Of a stretch of DNA of 64,000 nt, positions 1 to 64,000 are shown piece by piece (position 1 is the first letter of the stretch; each line of letters opens with the position of its first letter). The stretch is from Diaporthe sp. PMI_573 (Eukaryota; Ascomycota; Sordariomycetes; Diaporthales; Diaporthaceae). Both the position numbers and the translations under genes were made by a program. The stretch covers positions 967,121-1,031,120 of the forward strand of contig JAJTUP010000022.1 in the NCBI GenBank assembly GCA_021399435.1. The letters run 5' to 3'. The notes under the pieces were generated by a model. The model was not told the DNA's origin, did not search any database, and saw only the letters and a program-made list of their open reading frames with translations.

Positions 1-642
1 TTTGATCGCGATCCCATGCGACAAGGTTGTGGCGATATTCTGAACTAATATCGCTGCAGCGCCTTTTGATAGATCTCACGCGACAAGACATGCGGTTTTT
101 TCCATTGCACTGTCTCAAAACAAAGTGCATTACAAGAGAGGGTTCGATCGAAAGATGGCACCTCAAAAGGGCAAAGAGACTCATGCATTTGAGATAATCA
201 TTCATTAAAGCTATATTGGTGTCACACCACCGCCGATGCAAGGTAAGAAAGAGAAAAAAAATGCAGCCCCAAGGCGGGATGATAGTAAACCAGCGGCATT
301 GGGGAGTTGAAGCGATTCCTCAGCCTCTCTGTTGTTCCTGGCCAGACGCCTAGGAATTTGGGTATATCCAACGCCGACATCGTATAAAGAAAATGTCAAT
401 ACAGAAACCTCGCCCAGCTGTTTGGGGGAGGTGTCGGGTCATGTCGTGTGTGGGGTGGGGCATGGCCAGCCCGCGCCGGCATTTCTTCATGTGGGCGTCC
501 GGACGCCGTTCGCTCGGCCCAGCCGGTTCTGCGGAACCGGAAGTGGCAGGCCACCCGGACGCGGCGTCTCTTCTCAGTTTTCTCATAAGGGATCCCTCCT
601 TCTCACCCCCTCCCCCCCCCCCAAATTTCGGTGCACGCCTCT
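1..642. other. Intergenic, downstream of the MARVEL gene
   Basis: No gene is supported here. The open frames on both strands are short and lack family features. The only notable texture is a C-rich run at about 608-622, just past the stop codon of the gene that ends at 643. Confidence 0.6.
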
Positions 643-1561
643 CTAAACATTGTAAGTGCCATCACCGTACCGACCCGTGTTGGCGTGGGTGGCGGGCATG
701 CCGTGCTCGTTGTACCCCGCCTCGCCGTACTTGTTGTTGTAGGGGCTCCCCTCGCCGACGCGCGTGGCCTCGGTGTTGTAGCTGGTCCGGACCTGGTCCG
801 GGCTGGTGTGCATGGGCAGGGCGTTGGGGTCGCCTGGGATGTCGGTGTCGGCGCGCTTGTTGCGGCGCAGGCCGAAGAGCCCGCGCTTCGGGCGGGAGCC
901 GTAGCCCGAGGTGTAGTTGTTTGCCGGCGAGGGGCCGAACCGCTGCTCCTTCTTGCGGTGGCGGCCCAGGGCGAGCTCCGTCAGGGCTGAGACTATGAAG
1001 AAGACGCTGGGGATATCGGGGTTAGCACTGTGGTCGTTGTTTTTTTTTTGTTGTTTTTTTTGGGGGGGGGGGGTATTTTTAGAAGACTTACATTCCGACA
1101 ATGGCCACTGCCAGGATGGCCGACTGCATCCGGCAAATCGTCATGTACTTGGCCAGGGGAACACCGCCGTCCTCGGGGGACTGGATGTCGGCGTTGGCAT
1201 CGCCGGTCCCGAACACGGTCTTGACATCGCTGCCGGAGCATGAGCTGGCGCCGTCCTTGTAGACGGTTGCGATGTAGATGAAGGCGCCGAGGAAGGCGAC
1301 GTCCAGGACGATGGCGATGAACGAGGTCAGGGTGAAGCCGGCGAGGCAGCAGAGGAGCAGGAGGCCGAGGGCGGTGTAGAGGACGGCTACGCCTGAGATG
1401 CCCTCAACTGCCCGCACATTGGTGGGGATGGTGATGCTGTGGTTCGACATTGCGGCCATGAAATATGAGTTGAGGGCGAGGATGAGGCCTGCGCAGCAGA
1501 ACTGCACGCCCCTGTTGAACCATTGCAGGAGCTTGAGGCAGAGACCCGCGCCGGCTGCCAT
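643..1561 (-). CDS. MARVEL-like four-pass membrane protein
   Basis: Two exons, 1092-1561 and 643-1027, joined over a 64-base intron (donor GTAAGT at 1091, acceptor CAG at 1030-1028), give 284 residues. Four hydrophobic segments can be seen: residues about 14-36, 52-75, 78-100 and one spanning the exon junction (about 148-170), with a Cys-containing extracellular loop between the third and fourth. The C-terminal ~100 residues are polar, basic and rich in Asn, Gly and Tyr, so they are probably cytosolic. Arrangement and length fit fungal MARVEL-domain proteins, which sit in the plasma membrane or in membrane-apposition zones; no substrate is known. The start has a good context and no upstream in-frame ATG. 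The intron contains unusual A and C homopolymers. Family assignment is by topology and general resemblance, not by a catalytic motif. Confidence 0.75.
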
Positions 1562-3902
1562 CTTGGGTGGGTGTGTTTGGGTGTGTGTTATGTGCTTTGT
1601 GTGTTTTGTCCTCGTTGGGTCGAGGAGGCTTTCGCTTCTTACTTAGCGATACTGTACTGTAGTCTTTTTTTATTTATCCAGACCACGAGGAAAGTGGGTT
1701 ACTTTGAGATACGTGGAATATTTGATAATTGAAAGTTATACCGGAGTGGGCGGGAAGGACGGAAACAGGTACGTTGGGGGGGGGTGTTACAGAATTTAAG
1801 ACGAGGCCTACCGAGGGACTCGTTACCTCATCCTGAGCACGGCCACATGCAACAGAAGAAGAAAAGGTGGGAACAGGAACCAGACAAACATGACTTCACA
1901 GACATCATGTGCATCAGGAGACGTTGGAGAGACAAGGGGGGAGGGGAGGGGGAGGGGGTGTGGCACTGTAAATCGGCCAAGATGAGGCCGCCCCCCACAG
2001 CCTGGCCAGGCCAGCTACTACTTACTGTGTACAGTATGCAACTACACTAACAGTAGACCAAGTGCGGAGAAGACGACTGGACCAGCTTGGCCTGAGCAAG
2101 CAGGGTCGTCAAGACGCGACAGAGAAAAAGCTACTGTTAGAGTGTTACACAGTAGATGACGATGGTCGAGGGTGCAGGGGCACCACTCTATCCCAAGCAG
2201 ACAGAAGCAAACCTTGAATCTTGGGACCTTGGAACCTTGTCTCTTTCTGTGACACACAAGGTCGAATTGCTTGCCCAAATCGACCCCTCCATGGTTGATG
2301 CACCCACCCCCCCGGTGCAGCCGTTGGCGAGCTGACAACGTCATAGCCAGCAGGGATGGAGTCTGGAGTGGGCGGCCGACTGCAGCAGGATGCAGCTGGA
2401 CGTGCAAGGCTGAGCCACACCCAAGCCACAGCACCAGCACCAGCCCGTCCACACTGCCTGAGACAAGCCGAGCACCGCCGACAGAGCCGAAAGGTGTGGT
2501 CCCTGGTGTGGATTGATGGGCCACACCACACTGTCTTCCCCAAACCTAACAAACGGCCAGGCCGATTGAGCCCAGGCCGATTGAGCCCAGGCCACCCGCA
2601 GCCACGCCTCAGGTCCAACAATTGCTGTTTCCAACACATCTTCTCGAAACATTACCGTCTCCCCAGTCCTCCGCCAAGGGTCGGCCTTTGTTTCTTGTTT
2701 TCCTGACAAAAACCTTGCATGCCATTTGCCGCCCCGATGCGCCACTGAGCAACAGACTTACTGCGTGCTGCGAACTTCTAGTAGCCACACACGAACCAAG
2801 CCACGCATCGACAAGGAAAACCAAGGCACAGGCCGCCCGGTAGCGTCTCGGAGTGCCCAACGAACGACATTCCGCCCTCCCAACTAGACTAGTCCCGAGT
2901 CCGGCCCGGACTACGCCGGGTAGCTCCTGGGGCTTTGCGTCATGAATCTAGTACCTCAGTGCTCTGCCCCTTGGATTAGCTAGCAAGCATCTGGGCAGTC
3001 GCTTCCGCTCCCGATCTGACCGTGCCGGCTCCCGCAACGGCCGGCCGCCACAGATCGTCACTTTGCTCGCCCATTCCATCGGGTGAAGGAAGGGAGAGGG
3101 CGGATGACCAGGGCGATATACGTCCGTGCCGTGGCCAAGCAAGTGCATACCATGGCAGTGGCTCGGGTGCAGCTTCATGGTATTGATTTGAGGATCGCGC
3201 AGTTCGGTATCTGCATCTACATGCAACCAGAAAACTCTCCTGTTGGCCGGGTGGCCTGCGACCTTGGCCTCTGCTATCCTTGGGCTGCGTTGTGAGCCGG
3301 CCTGAGCTCAAATGGCTGGGCTTGGGGTGTGAAAGAGCATCGCAGGATGTTGGTCGAACCCTGCTCAAGCAATGCGTGATTACCACGGTGTTGAAGTACA
3401 TTTCTGGGTCTCGGAGTAACGTGACTTTCGGAATTATTCGCCGGAAATGGACATTGACTGATAAAGCGGAGTACCTATTTGCCATTCGTGAGTTCTGAAC
3501 TGACAAGAAAGTATTGTACTTATTTGTCGGTCCACTGCTTTCACTCCAGAGGGTGGAAACCGCATATCTGTTTCAACAAAAAGACGAGCTTTTGGTAAAA
3601 TTGCATAGTCAGCAAAGCAATGCCGCCCATGCTGCGCCGCACCTTGGAGGCGCATAATGAGAATGAGTTATACAGGTTTCCGGAAACGGGTCATTAAGCC
3701 CAACAATGATTCCTGGTCTGATTTGCTTTGTTTCACACGGGCAACACCACCTGTGCTTTACGGTCCTCTGCAGAATTCTCCTTGGTGAGATGTTACTAGA
3801 GGATCGAGTATAACCAGGCACAAGGACTGGCCTAGCTCAGGAGGCATCAATATCAGGCGCCGGGACTACTCCACGAGCCTGACCTCCCGCCCGCGGTCCA
3901 AC
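1562..3902. other. Intergenic, no gene supported
   Basis: About 2.3 kb between the divergent MARVEL and kinase genes. Overlapping open frames on both strands at 2,042-2,860 and 2,950-3,500 lack plausible domains and have no splice logic. A 15-base unit is repeated in tandem at 2561-2575 and 2576-2590. The stretch probably holds the two promoters. Confidence 0.6.
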
Positions 3903-6231
3903 ATGGCCAACCGGCAGAGCCTCAGCGACCGCTCGATATTCGTGCTCCAACAAACAATCGACTACTTCGACAACTCCTGGAAGACCCTTACTGAATGGAC
4001 GGGGGAGGAGCGCGTCCCCGTCTTCCAGCGGCTGCGGATCCCATACTGGAGCCCCGCGAGGCCCGACCCTGCCTTCGACGGCCAGCCCCCCGCAGGGCCG
4101 GTCGGGAGGGGCCGCGACGTCCCCTTTGCCCAGGCGACCAGGTCGGACACGGGCGGGGACACGATGCAGGACAAGATGAAGAGGTTCTTCGAGGAGATGG
4201 GCTACACCTTCGTCAGGGTGCTCGGCGCCGGGTCCCAGGGCGTCGCCGCCCTGTTCGAGTACGCCGGGCAGAAGCTGGTCATCAAATGGAGCCAGGAGCT
4301 GCCTGCCCTGGCCACGGAGATGTGGGCTGAGAAGAAGATGGTCGGTGCGAGGCATATCGTCCAGGTGAGTGAGTCTTCAGGTCAGAACATCGTTTGCAAT
4401 GCTGAACACTAAATGTTGAACTGAAACTGATTTGGTTGCTATTCACAGCGTAAATGGAGGCCTGGAATGATCGAGACTGGCTGGGATGATGATAGTGATA
4501 TGATGAACGACATACTCACCCTGGAATACACCTATGCGCAGGAGATGGAGGAAATGTTGGGCCGTGGTGTTCCGCTGATGGTAACCAAATCTCTCAACGA
4601 TCGTGATATCCATAATTTGCTTCACAGCTAGCCTTAATTGTGTCTTTCGGTGTCTTGATAACTAACTGTAAACATTGCAGTACGGTATGGAGTTTATGAA
4701 ACATGGCAACTTAAATGTAAAGGCTCCCACTTCTCTCATCCCCACGCTCATCCCGTGATTCTGCTTCCGAAGGTGGGCGTCTGCTCAAGTGGTTCGCATC
4801 AGCCGAGATATTCTCACAGCTGTCTTGGCCGTATTCGACAACCTCTAAGAGAATCATCTGCAAAAACTGCCACAGGAAAATTGACAGAACTGCCATGATA
4901 TAAAGGAGGGAGTATCGCTAAAATCCGATACACAGTCCGCTGACAGGATACATAAGTAGGGTCTCCTCCGCAAGATATCTACACAACAGGCATACCTCAA
5001 GGACTCAGAGATATGGCGCGTGTTCATATGCCTCTTCCGAGCCTGCGTTGCTCTGACCTACCCAGGCCGGTGGGCCCCGCCAGGCTTCGTCCCTGACGAC
5101 AACAACGACGCCCCAACCCAAGAGGAATTCGTCCCCACAAGCATGTTCGGTGGGGTCGCATCCACAGAAAACGGCATCCTCAACTTCGACATGAACGACC
5201 GGAACATCATGGTCGGCGACTTCAGCGCCGATCCGGCACCGGGACACTCGCACGACCAGGTGCCCGTGGTGAAGGTGGGCGACCTCGGCGTCATCACGCG
5301 GTTCCTGCCTCGCCACCGCAACAGCTTCTTTGCGTTGGTCGCGTGTAGGGTCCGCGGGAACATGTGGTACCACACCCCGGAGCAGTTCACTGAGACGTGG
5401 AAGAACCTCGACGGCATGGAGTCGCTCGCCGCCGACGATGTGGCGGGCAAGTACGGCTGGACTACGAACCTGTGGCAGGTCGGGCGGCTCATGACCATAA
5501 TGGTGAGTAAGTTTTCTCGTCTCTAAGAGCCCCCAGACCACACACCGCGTCCCCTTCACTAACACAAGACGCACACACAAAAGATAACAAGGATGATGCC
5601 CGACGTTCCCCCAACCTGCACGCAGAGGCCCATCACCGTCCAGCCAGACGGGACGAAAAGGATGATCTGGACATACGCAGGCCATCTGCTGGACCCCGAG
5701 TTCGACCACTACGACCCCCTGCTCCGCTCCACCGTCGCCTGGTGTATGGCGCACCGCCCGGCCGACAGGCCCGGCATCCTAGAGCTCGAGGGCCTCCTCA
5801 TGGACGCCGTCGCAGCCGACCGCTCCGCCGCCGAGGCCCAGGGCCGCGTTTCCATTGCCGAGCTGCTCGGCGTTCCGGCCCCCGCCACGAGGCAGACGTC
5901 TGCTGCTGCGGCCCAGGACACCCCTGCTGCTCCGGCGGCTCCTGAGGCTGCCGGGCCCGCTGGACCTGCTGGGCTCGGGGGCGGACGCGGTGGTGGATTC
6001 CGTGGTGGTCGTGGTGGCGGCGCCGGGCGTGGCGATGGTGGTCGTGGTGTTTGGCGTGGCGGGAGGCCTCTGGGCGGTGGACCTCCGGGTGGCGGGCGCG
6101 GTGGAGGCGGCGATCGAGGCCGAGGAGGAGGTGATCGAGGCCGCGGGACAGGCGATCGAGGCAGAGGTGGTGGTAACCGAGGAGGTGGCGGGCGTGGTCG
6201 CGGGGGCGGCTGGCGTGGAGCGCCAAGATGA
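3903..6231 (+). CDS. Divergent protein kinase with C-terminal RGG tail
   Basis: Five exons fit without a frame conflict: 3903-4364, 4449-4580, 4681-4716, 4960-5502 and 5584-6231 (606 residues). Kinase landmarks: glycine loop GAGSQGV at residues 108-114, the VIK lysine K128, a candidate helix-C Glu in MWAEKK, hinge MEFMKHGNL at about 201-209, catalytic-loop Asp D287 in NFDMNDRN, and metal-binding D318 in a DLG (not DFG) motif. The HRD His/Arg are replaced by Asn/Phe and the usual catalytic-loop Lys by Asn, so activity may be reduced. Residues 522-606 are a Gly/Arg-rich RGG region like those that bind RNA and drive condensates; an Ala/Pro-rich linker precedes it. The donor at 4581 (GTAACC) is weak and the 243-base intron 3 is long for this window. 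Substrate unknown. Start context CCAACATGG is good. Confidence 0.8.
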
Positions 6232-6991
6232 GGCGTACAAGTGGACGAGGAAAGTGTGCAGGTGTATATCATGAAGCTAACAAGGCCGTAAAGAGGCCTG
6301 ATTTGCTCAGGGCATTTTTGTGTTCCATTCGGGGTGACGGCCGCTTGGTTGGTTCGAATAAGTCTCTCAACCGAGGGCTAGACTGCGTATCTTGAAGACA
6401 ATATGCAGAACCAACACACATTTTGGGCATGAATGTAGATGGCGGAAATTTTCTTTTTCTTTCTTAGACATATTCTCCGATCTGGACAAATAGACGTAAA
6501 TGAAAGATTTTGGTCAATGAAGACGCTCTGCAAGGACTCGGGGATATTGAGAGTTGGCCGGATTAATTGCAATGTTCTGCTAGCTGCGATACATAAGTTG
6601 AAGAGGGGTTCATAAAACAAATACTCTCAGTCCATTCAAATTTCAATCTCGTCGAAGGTCTGAAGATAGAAGATCATCTTGTGTTTGCCATCAACTGATA
6701 TATTGTGGCATATGTCTGGGGCGGCATTGGAAACGCAAATGTACCTGGTTGCTCAAGTAGGCTCAATTGAATGTTTGCCTTACAGTTGCCACTGAGGATT
6801 CCCTACATGCTATTACTGAGACGTCACATGGGCTCCACCATACCTATGTTGGTTTGGATTATGTGCGAAGATTGTGTGGATCTACAGATAGGGTGGTGCA
6901 AGGTAACTCCTCAATACGGGATAGTGGAGGTCCTCGAGACAACAGTGTAACGGCGTCCGTACAGGCTCCTATAGGTAGTGCAGAAGCACAG
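6232..6991. other. Intergenic between convergent genes
   Basis: AT-rich spacer between the kinase stop and the transporter stop, with no supported gene. The plus-strand open frame at 6767-7129 overlaps the last transporter exon on the other strand and has no family features. Confidence 0.6.
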
Positions 6992-7867
6992 CTACTGAAA
7001 TTGCACTTTAGTATGTCCCTTGCTATTAACTCTCAGTCCAAAGCAGTGAATTTCGCCCAATGGGACTGGGACAGGAGACACCTTCTCGCAAAGGCCCTGG
7101 TACAAAAGGTAGAAGCCGGAGAGAGCTGAGAACATTCCAAAAGCTCCAGCCGTCCTGGTCAAGATCCGAGCCGTGTGGAAGTCGCCATCTGACATCTTAA
7201 ACTTTGCCGCCGAGTTGAAGATATAACAGAACTCGAGGGCACCATAGACGATGATATTCGCGACGTTTCTATTTTCAAAACACTGTTAGCCTCCCTCTTT
7301 TGTAGCGATAGAAGGATGAACGGGAAATACAACATACGTCGACAACGATGCGAGGAAGAAGATGAAATTCAAGCATGACCATACTAGAGCGAATCAGTCC
7401 TCTTCAGCATTCCTCAAAAAGGACCTCAGGATACTCATACCTGTAAGATAAAGGCCAAATGCATTGTAGTATTCAGACGTACGGCCACCGTAAGACTCGA
7501 TGACCCCAAGAGGAGGCAGAAGCATAATACCATAGCCTGCGTAGTACAACCCTAAATCCTTGTCAGTATTGTGTCTTCAAAATAATCCTCAGGGGCAACG
7601 ATGCCTTACCGAAAGCACTCAATACTGTGTATGAGAATGTGTTGCCTCTGACCATCTCCCATTGTGCAGTGATGATCAGCCCGAGACCAGCCAAGAGAAG
7701 TAGGTCGGCAATAAACATGCCTTCATTCTCTACGCCGCGAGCTCCCATCATGGATAGCGACAATGTCATCAACGTCGTCGCAAACCCAGCGAATCCAAGA
7801 GGACTCTTTTTTGAGGCGAAAAGTCAGTCTTTGGTCAGGATGATACAGCAGTTGTTTTTGTCTTCTG

Positions 7868-7900
<33 letters not shown>

Positions 7901-7959
7901 AAGAAAAAAAAAAAAGGTCATCATTCTCGTCTTACCGGATTTGCAAGTTGATTTGCCAT
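6992..7959 (-). CDS. GPR1/FUN34/YaaH (Ato/AceTr) family transporter
   Basis: Five exons fit in phase: 7936-7959, 7610-7805, 7441-7551, 7338-7383 and 6992-7268 (217 residues). The first exon is only 24 bases and the join creates ANPSPLGF, the family's NPAPLGL-type signature at the first membrane helix. Other family marks are GARGV, the GNTF-x-AFG segment, YYNAFG, and the PVPLGEI end. Six hydrophobic helices can be traced. Members move acetate or related monocarboxylates, and some (yeast Ato1-3) are associated with ammonium export; localisation is plasma membrane or mitochondrial. The gene is slightly short for a fungal member (often 250-300 aa) because the N-terminal tail is nearly absent. Intron 1 holds a long T/A homopolymer palindrome. 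It diverges from cyanamide hydratase, which suggests co-regulation. Substrate cannot be decided from sequence. Confidence 0.87.
7868..7915. repeat. T26/A-run homopolymer palindrome in intron 1
   Basis: On the plus strand 26 T (7868-7893) are followed directly by A9-G-A12. The two arms could pair over about 22 bases. It lies inside intron 1 of the minus-strand transporter (7806-7935), where the transcript would carry U12-C-U9 followed by A26. Confidence 0.9.
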
Positions 7960-8686
7960 GGGGTCGAGGTGCTAGTAAAACAAGGCGGGGTGATATTTGA
8001 CTGTAGAAGGGAGTAAGGCGCTGAAGCTTAAAAACTCTCTAAGCTTATGGCGTTGCGGACTACTGGTTGACCGTGATAGAAGGCGATCAAATTCAAAGTC
8101 TTTGCGAATTCTCAAGTACTTGTGAGCGGAAGCCTCGGCGCCGGTGACTGATGAGCCGGTGACTGGTGTGGGCCCCGGGGTGTGCCGGCGACTGGTGTGG
8201 GTGAGCCGGCGAATGTTACTTATGAATTTGATTTACCCCTTTCGGAAGATAAAAATCAACGTATCCTCAAGGCCCGCAGAAACCCCGTCTTAGTAAAGAC
8301 ATAACGCGAAGCTAGGAAGCCTATATCTGCGGATTGTTTTTTATTATCTACTTTCGGAATAGCTGCAGACGTTCACTTGATCGGCATCCGGCCCGAAACC
8401 AGATTTCATTGGATGAAGCGTCTTACATGGGCCAAGACTTGGCAGGCACGCTTATCAGACCTGGAATCGATATACCGCACGCCTCGAGTCATCGCAATGA
8501 CGCTGGGATCTTCATGGTCTTCTCTCGCAATAGACTGATTCGGGATACAAGTATATATAGACTACACGCTGCTCCTGATCTTCAAGTATTCGATTGCTGC
8601 AACGAGTCATTCCATCATCCCCTTCTTGCATCCCATCACTTATCCTATAACTTTCCCAGCCACTCCTTGCTTCGAAGCAACCGAAA
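7960..8686. promoter_or_regulatory. Divergent promoter between transporter and cyanamide hydratase
   Basis: 727 bases separate two diverging start codons, so the stretch must contain both promoters. Its most regular element is a cluster of four related CCGG-core sites at 8140-8215 (separate entry). A TATA-like stretch (tatatatag) lies at about 8552-8560, some 130 bases before the hydratase ATG. Confidence 0.55.
8140..8215. promoter_or_regulatory. Four CCGG-core repeats, candidate Zn2Cys6 sites
   Basis: CCGG cores occur at 8141, 8156, 8185 and 8206, each followed by a GA-containing word: GCCGGTGACTG twice, then GCCGGCGACTGG and GCCGGCGAATG. Zn2Cys6 regulators typically contact CGG/CCG triplets, and such a regulator is encoded 1.3 kb downstream at 9993. 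Binding is inference only. Confidence 0.4.
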
Positions 8687-9586
8687 ATGACTTCTTCAGA
8701 TGTCAAAGCCAACGGTTGGACCGCTGTATCTGTCAGCGCCAAAGCCATCATTGATTCCGTGGGACACCTCGAGAAGGCTCCCTTCTACACCGTCCAGGAT
8801 ATCGAGTTTCCTTCCGGAGATGGACTTGTAAGCGAGGCCCAGGCCTTTGCTAAGGCCCGTCTCAGTCCAGAGGCATACAACCACTCGATGCGTGTATACT
8901 ACTGGGGTAAAGTCTTGACTGTCGGGGCCAGTGCGATGCAGAACACGTCACTCACTCATGTTTCAGGAACCATCATTGCGAAGCGTTTGCTGCCCAAGCA
9001 CGCGGAGGCGCTCTCGTCGTCGACCTGGGCGCTAACATGCCTTCTGCACGACATTGGCACAGCAGAGGCTTATTTCACCTCGACCCGGTAAGCTCGCTCT
9101 TCTCCTGTCACGGACCCCCGTCTTTCATGTTTTGGAATGTTCTAGAATGCAACACTTTAGGATCCGTAGCAGGACTAACGTCACACTGATAGGATGTCTT
9201 TTGACATCTACGGGGGCATCAAGGCAATGGAGGTGCTCAAGGTCCTCGGCGGTAGCACTGATCAGGCGGAGGCTGTCGCCGAGGCCATCATTCGCCATCA
9301 GGATGTGGGTGTGGACGGTACCATCACATTCCTCGGCCAGCTGATCCAGCTTGCGACACTGTACGACAACGTCGGGATGTATGATGGCATTGAAGATTTC
9401 GGCAACTGGGTTGATGAAGCTACTCGTGGCAGTGTCAACAGTGCGTTCCCACGTCACGGCTGGTGCTCCTGGTTCGCCTGCACGGTTCACAAGGAGGTAG
9501 CAAACAAGCCTTGGTGTCACACTACGCACATCCGTCAGTTCGACAAGCAGATGGAGGCGAACACTCTGATGAAGGCTTGGGAGTAA
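8687..9586 (+). CDS. Cyanamide hydratase (HD-domain)
   Basis: Three exons, 8687-8906, 8967-9087 and 9193-9586, give 244 residues. The protein hydrates cyanamide to urea (EC 4.2.1.69). It is an HD-domain metalloenzyme: H66 in NHSMRV, the H101-D102 pair in LLHDIG and a later His in IIRHQD are the expected metal ligands. The conserved stretches [12 protein letters not shown] and [10 protein letters not shown] make resemblance to the Myrothecium verrucaria enzyme and the yeast DDI2/DDI3 products very strong, and length agrees with those proteins. The splice sites restore the family sequence exactly (YYWG-T and TSTR-MSF). Expression of yeast DDI2/3 is induced by cyanamide and DNA-damaging agents. 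The neighbours, a divergent Ato-type transporter and a downstream Zn2Cys6 regulator, suggest a dedicated small cluster; ureases would act downstream but none is in this window. Confidence 0.95.
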
Positions 9587-9992
9587 CCAAGTCAAAGATT
9601 TCAGGGAATCTGTTGATGACGAAAGGCAGATGATTCCAGTTCATTCTCCTGCAGCAAGCAGTCCACCGATGTGTAATCCGATAGCTGACGTTGACCAGCG
9701 CGATGCACTAGGCCGCATTCGGTAAATAAGTGAAATTAAGTGGGTCTTGGTGACGACACTTGGCATATGTGGTGCCAGAAGACAGAATATTGGTTGGGTG
9801 CGGGCGCGGGCAGATGGGGGGTAACTTTATCAAACCAACCGGCTGGTCCGCCAACTGGTTTGCGAAGAATGAAACAACTCCCATCTACATGATTCTTTCC
9901 CTGCCATCAAAGCGTTGAGCGAGACGATCAAAGCCGTCAACTACAGAAGCATAACTTTACGCTGACGCACAGAGCTTCGCACGCCACGAGGG
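9587..9992. other. Intergenic, 3' end of hydratase and promoter of regulator
   Basis: 406 bases without a gene. It presumably carries the hydratase terminator and the promoter of the Zn2Cys6 gene; I see no distinctive site. Confidence 0.5.
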
Positions 9993-11564
9993 ATGTCCAG
10001 GTGCTGGACCTGCAAAAAACGCCGTCTCAAGTGCGACGGGGCCGTTCCGCACTGCAAGAAATGCTGGGGTCATGGCGTGGTGTGCCTTGGCTACCAGAAG
10101 CCTCTGACCTGGGTCGAAGGTGTGGCTCGGAGAGGACCTATGAAGAATCGGAATTTTGGTGACTCGCAGCAGCAGCCGCTGTCCGATGAGTCTCTTACCC
10201 AGGGCACAGCATTGACCGTGATGACTCTTACCGAGCCACGTTTTCAAGACCTCAACCATACCTCCAGATTCTTCGTGGACTATTGTGAGCTCTCGTTCTG
10301 TCCTGATTCAGGTGCCACATGCTGATGTCCCCTTTGTCTCAAAACGGGTGTGCCCTGGTCTCGTCTTCCAAGATAGCCCAGAGAATCATTACCGCAGTAT
10401 CATTGCCTGCACCAGCTCGCCGGTAGTATCAAGTGCCATTGTGACGGTAGCAGCATGCCACTATATCCAAAGCCTGACGGGCTGCCCCTTGGCGGGGCTA
10501 TCACTGCCGACAAACAGCCCAGCTCTCGCCCTCAAAGCACCATTTAACTACTATCTGCGGTCCAAGGGCCAGTGCTTGAAACTGATCTCCGCTGCACTGG
10601 CAAAAGATCACACCACGCTGGGAGACAAATCTATACTGATCGCAGTTGTACTTCTGATGATCCTCGATATTTTCGAGAGCGGCTCCGGTACTTGGAATGT
10701 CCACCTGGAAGGCGCCAAAAGGCTGCTCGACGCTGGAGTCATGACCGGTAGCTCTGAGTGGGACAGCAGCGCCAGGAACCTCCTTCAAGAGGCTGCCATG
10801 TAAGTCAAGAGGCAATCACTCAAGCATCACAGGCTCCAAGGAACTGACAAGTCTCGAATAGGTTTCAGACATTCGGCTCTTCTCTTGGGAAACCCGGGGC
10901 ACTGACCAGTGCATCCACGCTCCCTGCTACATGGAAGGCAAGGTCCTTGACCGTCACTCCAGTTGGTTGCCCAGTCGATATCTTGTCAGCTGTCGAGGTC
11001 TTTGCATCTCAGCGGCGCTTTCACTCAATGTTTGCCGCACCGACGACCAACTTCCAGGCTCTTGAAGATGTGCTGCATCTTATTCGTTCCTATGACATCC
11101 CAGCCTGGGCTAAGTCTACAACAATAAGCGACGCGGCGTTGTCATACGAGGACCTGTTGCACCTCGGCACCATATGGAAACTCGCAGCTGAAATCTATGC
11201 CTGCCACGTCCTCTGCAGTTCTACAATGAGCGCCCCTGTTTTCTTCCATCCACCATCTGTTCATGATCTTAGAGCACAATACTCCTTCTTTGAGCGAAAG
11301 AATGATAAGGTCACTAGGTGCTTGATATGGCCTACGTTCGTCGCCGGGGCAGCAAGCACTACACCTCAAGAGAGGGCCTGGGCAGCAAGGACACTGGACC
11401 GAATCTGGAACTTGGGCCATTGTGCCAATACTACAAACGCGACCCGAGTTCTGGAAGTCCTGTGGGAGAAACACGATCGGGCAAAGGCCCTGACGGACGA
11501 ACCCGCGTACTGGAATTGGATCAGCGAGCTGTCACAACTGAAAGGTTCTTGGTTGTTCGTCTAA
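9993..11564 (+). CDS. Zn2Cys6 transcription factor, one intron with a damaged 3' splice site
   Basis: The N-terminus has a full Zn2Cys6 cluster (C4, C7, C14, C21, C24, C31) followed by a basic region; the rest resembles the fungal-specific regulatory domain of DUF3468/Fungal_trans_2 proteins. Exon 1 is 9993-10284 (donor GTGAGC), exon 3 is 10862-11564 after a clean GTAAGT...TAG intron (10800-10861). The middle exon is the problem. Family spacing (SRFFVDY-F then VCPGLV) predicts that it starts at 10337, after a branch-like GCTGAT at 10321-10326, but the bases there are TTTG, so the acceptor dinucleotide is TG, not AG. With that junction the protein is 485 residues. The next in-frame AG (10371-10372) would delete 12 conserved residues; the upstream CAG (10309-10311) leaves a 27-base intron and a stop codon. 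So the gene may be impaired, use a rare GT-TG intron, or contain a base error. Likely role, by position, is control of the neighbouring hydratase and transporter. Confidence 0.75.
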
Positions 11565-14120
11565 CAATCAACGATTTATTTTGAGTGGTCAAGATAACCA
11601 ACGTACCAAAGGACTGCATTCTAACCACAATCAGAGCATCCCTAAGTTGGCTTGGCTTCCACGGGCATAGATGTGTCCTTCGCCACAAGCCGACCGTCCT
11701 GCATTTACTTGTCGTGGGAATCCTTCACCAGCTGCTCGACTAGCTCCCTAGTCGGGGCCGAAATCCAGATGTAGGCCCTGCAATTACCCTTATTTTTATA
11801 CTCGTGAAAACAATCTATCTAATTACCATTACTATAACAGATTATTCCAGCCATAGTGTTTAGTTTATATGCGATAAAGACGTCCTAGAGGTTTCTATAT
11901 CTTCGGTACTTACGTAGTATCAGGTAGATACCTCTTTCCATTTTAATATTAGCAACAAACGCAAACAGTTCAGTAGGCAATGGTTGGCTGGTGTGGATCT
12001 TCCTTGTATGGGTTGACCCAGGCTTCGTGTGCTTCTGGATTGTGAGTTTCTCGCCGGCTCTGAGTTTTCTCACAACGCCCGCCACAACCGCAAGAGTACG
12101 GGCTGCATTGTGTGAAGATTTGTGTTTTGGGAGGCGGTGGGAAGTGCCACATTGACACAAAGCCCTGTACCCAAGGGCTATTAATGCCTTGATTGCTGTC
12201 CTAAGTGTGAATATGCGTTTGTGGTATGAAACCTATGTGAGAGACTTGACTGTGGGACAGCTCGCTTTAGAAATAAGTGATGGCAAGTTTCATAATTGAC
12301 AAAGGGGCAGTATTGGGGATGCGTTCCCAGACGAGGCAAGCGAGGCAAAATTTAATTGCGATTTAAGTGACACGAGAGGCGATGCTCTCAAGTATGTCTC
12401 GTCACAGTAGAATTAAATAAAATCGAGGGCCTGACCAGGGGCCATGCTGGCTGAACCAAGGTACAAGATAGGCCAGGGTACGTATCCTTGAACTTGTTCA
12501 CTCCGGACCGAGCCGAAGACCAACCACATGCAGACACTAATACGGTCCATTACTGTAGCATCAACACACCACCGACCACTAAACTCTGCCGTCCATTGCG
12601 CCTGTGAATATCTTAGTCATTATACGAGAAAGAAGAGAAGTTGCACGGGAAAGTAGAGGCAAGATGATTTTTCATGGGACGGGCCACTCACACGGACTAA
12701 CTAGTGACGATCTCCGTGGCCATAGTTGGTAACGAAAGGAACCGGCTAGAAACAGCTGTTGAATTGTGAGCCTACGCCGAGAAGCACAAGATCCTCGCCG
12801 TTGAGTTCTCAACGAGGTCTGCCGGCACTTGTAATGGACCCGGAAGTCTGTTCATTGGTGGTAACTAGTGCGTGTGGCTTGAAGCTGCTGGAGATGAGTG
12901 AGATCCGGTCTGGTCTGAGTGTTACCGGGTGATGGGTCTAAGAGGAAGAGAACAACAGCCCAGGAACCAAAATCCAAACCCCTGATACTTCCCAGAGTCG
13001 CTGACGGGGCAGATGCACTCGTCCCGGTTCGATGAATACCAGGCTACTTTGTCGGCCGCAATCTGCAGTGCGCGGCTCGCAAAGGCGCTGACCCCATTTC
13101 TGCGGTGGAAATAGACCTTACACACACAAAGCGGCCACTTTCAGAGCTGAGATGCAGGCACCTGCCAGCACCTGCAAATCGGTGGCCAAATGCACTCAAT
13201 GGTCCTCCTTCAAACATGGCCAGGTCCTCAGGTGGCTAACTACCTAGGTAGCCTGGCTGCTTATCAGACACGAGGCGTGAGACCCAGGTCTCGATCAAGA
13301 CCGCTGGCAACCCCGTTTGGCCCTTGCCGGACACCAGGCTCATGATTCTCTACTTAGCTCACCAAAAGCAATATTAATGAAGGAAAGCCCTGCATATCTG
13401 TGTTCTTGCGGGAGTATGCCGTTAAGTACGCATAGATTTTACTCACCAGAGAGCATACATGTATGATTCAGAAAGTCAAGGTCTGCCTGATACATTGGCT
13501 TCCAGCCTGTTGATCTCCGGACTCGTTCACCTCAGAGCAGGTATGATCTCATGCATGTAAGCTTGACCGATACAATATAGTAAGCCTCAAACACAAGAGA
13601 AATAGGCTAATTAGGCTATGGTACCCGTACACTAGTTGGGAGCAAGAATTTGAACTCGCAATATCAATCCCCACGGTTATCAGAGTCTGCCTTGTTGCTG
13701 CTGTTTTCCATAACGGCCCGTGGCAATGGCACATCTGCATTTTGCCCAAGGGCTTAGCCAGAAATTGTTTCTATGTTTATTGAGCATATGTCTTGAGCAT
13801 GTCTGTTCTTTCCGAGCCCTTTCGTCTGCTCTGAAACATGTTGTGGGGGTTTATTGTACCTCGGCATCTCTTGAATGAGATTGGACCCTATGTAGAGCCT
13901 GCTCCCGATACAGCAGGATCGAGAGCCCCGTACAGAGAGCAAAGCGATGCGCATTACAACATTGAACATGACAAACAAGATCTTATTAATTAAAATATCA
14001 AATAAGTCAAACAGATGGTATCACTCTGTGCCCCGACCCCCGCAAACGTAGTCATTACTCCCGTTGGAAAACCAACCGCATCACGACCGCAAGAAATCCC
14101 GCACCGAATTCGAATGACGA
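11565..14120. other. Intergenic, no confident gene
   Basis: A 2.5-kb gap between the regulator and the 3' end of the oxidoreductase gene. Apart from one short Cys-containing frame at 11,970-12,152 (separate entry), the open frames are short and unconvincing. The sequence at 11,780-11,960 is distinctly AT-rich. Confidence 0.55.
11970..12152 (-). CDS. Possible small Cys-rich protein
   Basis: A 60-residue frame starting ATGTGGCAC at 12152. It is notable only for a dense block, QCSPYSCGCGGRCE, and a Pro/Glu-containing end. No signal peptide, no neighbour of related function and no recognised family. Chance open frame is quite possible; listed because cysteine clustering of this kind is unusual for random sequence. 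Confidence 0.2.
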   Translation of the reverse strand: MWHFPPPPKTQIFTQCSPYSCGCGGRCEKTQSRRETHNPEAHEAWVNPYKEDPHQPTIAY

Positions 14121-15287
14121 TCATGCCCACTTCCCTTTTGTCATGGTCTTCTGTCCTTCGACGATTCCCGGGAAGTTCTGTGTGCCCAGAGTCTGTGCCT
14201 TGAACATTTTGACCATGAAACTGAACAATTTGAAGCCTTTTGCTTGACCGACACCGCCTCCCTTGCCAATGGAAGCCATGAACAAAGGATCGGTGCTGAA
14301 GACATACTCAGTCAAGGCCTCCCCCTTTAGGAACGCCTGAATATTCTTGACGACATGTAACATTTGGTTCTCGGTGTGTATACCCTGCGGGGTCTCGAGG
14401 CTGCCAACATCCCCGACCACGAAGATGTTGTCGCGGCCCTCGGCGCGGAGGTGCTTGGTCTGCTTAATGTGGCGGCGGTGGTCGAGCAGGTTTGCAGGGA
14501 CAAATTCCGAGTTGGGCTGGAGCCCGTACGTCGGGATGAACACGTCCGCCTCGATCGTCTCGTCCCTGTCCCGGCCCCGCGATAGGCTGATCGTCTTGGG
14601 CCCGGACTCGGGCCCCTCCACCTTGGTCACCTTGGCGTTGAGCTTGACCTCGGCGCCCAGCTTCTCGAGGGTCTTCTTCGCGGCCTGGCGGACGTCCTTG
14701 CGCATGCCCGCGTCCAGGGGCAGGTCCGACGACGCGAGGAGCGTCACCTTCTTCTGGCCCGTCTTCGCGTACGCCTCGGCCAGCTCTCCTGCGAGCTCGA
14801 CGCCCGTGATGCCGGCGCCGGCGACGACGACCGACTTTGCCGATTTGATGCGCTGCTGCCAGTCGTGCAGCACGTCCCTTGTCTCTTCGGTGGTGTTGAC
14901 CGTCTTGAAGGGCATGTTCTCCCTGGCGCTCGAGCCGGTCGCAATGACAAGCGTGTGGTACTCGAGCTTTCTGACAGCTCCGTCATTCGTTTGGACCGTC
15001 ACTGAGTTGGAGGATGGCTCCAGATCCTGGGCCTTGCCAAGAACGAATTCAAACTTGTCGGACGAGTACTTCTTGAAGGCCGGCGCGATCGGTAGCATGA
15101 GCTTGTCCTCTTCAAGGCCACCTGGTAGAATGCCGCGTACTGAGGCGAAAGCCCAGTACATGTGCGTGTTTGGAGATACGAGTATGACCTTGAGATCGGG
15201 TACGACAGCTGATGTGTGGGTAAGGAGGTAGTGAGCTATAGGGATGCCCGCGACGGAGGCCCCTAGGATGACAACCGTCTTCCCCAT
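14121..15287 (-). CDS. AIF/AMID-like FAD-dependent oxidoreductase
   Basis: A single uninterrupted 388-residue frame. Two dinucleotide-binding folds are visible: an FAD-type motif GASVAG at residues 9-14 following a beta strand (TVVILG), and an NAD(P)H-type motif GAGITG at 157-162. The sequence ATGSSAR near 116-122 and the FAD-closing segment IFVVGDVG near 303-310 complete the pyridine nucleotide-disulfide oxidoreductase pattern. There is no CxxxxC redox disulfide, so it belongs with apoptosis-inducing-factor homologues of the AMID/FSP1 type that oxidise NAD(P)H with a quinone or similar acceptor. The N-terminus starts directly with the FAD fold, so no cleaved mitochondrial presequence is apparent; a hydrophobic/basic C-terminal stretch (FKLFSFMVKMFKAQ) could mediate membrane association. 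Physiological acceptor unknown. Confidence 0.88.
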   Translation of the reverse strand: MGKTVVILGASVAGIPIAHYLLTHTSAVVPDLKVILVSPNTHMYWAFASVRGILPGGLEEDKLMLPIAPAFKKYSSDKFEFVLGKAQDLEPSSNSVTVQTNDGAVRKLEYHTLVIATGSSARENMPFKTVNTTEETRDVLHDWQQRIKSAKSVVVAGAGITGVELAGELAEAYAKTGQKKVTLLASSDLPLDAGMRKDVRQAAKKTLEKLGAEVKLNAKVTKVEGPESGPKTISLSRGRDRDETIEADVFIPTYGLQPNSEFVPANLLDHRRHIKQTKHLRAEGRDNIFVVGDVGSLETPQGIHTENQMLHVVKNIQAFLKGEALTEYVFSTDPLFMASIGKGGGVGQAKGFKLFSFMVKMFKAQTLGTQNFPGIVEGQKTMTKGKWA

Positions 15288-16092
15288 GGCGCTGGTGTAG
15301 TGTGACGGGGTTTGAAATATAAGAGGTGACTAGAATGATGACTTTGCGATGTTATCGAGCGCGATTGCGACGTAGAGGTACAGCACTCAACTTTTGTTCA
15401 AATACCAAGAAGGCTTACTTGTGCGGATACTTCTCACAGCATAGATCACAACTGGGATGGAGCCCAGCATATATCCCGAATTATTGTGACGCCGGGTTGG
15501 ATTTCGGAAGTCCGCCATTTGTCAGGGAGCAGATCAAGGCTTACCTATCAAAGACCTGCCTGACGGACATCAAAGCATAATCGAGACTCCATTTCCGGAT
15601 GTTGCACTGCTGTCGGGCAGAAAACATTACTCATCTCGGACACGGGATGAATGAAGACCACGAGAGCTGAATATGCTCAAACCGTCTTCTTAGAAAGAGG
15701 CTGGATTGCCGCGCGGGAGGTATCATAAGCGCACTGACTTGGCCCGTCGCCAGGGGTCGAGAACACAAAGGCAAGCCAAGCGAAGGGCTAAATTCGAGCC
15801 AGGGAAGGGCGAGCCGAGGAATCTCTAAAATGGCAGGGCGAGGCGATGACTAAAACTCCTAAACGGGTAGTCTTCAGGCCGCAGGCATTCAATGCCGGCA
15901 TCCTTAAGTGGGCCGCTACTCGACGCTTGGCTTCATCGGTTCCCTTTTAATTCTATCGTGAACTATTTACAAGTCATGATCTGGAAGCCTGCGGATCTGG
16001 CATCTCGACGCTCTTTCAATTTCCAGCATTTACAATCAGTTTGTAAGGACAGGATTTCGCTCAGTACCGATCCAATGGATTTGTCAGCCTCT
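15288..16092. other. Intergenic, upstream of the oxidoreductase
   Basis: About 800 bases containing the oxidoreductase promoter and the 3' flank of the PEBP-like gene. The small open frames on the plus strand (15326-15580, 15892-16269) have no family features. Confidence 0.5.
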
Positions 16093-17247
<1,155 letters not shown>

Positions 17248-18291
17248 GTCGAGACAAGTACGGGAGGATACTGATGATGAGAGTGACTGCAAGTGCACAG
17301 CGCTTGTAGATTCGTGTGGATTGGATATCAGCTCCCAGAGACTGACGCTCATGTGGGAATGCAGTAGAAGAGATGCACATCCCACTCTTCATAACAAGAG
17401 ACGAGCTCGCCTCTCGACGGCTTGGCGATCTCCAAGGGATGAAGTCGGGATGAAACACCGCTTGGATCAGAATAGTTCACGGTAAGTAGCAGAGGCATGA
17501 CGGGGATCTCGGATCAAACTGCACGACTGACTGACCACGTACTCATTGGTCGGTAGGTTTCATCTTTTGCCAAGATACGTATGCCTATAGCTACCAACAG
17601 GCCTCGTCCGGGAATACTCTTGGTTCCGAAGGCGATTCAGGTCGGATGGACACGCAATCACCTCTTGGGGGCATGTTTTGGATCGCGAGCAGACAGGCAA
17701 ACCCGCCAGATATTTGTAATGCATCGAACCTAGGGCCCGACAGTCTTTTCGCGCGAGAACGAGACAACTTTAGGTCATCACTATCACCGCGCTTTGCCAT
17801 TGTCAGATGAGCACGAAGGCCGATTTGATGACGTCCGCTGGGGCCGCATCTCAAATGCGCGTCCTCTTATGTGAAAACCCAGAAGATTGTGCCATATCCG
17901 AGGCGTTCCAGAGCGTCGGAGCCAGCAGCCGTTATTTGACTCTGCATTGTGGCATAAGAGTGCGAGGAAACCCATCAGACAAGGGGTAGCGGCCAAGATG
18001 GGAGTTCGCGGTCGTACGGTGTACCTCGGAGGCTTAAAGTTAGAGTGTAGACGGCTGCCAAGCAAGTGGGCCCTGGCGCCCGATAAGATAAGAAACCTTT
18101 CGAGATCGTCATGAATGCGAGAGCTTCTAGATCGCATTGATCGCGAAGTCTCGATCGCATTGATCGCAACTCTCTACGCCTAATGCCCAACTGTACCCTT
18201 TTATGTCTTTTTTGGCATATGTGCTCTCCGTTTGAAGAATCAAGTTGAATCCTCAGCCGAACCAGCCCCAAATTGCTCAAAATCCGCCAAA
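17248..18291. other. Intergenic, divergent promoter region
   Basis: One kilobase between the diverging PEBP-like gene and the small membrane protein gene. At 18,130-18,167 the phrase 'gatcgcattgatcgc' occurs twice. No gene is supported. Confidence 0.5.
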
Positions 18292-18924
18292 ATGGCGACA
18301 CAACAACCGCCCTCGGCGCAAGCACCCCCTCCACAATCCTCCCAGTCACCCACAGACAACGCAGCAGCGCCCAAGACCCCGACCCCACAATGGCTACACA
18401 ACAGCGCGATTGGCGTTGCGATCCTCGGTCCCGTAGCCCTCTTCATGCCACCGCGGCGGATGGGCCTGCAGGCGATGCTCTTGTCGGGCGGCACCTTCTG
18501 GGCGACGAACGTGCTCGCGTACGACTGGACGGGCGAGTCGATGACGCAGCGATTCGACCGGCGGTGGCAGACCATGTTCGCTAGCGGGCTGCCTGAGAAG
18601 GCGAAGCGGAACCAGGAGCTCATGCGGCTGGAGAGGGAGAGGAGGGAGGCCCTTCTGCCCGAGGCGGAGCGCAAGGCGCTGCAGGAGGCGAGGGAGAAGA
18701 AGGAGCTGGCGTCCCGGGGCATCATCTCGAGGCTATGGATGGGAAGTGAGAAGGAGGACTGGAGGAAGGAGAGGGCCAGGAAGGAGAAGGAGACGCTGGA
18801 GAATGGGGAGGGCTATGGCACACTTATTATGGATCAGGTCAAGGAGGTCTTCAGCGGCTCCAAGAAAAGCGAGGGAGAGGGTAGAAAAGAAGGAAAGTCC
18901 GAGGACGACAACAGCAAGAAATAA
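18292..18924 (+). CDS. Conserved fungal membrane protein, often labelled 'rhomboid family'
   Basis: Single exon, 210 residues from ATG at 18292 (AAAATGG context). After a Gln/Pro/Ser-rich leader of about 40 residues come two hydrophobic segments: AIGVAILGPVALFM followed by PPRRMGL, and MLLSGGTFWATNVLAYD. The C-terminal half is a highly charged Lys/Glu/Arg helix, predicted coiled coil, with a conserved-looking SRLWMGSEKEDWRKER stretch. Databases label such fungal proteins as rhomboid family, but I see neither the catalytic Ser (GxSG) nor His of rhomboid proteases and there are too few membrane helices. A small mitochondrial or ER membrane protein is more likely. Function unknown. Confidence 0.7.
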   Translation: MATQQPPSAQAPPPQSSQSPTDNAAAPKTPTPQWLHNSAIGVAILGPVALFMPPRRMGLQAMLLSGGTFWATNVLAYDWTGESMTQRFDRRWQTMFASGLPEKAKRNQELMRLERERREALLPEAERKALQEAREKKELASRGIISRLWMGSEKEDWRKERARKEKETLENGEGYGTLIMDQVKEVFSGSKKSEGEGRKEGKSEDDNSKK

Positions 18925-19540
18925 GGCAGTGCTTTTGCAATGATTGGGTTAATCGGTCGAGGCATTGCCCAGCACGACTGCATGAAGCCATCGGGGGGAC
19001 GAGCAATCTGTACCAAAATGTAAATACTGACTACATTCTCCGGCATAGCGAATTTGGATTATTTGGCACCTCTTATGCGCTTAGATTTCACTTAAGCTTG
19101 GACGCGGGCGGTAGAAGTCAAACACCGTCCATGTTCCACGCCCATTGGAATCACAGCGAACGTATCGCCACAAACAAGGTTCGATCCCACTATCTCCTCC
19201 AAGAGACCGGAGCTCAGAGAGTGCACGACTTCCTACACACCTCGACGCCATGTCTTGTGCAAGATGCGCCTCGCCATCTCTGGGCGCCTCGTCACTTCTC
19301 CAAGTGGTAGACTTCGTAGGATTGCCGGAGGGCCAATCTTCCCACAGGATTGGTCCGTCGTCTCCAAGTCTGGTTGGGTCCCGCTGAGTTCGACCTGGTG
19401 ATCTCGACGCGAAAGACCGCTCTCCGGTGCATTCTACTGTGATTGTCCGCTACGACTTTTTCCAGTCGCTGGCGGACCTGCTTCAAGTGCCTAAGCCCTT
19501 TCGCGGATCTACAACGCGATCCTGGCGGTTGCGACAACTC
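18925..19540. other. Intergenic between convergent genes
   Basis: About 600 bases between the converging genes ending at 18924 and 19541. No RNA gene or coding frame is supported. Confidence 0.55.
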
Positions 19541-20530
19541 CTAGTTGCGCGATCCGGGCCTCTCGAAGGTTTTGCCTCCTCTGCATCGAGGAAGTATGGA
19601 TTCCTTCCGCTTGCGCTCGTTCTTTCTGACCTCTCGTTGCTCTGCCTTGGAGTCGTAAGTCTCGACGAACTTGTTGAGGAGCTCCTGGACCTTCTGCGCA
19701 TTCTCGTTAGAGCCCTCTTTGACGCCCAGCTTCTTTTGAATCCTTGCTCTCTCTCGGTCGATTATCTTCGAACGCCGCCTGACCACTCGGTTCTTTCCAG
19801 AGGGCGGCGCGGTGTATCCCGGCTGCAAGAGGGCGCCGCCATCCTCCATGTCCTCGTCCTCAGACTGAGCAAGTAGTTTTTTCCGGTTGACCGGAGTCGG
19901 ATTGACGTCAATCATGAAGACGTCTTCACCGTCGGTCGGCTCGTGGGCTTCCGCCGAATTGGCTCCATCGTTCTCAGCCTGGTCCGCCTGCACTGGTTGT
20001 TGCGCTGGCCGTTTATCGCGTTTTTTCTGGTCCTTACTCTCCACACCAGCTTCCACGTCGAGACCAGACGCAGTCGGCGAGGGACCCAAATCCCTTTCCA
20101 TCAGCTGCCTGAGCGCCTCTTCTCGGAGCCGCTTTTCCTTTTTGCGCCGCTTTCTCTCTTCCTTGGTAAAGGCCACATTACTGGCAGTCTTCTCATCTTC
20201 GTGCTGAACGAGAGAGACACCACCTTCCTGCTCATTGGAACCCTTTGGAAGGCAGGACAAGTCAGTACACATCGATCGAGCATTGCAGTGATCTCATCCA
20301 CTTGGATTGGAACCCCTGTCACTCCTCAATTGAGAGTGCGGACGGAGAGCCAGCACGATTCCTTGCGCCAGTTTAGGGCTTTTGAGGCCAACCTTTGAAC
20401 TCTCGTCATCACTATTTTCGTGCTTGACGTTGTGTCGCTTGTGTTTCTTGTGCCTGCCCTCGTTCTTGGAGACCTTGTCCTCGGAGACCTTCCTCTTGGT
20501 CACCCCCAGCAGGGGCCGTTCTTTGCCCAT
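19541..20530 (-). CDS. Lys/Arg-rich, probably nuclear or nucleolar protein
   Basis: Most likely two exons, 20393-20530 and 19541-20242 (279 residues). The acceptor is good (TACTGAC branch followed by CCTTCCAAAG) but the donor, GTTGGC, is weak, so the end of exon 1 is uncertain. The first exon is basic (KRKVSEDK, HKKHKRH), and exon 2 has a KEERKRRKKEKRLREE helix, an acidic middle (DGEDVFMIDVNP, SEDEDMED), and a second basic helix with RRSKIIDRERARIQKKLG. This charge pattern is typical of nucleolar ribosome-assembly or splicing-associated proteins. I recognise no catalytic domain and no named family. It diverges from RFC4 across a 359-base shared promoter, a common arrangement for growth-related genes. 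Confidence 0.6.
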
Positions 20531-20889
20531 GGTCGTGTCAAAGATGTCGAAGACCAGGTGGAACAGCCCAGCCAAAGTGACCAGGAGAGCTGAAAGAGAT
20601 GCCGATGGGTTGCCCGGGTCAGTTCGAACAAGCCTGAAAGCTCTCTCGTCCATCCAGGCAAGGATGAAAGCGTGCGGAGAGACCTGGAGCTTGCAAGGGA
20701 GGCTGAAATCTCTTGGTTGTCGGTATTGCAGGGGTGTGACGGAAGCAAGGACCCCTGTCGGCACCTGCCGTCACGCACGCCGTCGCGTCTCCAGGCTGGA
20801 CGCGCCTTAATTGAAATCCAGCCCACCACACACTTTGACGACCAAAGACCAACACTGCCCCTCTTCGCGCCCATCAATCCGACGACAAC
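20531..20889. promoter_or_regulatory. Bidirectional promoter, Lys-rich protein / RFC4
   Basis: 359 bases between two diverging start codons; both promoters must lie here. I cannot point to a specific element. Confidence 0.5.
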
Positions 20890-22041
20890 ATGCCTGCTGC
20901 ACGGGTTGAAGAGGTCGGCGAATCCTCGTCTTCTGCGGCAAAGAAGGTCTTGACAGCAAATACAAACGGCAACCCAAACTATGAGCTGCCATGGTGCGCA
21001 CACATCCCGCAGTGCGAGTTGCATACCTGAATACCTAAAGACTTGACTGACTTTGTGTGTACCAGGGTTGAGAAATACCGTCCCATCTTCCTCGACGACA
21101 TCGTCGGAAACGTAGAGACAATCGAGCGCCTCAAGATCATAGCAAAGGATGGCAACATGCCGCACGTCATCATCAGCGGCATGCCAGGCATCGGAAAGAC
21201 GACCAGCGTGCTCTGCCTGGCCCGCCAGCTGCTAGGCGACGCCTACAAGGAGGCAGTGCTGGAGCTCAACGCCTCGGACGAGCGAGGAATCGACGTGGTG
21301 CGGAACCGGATCAAGGGCTTCGCGCAGAAAAAGGTCACCCTGCCGGCGGGCCGCCACAAGATCGTTATCCTGGACGAGGCCGACAGCATGACGTCGGGCG
21401 CGCAGCAGGCGCTGAGGCGGACGATGGAGATCTACTCCAACACGACCCGCTTCGCCTTCGCGTGCAACCAGTCTAACAAGATCATCGAGCCGCTGCAGTC
21501 GCGGTGCGCGATCCTGCGGTACGCGCGGCTGACGGACGGCCAGGTTGTCAAGCGCCTGATGCAGATCATCGAGGCCGAGAAAGTCGAGTACAACGACGAC
21601 GGCCTGGCGGCGCTAGTTTTCAGCGCCGAGGGCGACATGCGGCAAGCGATCAACAACCTGCAATCTACGTGGGCCGGGTTTGGGATGGTCTCCGGGGACA
21701 ATGTCTTCAAGGTGGTGGACTCGCCGCACCCTATCAAGGTGCAGGCGATGCTGAAGGCCTGTTTCGAGGGCAACGTCGACTCGGCGCTGGACACGCTGAG
21801 GGAGCTGTGGGACCTCGGGTACTCGAGCCATGACATTATCAGCACCATGTTCAAGGTCACCAAGACGATCCCGACGCTCAGCGAGCACGCGAAGCTCGAG
21901 TTCATCAAGGAGATCGGCACAACCCACATGAAGATTCTAGAGGGCGTGCAAACACTCCTGCAGCTGAGCGGCTGCGTCGTCCGGCTGTGTAAGCTGAATA
22001 TGGACCCGAAGAAGTTCGAGGTCCCCATGAAATCAAAATGA
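20890..22041 (+). CDS. RFC4: Replication factor C subunit 4
   Basis: Two exons, 20890-20993 and 21066-22041, give 359 residues. The intron splits the Trp codon of LPWVEKYRP, the first RFC signature box. AAA+ landmarks: Walker [10 protein letters not shown] (residues 73-81), Walker B DEAD (138-141), sensor 1 region FACNQSNK, and the SRC motif (180-182) that acts in trans on the neighbouring ATP site. The block [14 protein letters not shown] and the phrase [12 protein letters not shown] identify the Rfc4 type (human RFC2) and not the other small subunits. As part of the five-subunit clamp loader it loads PCNA on primed DNA, and it also serves in alternative Ctf18, Elg1 and Rad24 complexes. The donor GTGCGC is non-optimal. 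A 22-residue Ser/Ala-rich leader precedes the conserved part. Confidence 0.97.
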
Positions 22042-22262
22042 TGATTCGCTCAACGTCTCGGGTGGGCAGTATTGTTTGGCATGGCACGGCGTTGGCTTTG
22101 GCTCTGGCTCTGGATTCAGGAAGGTCGGGCGGGACCAAGATACAAAAATGGTTGATGAGCTTGGGGCAGGCACATCTGATAATGTACATGAAGGCTTTGT
22201 ACAAGGCGTCTATAATGAGAGACATCGTGAACCTTTCTTCTCCAAATGTCAACCGCCGGCTT

Positions 22263-22662
22263 TCACTCATCGTCGTCGTTTCCGTACTCTTCCTCAAACT
22301 TTTGCCACATGGCTCTGTCCCTTGCTATCCGCCGCTGCATCCTCACATGGGCCTCATACTGTCGTATCCTGCTGTCAGCTTCGACCATGGACCCAAATGC
22401 CATGCCCGACATCTGAATGTATCTGGCGAGTGAGGTGTCAATTGGGCTGCCCCCAGCAATACTGGCCCGCGCCCAGCCAACCGGTCACTTACACTTTGAA
22501 CTGAATCGTAAGACTCCGGTACAGGGGCGAGGTGAGGTAGCCGATCCCGCCGAGGATGCCCGCGAGAGCCCCCCACTTGACGGCGCCGTAGACGGCTCCC
22601 CGCGTCGCCTCCTTCGCGGCATCGATCGCCTCCTCATCCTTCATTGCTCCGTGGGACCGCAT
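22263..22662 (-). CDS. Small fungal membrane protein, two exons
   Basis: Exons 22493-22662 and 22263-22422 join at a strong GTAAGT donor and a CGCCAG acceptor to give 109 residues. An inner ATG at 22644 (giving 103 residues) is an equally possible start. The first half has a single hydrophobic helix (AVKWGALAGILGGIGYL) followed by TSPLYRSLTIQFKVYIQMSG; the second is a charged helix rich in Arg, Glu and Gln (RQYEAHVRMQRR) and an acidic end. The pattern recalls small mitochondrial inner-membrane proteins of the HIG1 type, but I cannot assign it with certainty. Neither exon forms a long open frame on its own, so it is easily missed. It converges with RFC4 at a distance of 221 bases and is followed by HIS3 upstream. 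Confidence 0.65.
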
Positions 22663-23609
22663 TTTGGGCTCATGGCCTGGGGCCCAAGCCGAAGAAGGAA
22701 GAGCGCAGACGGTGGTCCTTCAACTGGGAAGATTGGCTCAATGAGAGGCACAACAGATTGTTTGGTGGGATTGGTCGCGTGGGTTGTCCGAAGTGCTGGG
22801 GCTGCGGGAGTGAGGAGTGGGTTTGGGGGAGCTCAGGCCCGGCAAGACGCAGAAGCTCTCAGGTGCGTCATACGAGAGCTCGGGGAAGTGGGGCCGTCTG
22901 GGCCGTCTGGGGCGTCCCTGCGCCGCCGGCCGAGACGGGGCAGAATCACGGTGCGCAACCCGGAGGGTGGCCATGGCCATCACAAACATTACTGCAGTAG
23001 CACGGCCACATTTCTTGAAAAATCGCAACACATCGTTACAGAGCCTCTGTGGCTTGCTAACCTTCTTCCCAGTTATCCAACAGGGGATTATCCCACAAGT
23101 ATTTCCCATAGGGGCTCCCGATAGGAGGTCATTCTTTAGGAGGCAATTCAATAGGTTATTTTATAGCAGTTCAGTCCACAAGAGCAATTCCACAGGTTGA
23201 GCAGTAAGCATTGCTCAGGTGTTCCATGCCGTGGCTGCGCAGCGGACACCCGAGCAAAGCTTGTCTGTGTATGCGGTGGTTTGCATGTTGGCTTTTGAAT
23301 TCGATGCGATCTAATAGTTCTATACTTACAACTGCACCTATCGCGATGTTTCTATGCGGCATTCCTTTGAATCCTTGGGTCACACGGCACAAGCCTCCAT
23401 GCTTCAGAACCTGTGTCAGGTGTAGCTAGGCGTTGTGGTGTTGATGTCCGCGGCTGCCCTCGTGACCGCCCGCGTACTCGACCGCGGGTAGGCTTCCGAG
23501 GGAGTCTCACGGAGTCACTCGTGGGGGTCCTGAGTTCCACGGGGTTTTGCGATATGCTGAGTAGTATATTGGCCGCCTCCAAGTATTTCTCGTCGACCGC
23601 ACTGGCACT
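22663..23609. other. Intergenic, promoter of the small gene and 3' flank of HIS3
   Basis: About 950 bases with no supported gene. At 23,075-23,200 the sequence repeats AGG-containing words (aggggat, taggggc, ataggag, aggagg, ataggtt), a weak short repeat. Confidence 0.5.
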
Positions 23610-24397
23610 CTACCCAAGAGCGCTCAACGTCCCCTTAGTGCTCGGCACCTCGCCCTCCTTTCCGGGGACCTTGCTCGTCGCCATGCGTATCGCCACAGCC
23701 AGCGCCTTGAACGCCGACTCGGCCCTGTGATGGTCATTCTCGCCGCGGAGGCAGTCGACGTGCAGGGTGACTCTGGCGCCCTGCGCGAAGCTCTGCAGGC
23801 AGTGCGGGATCATCTCGCAGCTGAGGTCGCCGATCTTCTCACGCCTCAGGCCCAGGTCCACGACCGCGTATGGCCGGTTGGACAGGTCCACGACCGCGCG
23901 GCTGAGGGCCTCGTCGAGCGGCGCGTATGCGTAGCCGAACCGCGCGAGCCCCGCCATCGAGTTCAGCGCCGTGGCGAAGGCGCTGCCGAGCGCTATGCAG
24001 ACGTCTTCTGCCGTGTGGTGGTCGTCAACTGTGTGGGGGTGGACGTCAGCCTCTATAAGGCGCCAATATGGGAACCAATTGGTCTTGCGTCGGCCCAGGC
24101 TGGTGGGTGCTGCGACTCACTGTGCAGGTCGCCCTTGCAGAGGATCGCCAAGCTCCAGCCGGCATGCTTTGCCAGGGCGTGGAGCATGTGGTCCAAGAAG
24201 CCTATTCCCGTGTTGACGCTTATCGTCTGCGACTTGCTCGACTGCGCGGCGTGCCCGTCTGCGCCATCCTTGATGAGCCTCGTGTCTGTCTCCGGTGGGA
24301 ATGCGCCGCCGTCGAGGTTCAGGGCCAGTTGGATGCTCGTCTCGTTGGTGTCGCGCGCGAGGGCTGTCCACCGTGGGGATGTGGTTGGGTTAGTCAT
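23610..24397 (-). CDS. HIS3: Imidazoleglycerol-phosphate dehydratase
   Basis: Exons 24121-24397 and 23610-24028 give 231 residues. The enzyme (EC 4.2.1.19) makes imidazole acetol phosphate in histidine synthesis. Manganese-binding motifs are complete: [12 protein letters not shown] (residues 68-78), DDHHTAED (94-101, created by splicing: CAC-A / TT-GAC), [27 protein letters not shown]. Length is typical of fungal monofunctional enzymes. An insertion of about 10 residues at 42-54 ([12 protein letters not shown]) is common in fungi. The intron (24029-24120) has a strong GTGAGT donor. The product is cytosolic; expression would be expected to follow general amino-acid control, but I did not find an unambiguous TGACTC element in the promoter. 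Confidence 0.97.
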
Positions 24398-25095
24398 GGC
24401 TGTAGAATGTGATACAATTTCCCTTGGACCTGCAAGAAGAATAATCTACCAATCCGTCCGAGAGGAAACGAAAGTGTCTGCGAGGTGTTTGTTGTGCCGG
24501 ACGAAAAAATCACTTGCTCTGACGTATCCTTGCCAATCCGCGACTGTCGATAGGCGGGCGGGAAGGGTCAATCTACAGGGGCTCCCCGCTAAAGATCGGC
24601 CGGATCCCACTGATATGGGATGAATGAAGATATCATAATTGTAGATGACAAAATTTGGTTTCATGATTCTATTACAAGTCAGTAAATTGCATATGAACAC
24701 GACAGAGATTCTGAGCAGCGTCTCAGCCCCAACTCAACAAGATGGCCAGATTTGGTGACGTTGTTATGCCAGCCATGGAAAAGAGCTGTTACCAACCTGG
24801 TGTGTTTGGTTCTTCGAGATGTCGCGACAGGCATTACTCACCGAGGAATCTAAGGCGGGTTACATGGCAGCTTTGAACAATCATTAAAGCAAGACAATCT
24901 GTGATTATACTAAGGTGTGCAAAAAGCAATTATGTAATGTGAGTGATCACAATGCGTATCGAATCCATCAAACGCCGTGCTAGATTGGTATCTCCCGGCA
25001 TCCCAAAATGCAGAAATATTTCCTCCCTGTTAGTAAGTATACATGTTGCATTACAGACACACACTCCACTTCACACACACCCCAGAAATCTCCCA
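24398..25095. other. Intergenic, HIS3 promoter side
   Basis: About 700 bases between HIS3 and the stop of the surface-protein gene. No supported gene. Confidence 0.55.
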
Positions 25096-26883
25096 CTACC
25101 TCTGCGGCGGCGCAGGGAACGAAACCTGGATCTGCTGAGTCTCCACCGGGCTCCCGCTTTCCCTTCTTGACTTCTTCGCCGACCCCGCGGCGCCCTTGCG
25201 TCCATTCTTCGCCGGAGATGACTTGGGAGGCGGGCCGGACGGCGGCGGTGGGGGAAACCAGCATGCGTCGGCGGCCTCGCGTGGGCTTGGCCAGCCGTGC
25301 TTCTGCCTCATCAGGGGCGAGGCGGACGAGGGCGTCACCAACCCAGGGTAGCCGCTGCCCTGGCTGCTCATGGTGGTGGTGCTGGCCTTGGGCCTGACCC
25401 TGTTGCCGCCGCCGTAGGACTGTGGCGAGGTGGTCGACGCGACGCTTCCCCGGCTGGAAGGTGCGTATGGCGTCGATCTAAGCGGCAGCGATGGGGGGAC
25501 GGGCTGTGAGGAGGCGATCAGGGTTGCAAAGACATCGTTTCGTGGCGACTGGCGCGCTGGCGGTGGTGCGACGAGCGTAGTGTCGATACTCAGGGGTGCC
25601 TTCTCCGAAAAGCTCTTCTGTTCTGGGAATGAAGGCGGGGGCTGCTGGTCAGGCTTCTCCGGTGTCATTGCTGGGGGGCCGAAGGTGTGGAAAGATGGCG
25701 GTGGGCCTTGAGGACTCCAAGAGGGTTCGTATGCCGGCCGCTGCCTGGACCCGATGAAGTACCTCCCTGCTGAAGCATCACTGGCGGTATTGACTCCGGG
25801 TGTGACTTCTGATGCCTGCGACTGGGTCATGGCATCGAGTGAACCGTAGGGCTCATTTTCTTCCACCGGAGTCAGGTCGTCTTTGAAGAATTTCGGAGAC
25901 ATGGGCGAGGATAGGATCTTGCGGCAGTGGAAGGAGAACGAAGAGTTCCGCTTGTGAGACTTCTTGGACCTGCCCCAGCGGGGCTCGATTCCAAGGTTTG
26001 CGCGGTTCTTGCGCCTTCGGATGCGAATAAAGATGATGGCAGCAACCGCGAGAAGGAGGACAGCCGCCCCGACGGCTATGCCTGCGATGGCTGCTGTGCT
26101 GAGCTGCACGGAATCGGCGGGCTCATCCTGCGTGGATGGATCGACGATTTCGATAACCTTGCGAGAAAAGACCGAGTCGCTAAGACCTAGTTTGCTTGTG
26201 GTATTTGGCCTCTGAAGACAGCCAGCTTGCAAGGCGACGAGGGCTGTGGCGAATGAGTATTTGGGCTGCTACAAAGAAAGGCCGATTTGACTTACCATTC
26301 GCAATGTGACGGGTATCACCACTAGAACCGACGCAAGTAAGGCACGCGTTGTAGAATTCCCCAGTCACAGAGCCATCGTCGCAATAACCAAATTGAGAGC
26401 CTGTCGTACTCAGGTCGCCGTCCTCGAGTCCAGACCTGAGAGCGCCACAGGCCGTGGAGGTCACACATGGGTTGGATCCGGAGCCAGTACCATTAGGGAA
26501 CCCGTACACGCAATGATCAAAGCCATAACGGAGATTGTCTATGCAGGTCATCATGTTAGACGTGGGCTATTTTGCTTTTCCAAGTTGGACCAGGACTCAC
26601 AAATGAACCAGTATTGGTCGCTCTCCGAACCTTGTTCAAAGGTACTGCTTTGCAAACAGGTCATGCACTGCTTCCATTTGGAGCCCGTGCTCGTACTGTT
26701 CAAAGCCACATCTTCGCATACGATATCCGTTGATTCGGTATTAGATGAGTTTGGATCTGATCTGTCCAATGTTGACGAGTCTAGGCACACGGAGGAGCAA
26801 GGAGAGTTTGGTGTCACTTGAAGGGCGATAACATTATAAGAAAGGACGAGAGCGAGCAGTGTATATAAAGAGCGGACTGCCAT
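25096..26883 (-). CDS. Cys-rich single-pass surface protein ('LPXTG-domain' type), copy A
   Basis: Exons 26601-26883, 26296-26538 and 25096-26243 give 557 residues. Order: signal peptide (residues 1-20, ends VIALQ), a Cys-rich extracellular region of about 180 residues with PCSSVC, CMTC, CVTSTACGAL, CLTC and QAGCLQRP, one membrane helix (about 225-248, TAAIAGIAVGAAVLLLAVAAI) with RIRRRK directly inside, then a 300-residue Pro/Ser-rich cytosolic tail (PPPPPSGPPPKSSP near the end). Fungal databases label this architecture 'LPXTG-domain-containing', though no sortase exists in fungi. It may be a wall or surface sensor, comparable in layout to Mid2/Wsc proteins. It is a clear paralogue of the gene at 36014-37547, sharing DQ(Y/W)-W, CVYG, PCVTS-ACG, C-x2-C and (L/M)VALxxGCxxxP. 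Intron positions differ between the two. Confidence 0.85.
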
Positions 26884-28830
26884 AATGAAGAGTTCAATGA
26901 ACCTTGTGCTGCACTGGAATTATGTCTCCGATGGCGGTTCTAGTCGGCCTCCGAGAGAAATTGGCATGTATGGTTCGGCGAGAATTGAATATCGAAGCAA
27001 AGTCCTCAACCAGGAGGATCTTTTCGATGTTGGCGATTAAATGAATTAGGTATAGTAACGCGGTGAAGGAAGGACGAACAAAAGACAATAGAAAAACCCG
27101 AGATTACTTTGTGGTATGCAGGGCAGGAACAGATCCGGGGAAACGAGCATGATATCGAGGTCGTACAGCCCCTAGGACACCATTCGAGATCGATAGGAAA
27201 GGGGACCTAATGCCGGCAGAGGTCACTATCACACGATACCCAGCGGCTGGCGAGCCAACCTGAGCGGTGATCCCTCTGGGTTCGGCCAGTGGGAGAGATT
27301 CTCGCGATGCAGTCCGCCCTTAGTGGCTGCCATTGGACCCCGGCCCCCAAGACCAACGGCTCGGGACTCATCATACATCGGACGAGTCCCTGGCCTTGGA
27401 TCGGGCCAAGGATTGTCACTGTGGGTAGAGCACGCAGGCCGGCCCATTTGTGCGTTGAGGTGCACATGGGCGGCGTATGTGTTGATTGGCCTGGCCACCC
27501 GCCGGGCGGTTAAGCAATGTAGCCCTCCATGCATCCATCAATATCTGGGGCTGACCCCACAGAGGTGGTTGAATTGGCGTGATTATCGCACGACCGCGGC
27601 TGTATTGGGCCTTGACAGTCTGTCACATTCTCTTTTGAGAAGTCTGTTTGCGATCATTCGGTCATATCAACGCGATCTCTCACTGGCTTCAGCCGTGGCG
27701 AGGAGCTCGAGAAAAGCGCTGAGATGGCTCGAAGTGCGGCCATCCGTGCATTGTTCGTGGTAAAGTTGTTGCTCTATTGATGCTTACCTTGAAGAAGACT
27801 CACCGCCGAAGAAACATGTTTGTCTCGGCGAGTAGCTCGCCAGGTCGTGAACGTAAGAATGTGATGGTCGAAGGTGAGGGTGCCGAGCTAGCCTTCAGCC
27901 CTCCGACCGCACCGTTCTGTTGGCCTGTGGCTTGTTAACCCAAGCGCTTAGAGATTACATGGGGCCCCCCCTGAAGGATCCGCACCTGTCAATCAGCCGA
28001 ATCAGCAAGCGTGGCTGTCAGGGAACTTTGGGCCCCATGGTCCAGGCCTGCCAGTTCTGGCAGTTCAGCCCAGCTCAGGCCACAGGCGGCCGTAGGCTGT
28101 GGGACGTGCCCCCGACTGTAACGCTGGGAGAGGATCTGCAGCAGGGCAGGCACGACCGGACTCGATCGGATCGTTTTGCTGCCGTTTCTGGCTGCTGCAA
28201 ATCCTCAAACCTTCTCAACGTCACTTTATCCTTTGTCCACATTCCCAAGACCTGCACACACTTCCACGCAGAGGAACCCGTGCCGAGGTTCGCCCCATCT
28301 TCGAGATGCCACAGCTCGTCTCTAGGGAACACCCTGTCCCTCATCTGAAAAGGCCTTTGCCCGGCTCATCCCTTCCTCATGCTGCTGCCGTCGGCTTGAT
28401 GCTCCGCGCGAGGCTGAGTGGAAAGGACGGCCTCGGATCATCTCTATGAGTATTTCTAATAATCTTGGTGTGTGTTTCTAGGTATCAAGTGGTATTCCCA
28501 AGCGCGTTTCGTCCCAATACCCAAAGATAAGCTCTCGGCTCGGCCAATTCTGCTGTGTTCCGATTACGCCTGCCGTTCATTAAGCCCCAACCCATGCCCG
28601 TAAGGGCGACCAGGACCATGTCCCTGCCCTTGAAACCTGGACGCCACTCATTACAGTCATTACATCTTTACCAGGTTCTTTAGGCCAGCATGATGCTTCC
28701 CTCGCCCTTGATACAATAGTGGAAATCTCTTGCAAATGCCAACAACGCCAACGCCAACGTCCATGCGAATGCGAGTATCCAAGATGCCAACACCTGCGGA
28801 CCAAGCCGGACAGGCTGACAGCGAGGCCCA
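26884..28830. other. Intergenic, no gene supported
   Basis: About 1.9 kb between the surface-protein start and the GH43 stop. Scattered frames on both strands overlap one another without domain content. Likely holds the surface-protein promoter. Confidence 0.55.
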
Positions 28831-29964
28831 TCAGTTCACGAGCACGTTCCTGCCAGTCACAGTAAAATTGGCAGTGTACATGCATCGCGCCCCGGCCTCG
28901 ACATCACAGTTGGCGTGGAACACCATCAGCCCGCCGCCCACGATGCTCGTTGCGCCGCCGGGCGACGTCAGGCCAAAATTACTGGTCTCGACCAGCGAGG
29001 GAGACCTCGTCCTCTTGTATGGGCCCTCCACCGACTTGGAGAGCACGTACTTGACGTCGTACCTCGTGTCGGTGTAGCACCAGCTGGAGTAGAAGAGAGC
29101 GTACGAGCCCTCTTCGGTTTTGATTAGGTTTGGCGCCTCTACCAGCGGGCCATCGGCGTCCGTCCGGTCCAGGATCTGGGTCGCTTCGCCGATCCGCGTG
29201 ATGCCGTCCGGGCCGACCTCCTGAAGCATGATGGGCGTGGGCACGATCGGCTCCACGCCGTTGTTGCAGTTGCCCCCGTTGCCGATCGAGTTGCCGTCGA
29301 TCTTATACACCACAAAACCTAAATCGCATGTGTTAGTCACCTGCCACAGAGCCTGAAGTGTTGCATTCTGGAAGTTTCTGGAACATTCAAGACGGGGACC
29401 CGTGGGAGGAGATGAGTGATGCTTACGCCGTCCTGTCTCTTCGTCGTAGAAACCGGACGGGTCGATCGACCCGCCTTGTTCAAGATCACACGCCCAGGGC
29501 TCGTCCTTGGCTGTCCACGGCCCCGTGACATCTGTCGCCGTGGCCGCCCCGATGCAGTGGTGGCTGCTGTTAAGCAGCTGCGCCGAATAGTACATCACGT
29601 ACGTCCCATCGGTGACCTGGCGAACATCCGGGGCCCAGACGTTGGCATTGTCCTGCCATGCCCCTGCGTTTGGCAAAAGATCCGAGTCGATATACGTCCA
29701 TGGGCCCTCGGGGTCTGCTGCTTTTGCCCACTGAACGTTTCTCTGGCTTCCGTCGATCGGCCTTGTTGCGAACGCATACCAGCCATCTCCGCCTTGGATG
29801 ATTGCTGGATCTGGGAAGTCCCGGGCTATTGACGGGTCTTTGGGCTCCAAGACATCCCACGCGAAGAAAAGTCCGGCCCTGGGTGCGGCAGCTGCTTGTC
29901 CGGCCCATAAAGTGAACAAGCTGAGGAGCGTGGCACCCAGTGATGTTTTTGATAAAGGGATCAT
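28831..29964 (-). CDS. Secreted GH43-family glycosidase
   Basis: Exons 29427-29964 and 28831-29318 give 341 residues. A signal peptide (ending about AAAAPRAG, residue 31) targets secretion. The five-bladed GH43 propeller is indicated by the catalytic-base region RDFPDP (D49/D52), the pKa-modulating Asp in VWAPDV (D113) and the general acid E240 in LVEAPNL. These enzymes cleave arabinan, arabinoxylan or related plant wall polymers; substrate and subfamily cannot be read off. The intron (29319-29426) uses GTAAGC and TTTAG and splits an Arg codon in ETGRR. Three NxS/T sites (N152, N283-type positions and NFT near the end) may be glycosylated. The enzyme ends with the propeller: no carbohydrate-binding module follows. 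Confidence 0.88.
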   Translation of the reverse strand: MIPLSKTSLGATLLSLFTLWAGQAAAAPRAGLFFAWDVLEPKDPSIARDFPDPAIIQGGDGWYAFATRPIDGSQRNVQWAKAADPEGPWTYIDSDLLPNAGAWQDNANVWAPDVRQVTDGTYVMYYSAQLLNSSHHCIGAATATDVTGPWTAKDEPWACDLEQGGSIDPSGFYDEETGRRKHHSSPPTGPRLECSRNFQNATLQALWQVTNTCDLGFVVYKIDGNSIGNGGNCNNGVEPIVPTPIMLQEVGPDGITRIGEATQILDRTDADGPLVEAPNLIKTEEGSYALFYSSWCYTDTRYDVKYVLSKSVEGPYKRTRSPSLVETSNFGLTSPGGATSIVGGGLMVFHANCDVEAGARCMYTANFTVTGRNVLVN

Positions 29965-32900
29965 GATTGCGTCAAGATATAGGGCAAGGGATTAGATCGA
30001 TTAGGAGCTCTCATATGCGAACGAATGGCTAATTAGGTAGGAATGAGAGGTCGCCGAGGGCGAGTATTTATCGAGTTGAGTGAGGCAGATATATCGTGAT
30101 AAGGTGAGTGCTCGGCAACAGGGCCTCTTGAGACGACGCTCGGTCCTGACCTGGGAGTGTGTGTGTGGATGGATGTTGGCTTTCAAGAGGTGAGGACGTC
30201 ACTGTCTGTCTCATCTGCAAGAGCAACCGTCAGAGAAAGACATGTGATACACTTACACGGCACCTCGCGAGCGTTGGGCAGTCGCTCCCCGTCGTTTTAT
30301 ACCACTGTCCAGTTTGGGGGGGCACGGACAGACAGGAGGAGCCTTCGGCCAGCGGCCACAGTCCCTTCTCAGCCCCCCCTGCTATCTCGAGGCCATTGCC
30401 CGCTGTCATTACAGGAAAGTTATGCAGATGCAAACCCGCCAGGCATGCAGTTTTCAGCTTGTCCCCGTTGGCAAGTCTGGCTGTTCATCCCGACTTGCCC
30501 TGTCTGAGGCGCCCGTACTTGCGACACATGGTGGGGGCATAAAGGTTCCAAGGATGCGAGCTCCTAGTGCCGGGCGCGAACAGGACCTGGGCATATGCGA
30601 TCCCTTGAACCACAGCCCCGTGCCCCGGTCCCCATCGACAAGGCTGGCCTGCCACCAGAAAACCGGACCGATCTGAGGGCAGACGGGCAAAAAACTATCT
30701 AGGTACACTTCTTTCCCTGCTCCTACTCGCTGGGTGCCTTGCTCGGGTGGGCACCTCGCCGCCCGGCCCGCCCACCCTGTTGATGCTGGCGGGTCCCGCT
30801 ACCCTCATGTTTCGACCTCCTGAGGCTCTGTTGAAATGAGGTCTTCAAGCCTTTGCTCTGTACTTTTCCCACCTTGCGCGGCTCTGGAGTTTCATTGGTT
30901 GGTGGGTAAGATCTCCCTACTATATACTGTGGTCCTTGCACGCCTTCCTCCTTTTCTAGAAGCATTCCAAGGTGGGAAGCGGGTCTTTCTTCAACCCCTT
31001 CCTAGGGATTTTTTCTTCTTGGTTTTCTACTATTTCTGTGTTAATTTCTCACATTCTTTGGCTGCCTCCCGCTCTGAACTTGCTCTTTCGCGACCCGCTT
31101 TCCGCCATGGGTGCCGAGACACAAGGTGACGTGTGGCTCACATGTGTGTTTTAGGACGCTACCAGCCTTATCAAGGGTGTGCGGTAACTTGCATGCATGG
31201 AGCCGAATGGGAATCCAGATCCGAGTCGGAGAATTTCCAAACTCTACGGAGCACATCCCGATCCTCTGGAAACTTTCTTGACCAACTTATTAGCCCACCC
31301 CAATTTTTTGACACCACCACCCATTCCTTATCGGTTGAGCTCCGTATCAAACGGCGTGACAGGCTAGTGTCGCTCCTGTCTGCTACGGCGCTCCGGTCGA
31401 TCATAGCGCTCGTAGTCCGCGGTCGTTTCTATCGGAGTCTCCCCGGATTCCGAGCCTGACTACCTCTCCATGCAAGCGGTCTAGATTGCATTGTAAACTT
31501 CGTAAATCATTGTCGCTACCCATCGCCAACAAGCCCGTGGTGATCGAACACGGATGTGTCGGCCGACGCTCTGGATGACAGCGACGACGAGAGTAATCGA
31601 AGCTTAAGCAATGGACTACTCGAAGCGGCATGGCAACATAATGCAGCCCCTCGAGATGACGTCCTCCCCTTGGGCAAATGTGCATACGGGCGGAGCTAGA
31701 CACATCGATCGTCTTTGGCGACATGCGCCCAGGACTCGAGTGCCGAACTGTAAGATTAAAGACACATGCGTGCATCGGGGCAGTGTCGTAGACCCCGGCT
31801 CGTGATGCGACCCATGGGGGCACTCGTACCCAGCCAAGGCTGTTCCGCGCCCAGACTTCTGCAAACACCATCAGGAACCCTTCGGACGGAACATGAACCG
31901 TTGCTCGCTCTCCACGGGTCGGCGGGCAGTCAGTGCAAGCGAAGGGGTTGCTATCTCGCGATGGGAATGGCGTTGGTAGGTGGGGGGGTTTAAGGTGTTC
32001 GCCCCGCGAAACGGTGGACTCGTAAGTATCGAGTTTCAGGGGCACAGAGCGAGGCGCGAACGACGTTTCGACCCGGAACATGTTCTGTTCTGTTCTTCTC
32101 TGTGCTCGCTTGTTTCCCTGTTTCCCCCAGCTTCTATCCTTCCTCGCCTATGGGGGCGGCTATACTATACCCTCTTGATCGTGCGATTGGCTTGGTCGTT
32201 GGGCGATACCGCGAACTTCCGTCCGGGAAGTGGACGACGCTACTGCTCAGAAACCGCCAGCGAGGTTCGGGTCAAACGTGCTCACGCAATCAGGAGCCCC
32301 AGAGGTCAGAGCACCGTGGGCGTGAGGAAACCAAATGGGTTTTGAAAGAATGGACTGAACGCGCAAGCGTGTGAAATACCAACAGTCCTCTTATTGTGAC
32401 GTCCATCCGTGCCAGGGCCGGCTGCTCACATTTCGTGCGCGGAGAACAAACCTGTCTCCCGGCTGAACTAATGTCTATCAAAGCTTGTTCAAATTTAATC
32501 AGCTCGCAACTGATGAGAACAATGGCTTTCACGGTGAACGGCGCGTTCCCTGATGAGGCATACGCATCGGGTCTGGGGGCCTCGGCTGAGCCTTTTATAT
32601 TAGAGCCTCTTAGGAGCTATGGCCTCGTGCCCCGAGCTTTTCGAGATCTCCTCTGCAGACAGGCAATGGCCGTCGGCAACGTGAACCTTATCGAGCTTCA
32701 GCCTCGCCTATCGAGTCATGGATCACCGGCCGCAGAGGCTTGTTCAACTACGAGTCTCAGCTGCGAGAATGCAACCCTCCGACACACATTTGAAGAATTG
32801 GTTTCTTTTCCCTGGTGCATTTGCCCTCACGCGCAGGCTGGCCTACCCCTATCTACCTCCCAACGAAAGGAAGCGATGTCCATGCAAAATATTAGACCAC

Positions 32901-33050
32901 CCCCCTGAACGCCTTTTTTTTTTTTGATGAACCCTTCCCGTGATACTACAACAGCAAAAAACGCCAAGTGGACGGGTGGCTTCGCTCCAGCCATGATGAT
33001 ATAATGGTATCAAGAATTTCCTTGTTCGGGATGGATGTGCAGCCATGGGT
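29965..33050. other. Intergenic, no gene supported
   Basis: A 3.1-kb gap. The longest frames (31401-32081 on minus, 32396-32908 on plus) show no signal peptide, membrane helix or recognisable motif and have low-complexity composition. The pyrimidine-rich stretch at 31,000-31,080 looks like a promoter/5' leader of fungal type, but no gene follows it convincingly. Confidence 0.45.
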
Positions 33051-34753
33051 TTAATCACTGTCATCCTCATCTTTGGCCGCCTTCTTGGCCTTCTTCTCGG
33101 CCTTTCTGCGCTTGCGCTCTGCCTTATCCTCTGCGGTCTCGCCATCGTGCTTCTTGCGCTTCTTGTCGGAGACACCCTCGTCCTTGGGGGTCTTTGGGGT
33201 CTTGGGAGCCTCAGCGACAACGGCAGCAGGGGCCACGGTCTGGGGCAGGTCGGCAGCAGCGGCCTCTGTGGGCTTAGCAGCGGCCGCCTCGGCACCAGCA
33301 GCGCTGTAGTCGGTGTACGAGTCCGTCCACTTGGCAGGGGTGGCCTCGTTGGGTCGTCCGTACTTGTCCAGCTTGCCGTCGGCCTTGAGCTTCTTCTTCT
33401 CTGCGGCCGTTGGGCCGAGACCCCATCTGCGAGGGTACAGGTCACGCTCCATAATGCAACGCTTGACCTTGGCGACGACGCCGTGGTCGCAGGTGGTCAT
33501 CTCGACGGCGGACATCATGGCGATACCAATGGCAATGGCCTCGCCCTTTGTCGTGATCAGAACAACCTCCTCATGCTGTTCAATCTCGGACTCATATCGC
33601 AGCAGGCCAGGCAGCATCAGCTTGGCACCGTAGGTGATGGCGTTCACCGCGCTGTCCTTGACTACGAGTCGCTTGTAGCCGACGAGCAGGGTCTCCAGAG
33701 GCTGGATCACCTTTCGCAGGTATGTCTCGTCACGGTTGTTGTCTGTCGCTCGTCAGTCACGCACTCAGGCATCCAGAGACCGCCGCACATGTACTGTGTG
33801 TAACTCACCGTATTGCCACTGGGCATCGAGCACATCGTGCAGCGTGACCAGGTCCTTGTTCTCGTCCATAGCACCAGACCGCACTCGTCGCAGTTCCTGC
33901 ATGTGCGCGCCGACACCAAGCAGCAGGCCCAGGTGAACACAGAGCGTCCGGATGTACGTGCCGGCCTCGCAGCTAACCCAGAAGACACCGAGGTGGCGGT
34001 CGTTGTCGAACTCGATGAGCTTGGACTGGTAGATGGTTCGGATACGGAGCTGACGCTTGACGGCAGAGATCAGGGGAGGGCGCTGGAAGAGCGAGCCGGT
34101 GAGCAGCTCGAGGGCGCGCGCGAACTCGGCCTGGCCGCCGGGCACCTTGTCGTGGAATCGTACGACGGCAACATACTCCTTTCCGGCTCCCTGTTGGGAC
34201 TTGACCAGACGCGTGGCGCGGTCCACGCAGACGATCAGACATCCTGTAACTTTGGGGTCGAGGGTACCGCTGTGGCCGGTCTTCTCGGCGCGGAGCATGC
34301 GCTTCACCCACGCGACAACTTCGTGGGAAGAGGGGTTCGAGGGCTTGTCGAGCTGGGCGGGAAAATGATGTCAGTGGGTGGTTTTGGACAGACGGCAGGT
34401 CAATTCTTACGTTGATTACACCGGAAGAGACTGCCCAAAGTTAGAAAGACTTCAATTGATCTGGTTGCGGGTATGTTAGGTTGGGAACAACATACTGTAG
34501 CTCTTGATGTCTCGCATATGAGGCTTGCAGCCATGGGGAATAGGCGTGAAGTGCCCAGTCCTCACGAGGACTACGCGCCGGTTAGCAAAGCTTGCACGCC
34601 ATTTTCCAAGGTAGGCTGGCTGATTGGATCCTCACGTTTGTCATAGTTCTTGAGCAGCAACGGCCAGTCGCTGGTGTCGGCGGCTGGTGTCGTTGCCTGC
34701 GGCTTGATGATATGTTCTTCCTCTTGGGCCTTAGCCGCAACCTTGTCCGCCAT
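33051..34753 (-). CDS. CBF5: Cbf5/dyskerin, H/ACA snoRNP pseudouridine synthase
   Basis: Five exons: 34636-34753, 34496-34570, 34411-34430 (20 bases), 33809-34352 and 33051-33742, giving 482 residues. Splicing restores the family sequence throughout ([48 protein letters not shown]). The catalytic Asp is D103 in [11 protein letters not shown]. The TruB fold is followed by a PUA domain (about 275-350; [39 protein letters not shown]) and a Lys/Glu/Asp-rich tail ([23 protein letters not shown]) that resembles the yeast KKE repeats and would act in nucleolar localisation. The enzyme pseudouridylates rRNA guided by H/ACA RNAs. Third-exon size is remarkable and requires accurate exon definition. It diverges from the tRNA-Pro gene by about 300 bases. 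Confidence 0.97.
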
Positions 34754-35058
34754 CCTGATTATTCGAGAAACAGGAACGAATCAAGCCAAAGGAGTATTTT
34801 GTGAAGGGTGGGGAAAGGAGCGGCTGTCCTTCTTGGGGTGTAAATGTCGTGACGGGAGGAGAGGAATGGACGACCAAGTCTGGCTCGGATGCTAAGAAGC
34901 TCTCCCATCATGCTTCCCAAATTTTTTTGACTGTGGGGGAGCACGGGCCACCTGCAAACTCAGCTGCGGGCGGCCTAGCCCGGTTCGGCCTAGACTAGTA
35001 TGTGCAGCTACAACATTGGGCTATGAACTTGCTTTTACGCAAAAATTCAATGAAACAT

Positions 35059-35190
35059 GGCTCAATGGTCTAGTCGTATGATTCTTGCTTTGGGTAAAAC
35101 GCACTGCAAGAGGCCCGTAAGTTCAACCGCACACCCACTGAAAGTTCCATATCTAACACAAACCAGCGGGTTCAAATCCCGGTTGAGCCC
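35059..35190 (+). tRNA. tRNA-Pro(UGG) with a canonical intron and a GT-AG insert in the T stem
   Basis: Acceptor stem GGCTCAA (35059-35065) pairs with TTGAGCC (35183-35189), discriminator C. D arm 35068-35082; anticodon stem CTTGC (35084-35088) with GCAAG (35106-35110); loop TT-TGG-G-T. A 10-base intron (35095-35104) sits after position 37, the normal tRNA-intron site. The T arm would be CCGGG-TTCAAAT-CCCGG, but its 5' strand is split after the first C (35116) by 50 bases (35117-35166) that start GTAAGT and end CAG. One D-loop G of the usual GG pair appears replaced (AGTCG where AGTGG is usual), which may weaken tertiary contacts. A Pol III T-run follows at 35204. Either a functional tRNA gene with a second, mRNA-type intron or a well-preserved pseudogene. 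Confidence 0.85.
35117..35166 (+). other. Spliceosomal-type intron-like insert inside the tRNA T stem
   Basis: 50 bases with a perfect 5' splice consensus GTAAGT, a branch-point CTAAC at 35153-35157, and CCAG at the end with the branch A 10 bases from the acceptor. Size and signals equal those of the protein-gene introns in this window. Excision joins AGGCCC to CGGGTTC and restores five T-stem pairs. The split falls at positions 49/50 of the tRNA, far from where the tRNA endonuclease cuts. Confidence 0.8.
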
Positions 35191-35203
35191 AGTCTCTGTT
35201 ACC

Positions 35204-35209
35204 TTTTTT
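35204..35209 (+). terminator. Pol III T-run after tRNA-Pro
   Basis: Six consecutive T residues 14 bases past the discriminator base, the usual RNA polymerase III stop signal. A further T36 run follows at 35228-35263. Confidence 0.7.
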
Positions 35210-35225
35210 CTTTTTGTCTTTCTGT

Positions 35226-35227
<2 letters not shown>

Positions 35228-35263
<36 letters not shown>

Positions 35264-35278
35264 CCCCCGGTTGAGCCC
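35228..35278. repeat. T36 run followed by a 13-base copy of the tRNA 3' end
   Basis: 36 T residues (35228-35263) lead into CCCGGTTGAGCCC at 35266-35278, identical to the tRNA bases 35178-35190. The duplicated 13-mer therefore flanks an 75-base segment ending in the T-run. Confidence 0.85.
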
Positions 35279-36013
35279 GTCATTTTTGTGTGTAATTCTT
35301 TTGCTCGTATCACCTTGTGGTTGTTGTTCTGGCTGCAGATGACAGCGAGTCTTTAGTTCCATCCAGCTTGTCATTGCATTTAGCGCGATGCGGTAGGGTA
35401 ATCCAGACTGCTCACTGCAGGTGTGAACAGTTTCCAATGGCGTCCCGGGGGGCAGACTTCTTTTCTTGTTTCCTATAGGACAACCTTCAAACGTCAATGC
35501 CGGTGGATTAGGTCCATATGCCATGGGATACCCTCCTTTGGGATAAGTTTCTCTGTGCCATCCTCCACTGGGACGCCGCCTGTGGGATAACCTACTATGG
35601 CCTGTGAGATATCTTCCTCTGGGGTGTCCTCCTATGGCATATTCTCCGACGGGATAGCCTCCTGTCTACCAATCACTTGCTATTATGTTGTATAGACCTG
35701 CTGAGATGAAGTTCACATTGGCTTCTCCGGCAGTGAACACGCTCAGCCTCCGTTCTGCAGGATGAGGATCAATCAAGCTCACTTGGCACTGTCCGCCTCC
35801 TGATCGCCTCGCAAGCACGGAATCCTTCAAAGAGATCGACATGAGCATAGGGGTGCCACAGTTTACTACATTGACGTTCAATTAAGTACTTGCTAAAAAC
35901 ACTGCCGCAACTCCAAACTCCAGGCTGACAAGAAATCATCACAAATCAAATACCAAAAATTACACGAGACCCGCTGTCCGAATATCACCCTCCCAGGCGG
36001 TGTCACCTTTGAC
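35279..36013. other. Intergenic with fossil pentapeptide repeat
   Basis: No intact gene. A degenerate 15-base tandem repeat occupies 35519-35664 (separate entry). The remainder is ordinary intergenic sequence up to the stop of the surface-protein paralogue. Confidence 0.5.
35519..35664 (-). pseudogene. Degenerate 15-base repeat, former Gly-Gly-Tyr-Pro repeat gene
   Basis: Read on the minus strand, 15-base units follow the consensus GGAGGNTATCCCANN, i.e. GGYP plus one residue: GGYPV, GEYAI, GGHPR, GRYLT, then units shifted by small indels, then GGYPM at the end. About nine units can be counted. The pattern has coding logic (unit length a multiple of three, third-position variation) but small indels break the frame, and no start codon or downstream domain is evident. 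Likely the remains of a Gly/Tyr/Pro-repeat protein. Confidence 0.5.
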
Positions 36014-37547
36014 CTAACCATCCTGCATCCCATGCGCAGGCGGCGGCGGAGGCGGGCACTTATCAGGGCTATACCGCCCGTACCCTGGGTGCTGCAACAC
36101 CGGCGCGACGTTGCCCCTCGCGAGCCTGTTCTTGAAGCTGTTGCTATGCCCAATCATGGGCGCGTTGGGACCCCCTGCGCTGCTGCCTCCCGCGCTGCTA
36201 ACCTCGTGCAGTTCGTACTCCTCAGCTGCGGCGTCGTCCCTGCGGTAGTCCCGGACGCTTGGGTTGGACGGCTCCGTCCGCAGGCTCGGCTCGTCACCGC
36301 CCAGCGCGACTCCTATGTGGATGGGGTGTTGACTCGACGGCCCGGCGGCAGCTGCTTCTGCGTCGTGTTGGTCCTGCATGGCCTTCTCCTGGGCGGATGA
36401 GGGGAAGCCGTGGCCCGGACTATGGTAGTCCTGAGGCGACAGGTGGTCGTGGAAGCTCGGCCACTGCTGCGCCGTGATGGCGGGCGTCCCCGCCGCGCTG
36501 ACGGGGCTGTTGTACTGCGACGAGTACGGCGAGAAGTACCGGCCGTAGCTGGTGTCCGTTGCCGTCGCCGACAGCGGCGAGTCGTCCCACCCGCGCAGCG
36601 GCTTCTGGCTGAGCGGCGTCTCGTTCATGTCCGGACCACGAGCCGACACCCCACCAGTACCGCCGCCTTCTCCTCTTCCTCCACCTCCGCCCGGGTGCGG
36701 CCACCCGGCATCCTTCTGCCGCATCTCGAGCTTGCGCAGGTACGCGCGGCGGCGGCGGCGGCCGTTGCACACGATGCAGAACCCGGCCACGGCGAGGGCG
36801 AAGCAGAGGCCTCCGATGGCGACGCCAACCTTTGCGCCGAGCGAGAGCGGGCCCGAGTCGGTGTCGCCTGTCCAGCTGTTGATCGGCGTCGGCGTGCCTT
36901 CCTGCAGCAGGGTGTTGGAGAATACGCCTCCGTCGACGGCAACGGTCGCGCCGGGAACGGGCTTCTGGCTGCAGCCAATCTGGAGCAGGGCCACCATGTT
37001 GGCGAGGTAGTAGTCGTCACTGGCCCGTAAGCACTGCTCGCATCCGTTCGTGAGTTCACTGAAGTCCCAGTGCTGGCAGTAGTCGTATGCGCCAACGTTG
37101 GTGCTGAAGTTGCCAAATTGGATGGCATTTTTAAGGACACCACAAGCACGCCTGAGCATAAATGTTAATTCCGAGTCCTTTGAAGCGGTGGCAAGACGTT
37201 ACTCACGATGTGACACACGGGCTATCGCCGATGTTTTCGTTGCCGGGGTCACCATATACGCAGTAGGAGACGGCGAATCTGGAGTTGTATAGCAACCACT
37301 GTTGGTCCGTCTGGTTTGACTCGGTGCTGTAATACTTGCTGCCGAGCTCACAGTTCATGCAGTTCCTGAACACGGTGCCGGCTGCGTTGCCGTAGTTGTT
37401 CTGGTCGCACTCTATGTCCGACCCGGTCGTCGAGGAGAGGACATTGCCGCACTGGGTGTCGCATGGCGAGTCCGGCGTGACGAGTATAGCGGCCGCGGAG
37501 CTGGCGAGCGCCGTGCTCACGGCCAGCCTAGCCGTCGCGGGCCTCAT
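36014..37547 (-). CDS. Cys-rich single-pass surface protein ('LPXTG-domain' type), copy B
   Basis: Exons 37207-37547 and 36014-37151 give 492 residues. A signal peptide (residues 1-20) precedes a Cys-rich ectodomain (SPCDTQCGN, CMNCELG, CVYGDPG, PCVTS-RACGVL, CEQCL, IGCSQKP), a single membrane helix (about 218-242, KVGVAIGGLCFALAVAGFCIV) and an inner basic cluster (RRRRR). The 250-residue tail is Gly, Pro and Ser rich with a Gly-run GGGGGRGEGGG, a Tyr-rich stretch (YGRYFSPYSSQYNSP) and CPPPPPPAHG near the end. It is paralogous to copy A at 25096-26883. Here the intron follows PCVTS, at a position where copy A is continuous; copy A has two introns that this copy lacks. Role by layout: surface sensor or wall-associated receptor; ligand unknown. 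Confidence 0.85.
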
Positions 37548-40032
37548 AATGCGTCGTGGTTGATGTTGCTGTGGTAGCGAGGCTGTGTCCGATGAGAGAA
37601 GTGATAATCAAGGGGAAATGCGGGGTTCGAAAAAGTAAAAGCCGCGTGCGAGACACAAAAGCTTGGGTGCCGTTATCGCCACATGGGATTCTTCCGCTGC
37701 AGTGCGACCGTGGACATGACGCTTGTTCAGGGCGGAGAGTCGGTCACGGTCCAGATCACCGACGCCATGCGCGTCGAGCGATATTAAAGCTTCTGCCGAG
37801 CCCTCCTGGACCCAGGAGAACGGTGTTGGTTCTCCTGAATGTTGGTGGTTGTCAGAGACTTTAGCGCCAGCGTTACAGTTCAACAATGTCCCGATTTTAC
37901 GGTGAGGTGAGGTAGGAAATCGATCCTTGGGTGCGACCTGGTGTGACATGGAGGCAGACTCGGGCGCACGGTGGAGAGGAGATCGAGGGCCGACCCAAGA
38001 GACACAGATTCCCGCAGTGGATGCCGGTCAGCAGGGGCTCCACAGTCTGTGGGAATGCAGGGTGAGCAAAGACGACGTTCCACCGATTGGGCTGAGGTAT
38101 CATCGGCCTCCTGGGCTCTTTCAGCTCTGCGAATGGCAACGAGGCTCGGATGTTCGTGACCTCAGCGCGGCCTACCACACCTTCTCTCCCCCTCGGACCA
38201 CCAAGACTCGGCCACTCGAGGGGCCCCGAACAAGGCCATTGTGTGAAAAGCTTGGGTGTGGCACAAGGAATTGGCCAGTCAGAGGACTAAGAAGCTTCAA
38301 TATCACCTGCCGCAATGCGATGCGGATGCAAGGTCCCCTGCACATCTTCACATCCTTTCGGGCCCTTGTTGGCGGGAACCCGGGGCCCTTGGGCCGTGAT
38401 TGGATCTTCTCAACCCTCTTGCCGTCTGCCGCAAGCGCCAGCAACAACCCTGTCCTACCCGAAGAAGTCAAGTTCCAGAGAAAAATCCAGTTAATCTCGC
38501 AGATCAGGGGCTTCCCATTGGGCTGACCTCTTTGTTGGTCCTTGCCATCCCAGCCACACTTACAGCGGCCCCCAAAAATGGTATCCATCAGCACCAACCT
38601 CTCCTGCATTGACTTTGGATTTACCCCCGCAGACCACGCCGCGACCACAACCGCAACCTGCTGAGAATCAGCCTCGGCACCAGCCGGTTCTGGCGCGATA
38701 CTGTGTACTCCCCTGCGTTACTAGTGCCATCTTTTCCTCTGGCGTGGCCTGTTCTCCTTTGTTGTGAATCTCGAAGCGCTGTCCAACTTGGACGCATCGG
38801 GGGTGATAGTGATTGCAGTGCTAGTGAAACTCATGTTCACGTTGGCCCTCGTGCCGAATCTTTGGGACCAGACAATACATAGCACATCGACCGAGTGACA
38901 GGATCGTTTGATTCGATCTATTTGCCATACAGGAGGGGGGGGGATGGGAGGAATGCGTCTTGTCTCCTTCCATGCTTCGAGGCGCCCGTGACGACCTGAC
39001 TTGGCGTATTGATAGGTACTGACTGGCTCAGAGGACTTCACTCCTCCAATCTCTGTCACAGAGCTTGGAGCAATAGTCCGAAGACCAGGAATTCAAGTGT
39101 TGATAATGCCACCCGAGGAAACACTGAGCTCTAGAATGCGAACCTTGGGGCATTCTCTGCCTAGGGGGAAATACAGTAGTCCGGCCGCGTTGTCGAAGCG
39201 GTGATCGGCCAGAGACAGGCTGTAGCAAGCCCGATGCTCTCGGCCCGGTCTCTTTACATGTCAAGAAGATCCTCGGGTGACGCATGTCCTCATGGTCCCA
39301 CTCCCAAACAGTCGCAGTCCCTGCGGCGGTGCATACAAGGTACCCAATTTAAGCGCGACTTGTGGCGCTAACCGCCGCCTATCGGCCCAGAATCTCATGA
39401 TTTTGGTCCATCTTCTCATTCGACTTTCTCGATCCATCGCCGTTGGGTTTGCCGTCGTAGTGGCTGCTTCGTTCCGAGGTTGAACTCCACCAGAAATGAG
39501 CGGGCTACTCTGAAGCCTTGGCGGACCGGCTGTTGGTGGTTCTGAGGACCAAGGCGTATCGCCAATCCATCCCAGGAACTGCTCATCACTGATAAATCAT
39601 GTTCCAAGCCCTGTACAGTTATCCTGTGCCTCCCGAACCACACAATGGCGAGCAGGATGCTCTTATCCGTAGCCAGGATCGTCGCGGCTCGTTCGCTGTC
39701 TTCGTATTTACTCCAATCTATTGTGCAAGCGTGAGAAGATCTTTTCCCAGGTGAGTTAGCAAAACTGTACTGTAGGATAAGGACCCAAAATTTGGTGCAT
39801 ATCCAGAGTTGAGCCAAATCTGCCTCCCACGAGGCAGACAACTCACAGGCCACATACACATGAACGACAGGATGTTGGGTGTCGGACCCACCACGATCAC
39901 TGCAGGTCATCTCTGCCCTTCTCGATGGGGCAGAATCTTCCATAGACCATTTTGCACGCGACCCAAGGTGGGAGACACAGGATTCCCGTTGTATGTCCTT
40001 GGGGCGGCACATCTAATCAGGATCCTCTGGTC
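37548..40032. other. Intergenic, no gene supported
   Basis: About 2.5 kb. The minus-strand frame at 39416-40012 (198 codons) has no domain features and overlaps a plus-strand frame; I treat it as chance. A C-rich/G-run (gggggggg at about 38937) is the only texture. Confidence 0.45.
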
Positions 40033-41214
40033 TTATGGGGAGCCACTCCGAGGAACTCCATCCGCAGACGCCGTATGCACTGAAGCATCTTCAGGCAGTG
40101 TGTCCGATTCCGCGTCTGTATCTGCGCGGCTGATGAGTTTTCCAAGGGGTGGGTTGTCGGTGTCGACGACAAGGAGGCTCTCTCGACCCCTCGGCAGCAA
40201 GCCATGAACACGGCATTCTCCTTGTTTGATGGAGATGACGGTGCTGGTCCCTGCATACACGGTATCACCCTCGATACCGCACCTGTTACAGAAGACGAAG
40301 ACGATTTCTTCTTCGTTCTCTGCCCGGATGATGGGTTCCATGCGTTGCACCCAGTAAGTCAAAGTCTCCCTGCGGTGCGGCGTCAGAACCTGTGAGTCTG
40401 TCGGGGTGCTCTCATAATGATATCACTTGGCCGAGCCGGGTTGAATACTTACATATCAGGCTCATCAGGCATGCTAGAGAAGGTGGTTGCGTCTTCTCTA
40501 GTGAGCCATGCCATGGACAAGATGACCAGATTTGCTCGAACCTCCAGAACATGGAAAGCAAATTCAAAGGCATGCCATGGGGCTTCGAACTTGTAGGGGT
40601 TGATGTCCATGCCTGGGGATTATGGGTCAGCTGCTGTCTTGCCTCCAAGGCAGGATAGGAGCACTCACAGATGCCCATGGCGGTCTGGCCGAGGCCGGGG
40701 ATGTAGTCCTTGCCGAAGCCGGGGCCTTCCAAGGCCCATGTCTCGTCGATCATATACAGGAAGTGCTTCCTGTAGGTGCCTATCACCTCGCCGTCATTGG
40801 AGACGATGATGGCGGAGTTGTAGTACTCAGGCGAGGTGGGCCACCTATCAGCGACGTCGACCTGCTCCGGGAAGCCGACAACGACATGGCAGTTGTGTTT
40901 GAGGGCTCGTGAACGTGCCCACAGTGAGCTGATGCCGGTGCCTGCGTACTCCAAAAAGGGAGAAATTTGGCCAAGTGAAATGAAGTTGTATCCTACGTGG
41001 TATCGGTCAGACATGTGCCGTGTGGGACAGAGCTGCGCGGGACTGTGGGGGAGTGACGCTGAGGCATACCACTGAATGCCATCTCTGGGACGACGAGTAG
41101 GTCCAGGCTGTCCAGATCGTCCGGGTCAACTCTGGAGAGGACGGCATCGGCTCGACTCAGGTTGCCATCGACGTCGCCGACCTGAGGCGCGAACTGCAAG
41201 CACCCGATCCTCAT
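40033..41214 (-). CDS. Carbon-nitrogen hydrolase, NTA1-like N-terminal amidase
   Basis: Exons 41070-41214, 40669-40992, 40453-40612 and 40033-40369 give 321 residues. The nitrilase-superfamily triad is complete: E44 (VVPEMAFSG), K124 (YRKHFL) and C157 (ICMDINPY; the codon is made by splicing T + GC). Phrases GYNFISLGQI, EYYNSAIIV, ALEGPGF and FVFCNRCGIEG match the fungal family related to yeast Nta1, which deamidates N-terminal Asn and Gln of proteins and so feeds the Arg/N-degron pathway. Relation to other cytosolic nitrilase-family amidases is possible. The last exon uses the acceptor ACCGCAG, because the nearer ACAG would create a stop. The C-terminal 45 residues (after LLVVDTDNPP) are acidic and unconserved. 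The enzyme is shorter than yeast Nta1 (457 residues). Confidence 0.85.
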
Positions 41215-43550
41215 GTTGGACTTTTGCCGACGTCCTGTGATCTATCAGCAAGGCGGTCTGGCTCAGCTGGTGCTTGTCTCGCGACGGCGACGGAGCGGCC
41301 TCTAAGAGGGGAGAGCCTATGGCGCCCAAGCGGAACAAGGAGGCACCCGAAGTGGACCTTGAGGCAGCGAACGGACAGACTGACCTTGGGTAGCGGGCGA
41401 AGACGGCGACGCAGACACAGGAACCACGGAGAGGTTCTGGGGCCCGGGCCTAGCGCGGAGCTTATAGCCGAAGAAGCTAAGCGGTCTCGCGGTTGGCACG
41501 GGGAGACTAGGTTGGGCTGCAAGGGCGCGAGGGTTTAGGCTGTGCAGGCCAGAGGAGCGAGCCCAAAATGGCAGAAGTGCCCTCCGTTGTGCCCTCCGAA
41601 GTGCCTCTGAGGTTTTCATGACACGTCGAGGCCGTCAGGGTCGTCCCGGTTTCCCGAACTGATTGGGTGCGGTGTAGGGTAGGGGCGGGAAGGAGTGAGC
41701 CTTGCAAGACCCAGACACACGGACTCCCCAAGTGCCGGCAGGGCCCAGATTTATTCGACTTGCAGGCTAGAGGCGCACAGTGGCTGCCCGTCTCGTCCTG
41801 CACCAGCCAACCGACGCCAACCTCTACGCGCCAAGCCTAAATGAGGCTTTTCAAGACGACGATTGTTTTGTTTCTTTCCCATGTCTTCTTGTCTCCTTGA
41901 AGAAGCTCTCGATGTTGCTCAGACCAGTTGCCATCATCAGCTGACCTTCACTCTGTGCCCGGCGTATCTGAGATCTTGTCCCTCACTGTGCTGCCGCTGC
42001 CGGAATAACCATGTTACCGCATCGCTGTCCCCCATTCAAGTCTTTCTCACACTCGTGCAGTTCACTTCATTAATACTAGGTCGCCCATTCAAGTCCTGCC
42101 TCGATGCTATTAGTCCGTAGTACTTGAGAAATTCTGTTCGTTCCATGCAGCTATCGTTGGCAGACTGGTCAGTATTTGAAATGGACGAGGCCAACTGTAT
42201 CGACTTCGCCCGCACAAGGCTAATCTGGTTCATGTGATATAGTAGAGGATTCCATGGCTTGAGATGGCCAATTTTTCCAATATTTGTTCAGTAGGCCAAC
42301 TCGGCTGCGACTTTCACTTGCAGCTAAACGAGGAATGAGTGTCACATCTCGGCAACCTCGCTGAGGTGACCACAAGGAGCCGGTAGGTTGCTGCCGATTC
42401 GCCATCCTTTTGCGTCACAAACATGGCCAATCTTCTCTGCTGATAAGAATTGCAGCTTGGAAATAAACCTGACTGAGACCGCCGCCTTTCATAGTAGGCT
42501 CCGTTGCCTTAATCCTGTCTGGCCTTTGAGTCATGAGAACTCCACCTATAGTTCACGATTGTGTTCAAACGAGCACATACGGCCATAGATATAGGAAAAT
42601 ACGGGATCCCGTCCGCTCTCCCTTAGTCAAGCCTATAATCGATAGACTACCTATCGTCGCCGTTTTGGCCTCCCCCCCGTGGCCACGGAGGACAGCCGGC
42701 CGCGCCAAGCCCGGCCTTCGGGGTCTGACTACCGTTTCCCTACCGTATATTGCAACGCCCGTCCAACCCGCCCCTCCAGTGCTGGCACTGTCCGCCTGGT
42801 CAGACTGAGGCCTCCCATGCTATACAGACGCCCCTCCTTCACGGCGGTCTCACCTTGTGGTCCCGCGGTGCCCTCACGATCCACGGCCTTTGCGCACGGA
42901 GCTCGTGTGTTGGTTGGGAAGTTTCTCCTCATCATCAGGGGCGCAGCAGGCCCAACAGTTGCGGTCTCACGGCTGACGGCCAAGTGGATCTGTTCCTTCA
43001 TTGTTTAGTTTTTGTTTTCTATCTTCCATCTCCTTGGAGTGCGTTTTTCTATATGTTATAATTAAACTTGCGTGGAATCGTCGAGGCTGCCGTTATACAT
43101 TACCCTCCAAGTAAAAACCAGTATACCAGCAGTCATGAATGGAGCTCTCCTGCCCCTGAGAGGAGATACACCAACTTCCACTCGTACCAAAACTGCGGCC
43201 TTGCACGAACCTAGGATCCCGCGGCCGCATGCTCGGTTGTCCTCGTAAAGAGGGTCTCATGCTGGGGTGCTGGAACACACTTACAGTCCATGCCACCCAG
43301 TCCTCAGCATGCCCTTGATCTCAGCCAGGGTCATAAATCTGGATGCACTATTCCGCGCCTAGATATGCAGCCGAATCACCAACAGAGACACGACAGCCTC
43401 TCGAGGTAGGATCACGAGGGCATCACACAACACGGGCTGACCCTGTTATGCAACACACACCCAGCCAGGAGACACGGTATCCACCCATCATGAGGCGTTT
43501 TGTGTAGCCTTGCTTGTATGCCCCGGTGAAAGCCTCGCCCTCGGAAGTAA
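41215..43550. other. Gene-poor stretch
   Basis: No gene is supported. The first ~400 bases are GC-rich and are probably the promoter of the amidase gene; the rest holds overlapping short frames on both strands only. Confidence 0.5.
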
Positions 43551-43557
43551 ACTCGCA

Positions 43558-43808
43558 TTCATGCCTTGATTCGGTGGTCGACCTCCGTGAGCAGCCCAGC
43601 TGCATCATCGATCACCCATCGCAAGCACACAAATAGCACGATGACCTCGCGTTCATGCCTTGATTCGGTAGTCGACCCCCGTGAGTGGCCCAGCTGCATC
43701 ATGCCATCACCCGCCGCCGCAAGCGCACAAATGGCACGATGACCTCTTTTTTCATGCCTTGAAGTAGTGGTCCACCCTCTGGGCGGCCCAGCTGCATCGT
43801 TTCATCGT
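43558..43808. repeat. Three tandem copies of a ~95-base unit
   Basis: Units start with TTCATGCCTTGA at 43558, 43652 and 43751 (spacing 94 and 99 bases). Each contains a GGTCGACC/GGTCCACC-like word and CCCAGCTGCATC. Units 1 and 2 also share GCACAAATRGCACGATGACCTC. The third is shorter and more diverged. Confidence 0.85.
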
Positions 43809-44045
43809 CGCGCAGCACTAGATTGGTCTATGACAGGCCGGTGTGCTCGGCAGTTACTACCTATTCAAGTCATGATACTCATTTTGCCTGATGATCCCCA
43901 TTGTCGTTGAATCCAGGGGGTATGGAAGAGGGGATCCAAGACCAGCTCCCATATACTGGGATGGCCCTGCTTGTCGATGATGGGTCATGATCCTTCCCCA
44001 GCCTTCTGACATCCAATAGTAGTACATGGGGCGGTGTGCTATATA

Positions 44046-44125
44046 CATGGCGGCTATTATAGTAAATCTGAGTGGCTGCTCGTTATTGATCCAACTGGTC
44101 AAGGGAATGTACACATCCCTCTACA
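44046..44125. repeat. Diverged duplicated segment, copy 1
   Basis: The stretch beginning GGCGGCTAT and continuing through AAGTGGCTGYTCGTY to GGTCAAG recurs at 44706-44790. In both copies the minus strand reads with an EQPLRF-x-x-IAA peptide, so the shared part may come from a coding sequence of an old element. Confidence 0.6.
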
Positions 44126-44346
44126 CTACGCCACAATACAATAGTTACAGCTTAACCACTCACAGATTCGTTAAATCAAGGACGGATATGAGGCCATCGT
44201 GCTATTTATATATGCACTAGGACTAACACGGTATGCCGGAGGGAACACGGGGTTACATTTCCAAGGATGTCTCAACAGCAAGTGCCTCAAAATATGTGAA
44301 GACAGCTTGTCCTGGGTGGCGTGGGTTGACAGGGTCAGGAGTGTCC

Positions 44347-44560
44347 CTTCAGACCGTTTACCAGCAGACAAGTTATTACACCTAGGATGTAGCTCAATTT
44401 CTTTCGGACAGTTTACTAGTAAGTGGGAATGTCGCTTCAGACCGTTTACCAGCAGACAAGTGAATTACACCTAGGATGTAGCTCAAAATTCTTTCGGACA
44501 GTTACTGGTAACTGGGAATGTCGCTTCAGACAGTTTACTAATAACTGGTTATGGTCATTG
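44347..44560. repeat. Three tandem copies of a ~88-base unit
   Basis: CTTCAGACCGTTTACCAGC recurs at 44347 and 44434 and, as CTTCAGACAGTTTACTAAT, at 44524 (spacing 87 and 90). Between them lies ACACCTAGGATGTAGCTC and CTTTCGGACAGTT in each unit. Noncoding. Confidence 0.85.
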
Positions 44561-44705
44561 GATCGGTTGCTAGTAGACTAGAGTGACAATGCAATCTGTT
44601 TACTGGTCAACTATTCTCTAGTGGAGGCGTGAGTGTGGACCGAGAGTGTCAGCTCAATTTAATTGTAACTCCGGGTGCCTGGAGGGCCTCGCAGGCTGCA
44701 GGTGT

Positions 44706-44790
44706 GATGGCGGCTATGACAATAAACCTAAGTGGCTGTTCGTCGTTTGTCCAGCCGGTCAAGAACCATGCACATCTGCCTGTCAAGCTG
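44706..44790. repeat. Diverged duplicated segment, copy 2
   Basis: Partner of 44046-44125, about 660 bases away and in the same orientation, with many point differences. The 88-base tandem array lies between the two copies. Confidence 0.6.
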
Positions 44791-46771
44791 CAGGAACCTT
44801 CAATCACGGGGTAATCAGTCGTCCGCCAAGTAAACGGCTTTCGTATGTTGAACGGCATGTTAAAGTAGCCAAGACGTAGCCAAGATCTCCTGCAGCCTCA
44901 ATGATTGGATTCAGAGACGCGAGATGCAAAAGGGAAGCGCATGGACAGGGCAAAACCAGAGACTCGGCGCGATTAACGTGATAATTATACCAACAGCGCG
45001 CTGGCTCCTCCCCCAAGCTGCAGCAGCATGGGTCTGCAAGTTAACATCCAGATAAGCTTTCCAAGATGGTCAAGCTTTCCAGGGTAGGCCAGGTCCACGC
45101 CAGGCCCTTGCCCCCGGAGGCTAAACTCGTCATGGGCATATCGCCAATCAACCAATACCATGCCTAAAACCCAGAAGCCACCGCGTAACCAACCCCTCCC
45201 CGCGCGCCAAAAGGATTCAATTAATCGAGAGCGTTCGCAAGCTAAGGGCTGGAAGGAGTCGCCGGATAACAAATAATCGTCAAGCTATAGCACAAATCAA
45301 TACAAGACCGTTATCACCAACCAATAGACCCCATACAAGGTCCAAGCAGGTACAGGATATAGTCAAACACCTGCCAAGAGGAGAATAGCTCGGGCTGGCC
45401 TTTATCAGGGCCTTTTAACCAACGTTCCAGCTCAAGTCGCACCCAACTCCCGCATAGCGCGGGGTTCAAGGAGTCAGTAGCACACCAGTTTACACAAACA
45501 GCCCAAACAGGAACTCAAATCATACATCATAAACTACTCTAAAATCTCACATGTATACCTAAATAGGCTATAGTTCTCTCAAAAAGTTAGTCATAACTTT
45601 AATGCCAGTGCAACGGTGAACTTTCACTATAACAACCACTTATATAGCCTCAAAGTAAGGGACTTGGGCCAACTTGGCAGTATGCAGGCTACCTCGCAGC
45701 AGCTGCTTGCCTGCGCCAGGCTTAATCAAAGACGCGAAAAAATTACTCGGACTAAAGGACATCGCTATTGTGCATTAAAGACATATGGGGAATCTTTGCC
45801 AATTCTGGAACGCTATGCATTAATTCCGCGGCTCATAATGATACATGGGAAGAAGTGGTGGGCGTGAACTAATGGCAACAGCGAGCTCGTCTTAAGCCTG
45901 AGTTACGAGCGGGGCTTCTGCGTGATCTCAGGCGGGGCCTCAGCACCAGAGCATGATTCAAGCCTGCCGGGCCGCGTGGCACTGATCGCTTGAATACAAC
46001 TCTGCGTTGTTCTCACCCTGCAGGACCCTGACAGACAGCAGCACTAACAACCACATAAAAATCACCAATTTTATCTTCATTCACTTTCATTTGTCTACTA
46101 TCCTTTGTCTCCATCCAGACATCTTCTCTCGGGCCTTATCCGATTCAGTAGCAATAAGCAGTTTACTCGCCGAAGGGGAGGTGAATACGCAAATCCAGGA
46201 CATTCAAAATCGGAGTACTTCTTACGCCTCTTCGTAACCATAACGACCGCATCTGCCCGCCATTTATCACGCAACAATCCGTTAAATAGATTGGGACTCC
46301 AACAGCTCAGACATGGGGCAATGAGCTGCCTCACTTACATATACCGACGCCAAGCGCGATAATGAAAATAGCATCTCAACCGACTCACGCCGTGAGGAAC
46401 GGCCACCATGAAACTGAAGCTCTTGGAAAATCAGCAATAATCCGTTTTGACAGATCGCGAGCCAATGACGCCAGCCTCATTTTCGGTTCACCATCGCCCA
46501 GCTACAAATGTCCTATACTCATTCTTAATCTGGTTTATATTCGCGGCCCTGCCAGTGTACGTCATGCGTTAGTATCGGATTACCCCGTGTTCCGAACCAC
46601 ACTACTAAAGGATATTTCGCGAACGCGCATTTCACCGTGGACCACCACCGTGAATTGACAATGGAATACTTTGGTAACCTTCATGCCTGTCTAGCTCATG
46701 AGCGATCCTCACCGATGCACTCCTCTGAGATCACTCCGAGATCAAGCGAGGCCTCAAAACTTGACCAGATC
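44791..46771. other. Gene-poor stretch
   Basis: No gene supported. Base composition falls gradually and dinucleotides TA become common, consistent with old, mutated repeats at the edge of the AT-rich block. Confidence 0.45.
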
Positions 46772-47161
46772 ATGGCTTTTCAGCTTGCCCTCACACCAAC
46801 CACGTTTGGCACTGTCCTGCTACTCATTATCGTTACAAATTTTCTGAGAAGGTCGACACCATCACAAGGCCACAAGCCAATTCCCGGACCGCTAGGATGG
46901 TCTATTGTCGGTAACACGTTTCAAATCGGCAAAATCCCTCAACAGATGCTCAGAAAGCTGTACAAAGAATATGGCGAAATTTACCAACTCAAGCTGTTCG
47001 CTCTTAACTGGGTATTCCTGAACACCCCAGAGGCCGTGAAGATGGTTTTTGATAAAGAATCCGCGAAAACATCCGACAGAGTTCCGCTTCCAGTAGCCAG
47101 TGAAGAAATTTGCCGGGGGCTTCGATTGGTCCTGATGAAGTCAGGGACTATAACGCCATAG
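46772..47161 (+). pseudogene. Cytochrome P450, N-terminal fragment
   Basis: From ATG at 46772 the frame encodes an N-terminal membrane anchor (TTFGTVLLLIIVTNFL), the Pro-rich hinge (HKPIPGPLGWSIVGN) and the first P450 helices/strands (LYKEYGEIYQLKLF, NTPEAVKMVFDKESAKTSDRVPLP), followed by a segment like RGLRLVLMKSG that normally leads to the W-R-x-x-R/C-helix region. A TAG stop ends it at about 130 residues. The I helix, ExxR and the heme-binding Cys are all missing; nothing resembling them lies downstream on this strand. It is a truncated gene, not an intron-containing intact one. An upstream in-frame extension to 46637 is probably not translated. Confidence 0.75.
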
Positions 47162-47173
47162 CCGTACCGAGAA

Positions 47174-48922
47174 TCATTGTATGGCAATAGCATAATCATC
47201 CTTGGCATAGAGATTATAACCGTAAGAGCTAGCGTCGTCGTCTTTCTCGGCCACGATAAACCCATGAAGAAGGTGATGCCATGTTCTATCCACAAATACA
47301 CTGCCACCCGTCAGGCCATATACTGTTGACAGAGATATTCCGAAAACGAACTTGCAGGAAAACATGTACCCAGACGAATCAGATGTCATTTCAAACCCTA
47401 TCGGTCTGTATGAAAAGAACGACGTGAAGTAACATAGAAGGCCCCTTCCCTTTCCAGGGATGATCTCAGCTTCTGGACCTTGCCCATCGCATGATTGAAA
47501 ACCAAGAGCTCAAGGAGCCCTCTTGATTCTTTCTTCATTATGCCAGTCCTCAATAACATCCCAGTGGTGTGACCGCTTATGTAGAGGCCTGTTCTTCTCC
47601 ACAAGTACCTCCGCATCAACATCAAAACATTCGTGTAAAACCCCGGCGGCACTATCACAAAAGGGCCACAGCGTTTTATCCGTCATGCGGCAAAACCAGC
47701 GCTCGTGGTGGCTTGCATAGCTAGGCCCAGCCGAGTGAGGACTCTCACAAAGGTTCTTAACACTGCTGCCGCGGCTGCGCAGGTTCTTATCATTGATAAG
47801 AGTGCGTGCGTACTGTATGTGTAAGGGAGGTAAAGGTTGGTTGACATCATAGTCGTTTGTGACCGCTCGAGGATTTTTGGGCTTCCAATTCTTGCGATAT
47901 TCTTGAGGTTTCTTAGATTCAGGATGCTGGCTGTAGGTACATCGGCGACCGGCCCCCGGTTCGACAAGTTGATCGTCCTGGTCATAATACCAGTCGGTCA
48001 TGCAGTCAATAGGGATTTTCTTGTTTTCGAGTCTTTCCAAATTAATTCAGGATCTTTACTCAAGAGATTTGCCTCAGGATGCTAATAAATTAGATGTAAA
48101 TTAGCTAGTAGAATTGTATTTAGTATCACTTTTACTTACCAAAATAGGAAGAACCTCATTTCCACCTCGTATATTCTATCGCTAAGGTTCCATAATCCAA
48201 CGTAAACTCCCATGGCTAGAAACAAAGTTAGATATATCTAGGTTGGCAGGGTTAACATCATTAGATCCGGTTTTAAATGCAGGAGCAAGGAACTTGACCC
48301 CCAGCGGGACCTTATATTCATGCACTTCATTCTCCCTCATGCCATCAGTAAGTTTGTCTCCTTTAGGTATGCCAGTCTCTGGTAGGACCTTGGATGACCA
48401 AAAATAATCAGGCCTTATCTAATTCTTCTTGCGATCCTTGCCCATATCTTCAATAGATGCAGCAATATATTCCTCCTCCAGATCTTTCTTATGCTTTAAG
48501 TCTCCGCGATGGTCTAGCCAGGAGCATTCTCCGGGGTCGTTTCGATTAGGTCCAAAGGTGTAGCTATAATGCTACGACATATTGGATGGTTGGGCCCAAG
48601 TTCCGTCACTATCCATGTAGGTGTCAGATTTTTAGAGTCAAAGAGTCTTTTTCCAAGGGGGAGGGCGGGTTTGATTATGGACGCACAATAGAAATAATTG
48701 CTCATCGTTCCATTTTAGAAATACTTCTGCCACACAAATAGCGTCGAAATGCCGCTTGATCAAGGTTACATACGCTGCCTGGGCTTGACTAAGATCTTTG
48801 TGATCAGGCGTTGGATAAATTCCCAGCGTCACCAAGCCACCGCGCCTTACTGGAGGCATATTCTGACGTGACGACTCGAAGTTGTAATGAATTACTGCAT
48901 TCTTGGCTTTACCTGGCTGCAC
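47174..48922 (-). pseudogene. Decayed, unrecognised gene(s)
   Basis: Three consecutive minus-strand frames (48638-48922, 47510-48040, 47398-47658) have protein-like composition, with Trp and Cys-rich segments (TDWYYDQDD, RRCTYSQHP, KNLCESPHS, FCRMTDKTLWPFCD, VIEDWHNEER). They do not join through clear splice sites and no start codon with a good context was found. The middle part looks like the C-terminal region of a secreted fungal enzyme, but I cannot name the family. The stretch lies between the truncated P450 and the AT-rich block and is probably a degenerating gene. Confidence 0.4.
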
Positions 48923-48949
48923 GGGTGGATATCCCTTGCTGATAAAATA

Positions 48950-49626
48950 AATGGTTTGGTTATTATAACCTATAAGCTCGCCATACCTGTCCTATAAATA
49001 GATTTAAGAAAACTTACAGGTATTACAAGACCAGACTATATAGAAAATATAATATATAGTTATAATCTATAACTATATAAATAAGATATTTATAGAAAGT
49101 TAATTAACTATATTAATTAAGTATATTATTAATAAAATATATTTAAATATTATAACTTATATAGGCTAATTATTATTATCTTTATTATTAATTAAGTATT
49201 TAATATTAAGATTGAATATTATATTAAATATTAAGCCTGATATTATATTTATTTATAAAGATTATTACCTTATTTTTCCTGTTTTAGTTATTACTTTATT
49301 TTTAAATTTAAAAAGTAATATTTTTTAAGAGGAGGGACTTATAAAAATGCATTAGCTTTAATATAAGACTACGGCTACTTCTTGAGTAAAAAGAGGAGTA
49401 GATTAAATAGAATGTATAAATATTAATATAATAATAATATAAAACTATATTATAACTTTATATGATTAATTAAATTATTAAATAAAATATAAATAAAGGT
49501 TGATAATTAAATGTAATTAATGAAAAGAATATTATTATTAATTAAGTTTTAAAATGATTTTAACTTTTTTAAATTTAAATTTAATTAAAATAAGCTATTA
49601 TATATAAGAAGAAATTTAAATAATTT
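48950..49626. other. AT-rich boundary sequence
   Basis: From about 48,950 the sequence becomes almost purely A/T (runs of tatta, attaatta), with nearly no CpG or CpA. No coding frame. This is the start of the RIP-type AT-rich block that continues, with interruptions, to the end of the window. Confidence 0.8.
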
Positions 49627-49860
49627 TGTTAGAATAGCATCCAGCATAGCTGTACGCTCTGCTGTGTTACTAAAGGGATGACTAATTAGACCGCCTTGGT
49701 ATAGGTATATATATCGTACCCATCGTGCAGAGGTCTCCCTTCTCTCCTAGTTAAGAGAATAAGCAAGAAGAACCAACCAACCAAACCTAATCGTCTAACG
49801 ATACATACGTACATATAAAGCCTATTTAACACTAATCAGTGATTGCTTCGGGTAATTACA
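49627..49860 (+). repeat. 5' LTR of Copia element 1
   Basis: A 234-base segment starting TGTTAGAATAGCATCC and ending GGTAATTACA (TG...CA), less AT-biased than its flanks, placed directly upstream of a leader and a Gag-like frame of the same strand. A partner LTR is not in the window because the 3' part of the element is lost, so the boundaries are inferred from the TG/CA ends and position only. Confidence 0.55.
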
Positions 49861-50970
49861 GATTAGCAAGAGTGAAGAGACGAGAACTTGCCTAAGTTGC
49901 TATCTGCTAGAGTAGAACCAGGTATTTGGGCTCTCATGCTACCTCCTAGAACTCTATATTGTTGCCTGCTAGAGTAGAACCAGGTATAGAGACCTCTAGA
50001 TAACTACTCTATCGACCCTTGCATAAAGAAGAGACTATTATTATTGCCTACCAGAGTAGAACTAGGTAATAGCTATGATTTATACGAGAAAGACGAAGTA
50101 GTATATACCTCTGTACAATCCGAAACCTAAAACCAACCAAGACCTACAATAAAGGCCAACGTAATGTCGTCTAACAATAGTATACTAGAATAACAACCTA
50201 TAGTAGAGAGAAGCTATCAGATAGACACCAACCTATATACATACGAGGAAATTAGCAAGAAAAGTAACATCTTACTAAATATATAGAGGAGAGTAGTAAA
50301 CCCTGAATAATGGGATAGTAGGATTAATATATAAGACAGCCTATTAGCAAGGGAATTAACAACCTACTTTATGTAAGTACTAATGGATATTATCTATCTT
50401 AACTTAAGTAGAAATAACCTCTAATATACCTTATACAAAGACTTTGATAGATAGATAGCCTACTAATTTGAACAAGTCCATTGTACATTTGCTAGAGAAC
50501 TCCTACAGGTACTAGAGACCAAGGGAATTACAACCTCCCACATACAAAGCTCTCTAGAATAGCTTATAGAGATCCTTAAACTAGGAAGACAATAACCCCA
50601 ACCAGCTATATAAATCTAAGAAATAATTAAAGAATAATAACTAAATACCAAAGCCCTACAAACTAATAAATAACCCATGCCAGGCCCTCGAGTAGATTTA
50701 AGATCTATATAAGAACAAACAGCCGATATACAAGATATACAACAAGTTTCCCCTAGGATAAGATTTATACAAGAGGTAGATAATTTTCTATAACCCCCTT
50801 ATATAGAGGTTACAGAACACTCTCTATATACTAGGGACCCAGTATATAATCTATCACCTAAGTAGATTATATATAATGGTCTAGTTAATGCCTAGAGAGT
50901 GGCTATCTTTCAAAAAGGGTGGAGAAAAGATAGAAACTATACTAGATAACTGTATAACCTCTTGTATAAC

Positions 50971-51380
50971 CAGAGTTGTAACACTAGGAATACAAAAGAA
51001 ATACAACTTTTTAAATATATTTAAAAATATACTTACATTTTATTTATCTGATTTGTTTTTCACCATTTAATATTATATCTTCTAAAGTTTATAATAATAT
51101 ATATTTTATAGGGTTAGGGTTAGTATAGGGGGTTATAGACAGGGATTAAAGTCTATAAGTTTTTGTATTCCTTGTGCTCTAAAATTTACGAATTTTGACC
51201 CCCCTGTAATTACCCCTTAATCTAACCCCTAACCCTTTAAAAAAATATTACTTAAATAGGAAATTAAAAGCTAATATAAGGAATACAACATAAACTAAGC
51301 TGTATTTAATTCTTTTATAAAGATATTAATTATATAAAAACCGACTTGTATTCTTGTATTCCTAATTTGTCACAACTCTG
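50971..51380. mobile_element. hAT-type MITE, copy 1
   Basis: 410 bases with terminal inverted repeats: left CAGAGTTGTAACACTAGG, right (reverse complement) CAGAGTTGTGACAAATTAGG, agreeing over about 25 positions with a small gap. The flanking direct repeat is TGTATAAC at 50963-50970 and 51381-51388, an 8-base target-site duplication as made by hAT transposases; the CAGAG end fits too. The interior has no coding capacity and carries telomere-like words (gggttagggttag; ctaacccctaaccc). Inserted in the Gag region of Copia 1. Nearly identical to the copy at 61828-62237. Confidence 0.92.
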
Positions 51381-54300
51381 TGTATAACAAAGCACGAATC
51401 TTTATTAGCTACTGTAGAAGACTTTAAATTAAAGAGGACCAGTACCATATAGTCTTTCTAGACATTCTTTCTAGTTACGTAGAAGACTTCTATCTCTATT
51501 ATATAGGGCCAGAGAAGAGATAAGACGAGATCTATACTTTACTAGATATCTATTTTAATACAAACATTAACTATAATATCTATTAGGTAGACTAGACGAC
51601 TCTTTCTTTTGTACAACTAAGAAGAGAAAACCCCGACAAGATACTAGTAGAGATTCTAGAAACTCTTATCAATAAGCTACAGCTTATACAACGAGTACTT
51701 AGAGAAGGATACTAGGGAGAGGTTTCACTATATATAATAGTAACCAGGGCCTACTAAGGAGTCCCAGAGCTAGAAGCTACCCTAATTTAGCAGAAACCTA
51801 CATACAAGGTACTATTTTCAGATCTCAGAGCCTCCCTCCAAGTAGCTATAGACCAGAAACCTACACAGCAATTCTATACACACGACAGTTCTATAAATAT
51901 CAACTTTATAGACTAATAGTATATCTCAAACTTTAAAAACTATCAGAAGCTATCATATAACAACAATTAATTTCCTAAATAGATAATACCATATCATATA
52001 ACAAACCCAACAGGACAGCCAAGTCAGAGGCCCTATAGATAGTCAAGCCATAAACCCTACAGCTTTAGCCATACAAGCTAGAAGTAGAAATACTTTATAT
52101 ACAAGAAGGAAGGATACTAGTTAACCAATTACCCAGAATTAGAAAGGAAACATACAAAAGACTAATACTTTTAGGCCTACGAGATACTAGAACAAGACCC
52201 TCTATACAACAACTTTACATTCTACCTACTTAACTATAAGGGAGAGAACCCTATAGAAGTAGAATTAAACAATAGCCAAGACTCTAAAAGTAAGACCTAG
52301 TCAGTATACCTTATAGACTTATCTTTCTATCATTGTATAACAGGCAAAGACATCTTTTTAGTACCCAAGACAGTAGAGGCAAGCCAATTCATACTACAGG
52401 ACCTATATAGCATCATCTACCAGGGAGAACTATAGGATACTAGAGCTACTAGGTTCTCTATAGTAGGAAAGCCCCAAGTGCTAGCGTATCTTTATAAGAA
52501 CCCTTATGTAAACATATTTTAGATACTAGGAAAAGCATTAGTAAAGTTTAGCCCAAGCAAGGTAATTTCACCTATTAGTATAATCCTGATAAATAACTCT
52601 ATCAGACAAGTTAAATACTATATTCTAAATACCTCTACCCTATTTCTTTTCTCTCTATATAATGTAGATAGACTAGGAGCCTACTTTAACAATGTACAAA
52701 ACGTTATTGTACAAAGTAATAGCACAACAATCCCCGTAGTATGTAAATAAGGTTACCCATTCTTCAACATCAGCTGTACGGAAGCAGTTTCCTTCTTTAT
52801 AGAAGTATAGCTCAGAAGGCTTCACAGAAGATTTAGACACTTATATATAGAGAAGCTATATTAACTCCTGAGAAGTGCTGGGTATACAGATATAGAAGAA
52901 GCTATTCTAGAGAAGATTTAGAAGTTTTACCACTATTACTAATCACACGACCTAGTACTAAAGAGATTTAAGTTCTCTATTAGGGATAAAAGCTACTTTA
53001 ACTATAAAATTATTATAGATGTAGTATAACTAGGAAACCGAAACATTCTCTATATAATTAACATAGATACAAGCTTTCAAGCAGCAACTTTCCTTAGCTC
53101 CCTATCTATATAAGATATATAGAATACCCTGTATAGGTACTAGATCTATACCTATACAGGCCTGCCTGACCACATCATACACAACCTAGGTACTAATTTT
53201 ACTTTAGAAGAATTTAGGAATAGTACTAAGATCATAAGTATCTTATATAAAGAGATACCTATAGAAGCACACTGGGCTATTAGTAAGATCGAGAGAGTAT
53301 ATACACCACTCTAGAGAGTATACAACATCTTAAAGGCAGAAATCAGCCACTATATAGATAAGGAGACAATTCTTTAGATAGCTATTAAAGCTTTAAACAA
53401 TATAGCTGGCCTAAATAACATTATACCAACTTTGCTTATTTTTAGAGCATATCTATGAATAAGCCAGGACTTACCACCATTACCTGATATTATATAAAGG
53501 GTAGAAGCTATATAGAAGGCTATGAAAATACTAAGAGGAATTTGTACAGAAGTTAACATCAGCCAGGCAATTAATACAAGGAACAGCCTATATATATACG
53601 AAGTACTTTCTCTTCCACTAAGACGTAAAGTCATAGTCTAGAGAGAGAATAAGGGATGGACTAGACTATATAAAATCAAAGGGATTAAAGGATACATAAT
53701 TACTATAGATATAGTTAACAGGCCAACCTAGTTTTATATAATATATATTAAACCCTATTATTAATCTAACGAGATTATATAACTACTAGACAATAACCTT
53801 TTAGAACTACCTCTTCTAGAGCCAACTTAGCCAAGGAAGAGAGGGAGACTAAGAAAGTACCCTATATAATCCTTACTAAGACTCTTTCTTACCTAGAAAG
53901 AGAGAGATAACTATGAGTTAGTAGTTAAGCTTTACCAAGACAATATTATAACTACTCCAGGAGCCTTATATAAAGAATTAGATACTATAGAAATTAATAC
54001 CCTAGTAAATGAAGAAGTCTTTTGCTTTGTACAATATAACCTAATAGTATACAAGGTACTAAGAGTCTACAAGATACATATAGTACGAGAAATTAAGAAC
54101 AAGTTAACTAGACTAGTTAAAAAGTCAAGACTTATTATATAAGGCTATGATAATGAGGGTAAAGAAATCATTCTTACCCAAGTACCTATAATTTAACAGA
54201 TAAGCTAGTACATAATTCTAGCCTTAGGACCAACCCTTGTACTATACTTTAGTATAAGGGGGGAGCTTCAAGACATTACTTAGGTATATACTTAGTTACA

Positions 54301-54692
54301 TAATCTACTTATAAGGATAATTATTATATAACTACCAGCAAAGCTACAAGATAGATACCCTCTGGATATAGTCTTTCTAATCGAGAAGCCATTATATAGT
54401 CTTGTAGAATCTAGCCTCTACTGGTACAAGACCTATCATACACACTATATAGAATCTTTAAGGATGTTGGTTTCTATATATAACCCATGCCTACTGTTTA
54501 CTATAGATAGCCTAGAATCCTTTAGAATTGCAGGACTTTAGATAGACGATACCTTAATCTTTACTACTGCACGATTCTTAGAAAGAGAGGAAGAAGAACT
54601 CTAAAAGAAAAGGTTTTGTGTAAAGCTAAAGACAATTCTAGAGGAAGATACCCCAATTAACTTTAACAGCAGACGAATCCAAAAGGATGGTC

Positions 54693-55224
54693 TGAAGGTT
54701 GGTGGATCGAATGGGAGTCAGGTAGCAGTAGGGTGCACTGAGGTCTTGTTGGGACGCTTGAGAATGGTTTGGACAACTTTGTATTGAATTCGAGTGGGCT
54801 TCTGTCAGCCCTCCTCACAGTCCCTCCGACATCGTCTCAACCCTGGGCACGCTGTGGTTGGCTCTGGTGCGCAGATAGGGAGGCCGGAAAATTCGGCCCT
54901 CGGACCTACTATCTTTGGCTTTAAATAACCAGCCAACCCTAACCCTGACAGTAACCAAACTAAATACAGATAAACTTCAGAAATCAGGCTATCTAATGAA
55001 CTAGGTTACATGCTTTTTGGGTAAGAAATAAGGGGAATGCAGAGGTTCGAAGTTAGGGTCTTACAATAGCCCAAAAAATCGACTCACGGCCACCAAACTC
55101 ATCTGCCGGCGCGCACGCCACATAGGCACTTAGCCGAAAAAGTGCCAAGTCTAGGGTAACTCCCTACGTGAAGTCTAGGGTAACCCCTTACGTGCAGCGC
55201 CCACACAAGCGTTTCCGTTTAACA
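54693..55224 (-). repeat. 3' LTR of Copia element 2
   Basis: 532 bases, starting (minus strand) TGTTAAACGGAAACGC at 55224 and ending CCTTCA at 54693. A polypurine tract, CAGAAGGGG (55225-55233), immediately precedes it. It aligns with the 61044-61563 LTR over the whole length with a moderate number of C/T and G/A differences and an extra ~15-base segment (tgccaag region). Confidence 0.9.
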
Positions 55225-55392
55225 CCCCTTCTGTTGAAGATATAGGCCTAAAATAGGCCTATAGCATTTAACCCTTATTCTAAATGGAAATGTGAGAGAA
55301 AAGAAAAGCCCCCTATAGAAAGAAAACCCCTTCTGAAAGAAATCTATCTACTACTGAAGAAATAGTGGCTAGAGGGCCCTATAGGCCCCCTT

Positions 55393-56985
55393 CTACTCCA
55401 CTAACTCTACTAGGCCAAGCTGGCCTAGAAACACCTGAAATTTAGGTGCTGGAAGGGCTTTTGTAAGCCCGTCTGCTACCATTTTACTGGTCTCTAGGTA
55501 TTTAACCTCGAGGGTCCCCTTCTGAACTTCAGCACGTAGGTAGTGGTACCTTAGAAGGGTGTGCTTAGTTCTTTGGTGGTGTGAGGGGTCCTTAGCAGTG
55601 GAGATAGCGCCCGTATTATCTCCATAGAGGATTGTAGGCCTTAGAATAGGCCTATTCAGCTCTGTATAGAGCCCACGAAGCCACTGGATTTCCCTAGTAG
55701 CCTCTATAAGCCCTATAAATTCAGCCTCTAGCGTAGATAACGCTATAGTGCTTCCTCGCTTCGATTTCCAAGAAATAGGCCCCCCACCTAAGGTAAATAC
55801 ATACCCGTAGGTTGACTTTGAGGAGGCCTTATCTCCAGCATAGTCGCTATCAGAATAGCCTATAGGCTCTAAAAGAGAGCTCTGTAGAGGGTTTTTTAGG
55901 CCCTTTGCAGAATACCTGATAGCTAGTTGTCGGTGGCTATTAAGGTACCTAAATAGGTTCTGAGCAGCAGATAGGTGCTGAAGCTTAGAAGCTTGAAAAG
56001 CCCTAGCTAACCACTGGACCGGAAAGCTTATATCAGGCCTAGTTTGGGTTACTAAATACATAGCGGTACCCACTATAGCCTGAAAACGCTTATGTCGAAT
56101 TCGGTCTAGTGTAGGCCCTTCGATAGGGCCTAAATTAATTAAATTTGGCTGGAGAGGAACTGAAATAGGCCTAGAACCCTCTAAATTGAAGGTTCTAATA
56201 GCTTCCTCTATGTACTGGCTCTGAGAGAGCCATAGGGTTCGGTTAGAGCGGTCCCTAATAATTCGAACCCCTAGAAAGAAGCTTGCAGGGCCCCTATCTT
56301 CTATAGCGTATGCCTTATGTATTTGTCTCTTTAAGGCCTGAATTTTCGAGATTCCAGGCCCTATAATTAGGCAATCATCGACGTAGGTTACTATAAATAG
56401 GCCTGACGTCCTGCTGTAGAAGACGGCGGAGTCTGAGAGTAGTGGCTCAAAGCCTAAGCTTTTCAGAAGGTTAATAACTATCTGTTGCCACTCTCTAGGG
56501 GCCTGCTTCAGGCCATACAGCGCTTTATTCAGCCGAATTATCTGCTGAATAGAGGGGTTATAGCCAGCTTTAGCTAATAGCCTTTGGATAAGGCTACTGG
56601 CTTGAGCTGCAAATTCTTTAAAACCCTCTGGAAGCGCCATAAAGACCTGTTCTTTCAGCGTACCGTTTAGGAAGGCACCTATAAAATCGATCTGCTCGAT
56701 TTCCCAGTCTAGAATAGCGGCTAGCGCTAGTAGTACCCTCCAGGTAGGGGGGGTAGAGGTAGAGGCAAAAGTATCTGTATAATCTACTCCTTCTCTCTGT
56801 TGGAACCCTCTAACTACTAATCGAGCTTTAAACTTAAAAACTCGATTATTCTCGTCCTTTTTCTCTCTTAGGACTAGTCGACTAGTAATAGGCTTTCGAC
56901 CTTCTGGAAGCTTACTATCTGGCCAAAATTCGAGGGTATTTTGCAGAATGATCTGCTCAAATTCACTATAGATCGCCTTTAGCTA
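55393..56985 (-). pseudogene. Copia 2 reverse transcriptase and RNase H
   Basis: Continuous from just after the TAG at 56983 to the natural end at 55393. RT landmarks: VVRGFQQREGVDY, NKALYGLKQAPREW and the catalytic YVDD in FIVTYVDDCLIIG. RNase H: GYSDSDYAGD, STLEAEF, ILYGDNTGA and KHTLLRYHYLR supply the Asp/Glu/Asp/His active site. The piece from MALPEG at 56640 on is free of stops (415 codons), so the polymerase end is the best preserved part. It would be translated only as part of Gag-Pol, which upstream stops prevent. Confidence 0.9.
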
Positions 56986-58920
56986 TTTAGCCCTATTAGG
57001 GCTTTTTAGCACCTGTTTCCAGGTCTGGGGGGCTTGGGCATTAGTTGTACTATATGCCTTTTGGCGTGTTTTCTCAAAAATAGAGAAGACGATCTGTTTA
57101 GCGTATGATAGGTCCATTTCTTCAGGTAGAGTTGGACCTAAACCCTCTGGGGACGACTTTGTAGGGCCTAAAGTAGGCCCTATATCCTCTAATTCCCCGG
57201 AACCCTCTGGGGGGTCCCCTTCTGCAGAGAGTGCAGGTAAGCCTGAGAGAGGCTCTTCTGGGGGGTCTAAAATAGGCCCGGCAGGTACTACAGGGCCTGA
57301 GAGAGGCCCAGTAGGTTCTAAAGGGTCTGAGAGAGGCCCTTCAGCGGTTGTAGGGTCTATATCCCTATCTAGAGGGTCTGAGAGACCCTCTACTACCCCT
57401 TCTGGCCCAAAACCGCCACTAGTATCTATACTGCTTAAATCCTCGTAAATCTTCACAATAGAGGTTTTCAAAACAGTATGCCTTTTAGGGATATATACTT
57501 GGTATATATTATTCCCTAATACTGCTAACAAATAGCCTGTTTCAGTCCTCGGGGCTAGTTTATAGCCCTTTGGACGCTTTTCTTCAGGTAGGAAGACCTC
57601 ACAGCGAGCCCCTATAACCCTGTACCTCTTCAGAAGGGGTTTATGGGTTTTAGAAGGCTCTAGCCCATCGTGAAGCTCTTGATAGGCTGTAAGGTCTCTA
57701 TTTGTAAGAGCAGTAGAGTTAATTAACTCTAAAACGGCAGGTATAGTAAAACACCATAGATATAGCGGTAGGCCTGCAGCAAGCATAGTAGCCCTTAAAC
57801 GGTCCAGAATAACTCTAATAGAGCGTTCTATTAGACCGTTTTGCTCGTGGATATAGGGGCTGCTAGTTGAAAACTCTATGCCTTTGTGCTGTAGCCAGGC
57901 CTGTAGGCTAGCATTTATCTCCTTCCCACCGTCAAAATGGAAGCCCTTAGGGTACCGCCCAAATAGGGCTTTCAAGGACCTAAAAAAGCCCTTAATGGTA
58001 TCCATAATAGGGTCTCCATCTCGGCTTTTTAGCAGGAAAAGCCACCGAAATCTAGACTTTCTATCCACTATTAGTAGCCCAATAGGGCACTTATTATAGG
58101 GCATAGGCTTAATAGAAAAGGTGTCCCCTTCTAAAGAGTCTAATATACCCTCTGGATCGTCTATAGGCCTATGGTTAAGCCTACGGACCGCCTTAGCTCT
58201 ATCGCAGGCTAGGCAGAGAAAGTCCCCTTCTGAAATCGAATCAAAATTAGGTACCCCTTGGGCAATTTTAGCCGTCTTCTTCAGTAGACGAAGGCTTATA
58301 TGCCCTAATCTCTTATGCCAGAGATAAGCTAGTTTGAGTAGCTTAGGGGACCCTTCAGAAGGTTTAGCCTGAATAGGCTGTCTGGTGGCCTTTCTAGAAG
58401 GCGAGAGGCCCTCTAAAAGGAGATCTTCTAGGTCCTCTGTGGCCCTACCCCCCCTATTTCCTACAGGCGTTTCTGGCCGAGAGGGCGAAAGACCTATAGA
58501 AGGGGGCGTGCGAGGGACCCGTACCGGAAGACCCTGTATCTCAGGGTTAGGCTTCTGTAGCCCAGAACCTGAGGCAGTAGAGCCTGTAGAGGACCCGGAA
58601 GGGCCTAATTCTTCTGTAAGAATAGGCTCTTTAGGGGTAGGGATTTTTTCATAGTCCCTAGCTGCCTCCCTATTAAAAGGGGGCAGCACTATCTCCAAAG
58701 CTTTCGTACTACTACTGGGGACATAGTATATACTATTTGCTTGGGTAGAATAGGCTTGTGGGGCCTGTACCCCCTTCTGAGGGATAAAAAATCCCGTTTT
58801 AGAAGGGTCTAAGTGTATAATTGGTTGCTGATTAGCCCTATAGAGAGTTTTTCTCGAAAGATAACCCCCTGCATTATAGTGTCGAAGACCACTAAAAATG
58901 CTTATATCCATAGAGGGCAC
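56983..58920 (-). pseudogene. Copia 2 integrase block
   Basis: 645 codons without a stop. A Pro/Ser/Gly-rich region is followed by the zinc-binding H...H...C...C pre-integrase segment (LWHKRLGHISLRLL, FLCLACDRAK), then the DDE catalytic core: Asp in LLIVDRKSR, Asp in FHFDGGKE, Glu in QNGLIERSI. The C-terminal part is rich in Pro/Glu/Gly repeats (EGPLSDPLEPTGPLS). It ends with a TAG at a position where a Trp codon would continue into the RT block. The zinc and DDE residues are all intact. Confidence 0.92.
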
Positions 58921-60560
58921 AAATAGTGCCTCTTTTAGGACTAGACGCTTAGTCTTGGCTGGGTTTTCAGGGCTAACTACCTAAAATACAGCGTCGCCTC
59001 TACCTGAGGGGTAAACTCTACCCCCACCTGTCTGTAGGTACCCAAAATCGCCGGTAGTCACTAAATTAGTGAATAAAGAACGGCTATTTACTATATATAC
59101 TGTAGAACCAGTATCATACAGTAGGGCAGTAGGCCCTCTAAAAGGCCTAGAAGGCCTAGAAGGCTTAAAAGGCTTAGGGCCCTTTTTGGAGGACCCTTCC
59201 GACTGTAGGCCCCTGTAGCAGTGTTTACAGGGGCTCTCTGAGGCTATAGACAAGCTGTCTGAATTACTAGCCTCATCACCTAGAGAATAGCTTTTATTAG
59301 GAGCTAATTCTTCATCACTATAAGCTGAATAGCCTACGGCATAGGTATAGTTCTCTGAATCTTTAGAAGACTCTTTAGAGGACTCCCCACTAGCAGATTT
59401 CGGCTTAGTAGATTTTTTCTTGCTACTAGAGCCGCTGGATCCCTTATTAGGCTTATTTTCTTCAGCCTTTTTAGGGTCCTTCTGCTGATTTTCAGGCTTT
59501 TTAGGGCCTGAAGGAGGTTTATTACCCCCTTTAGCAACCTGATAGGATGCTGAAGACGGATTTCTAGTCTCTTCCAGTATATTTGCCATAAGGAACTGTA
59601 GATTTAGCCTATCTATAGGCTGGCCCGTAGCTTTTAGCGTACAGATAGTTTCTCTAAGCCGCTCTGCCTACTGTGGAAAAGCCCTTTCCAGGGAGCTAAG
59701 GTACTAATTTATTAGGTCAGTAGGCTCTATTTGGGCGCCAGCTAGCCGTAGTCTGGAAACTAGGCTATTAAATCTAGCGTTAAATTCCGCTAGATTGGTG
59801 CCAGAAGTATACCGTAAGAAGTAAAATTCCCTATACAGCGAGTCTCTCTGTAGACCTATAGAGTAGAAATACTGGTCTTTTAGAAGCCTGTAGGCTTCCG
59901 AAGGGCCTGAGATCCAAGCAATAGCAGCTTGTAGGCCTGAAGATAGGCTATCTCTCAAGAACATTAAGAGAATAGCCTAATCGCTATTGCTTAGGCTATC
60001 TGCTACAGAAGGGTTGTCCAAAAATTAGCTATACCCTATAGCCCGTAGCATAATAGCTAGTGCTTGCTTCTACTGGTTGAAATTTTCAGGGCCTTTTAGG
60101 CAATAGGTCTCTAGAAAGGTATATACCTTTTTAGAGAGCTCCCTACTAAAATCGGGGCTAAATCTAGTAGATTCTGGCTGCCTTCTAGGACCCGTAGGCC
60201 CAGAATTAGGGCTCGTAGGCCCTATAGAAAGACTTTCAGTGTCCATAGGCTCCGGGGGAGCTCGCTGGGACACCTAGAGTACTGGCTGAGGCACCTATGA
60301 CGCCTAAGGCGCCTAGGCTACTAGAACCGACAGGCTCTGAATAGCAGTAGTTAATTCCCCTAGCATACCCTGAAGGGTACTGCTAGTAGCTACTTATTGA
60401 GCTAATAGCTCTGATACTGAATCTAAACGGCTATTTAGGTACAACATCTGCTGATCCTAAACCTTAAAATGCTTTAAAAGAGCGCCTAAAAAGAGGTTCA
60501 GACCCCTAGAAATTAGGGGTAGACCCCTCTATAAAGGTCTCGGAAGCCATGCTGGATAGC
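58921..60560 (-). pseudogene. Copia 2 Gag and protease block
   Basis: Broken into several frames by TAG/TAA codons. The largest piece (58981-59589) carries the end of Gag with Lys/Ser-rich low complexity (SSSKKKSTKPKS) and a short Cys/His knuckle-like SPCKHCYRG, then the aspartic protease active site LLYDTGSTVYIV. The piece 59704-59964 has the capsid-like segment FLRDSLSSGLQAAIAW and YREFYFLRYTSGTNLAEF. The piece ending at 60273 is the Pro-rich N-terminal region. Stops between the pieces fall where Trp or Gln fits (for instance RAFPQ-stop-AERLR). Exact Gag start not determined. Confidence 0.8.
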
Positions 60561-60666
60561 TGGCTAATAGGGAAAAACACCTAGAAATAGGTATTTAAGG
60601 GAAAGCTATCCACTAAAAAGTGTGATTTATAGTCCCCTATAGCGTAATCGTATATTCCCGTAGTGC

Positions 60667-60722
60667 CTATTCTGTAGAAATATTCGGCAGTAGACCTATT
60701 CTGTAGAAATATTCGGCAGTAT
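60667..60722. repeat. 27-base tandem duplication in the Copia 2 leader
   Basis: The phrase CTATTCTGTAGAAATATTCG with CAGTA after it occurs twice in a row, separated by a few bases. Confidence 0.85.
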
Positions 60723-60802
60723 GTGACCCTCTAACTTGTAGTCTCAAAAGTAAAACTCTCCCTCGTAGAAAATGCTAGCAAAGCAGTTGCAATTATAAGA
60801 AA

Positions 60803-60858
60803 TGGCGTCCTGGGCGCTCTGTGCGCTGAGGGTCGTGGGTTCGAATCGCCCACAGAGC
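60803..60858 (+). ncRNA. tRNA-like sequence with A- and B-box motifs in the Copia 2 leader
   Basis: TGGCGTCCTGGG (60803-60814) resembles a Pol III A box and GGGTTCGAATCG (60837-60848) a B box; between them GGCGC...GCGC can pair. CTCTGTG and CACAGAG flank the B-box half. The spacing is shorter than in a normal tRNA and no full cloverleaf forms. A T6 run follows at 60872. Either a SINE or tRNA relic captured in the leader, or an element-borne structure. Orientation is opposite to the Copia coding strand. Confidence 0.4.
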
Positions 60859-61029
60859 AAAAATAGCTCCTTTTTTGCAGTTTTTTCTGAGCTTTACAGG
60901 CCCAAACCAGCGCGTTTACTGGTCCGCTAATCAGTGCCAAAGAGCGCTGTAGCGTACAGAAAGGTAGGCTTTTTAGGGCCTAATTCAACAAAGTTTCGGA
61001 GACCTTCAGAGCACCAACTACTAAGAGCC

Positions 61030-61041
61030 GGGCTCATAACC
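61030..61041 (-). other. Copia 2 primer-binding site, half-tRNA type
   Basis: Two bases inside the 5' LTR end, the plus strand reads GGGCTCATAACC, which is the anticodon-arm sequence of initiator tRNA-Met as known in yeast (anticodon CAT in the middle). The minus (element) strand is therefore complementary to the anticodon region, not the 3' end, of the tRNA. That is the half-tRNA priming known from Ty5 and Drosophila copia. Confidence 0.65.
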
Positions 61042-61043
61042 TC

Positions 61044-61563
61044 TGAAGGTTGGTGGATCAAATGGGAGTCAGGTAGCAGTAGGGTACACTGAGGTCTTAT
61101 TGGGACAATTAAAAATGGTTCGGACAACTTTGTATTAAATTTAAGTGGGCTTCTGTCAGCCCTCCTCACAGTCCCTCCGACATAACCTCAACCCTGGGCA
61201 CGCTGCGATTAGCTCTGGTGCAAAAATAGAGGGGCCGGAAAATTCGGCCCTTAGACCCACCATCTTTAGCTTCAAACAGCCAGCCAACCCTAACCCTGAC
61301 AGTAACCAAACTAAATACAGATAAACTTCAGAAATCAGGCTATCTAACAAACTAGGTTACATGCTTTTTGGGTAAGAAATAAAGGAAATGCAGAGGTTCG
61401 AAGTTAGGGTCTTAAAACAGCCCAAAAAATCAGCTCACGGCCACCAAACTCATCTGTCAGCGCGCACGCCACTAGCAAAAAGTCTAGAGTAACTCCTTCC
61501 GTGAAGTCTAGGGTAACTCCCTACATGCAGCGCCCACACCTAAATAAGCGTTTCCGTTTAACA
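61044..61563 (-). repeat. 5' LTR of Copia element 2
   Basis: 520 bases with TGTTAAACGGAAACGC at the start (61563) and CCTTCA at the end (61044). More AT-biased than the 3' LTR: differences are mainly C-to-T or G-to-A, as expected if RIP hit this copy harder or after integration. Confidence 0.9.
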
Positions 61564-61574
61564 ACTATAAACAC

Positions 61575-62470
61575 TTACTATAGGCTTTAGAAAGTCTAAA
61601 TAATAGATAGATAGGCCGGAAGCCGTGGAAAGTCTAAATAATAGTTTATTAATAGATAGATAAGCCGGAAGCCGTGGAAAGTCTAAATAATAGTCTATTA
61701 ATAGATAAATAAGCCAGAAGCTATAAAAAGTCTAAATAATAGATAGATAAGCCGGAAGCTATAGAAAGTCTAAATAATAGATAGATAAGCCGGAAGCTAT
61801 AGAAAGTCTAAATAATAGATAGATAAGCAGAGTTGTAACACTAGGAATACAAAAGAAATACAACTTTTTAAATATATTTAAAAATATACTTACATTTTAT
61901 TTATCTGATTTGTTTTTCACCATTTAATATTATATCTTCTAAAGTTTATAATAATATATATTTTATAGGGTTAGGGTTAGTATAGGGGGTTATAGACAGG
62001 GATTAAAGTCTATAAGTTTTTGTATTCCTTGTGCTCTAAAATTTACAAATTTTAACCCCCCTGTAATTACCCCTTAATCTAACCCCTAACCCTTTAAAAA
62101 AATATTACTTAAATAGGAAATTAAAAGCTAATATAAGGAATACAACATAAACTAAGCTGTATTTAATTTTTTTATAAAGATATTAATTATATAAAAACCG
62201 ACTTGTATTCTTGTATTCCTAATTTGTCACAACTCTGTAGATAAGCCGGAAGCTATGGAAAGTCTAAATAATAGATAGGTAAGCCGGAAGCTATGAAAAG
62301 TCTAGATAATAGATAGATAAGCCGGCAGCCTTGGAAAGTCGAGATAATAAATAGATGGGCTGGCAGCCTTGGAAAGTCTAGATAATAGATAGATGGGCTG
62401 AAAGCCTTGGAAAGTCTAGATAATAGATAGATGGGCTGGAAGCCTTAGAAAGTCTATTTAATAAATAGAT
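61575..62470. repeat. Minisatellite of ~38-base units, split by a MITE
   Basis: About twelve units of the form GCCGGAAGCYRTGGAAAGTC + TAAATAATAGATAGATAA, most 38 bases, two 49 bases long with an extra TTATTAATAG. Six lie left and six right of the MITE inserted at 61828. Units on the far right drift to GGCTGGAAGCCTTGG. Noncoding. Confidence 0.9.
61828..62237. mobile_element. hAT-type MITE, copy 2
   Basis: Same length (410 bases) and terminal inverted repeats as copy 1, with only a handful of differences, nearly all C/T or G/A (for example acgaattttgacc versus acaaattttaacc). The target-site duplication is TAGATAAG at 61820-61827 and 62238-62245, inside one unit of the minisatellite. The close match between copies in an otherwise RIP-damaged block means recent mobility. 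Confidence 0.93.
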
Positions 62471-64000
62471 TATATAAATAGATTAGATAGATAGATTAGA
62501 TAAATAAATTAAATAGATTGTAAAAATAAATTAATTAAATAAATGGGTTAAATTATAAATTAAATAAATAAAACTAAAAATAAAGTCTAAAAGTATATAA
62601 TATAGCCTAATTTATATATTTTTAAAAAGACTTAACTTAATTTAGTTATATACCTGTATACCTATATACCTAAATATACAGGTATATAGGTATACAGGTA
62701 TACAGGTATATAGGTATACAGGTATACAGGTATACAAATATATAGATATATAAGACCCTTAGGTATACAGGTATATAGTTATATACTAAACTGTTATAAC
62801 TCTGTAGACAATATAAATAAATATATTACCCAGCTTACATAGAGCATATATATACACTATATAAGTAAAGTCAGCTATATAAGGGACGAATATCTAATAT
62901 AAATATAAATTTATAGACTCTATAGTATAAATAAACTGACGCTTGACTTAATATATGTAAAATTACCGTGCTACCCGTAAAATTGTAATAAAGCAAAGCT
63001 GTAGTATGTGTAACTTATATAAATAAGTTGACTACGTATAATAAAAGATGTGAAGCGATTAAGAGAATACAAGTTTAACTCGCCCTTAGATCAGCTTTTT
63101 GCCCTTTTTTAATTCTTCAGGTTTTTTTACTTAATAATAGGCCTTAGCTTTTAATAATTAGACGTTTTTTCTTATTATAGTTTTTATACTAATAAATAAA
63201 GAATATACTTTATTTTAGTATTATTTCTCTTTAAAATAAAGGCTTTTTATTAATATTAAAGATATTTTAAACTAATATATAAATAATATTTATATAGATT
63301 TTTTATTAAATATTAGTATATTTTACTATTTATAGATTATTTTTATTATAATTATATACTTTAGTTAAACTTATATATATTTAATATATTATCTTTTATT
63401 AATATTTTGCTTAAAATAGGCTTAGGTAGCTAAATATATTTTTAAAAGTTTTATCTATAGTTTAAAGATTTTTTATAGCTTGAGTCTTTAAGTTATATTT
63501 ATAAAAATTATATGGCTTTATAAAGACAAATTAGCTCTATAATATATATTATTTAGAATTTTTTTAATTTATATAAGTTGTATATATGTATAAAATTTGT
63601 AGTTTTATACAAAAACTATAAACTACAAAACTACAAAACTACAAACTACAAAACTACAAAACCCTTCAACTACATTACTACATTTATACAGTATAAATAT
63701 AGTAATGTAGTAGTATTACTACAATGTATCAAATTTTGTCACAACTCTGCTTAAGACAGGGCCAAGATACTTTAGGCCATACAAAAAATAATTAAAGGCA
63801 GACTTAAGGCAGGGTCAGGCTATATAAGGACAGCTAAGAATTAAACCAAAAAAGCCAAAAAGAAAGACCATTAACCATATAACTAAATATTTTACAAGCA
63901 AGCAGGCAGCTTTTATATAAAGAAAAATAGTTAAAAAGGAATTAATTTTAATAATATATAAAAAGCTTAGCATATAACTTAACCCAGCTTACAAAAAAAA
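62471..64000. other. AT-rich block with hairpin and MITE-like ends
   Basis: Very AT-rich and without coding potential. It contains a palindromic array of CCTGTATACC/GGTATACAGG words at 62,650-62,780, a TAC(AAA)C-type array at about 63,612-63,680 (actacaaaactacaaa), and two sequences resembling the right end of the MITE (62,792-62,804 and 63,736-63,749). No gene is seen. Confidence 0.6.
62650..62780. repeat. GGTATACAGGTATA array with inverted partner
   Basis: The left part reads ACCTGTATACCTATATACC, and the right part repeats GGTATATAGGTATACAGGT several times, so the single strand can fold back over 20 or more bases and also contains an 8-10-base tandem unit (GGTATACA). Confidence 0.85.

Follow-up and report, generated by a model that had tools for sequence, protein, structure and literature searches.

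We suggest that working tRNA-Pro genes of Diaporthe sp. PMI_573, which are transcribed by RNA polymerase III (Pol III), have ordinary U2-type spliceosomal introns inserted in their variable region or T arm, and that both genes found for the UGG-anticodon tRNA are spliceosome-dependent. On the basis of sequence comparisons, the probability of this reading is roughly 0.84. The gene at positions 35059-35190 of the window (the whole analysed stretch of DNA, 64,000 nucleotides) is a tRNA-Pro gene with a TGG anticodon, whose acceptor strands GGCTCAA and TTGAGCC pair with each other. It is interrupted twice, by 10 nt of intron that follow G37 in the anticodon loop and by a 50-nt insert between C49 and C50. 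Sites follow standard tRNA numbering and were assigned by hand, and the A and B boxes of the tRNA-Pro genes are what we take to be such from customary box naming and consensus. The features of the gene are as follows.

35059..35094, + strand: tRNA-Pro(UGG) exon 1, with the 5' strand of the acceptor stem, the D arm, the 5' strand of the anticodon stem and the loop up to G37; identical in the second UGG copy (L009, contig C151)
35066..35077, + strand: presumed A-box region of the internal Pol III promoter, at about positions 8-19
35095..35104, + strand: conventional 37/38 intron, 10 nt, TAAAACGCAC
35105..35116, + strand: tRNA exon 2, with position 38, the 3' strand of the anticodon stem, the variable region and C49
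35117..35166, + strand: putative spliceosomal-type intron of 50 nt at positions 49/50, placed from the sequence and by the T-stem cut test; L009 has one at the same site
35117..35122, + strand: 5' splice site GTAAGT, present in all four tRNA-Pro inserts
35153..35157, + strand: branch-site motif CTAAC, present in all four inserts; the presumed branch A is 35156, with 8 nt between it and AG
35164..35166, + strand: 3' splice site CAG, present in all four inserts
35167..35190, + strand: tRNA exon 3, with the remainder of the T arm, the 3' strand of the acceptor stem and the discriminator C
35169..35179, + strand: presumed B box GGTTCAAATCC of the internal promoter, wholly 3' of the intron
35204..35209, + strand: run of six T, a likely Pol III terminator, followed by more T runs

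The gene coordinates 35059-35190, the UGG anticodon, a 10-nt intron beside the anticodon and the 50-nt insert (35117-35166) had been proposed in a sequence-only reading, and were reproduced exactly when the sequence was read again, with the 10-nt intron at 35095-35104. The same is true of the GTAAGT start, the CTAAC motif and the CAG end, as well as of the T arm CCGGG/TTCAAAT/CCCGG which is rebuilt when GT...AG is removed. The accompanying statement that no other cut gives an intact T arm was slightly too strong: when G-U pairs are allowed, 9 of 325 cuts in each UGG gene give a five-pair T stem. Only the GT-AG cut among them has the insert's own length.

The genome (83.7 Mb in 217 contigs) was searched with a pattern consisting of the proline D arm and anticodon with at most three mismatches, the reversed sequence serving as control. 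This pattern search detected seven tRNA-Pro genes (two TGG, four AGG and one CGG) and none in the control. An insert of the form GTAAGT...CTAAC...CAG is present in four of the seven, namely both UGG genes (L008, the window gene, and L009) and two AGG genes (L013 and L014), and the spacing from branch A to AG is 8 or 9 nt in every case. In the remaining two AGG genes and in the CGG gene, the anticodon-loop intron is the sole interruption. As three further tRNA-Pro genes have an insert like that of the window gene, it is more than a chance occurrence. The inserts of the four carriers are distributed as follows.

L008 (window gene) and L009 (contig C151), UGG: inserts at 49/50, 50 and 51 nt
L013, AGG: insert at 48/49, 56 nt
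L014, AGG: insert at 46/47, 59 nt

In the AGG genes, the T-stem test is not discriminating (178 and 201 of 325 cuts pass in L013 and L014, 13 and 15 of them at insert length), because their inserts lie outside the stem. Comparison with the intronless AGG paralogue L012 was used for these two genes. L013 can be cut to equal the 35-nt 3' part of L012 in a single way, which is GT...AG (35/35 nt), and L014 in two equivalent ways, one of which is GT...AG (again 35/35 nt). The original proposal, that this nuclear tRNA gene contains an intron of the mRNA type and would need the spliceosome, is therefore supported by four carriers among seven genes at three nearby positions, by the recovery of the intronless paralogue upon excision from the AGG genes, and by splice signals which are kept while the interiors of the inserts drift.

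We compared the inserts with mRNA introns of the same genome. The pattern GTAAGTTCA...CTAAC...CAG had 14 genome matches versus 6 in the reversed control, three of the 14 being tRNA-Pro inserts. Five of the other eleven matches (L026, L027, L032, L035 and L036) served as protein-gene controls; splicing them opens frames that are 87-200 codons long within the part read. Among the interrupted frames, L026 is glutamine synthetase-like and L036 is CPSF73-like, and a GH16-like frame also occurs, all three named by eye. L037 and L038 (copies of each other with short frames), L025 and L031 (open without splicing for 67 and 119 codons) and the less clear L030 and L034 were left out. The control introns are 51, 51, 55, 60 and 63 nt long versus 50-59 nt for the tRNA-Pro inserts, and have 6-14 nt between branch A and AG versus 8-9 nt. 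Since the pattern contains the splice signals and limits the length, these controls show that the format exists in this genome, not that it is typical. A distance from branch site to acceptor of 6-36 nt is given for fungi in a part of an earlier study (PMC5832005). The tRNA-Pro inserts have GT-AG ends with the fungal 5' consensus, a matching branch distance and, in the two AGG genes, an excision that agrees with a homologue, which are characteristics of U2-type introns.

The claim that the insert matches the protein-gene introns of the window in size needs correction. Those which we could place in the window, in the Cbf5-like and RFC4-like genes, are about 65, 66 and 72 nt long, were picked among several candidates and start with GTGAG or GTGCG; the five introns of 51-63 nt lie elsewhere and come from the length-limiting pattern. 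No candidate emerged for a further Cbf5 intron in the window. The Cbf5/dyskerin-like gene, recognized by eye from its translation, contains introns and occupies about 33051-34752 on the minus strand, divergent from the tRNA gene. Frames resembling a Ty1/copia retrotransposon (by eye) were observed at 55393-59589 of the window, also on the minus strand, in a stretch of lower G+C content. In protein searches, the best hits with a name were Sordariomycetes for RFC4, at 92-93%, and Cytospora for the GH43 protein, at 55%; proteins from metagenomes matched the latter at 80-85%.

The two UGG genes have identical mature sequences over 72 nt after removal of both introns. Their upstream 100 bases show near-random likeness (83 of 500 shuffles as good), and there is a mild likeness between the downstream 100 bases, which are T-rich in both (8 of 500). 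From the 5' site to the branch site, the interiors of the two inserts show no clear likeness (122 of 1000 shuffles score as well), and GTAAGT, CTAAC and CAG are the parts kept in all four inserts. Over the six possible pairs of inserts, 122, 431, 33, 627, 881 and 24 of 1000 shuffles were as good as or better than the real interiors. With the branch site included, the corresponding counts out of 500 were 18 for L008/L009 (mild likeness), 180 for L008/L013 and 0 for L013/L014, suggesting that the two AGG inserts may share ancestry. The three insertion sites lie within four nucleotides and may reflect either repeated gain or a single gain followed by sliding. It is likely that, in this lineage, spliceosomal introns have spread into nuclear tRNA genes, with tRNA-Pro affected at three neighbouring sites, to the extent that every UGG gene found is spliceosome-dependent.

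Judging from the sequence and a T-run scan, each carrier has both boxes of the internal promoter, A and B, and is followed by a T run. The B box is retained 3' of the intron in all four, and the intron widens the distance between the A and B boxes by 50-59 bp, an added spacing that TFIIIC should tolerate. The first run of at least four T contains 6, 4, 7 and 8 T in the four carriers and starts 11-15 nt beyond the end of the gene; in the genes free of the insert it follows immediately in L010 and L012 and after 19 nt in L011. All four carriers can be drawn by hand as tRNA-Pro. In minimum free energy folds, the UGG genes from which the T-arm intron has been spliced form the acceptor, anticodon and T stems and lack the standard D arm, and the AGG carriers, with their long 37/38 introns still in place, lack the standard T arm.

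Another possibility is that the insert-bearing genes are pseudogenes and that the cell is supplied by intact copies. Such inserts are absent from two AGG genes and from the CGG gene, and wobble could cover CCA and CCG: I34 would allow the AGG tRNA to decode CCA, and CCG is the codon of the CGG tRNA. UGG tRNAs might thus be dispensable, or the need for them might be softened. In addition, according to a portion of a review of tRNA introns, inserts in the D or T arm of eukaryotic tRNA genes mostly occur in one of many synonymous genes and are supposed to mark pseudogenes (PMC4090602). On the other hand, both UGG genes found are carriers, and their mature sequences have remained identical despite drifted interiors and upstream flanks; once spliced, the AGG carriers agree with their intronless paralogue throughout the 35 positions of its 3' part, and T runs lie downstream of all four carriers. 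Exons that are kept while the interior drifts are not expected of pseudogenes. Intact UGG copies supplying the cell, named in the sequence-only reading as the observation that would speak against it, were looked for in the genome with three patterns, which gave no insert-free UGG gene, the only other UGG copy being itself a carrier. A pattern for the 3' half, which would also detect UGG genes with another D arm, gave 25 matches with at most three mismatches versus 46 in the reversed control, and the exact matches are the two known genes only. We consider the pseudogene explanation unlikely.

The inserts might also be tRNA introns of the bulge-helix-bulge (BHB) type, removed by the tRNA endonuclease. 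Ectopic tRNA introns do exist in eukaryotes and, in nucleomorphs, are found in the T arm as well, as described in part of the same review (PMC4090602), and many ectopic introns in tRNAs of Guillardia theta form no defined BHB according to sections of a second paper (PMC3978253), so that a missing BHB would not be fatal to this explanation. At the GT-AG junctions of L008, L009, L013 and L014, the 4-bp central helix has 1, 1, 3 and 2 of its four pairs in one orientation, the 3/4 of L013 being the best case for a BHB, and 0, 0, 2 and 2 in the other. With free offsets in one orientation, three genes can form a 4-pair helix, which has G-U at three of the pairs and was not counted. Two 3-nt bulges flanking a 4-bp helix were not found at the junctions of the four carriers, as scored without a 37/38 intron as positive control. 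Moreover, GTAAGT, CTAAC and CAG are kept in all four inserts while the interiors drift, and an endonuclease that reads shape would not need them. Removal by the tRNA endonuclease therefore appears unlikely. An assembly error or contamination is very unlikely, as the four carriers lie on four contigs and have four different insert sequences.

If the inserts are spliceosomal introns, Pol III would transcribe the whole tRNA-Pro gene including its introns, and the signals recognised by the spliceosome in the pre-tRNA would be GUAAGU, CUAAC as the branch site and CAG. In the nucleus, it would then join position 49 to 50 in the UGG genes (48 to 49 and 46 to 47 in the two AGG genes), rebuilding the T arm, after which RNase P, tRNase Z and, for the 37/38 intron, the tRNA splicing endonuclease would complete the tRNA. 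The spliceosome is placed first in this order because the enzymes of end processing and 37/38 splicing need an intact tRNA body. Both UGG genes found are carriers, so the supply of UGG tRNA would depend on the spliceosome. Reverse splicing or the transfer of an intron may account for the gain of the inserts, either several times or with sliding. Two other candidates were rejected. An origin from tandem duplication of the T arm was considered since GTTCA in the insert resembles the T loop, and only three further matches were observed beyond GTAAGT. Reading the insert as protein-gene sequence gave spliced frames of 39-74 codons at the three loci covered (both UGG loci and L013).

Such inserts were also sought in other tRNA families across the genome, by means of three patterns built on the branch site (two with CTAAC and one with CTGAC), and none was found by them. 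The first CTAAC pattern had 10 matches versus 4 in the reversed control: the four known carriers and six others, including the CGG tRNA-Pro and a tRNA-Lys, without a GT-AG insert at that place as judged by eye. The second had 17 matches versus 19, namely the same four and 13 others, none of them a tRNA by eye. The CTGAC pattern (16 versus 5) returned several ordinary tRNAs and, by eye, no insert-bearing one. Among 54 Rfam tRNA hits, the 20 that were read, mostly long ones, contained no GT-branch-AG stretch; only 63 of 2509 candidates were scored in that Rfam search, and its tRNA set is incomplete.

The carriers escape common detection tools. The Rfam tRNA model aligned with the window gene from end to end at 27.5 bits versus a cut-off of 29 bits, leaving the insert unaligned, and none of the four carriers reached the cut-off; the CGG gene, which has no T-arm insert, was missed too. 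ARAGORN with introns allowed detected none of the four. As genes of this kind are missed by ARAGORN and by the Rfam cut-off, similar genes may be absent from many annotations. L057 and L058 show a tRNA-Cys-like gene (anticodon GCA by eye, assigned to Arg by ARAGORN) whose long anticodon-loop intron includes GGTTCGATTTCC, a second B-box-like motif.

U6 genes of the same genome were considered as well, at least five U6 matches being obtained with 47 of 4699 candidates scored. L041 (1382-1598; contig C138 near 750.7 kb) reads by eye as a U6 gene with two GT-AG introns, 1416-1467 (52 nt) and 1477-1540 (64 nt), on either side of a 9-nt exon AGAGAAGAT. Each of the two introns holds CTAAC and a B-box-like motif, AGTTCGATTCC. 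Judging from a title cited in another article, U6 introns of Schizosaccharomyces are known to contain B-box motifs (PMC10484740). By eye, the U6-like L040 and L042 have a GT-AG insert at different places, L043 is without a middle part, and L039 is diverged and intronless, with a TATA-like stretch upstream. A 5S rRNA match of 94 nt was also observed in the window at 42575-42668 (42.9 bits, cut-off 38); part of the molecule is missing, and it is perhaps a 5S pseudogene.

In the eukaryotic textbook view, as put in part of a 2026 review, tRNA splicing is independent of the spliceosome (PMC13149111), and no term starting with "spliceosom" occurs in a review of tRNA introns from 2014 (PMC4090602). 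No spliceosomal intron in a nuclear tRNA gene was found in the open-licence literature by title and start of abstract; an earlier report in a subscription journal could exist. If our reading is true, a tRNA with only spliceosome-needing genes would break the rule of spliceosome-independent tRNA splicing. Transcripts of tRNA genes would join the substrates of the spliceosome, Pol III tRNA transcripts would become targets of intron gain, and translation would be linked directly to pre-mRNA splicing. These genes would also provide a natural case of intron gain where no reading frame has to be protected.

Several known systems resemble the tRNA-Pro genes in part. Fungal nuclear rRNA genes also carry mRNA-type introns in a structured RNA that is not made by Pol II, the difference being that rRNA is a Pol I transcript; a 1993 paper on 18S rDNA, cited in PMC11782384, reportedly concerns such spliceosomal introns. 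The ectopic tRNA introns of archaea, Cyanidioschyzon merolae and nucleomorphs are likewise located outside 37/38, some of them in the T arm, as described in parts of two papers (PMC4090602, PMC3978253). Those of C. merolae and archaea are explained there by the tRNA endonuclease and its BHB, whereas the tRNA-Pro inserts have spliceosomal signals and no convincing BHB. The nucleomorph introns are described in the same sources as very short (3-24 nt), with their mode of removal unknown. Spliceosomal introns also occur in fungal U3 snoRNA genes, in which a structured small RNA, though a different one from tRNA, has GT-AG introns at several positions and paralogues with and without them; according to a section of the 2017 paper that describes them, frequent interruption by an intron is known, among small structured RNAs, for U3 and U6 only (PMC5832005). 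Similar to the tRNA-Pro genes, fungal U6 snRNA genes are Pol III genes for a small RNA with a short GT-AG intron and the fungal branch site. The host RNA is a tRNA in the present case, and the U6 introns of this genome hold a B-box-like motif, whereas the B box of the tRNA genes is exonic.
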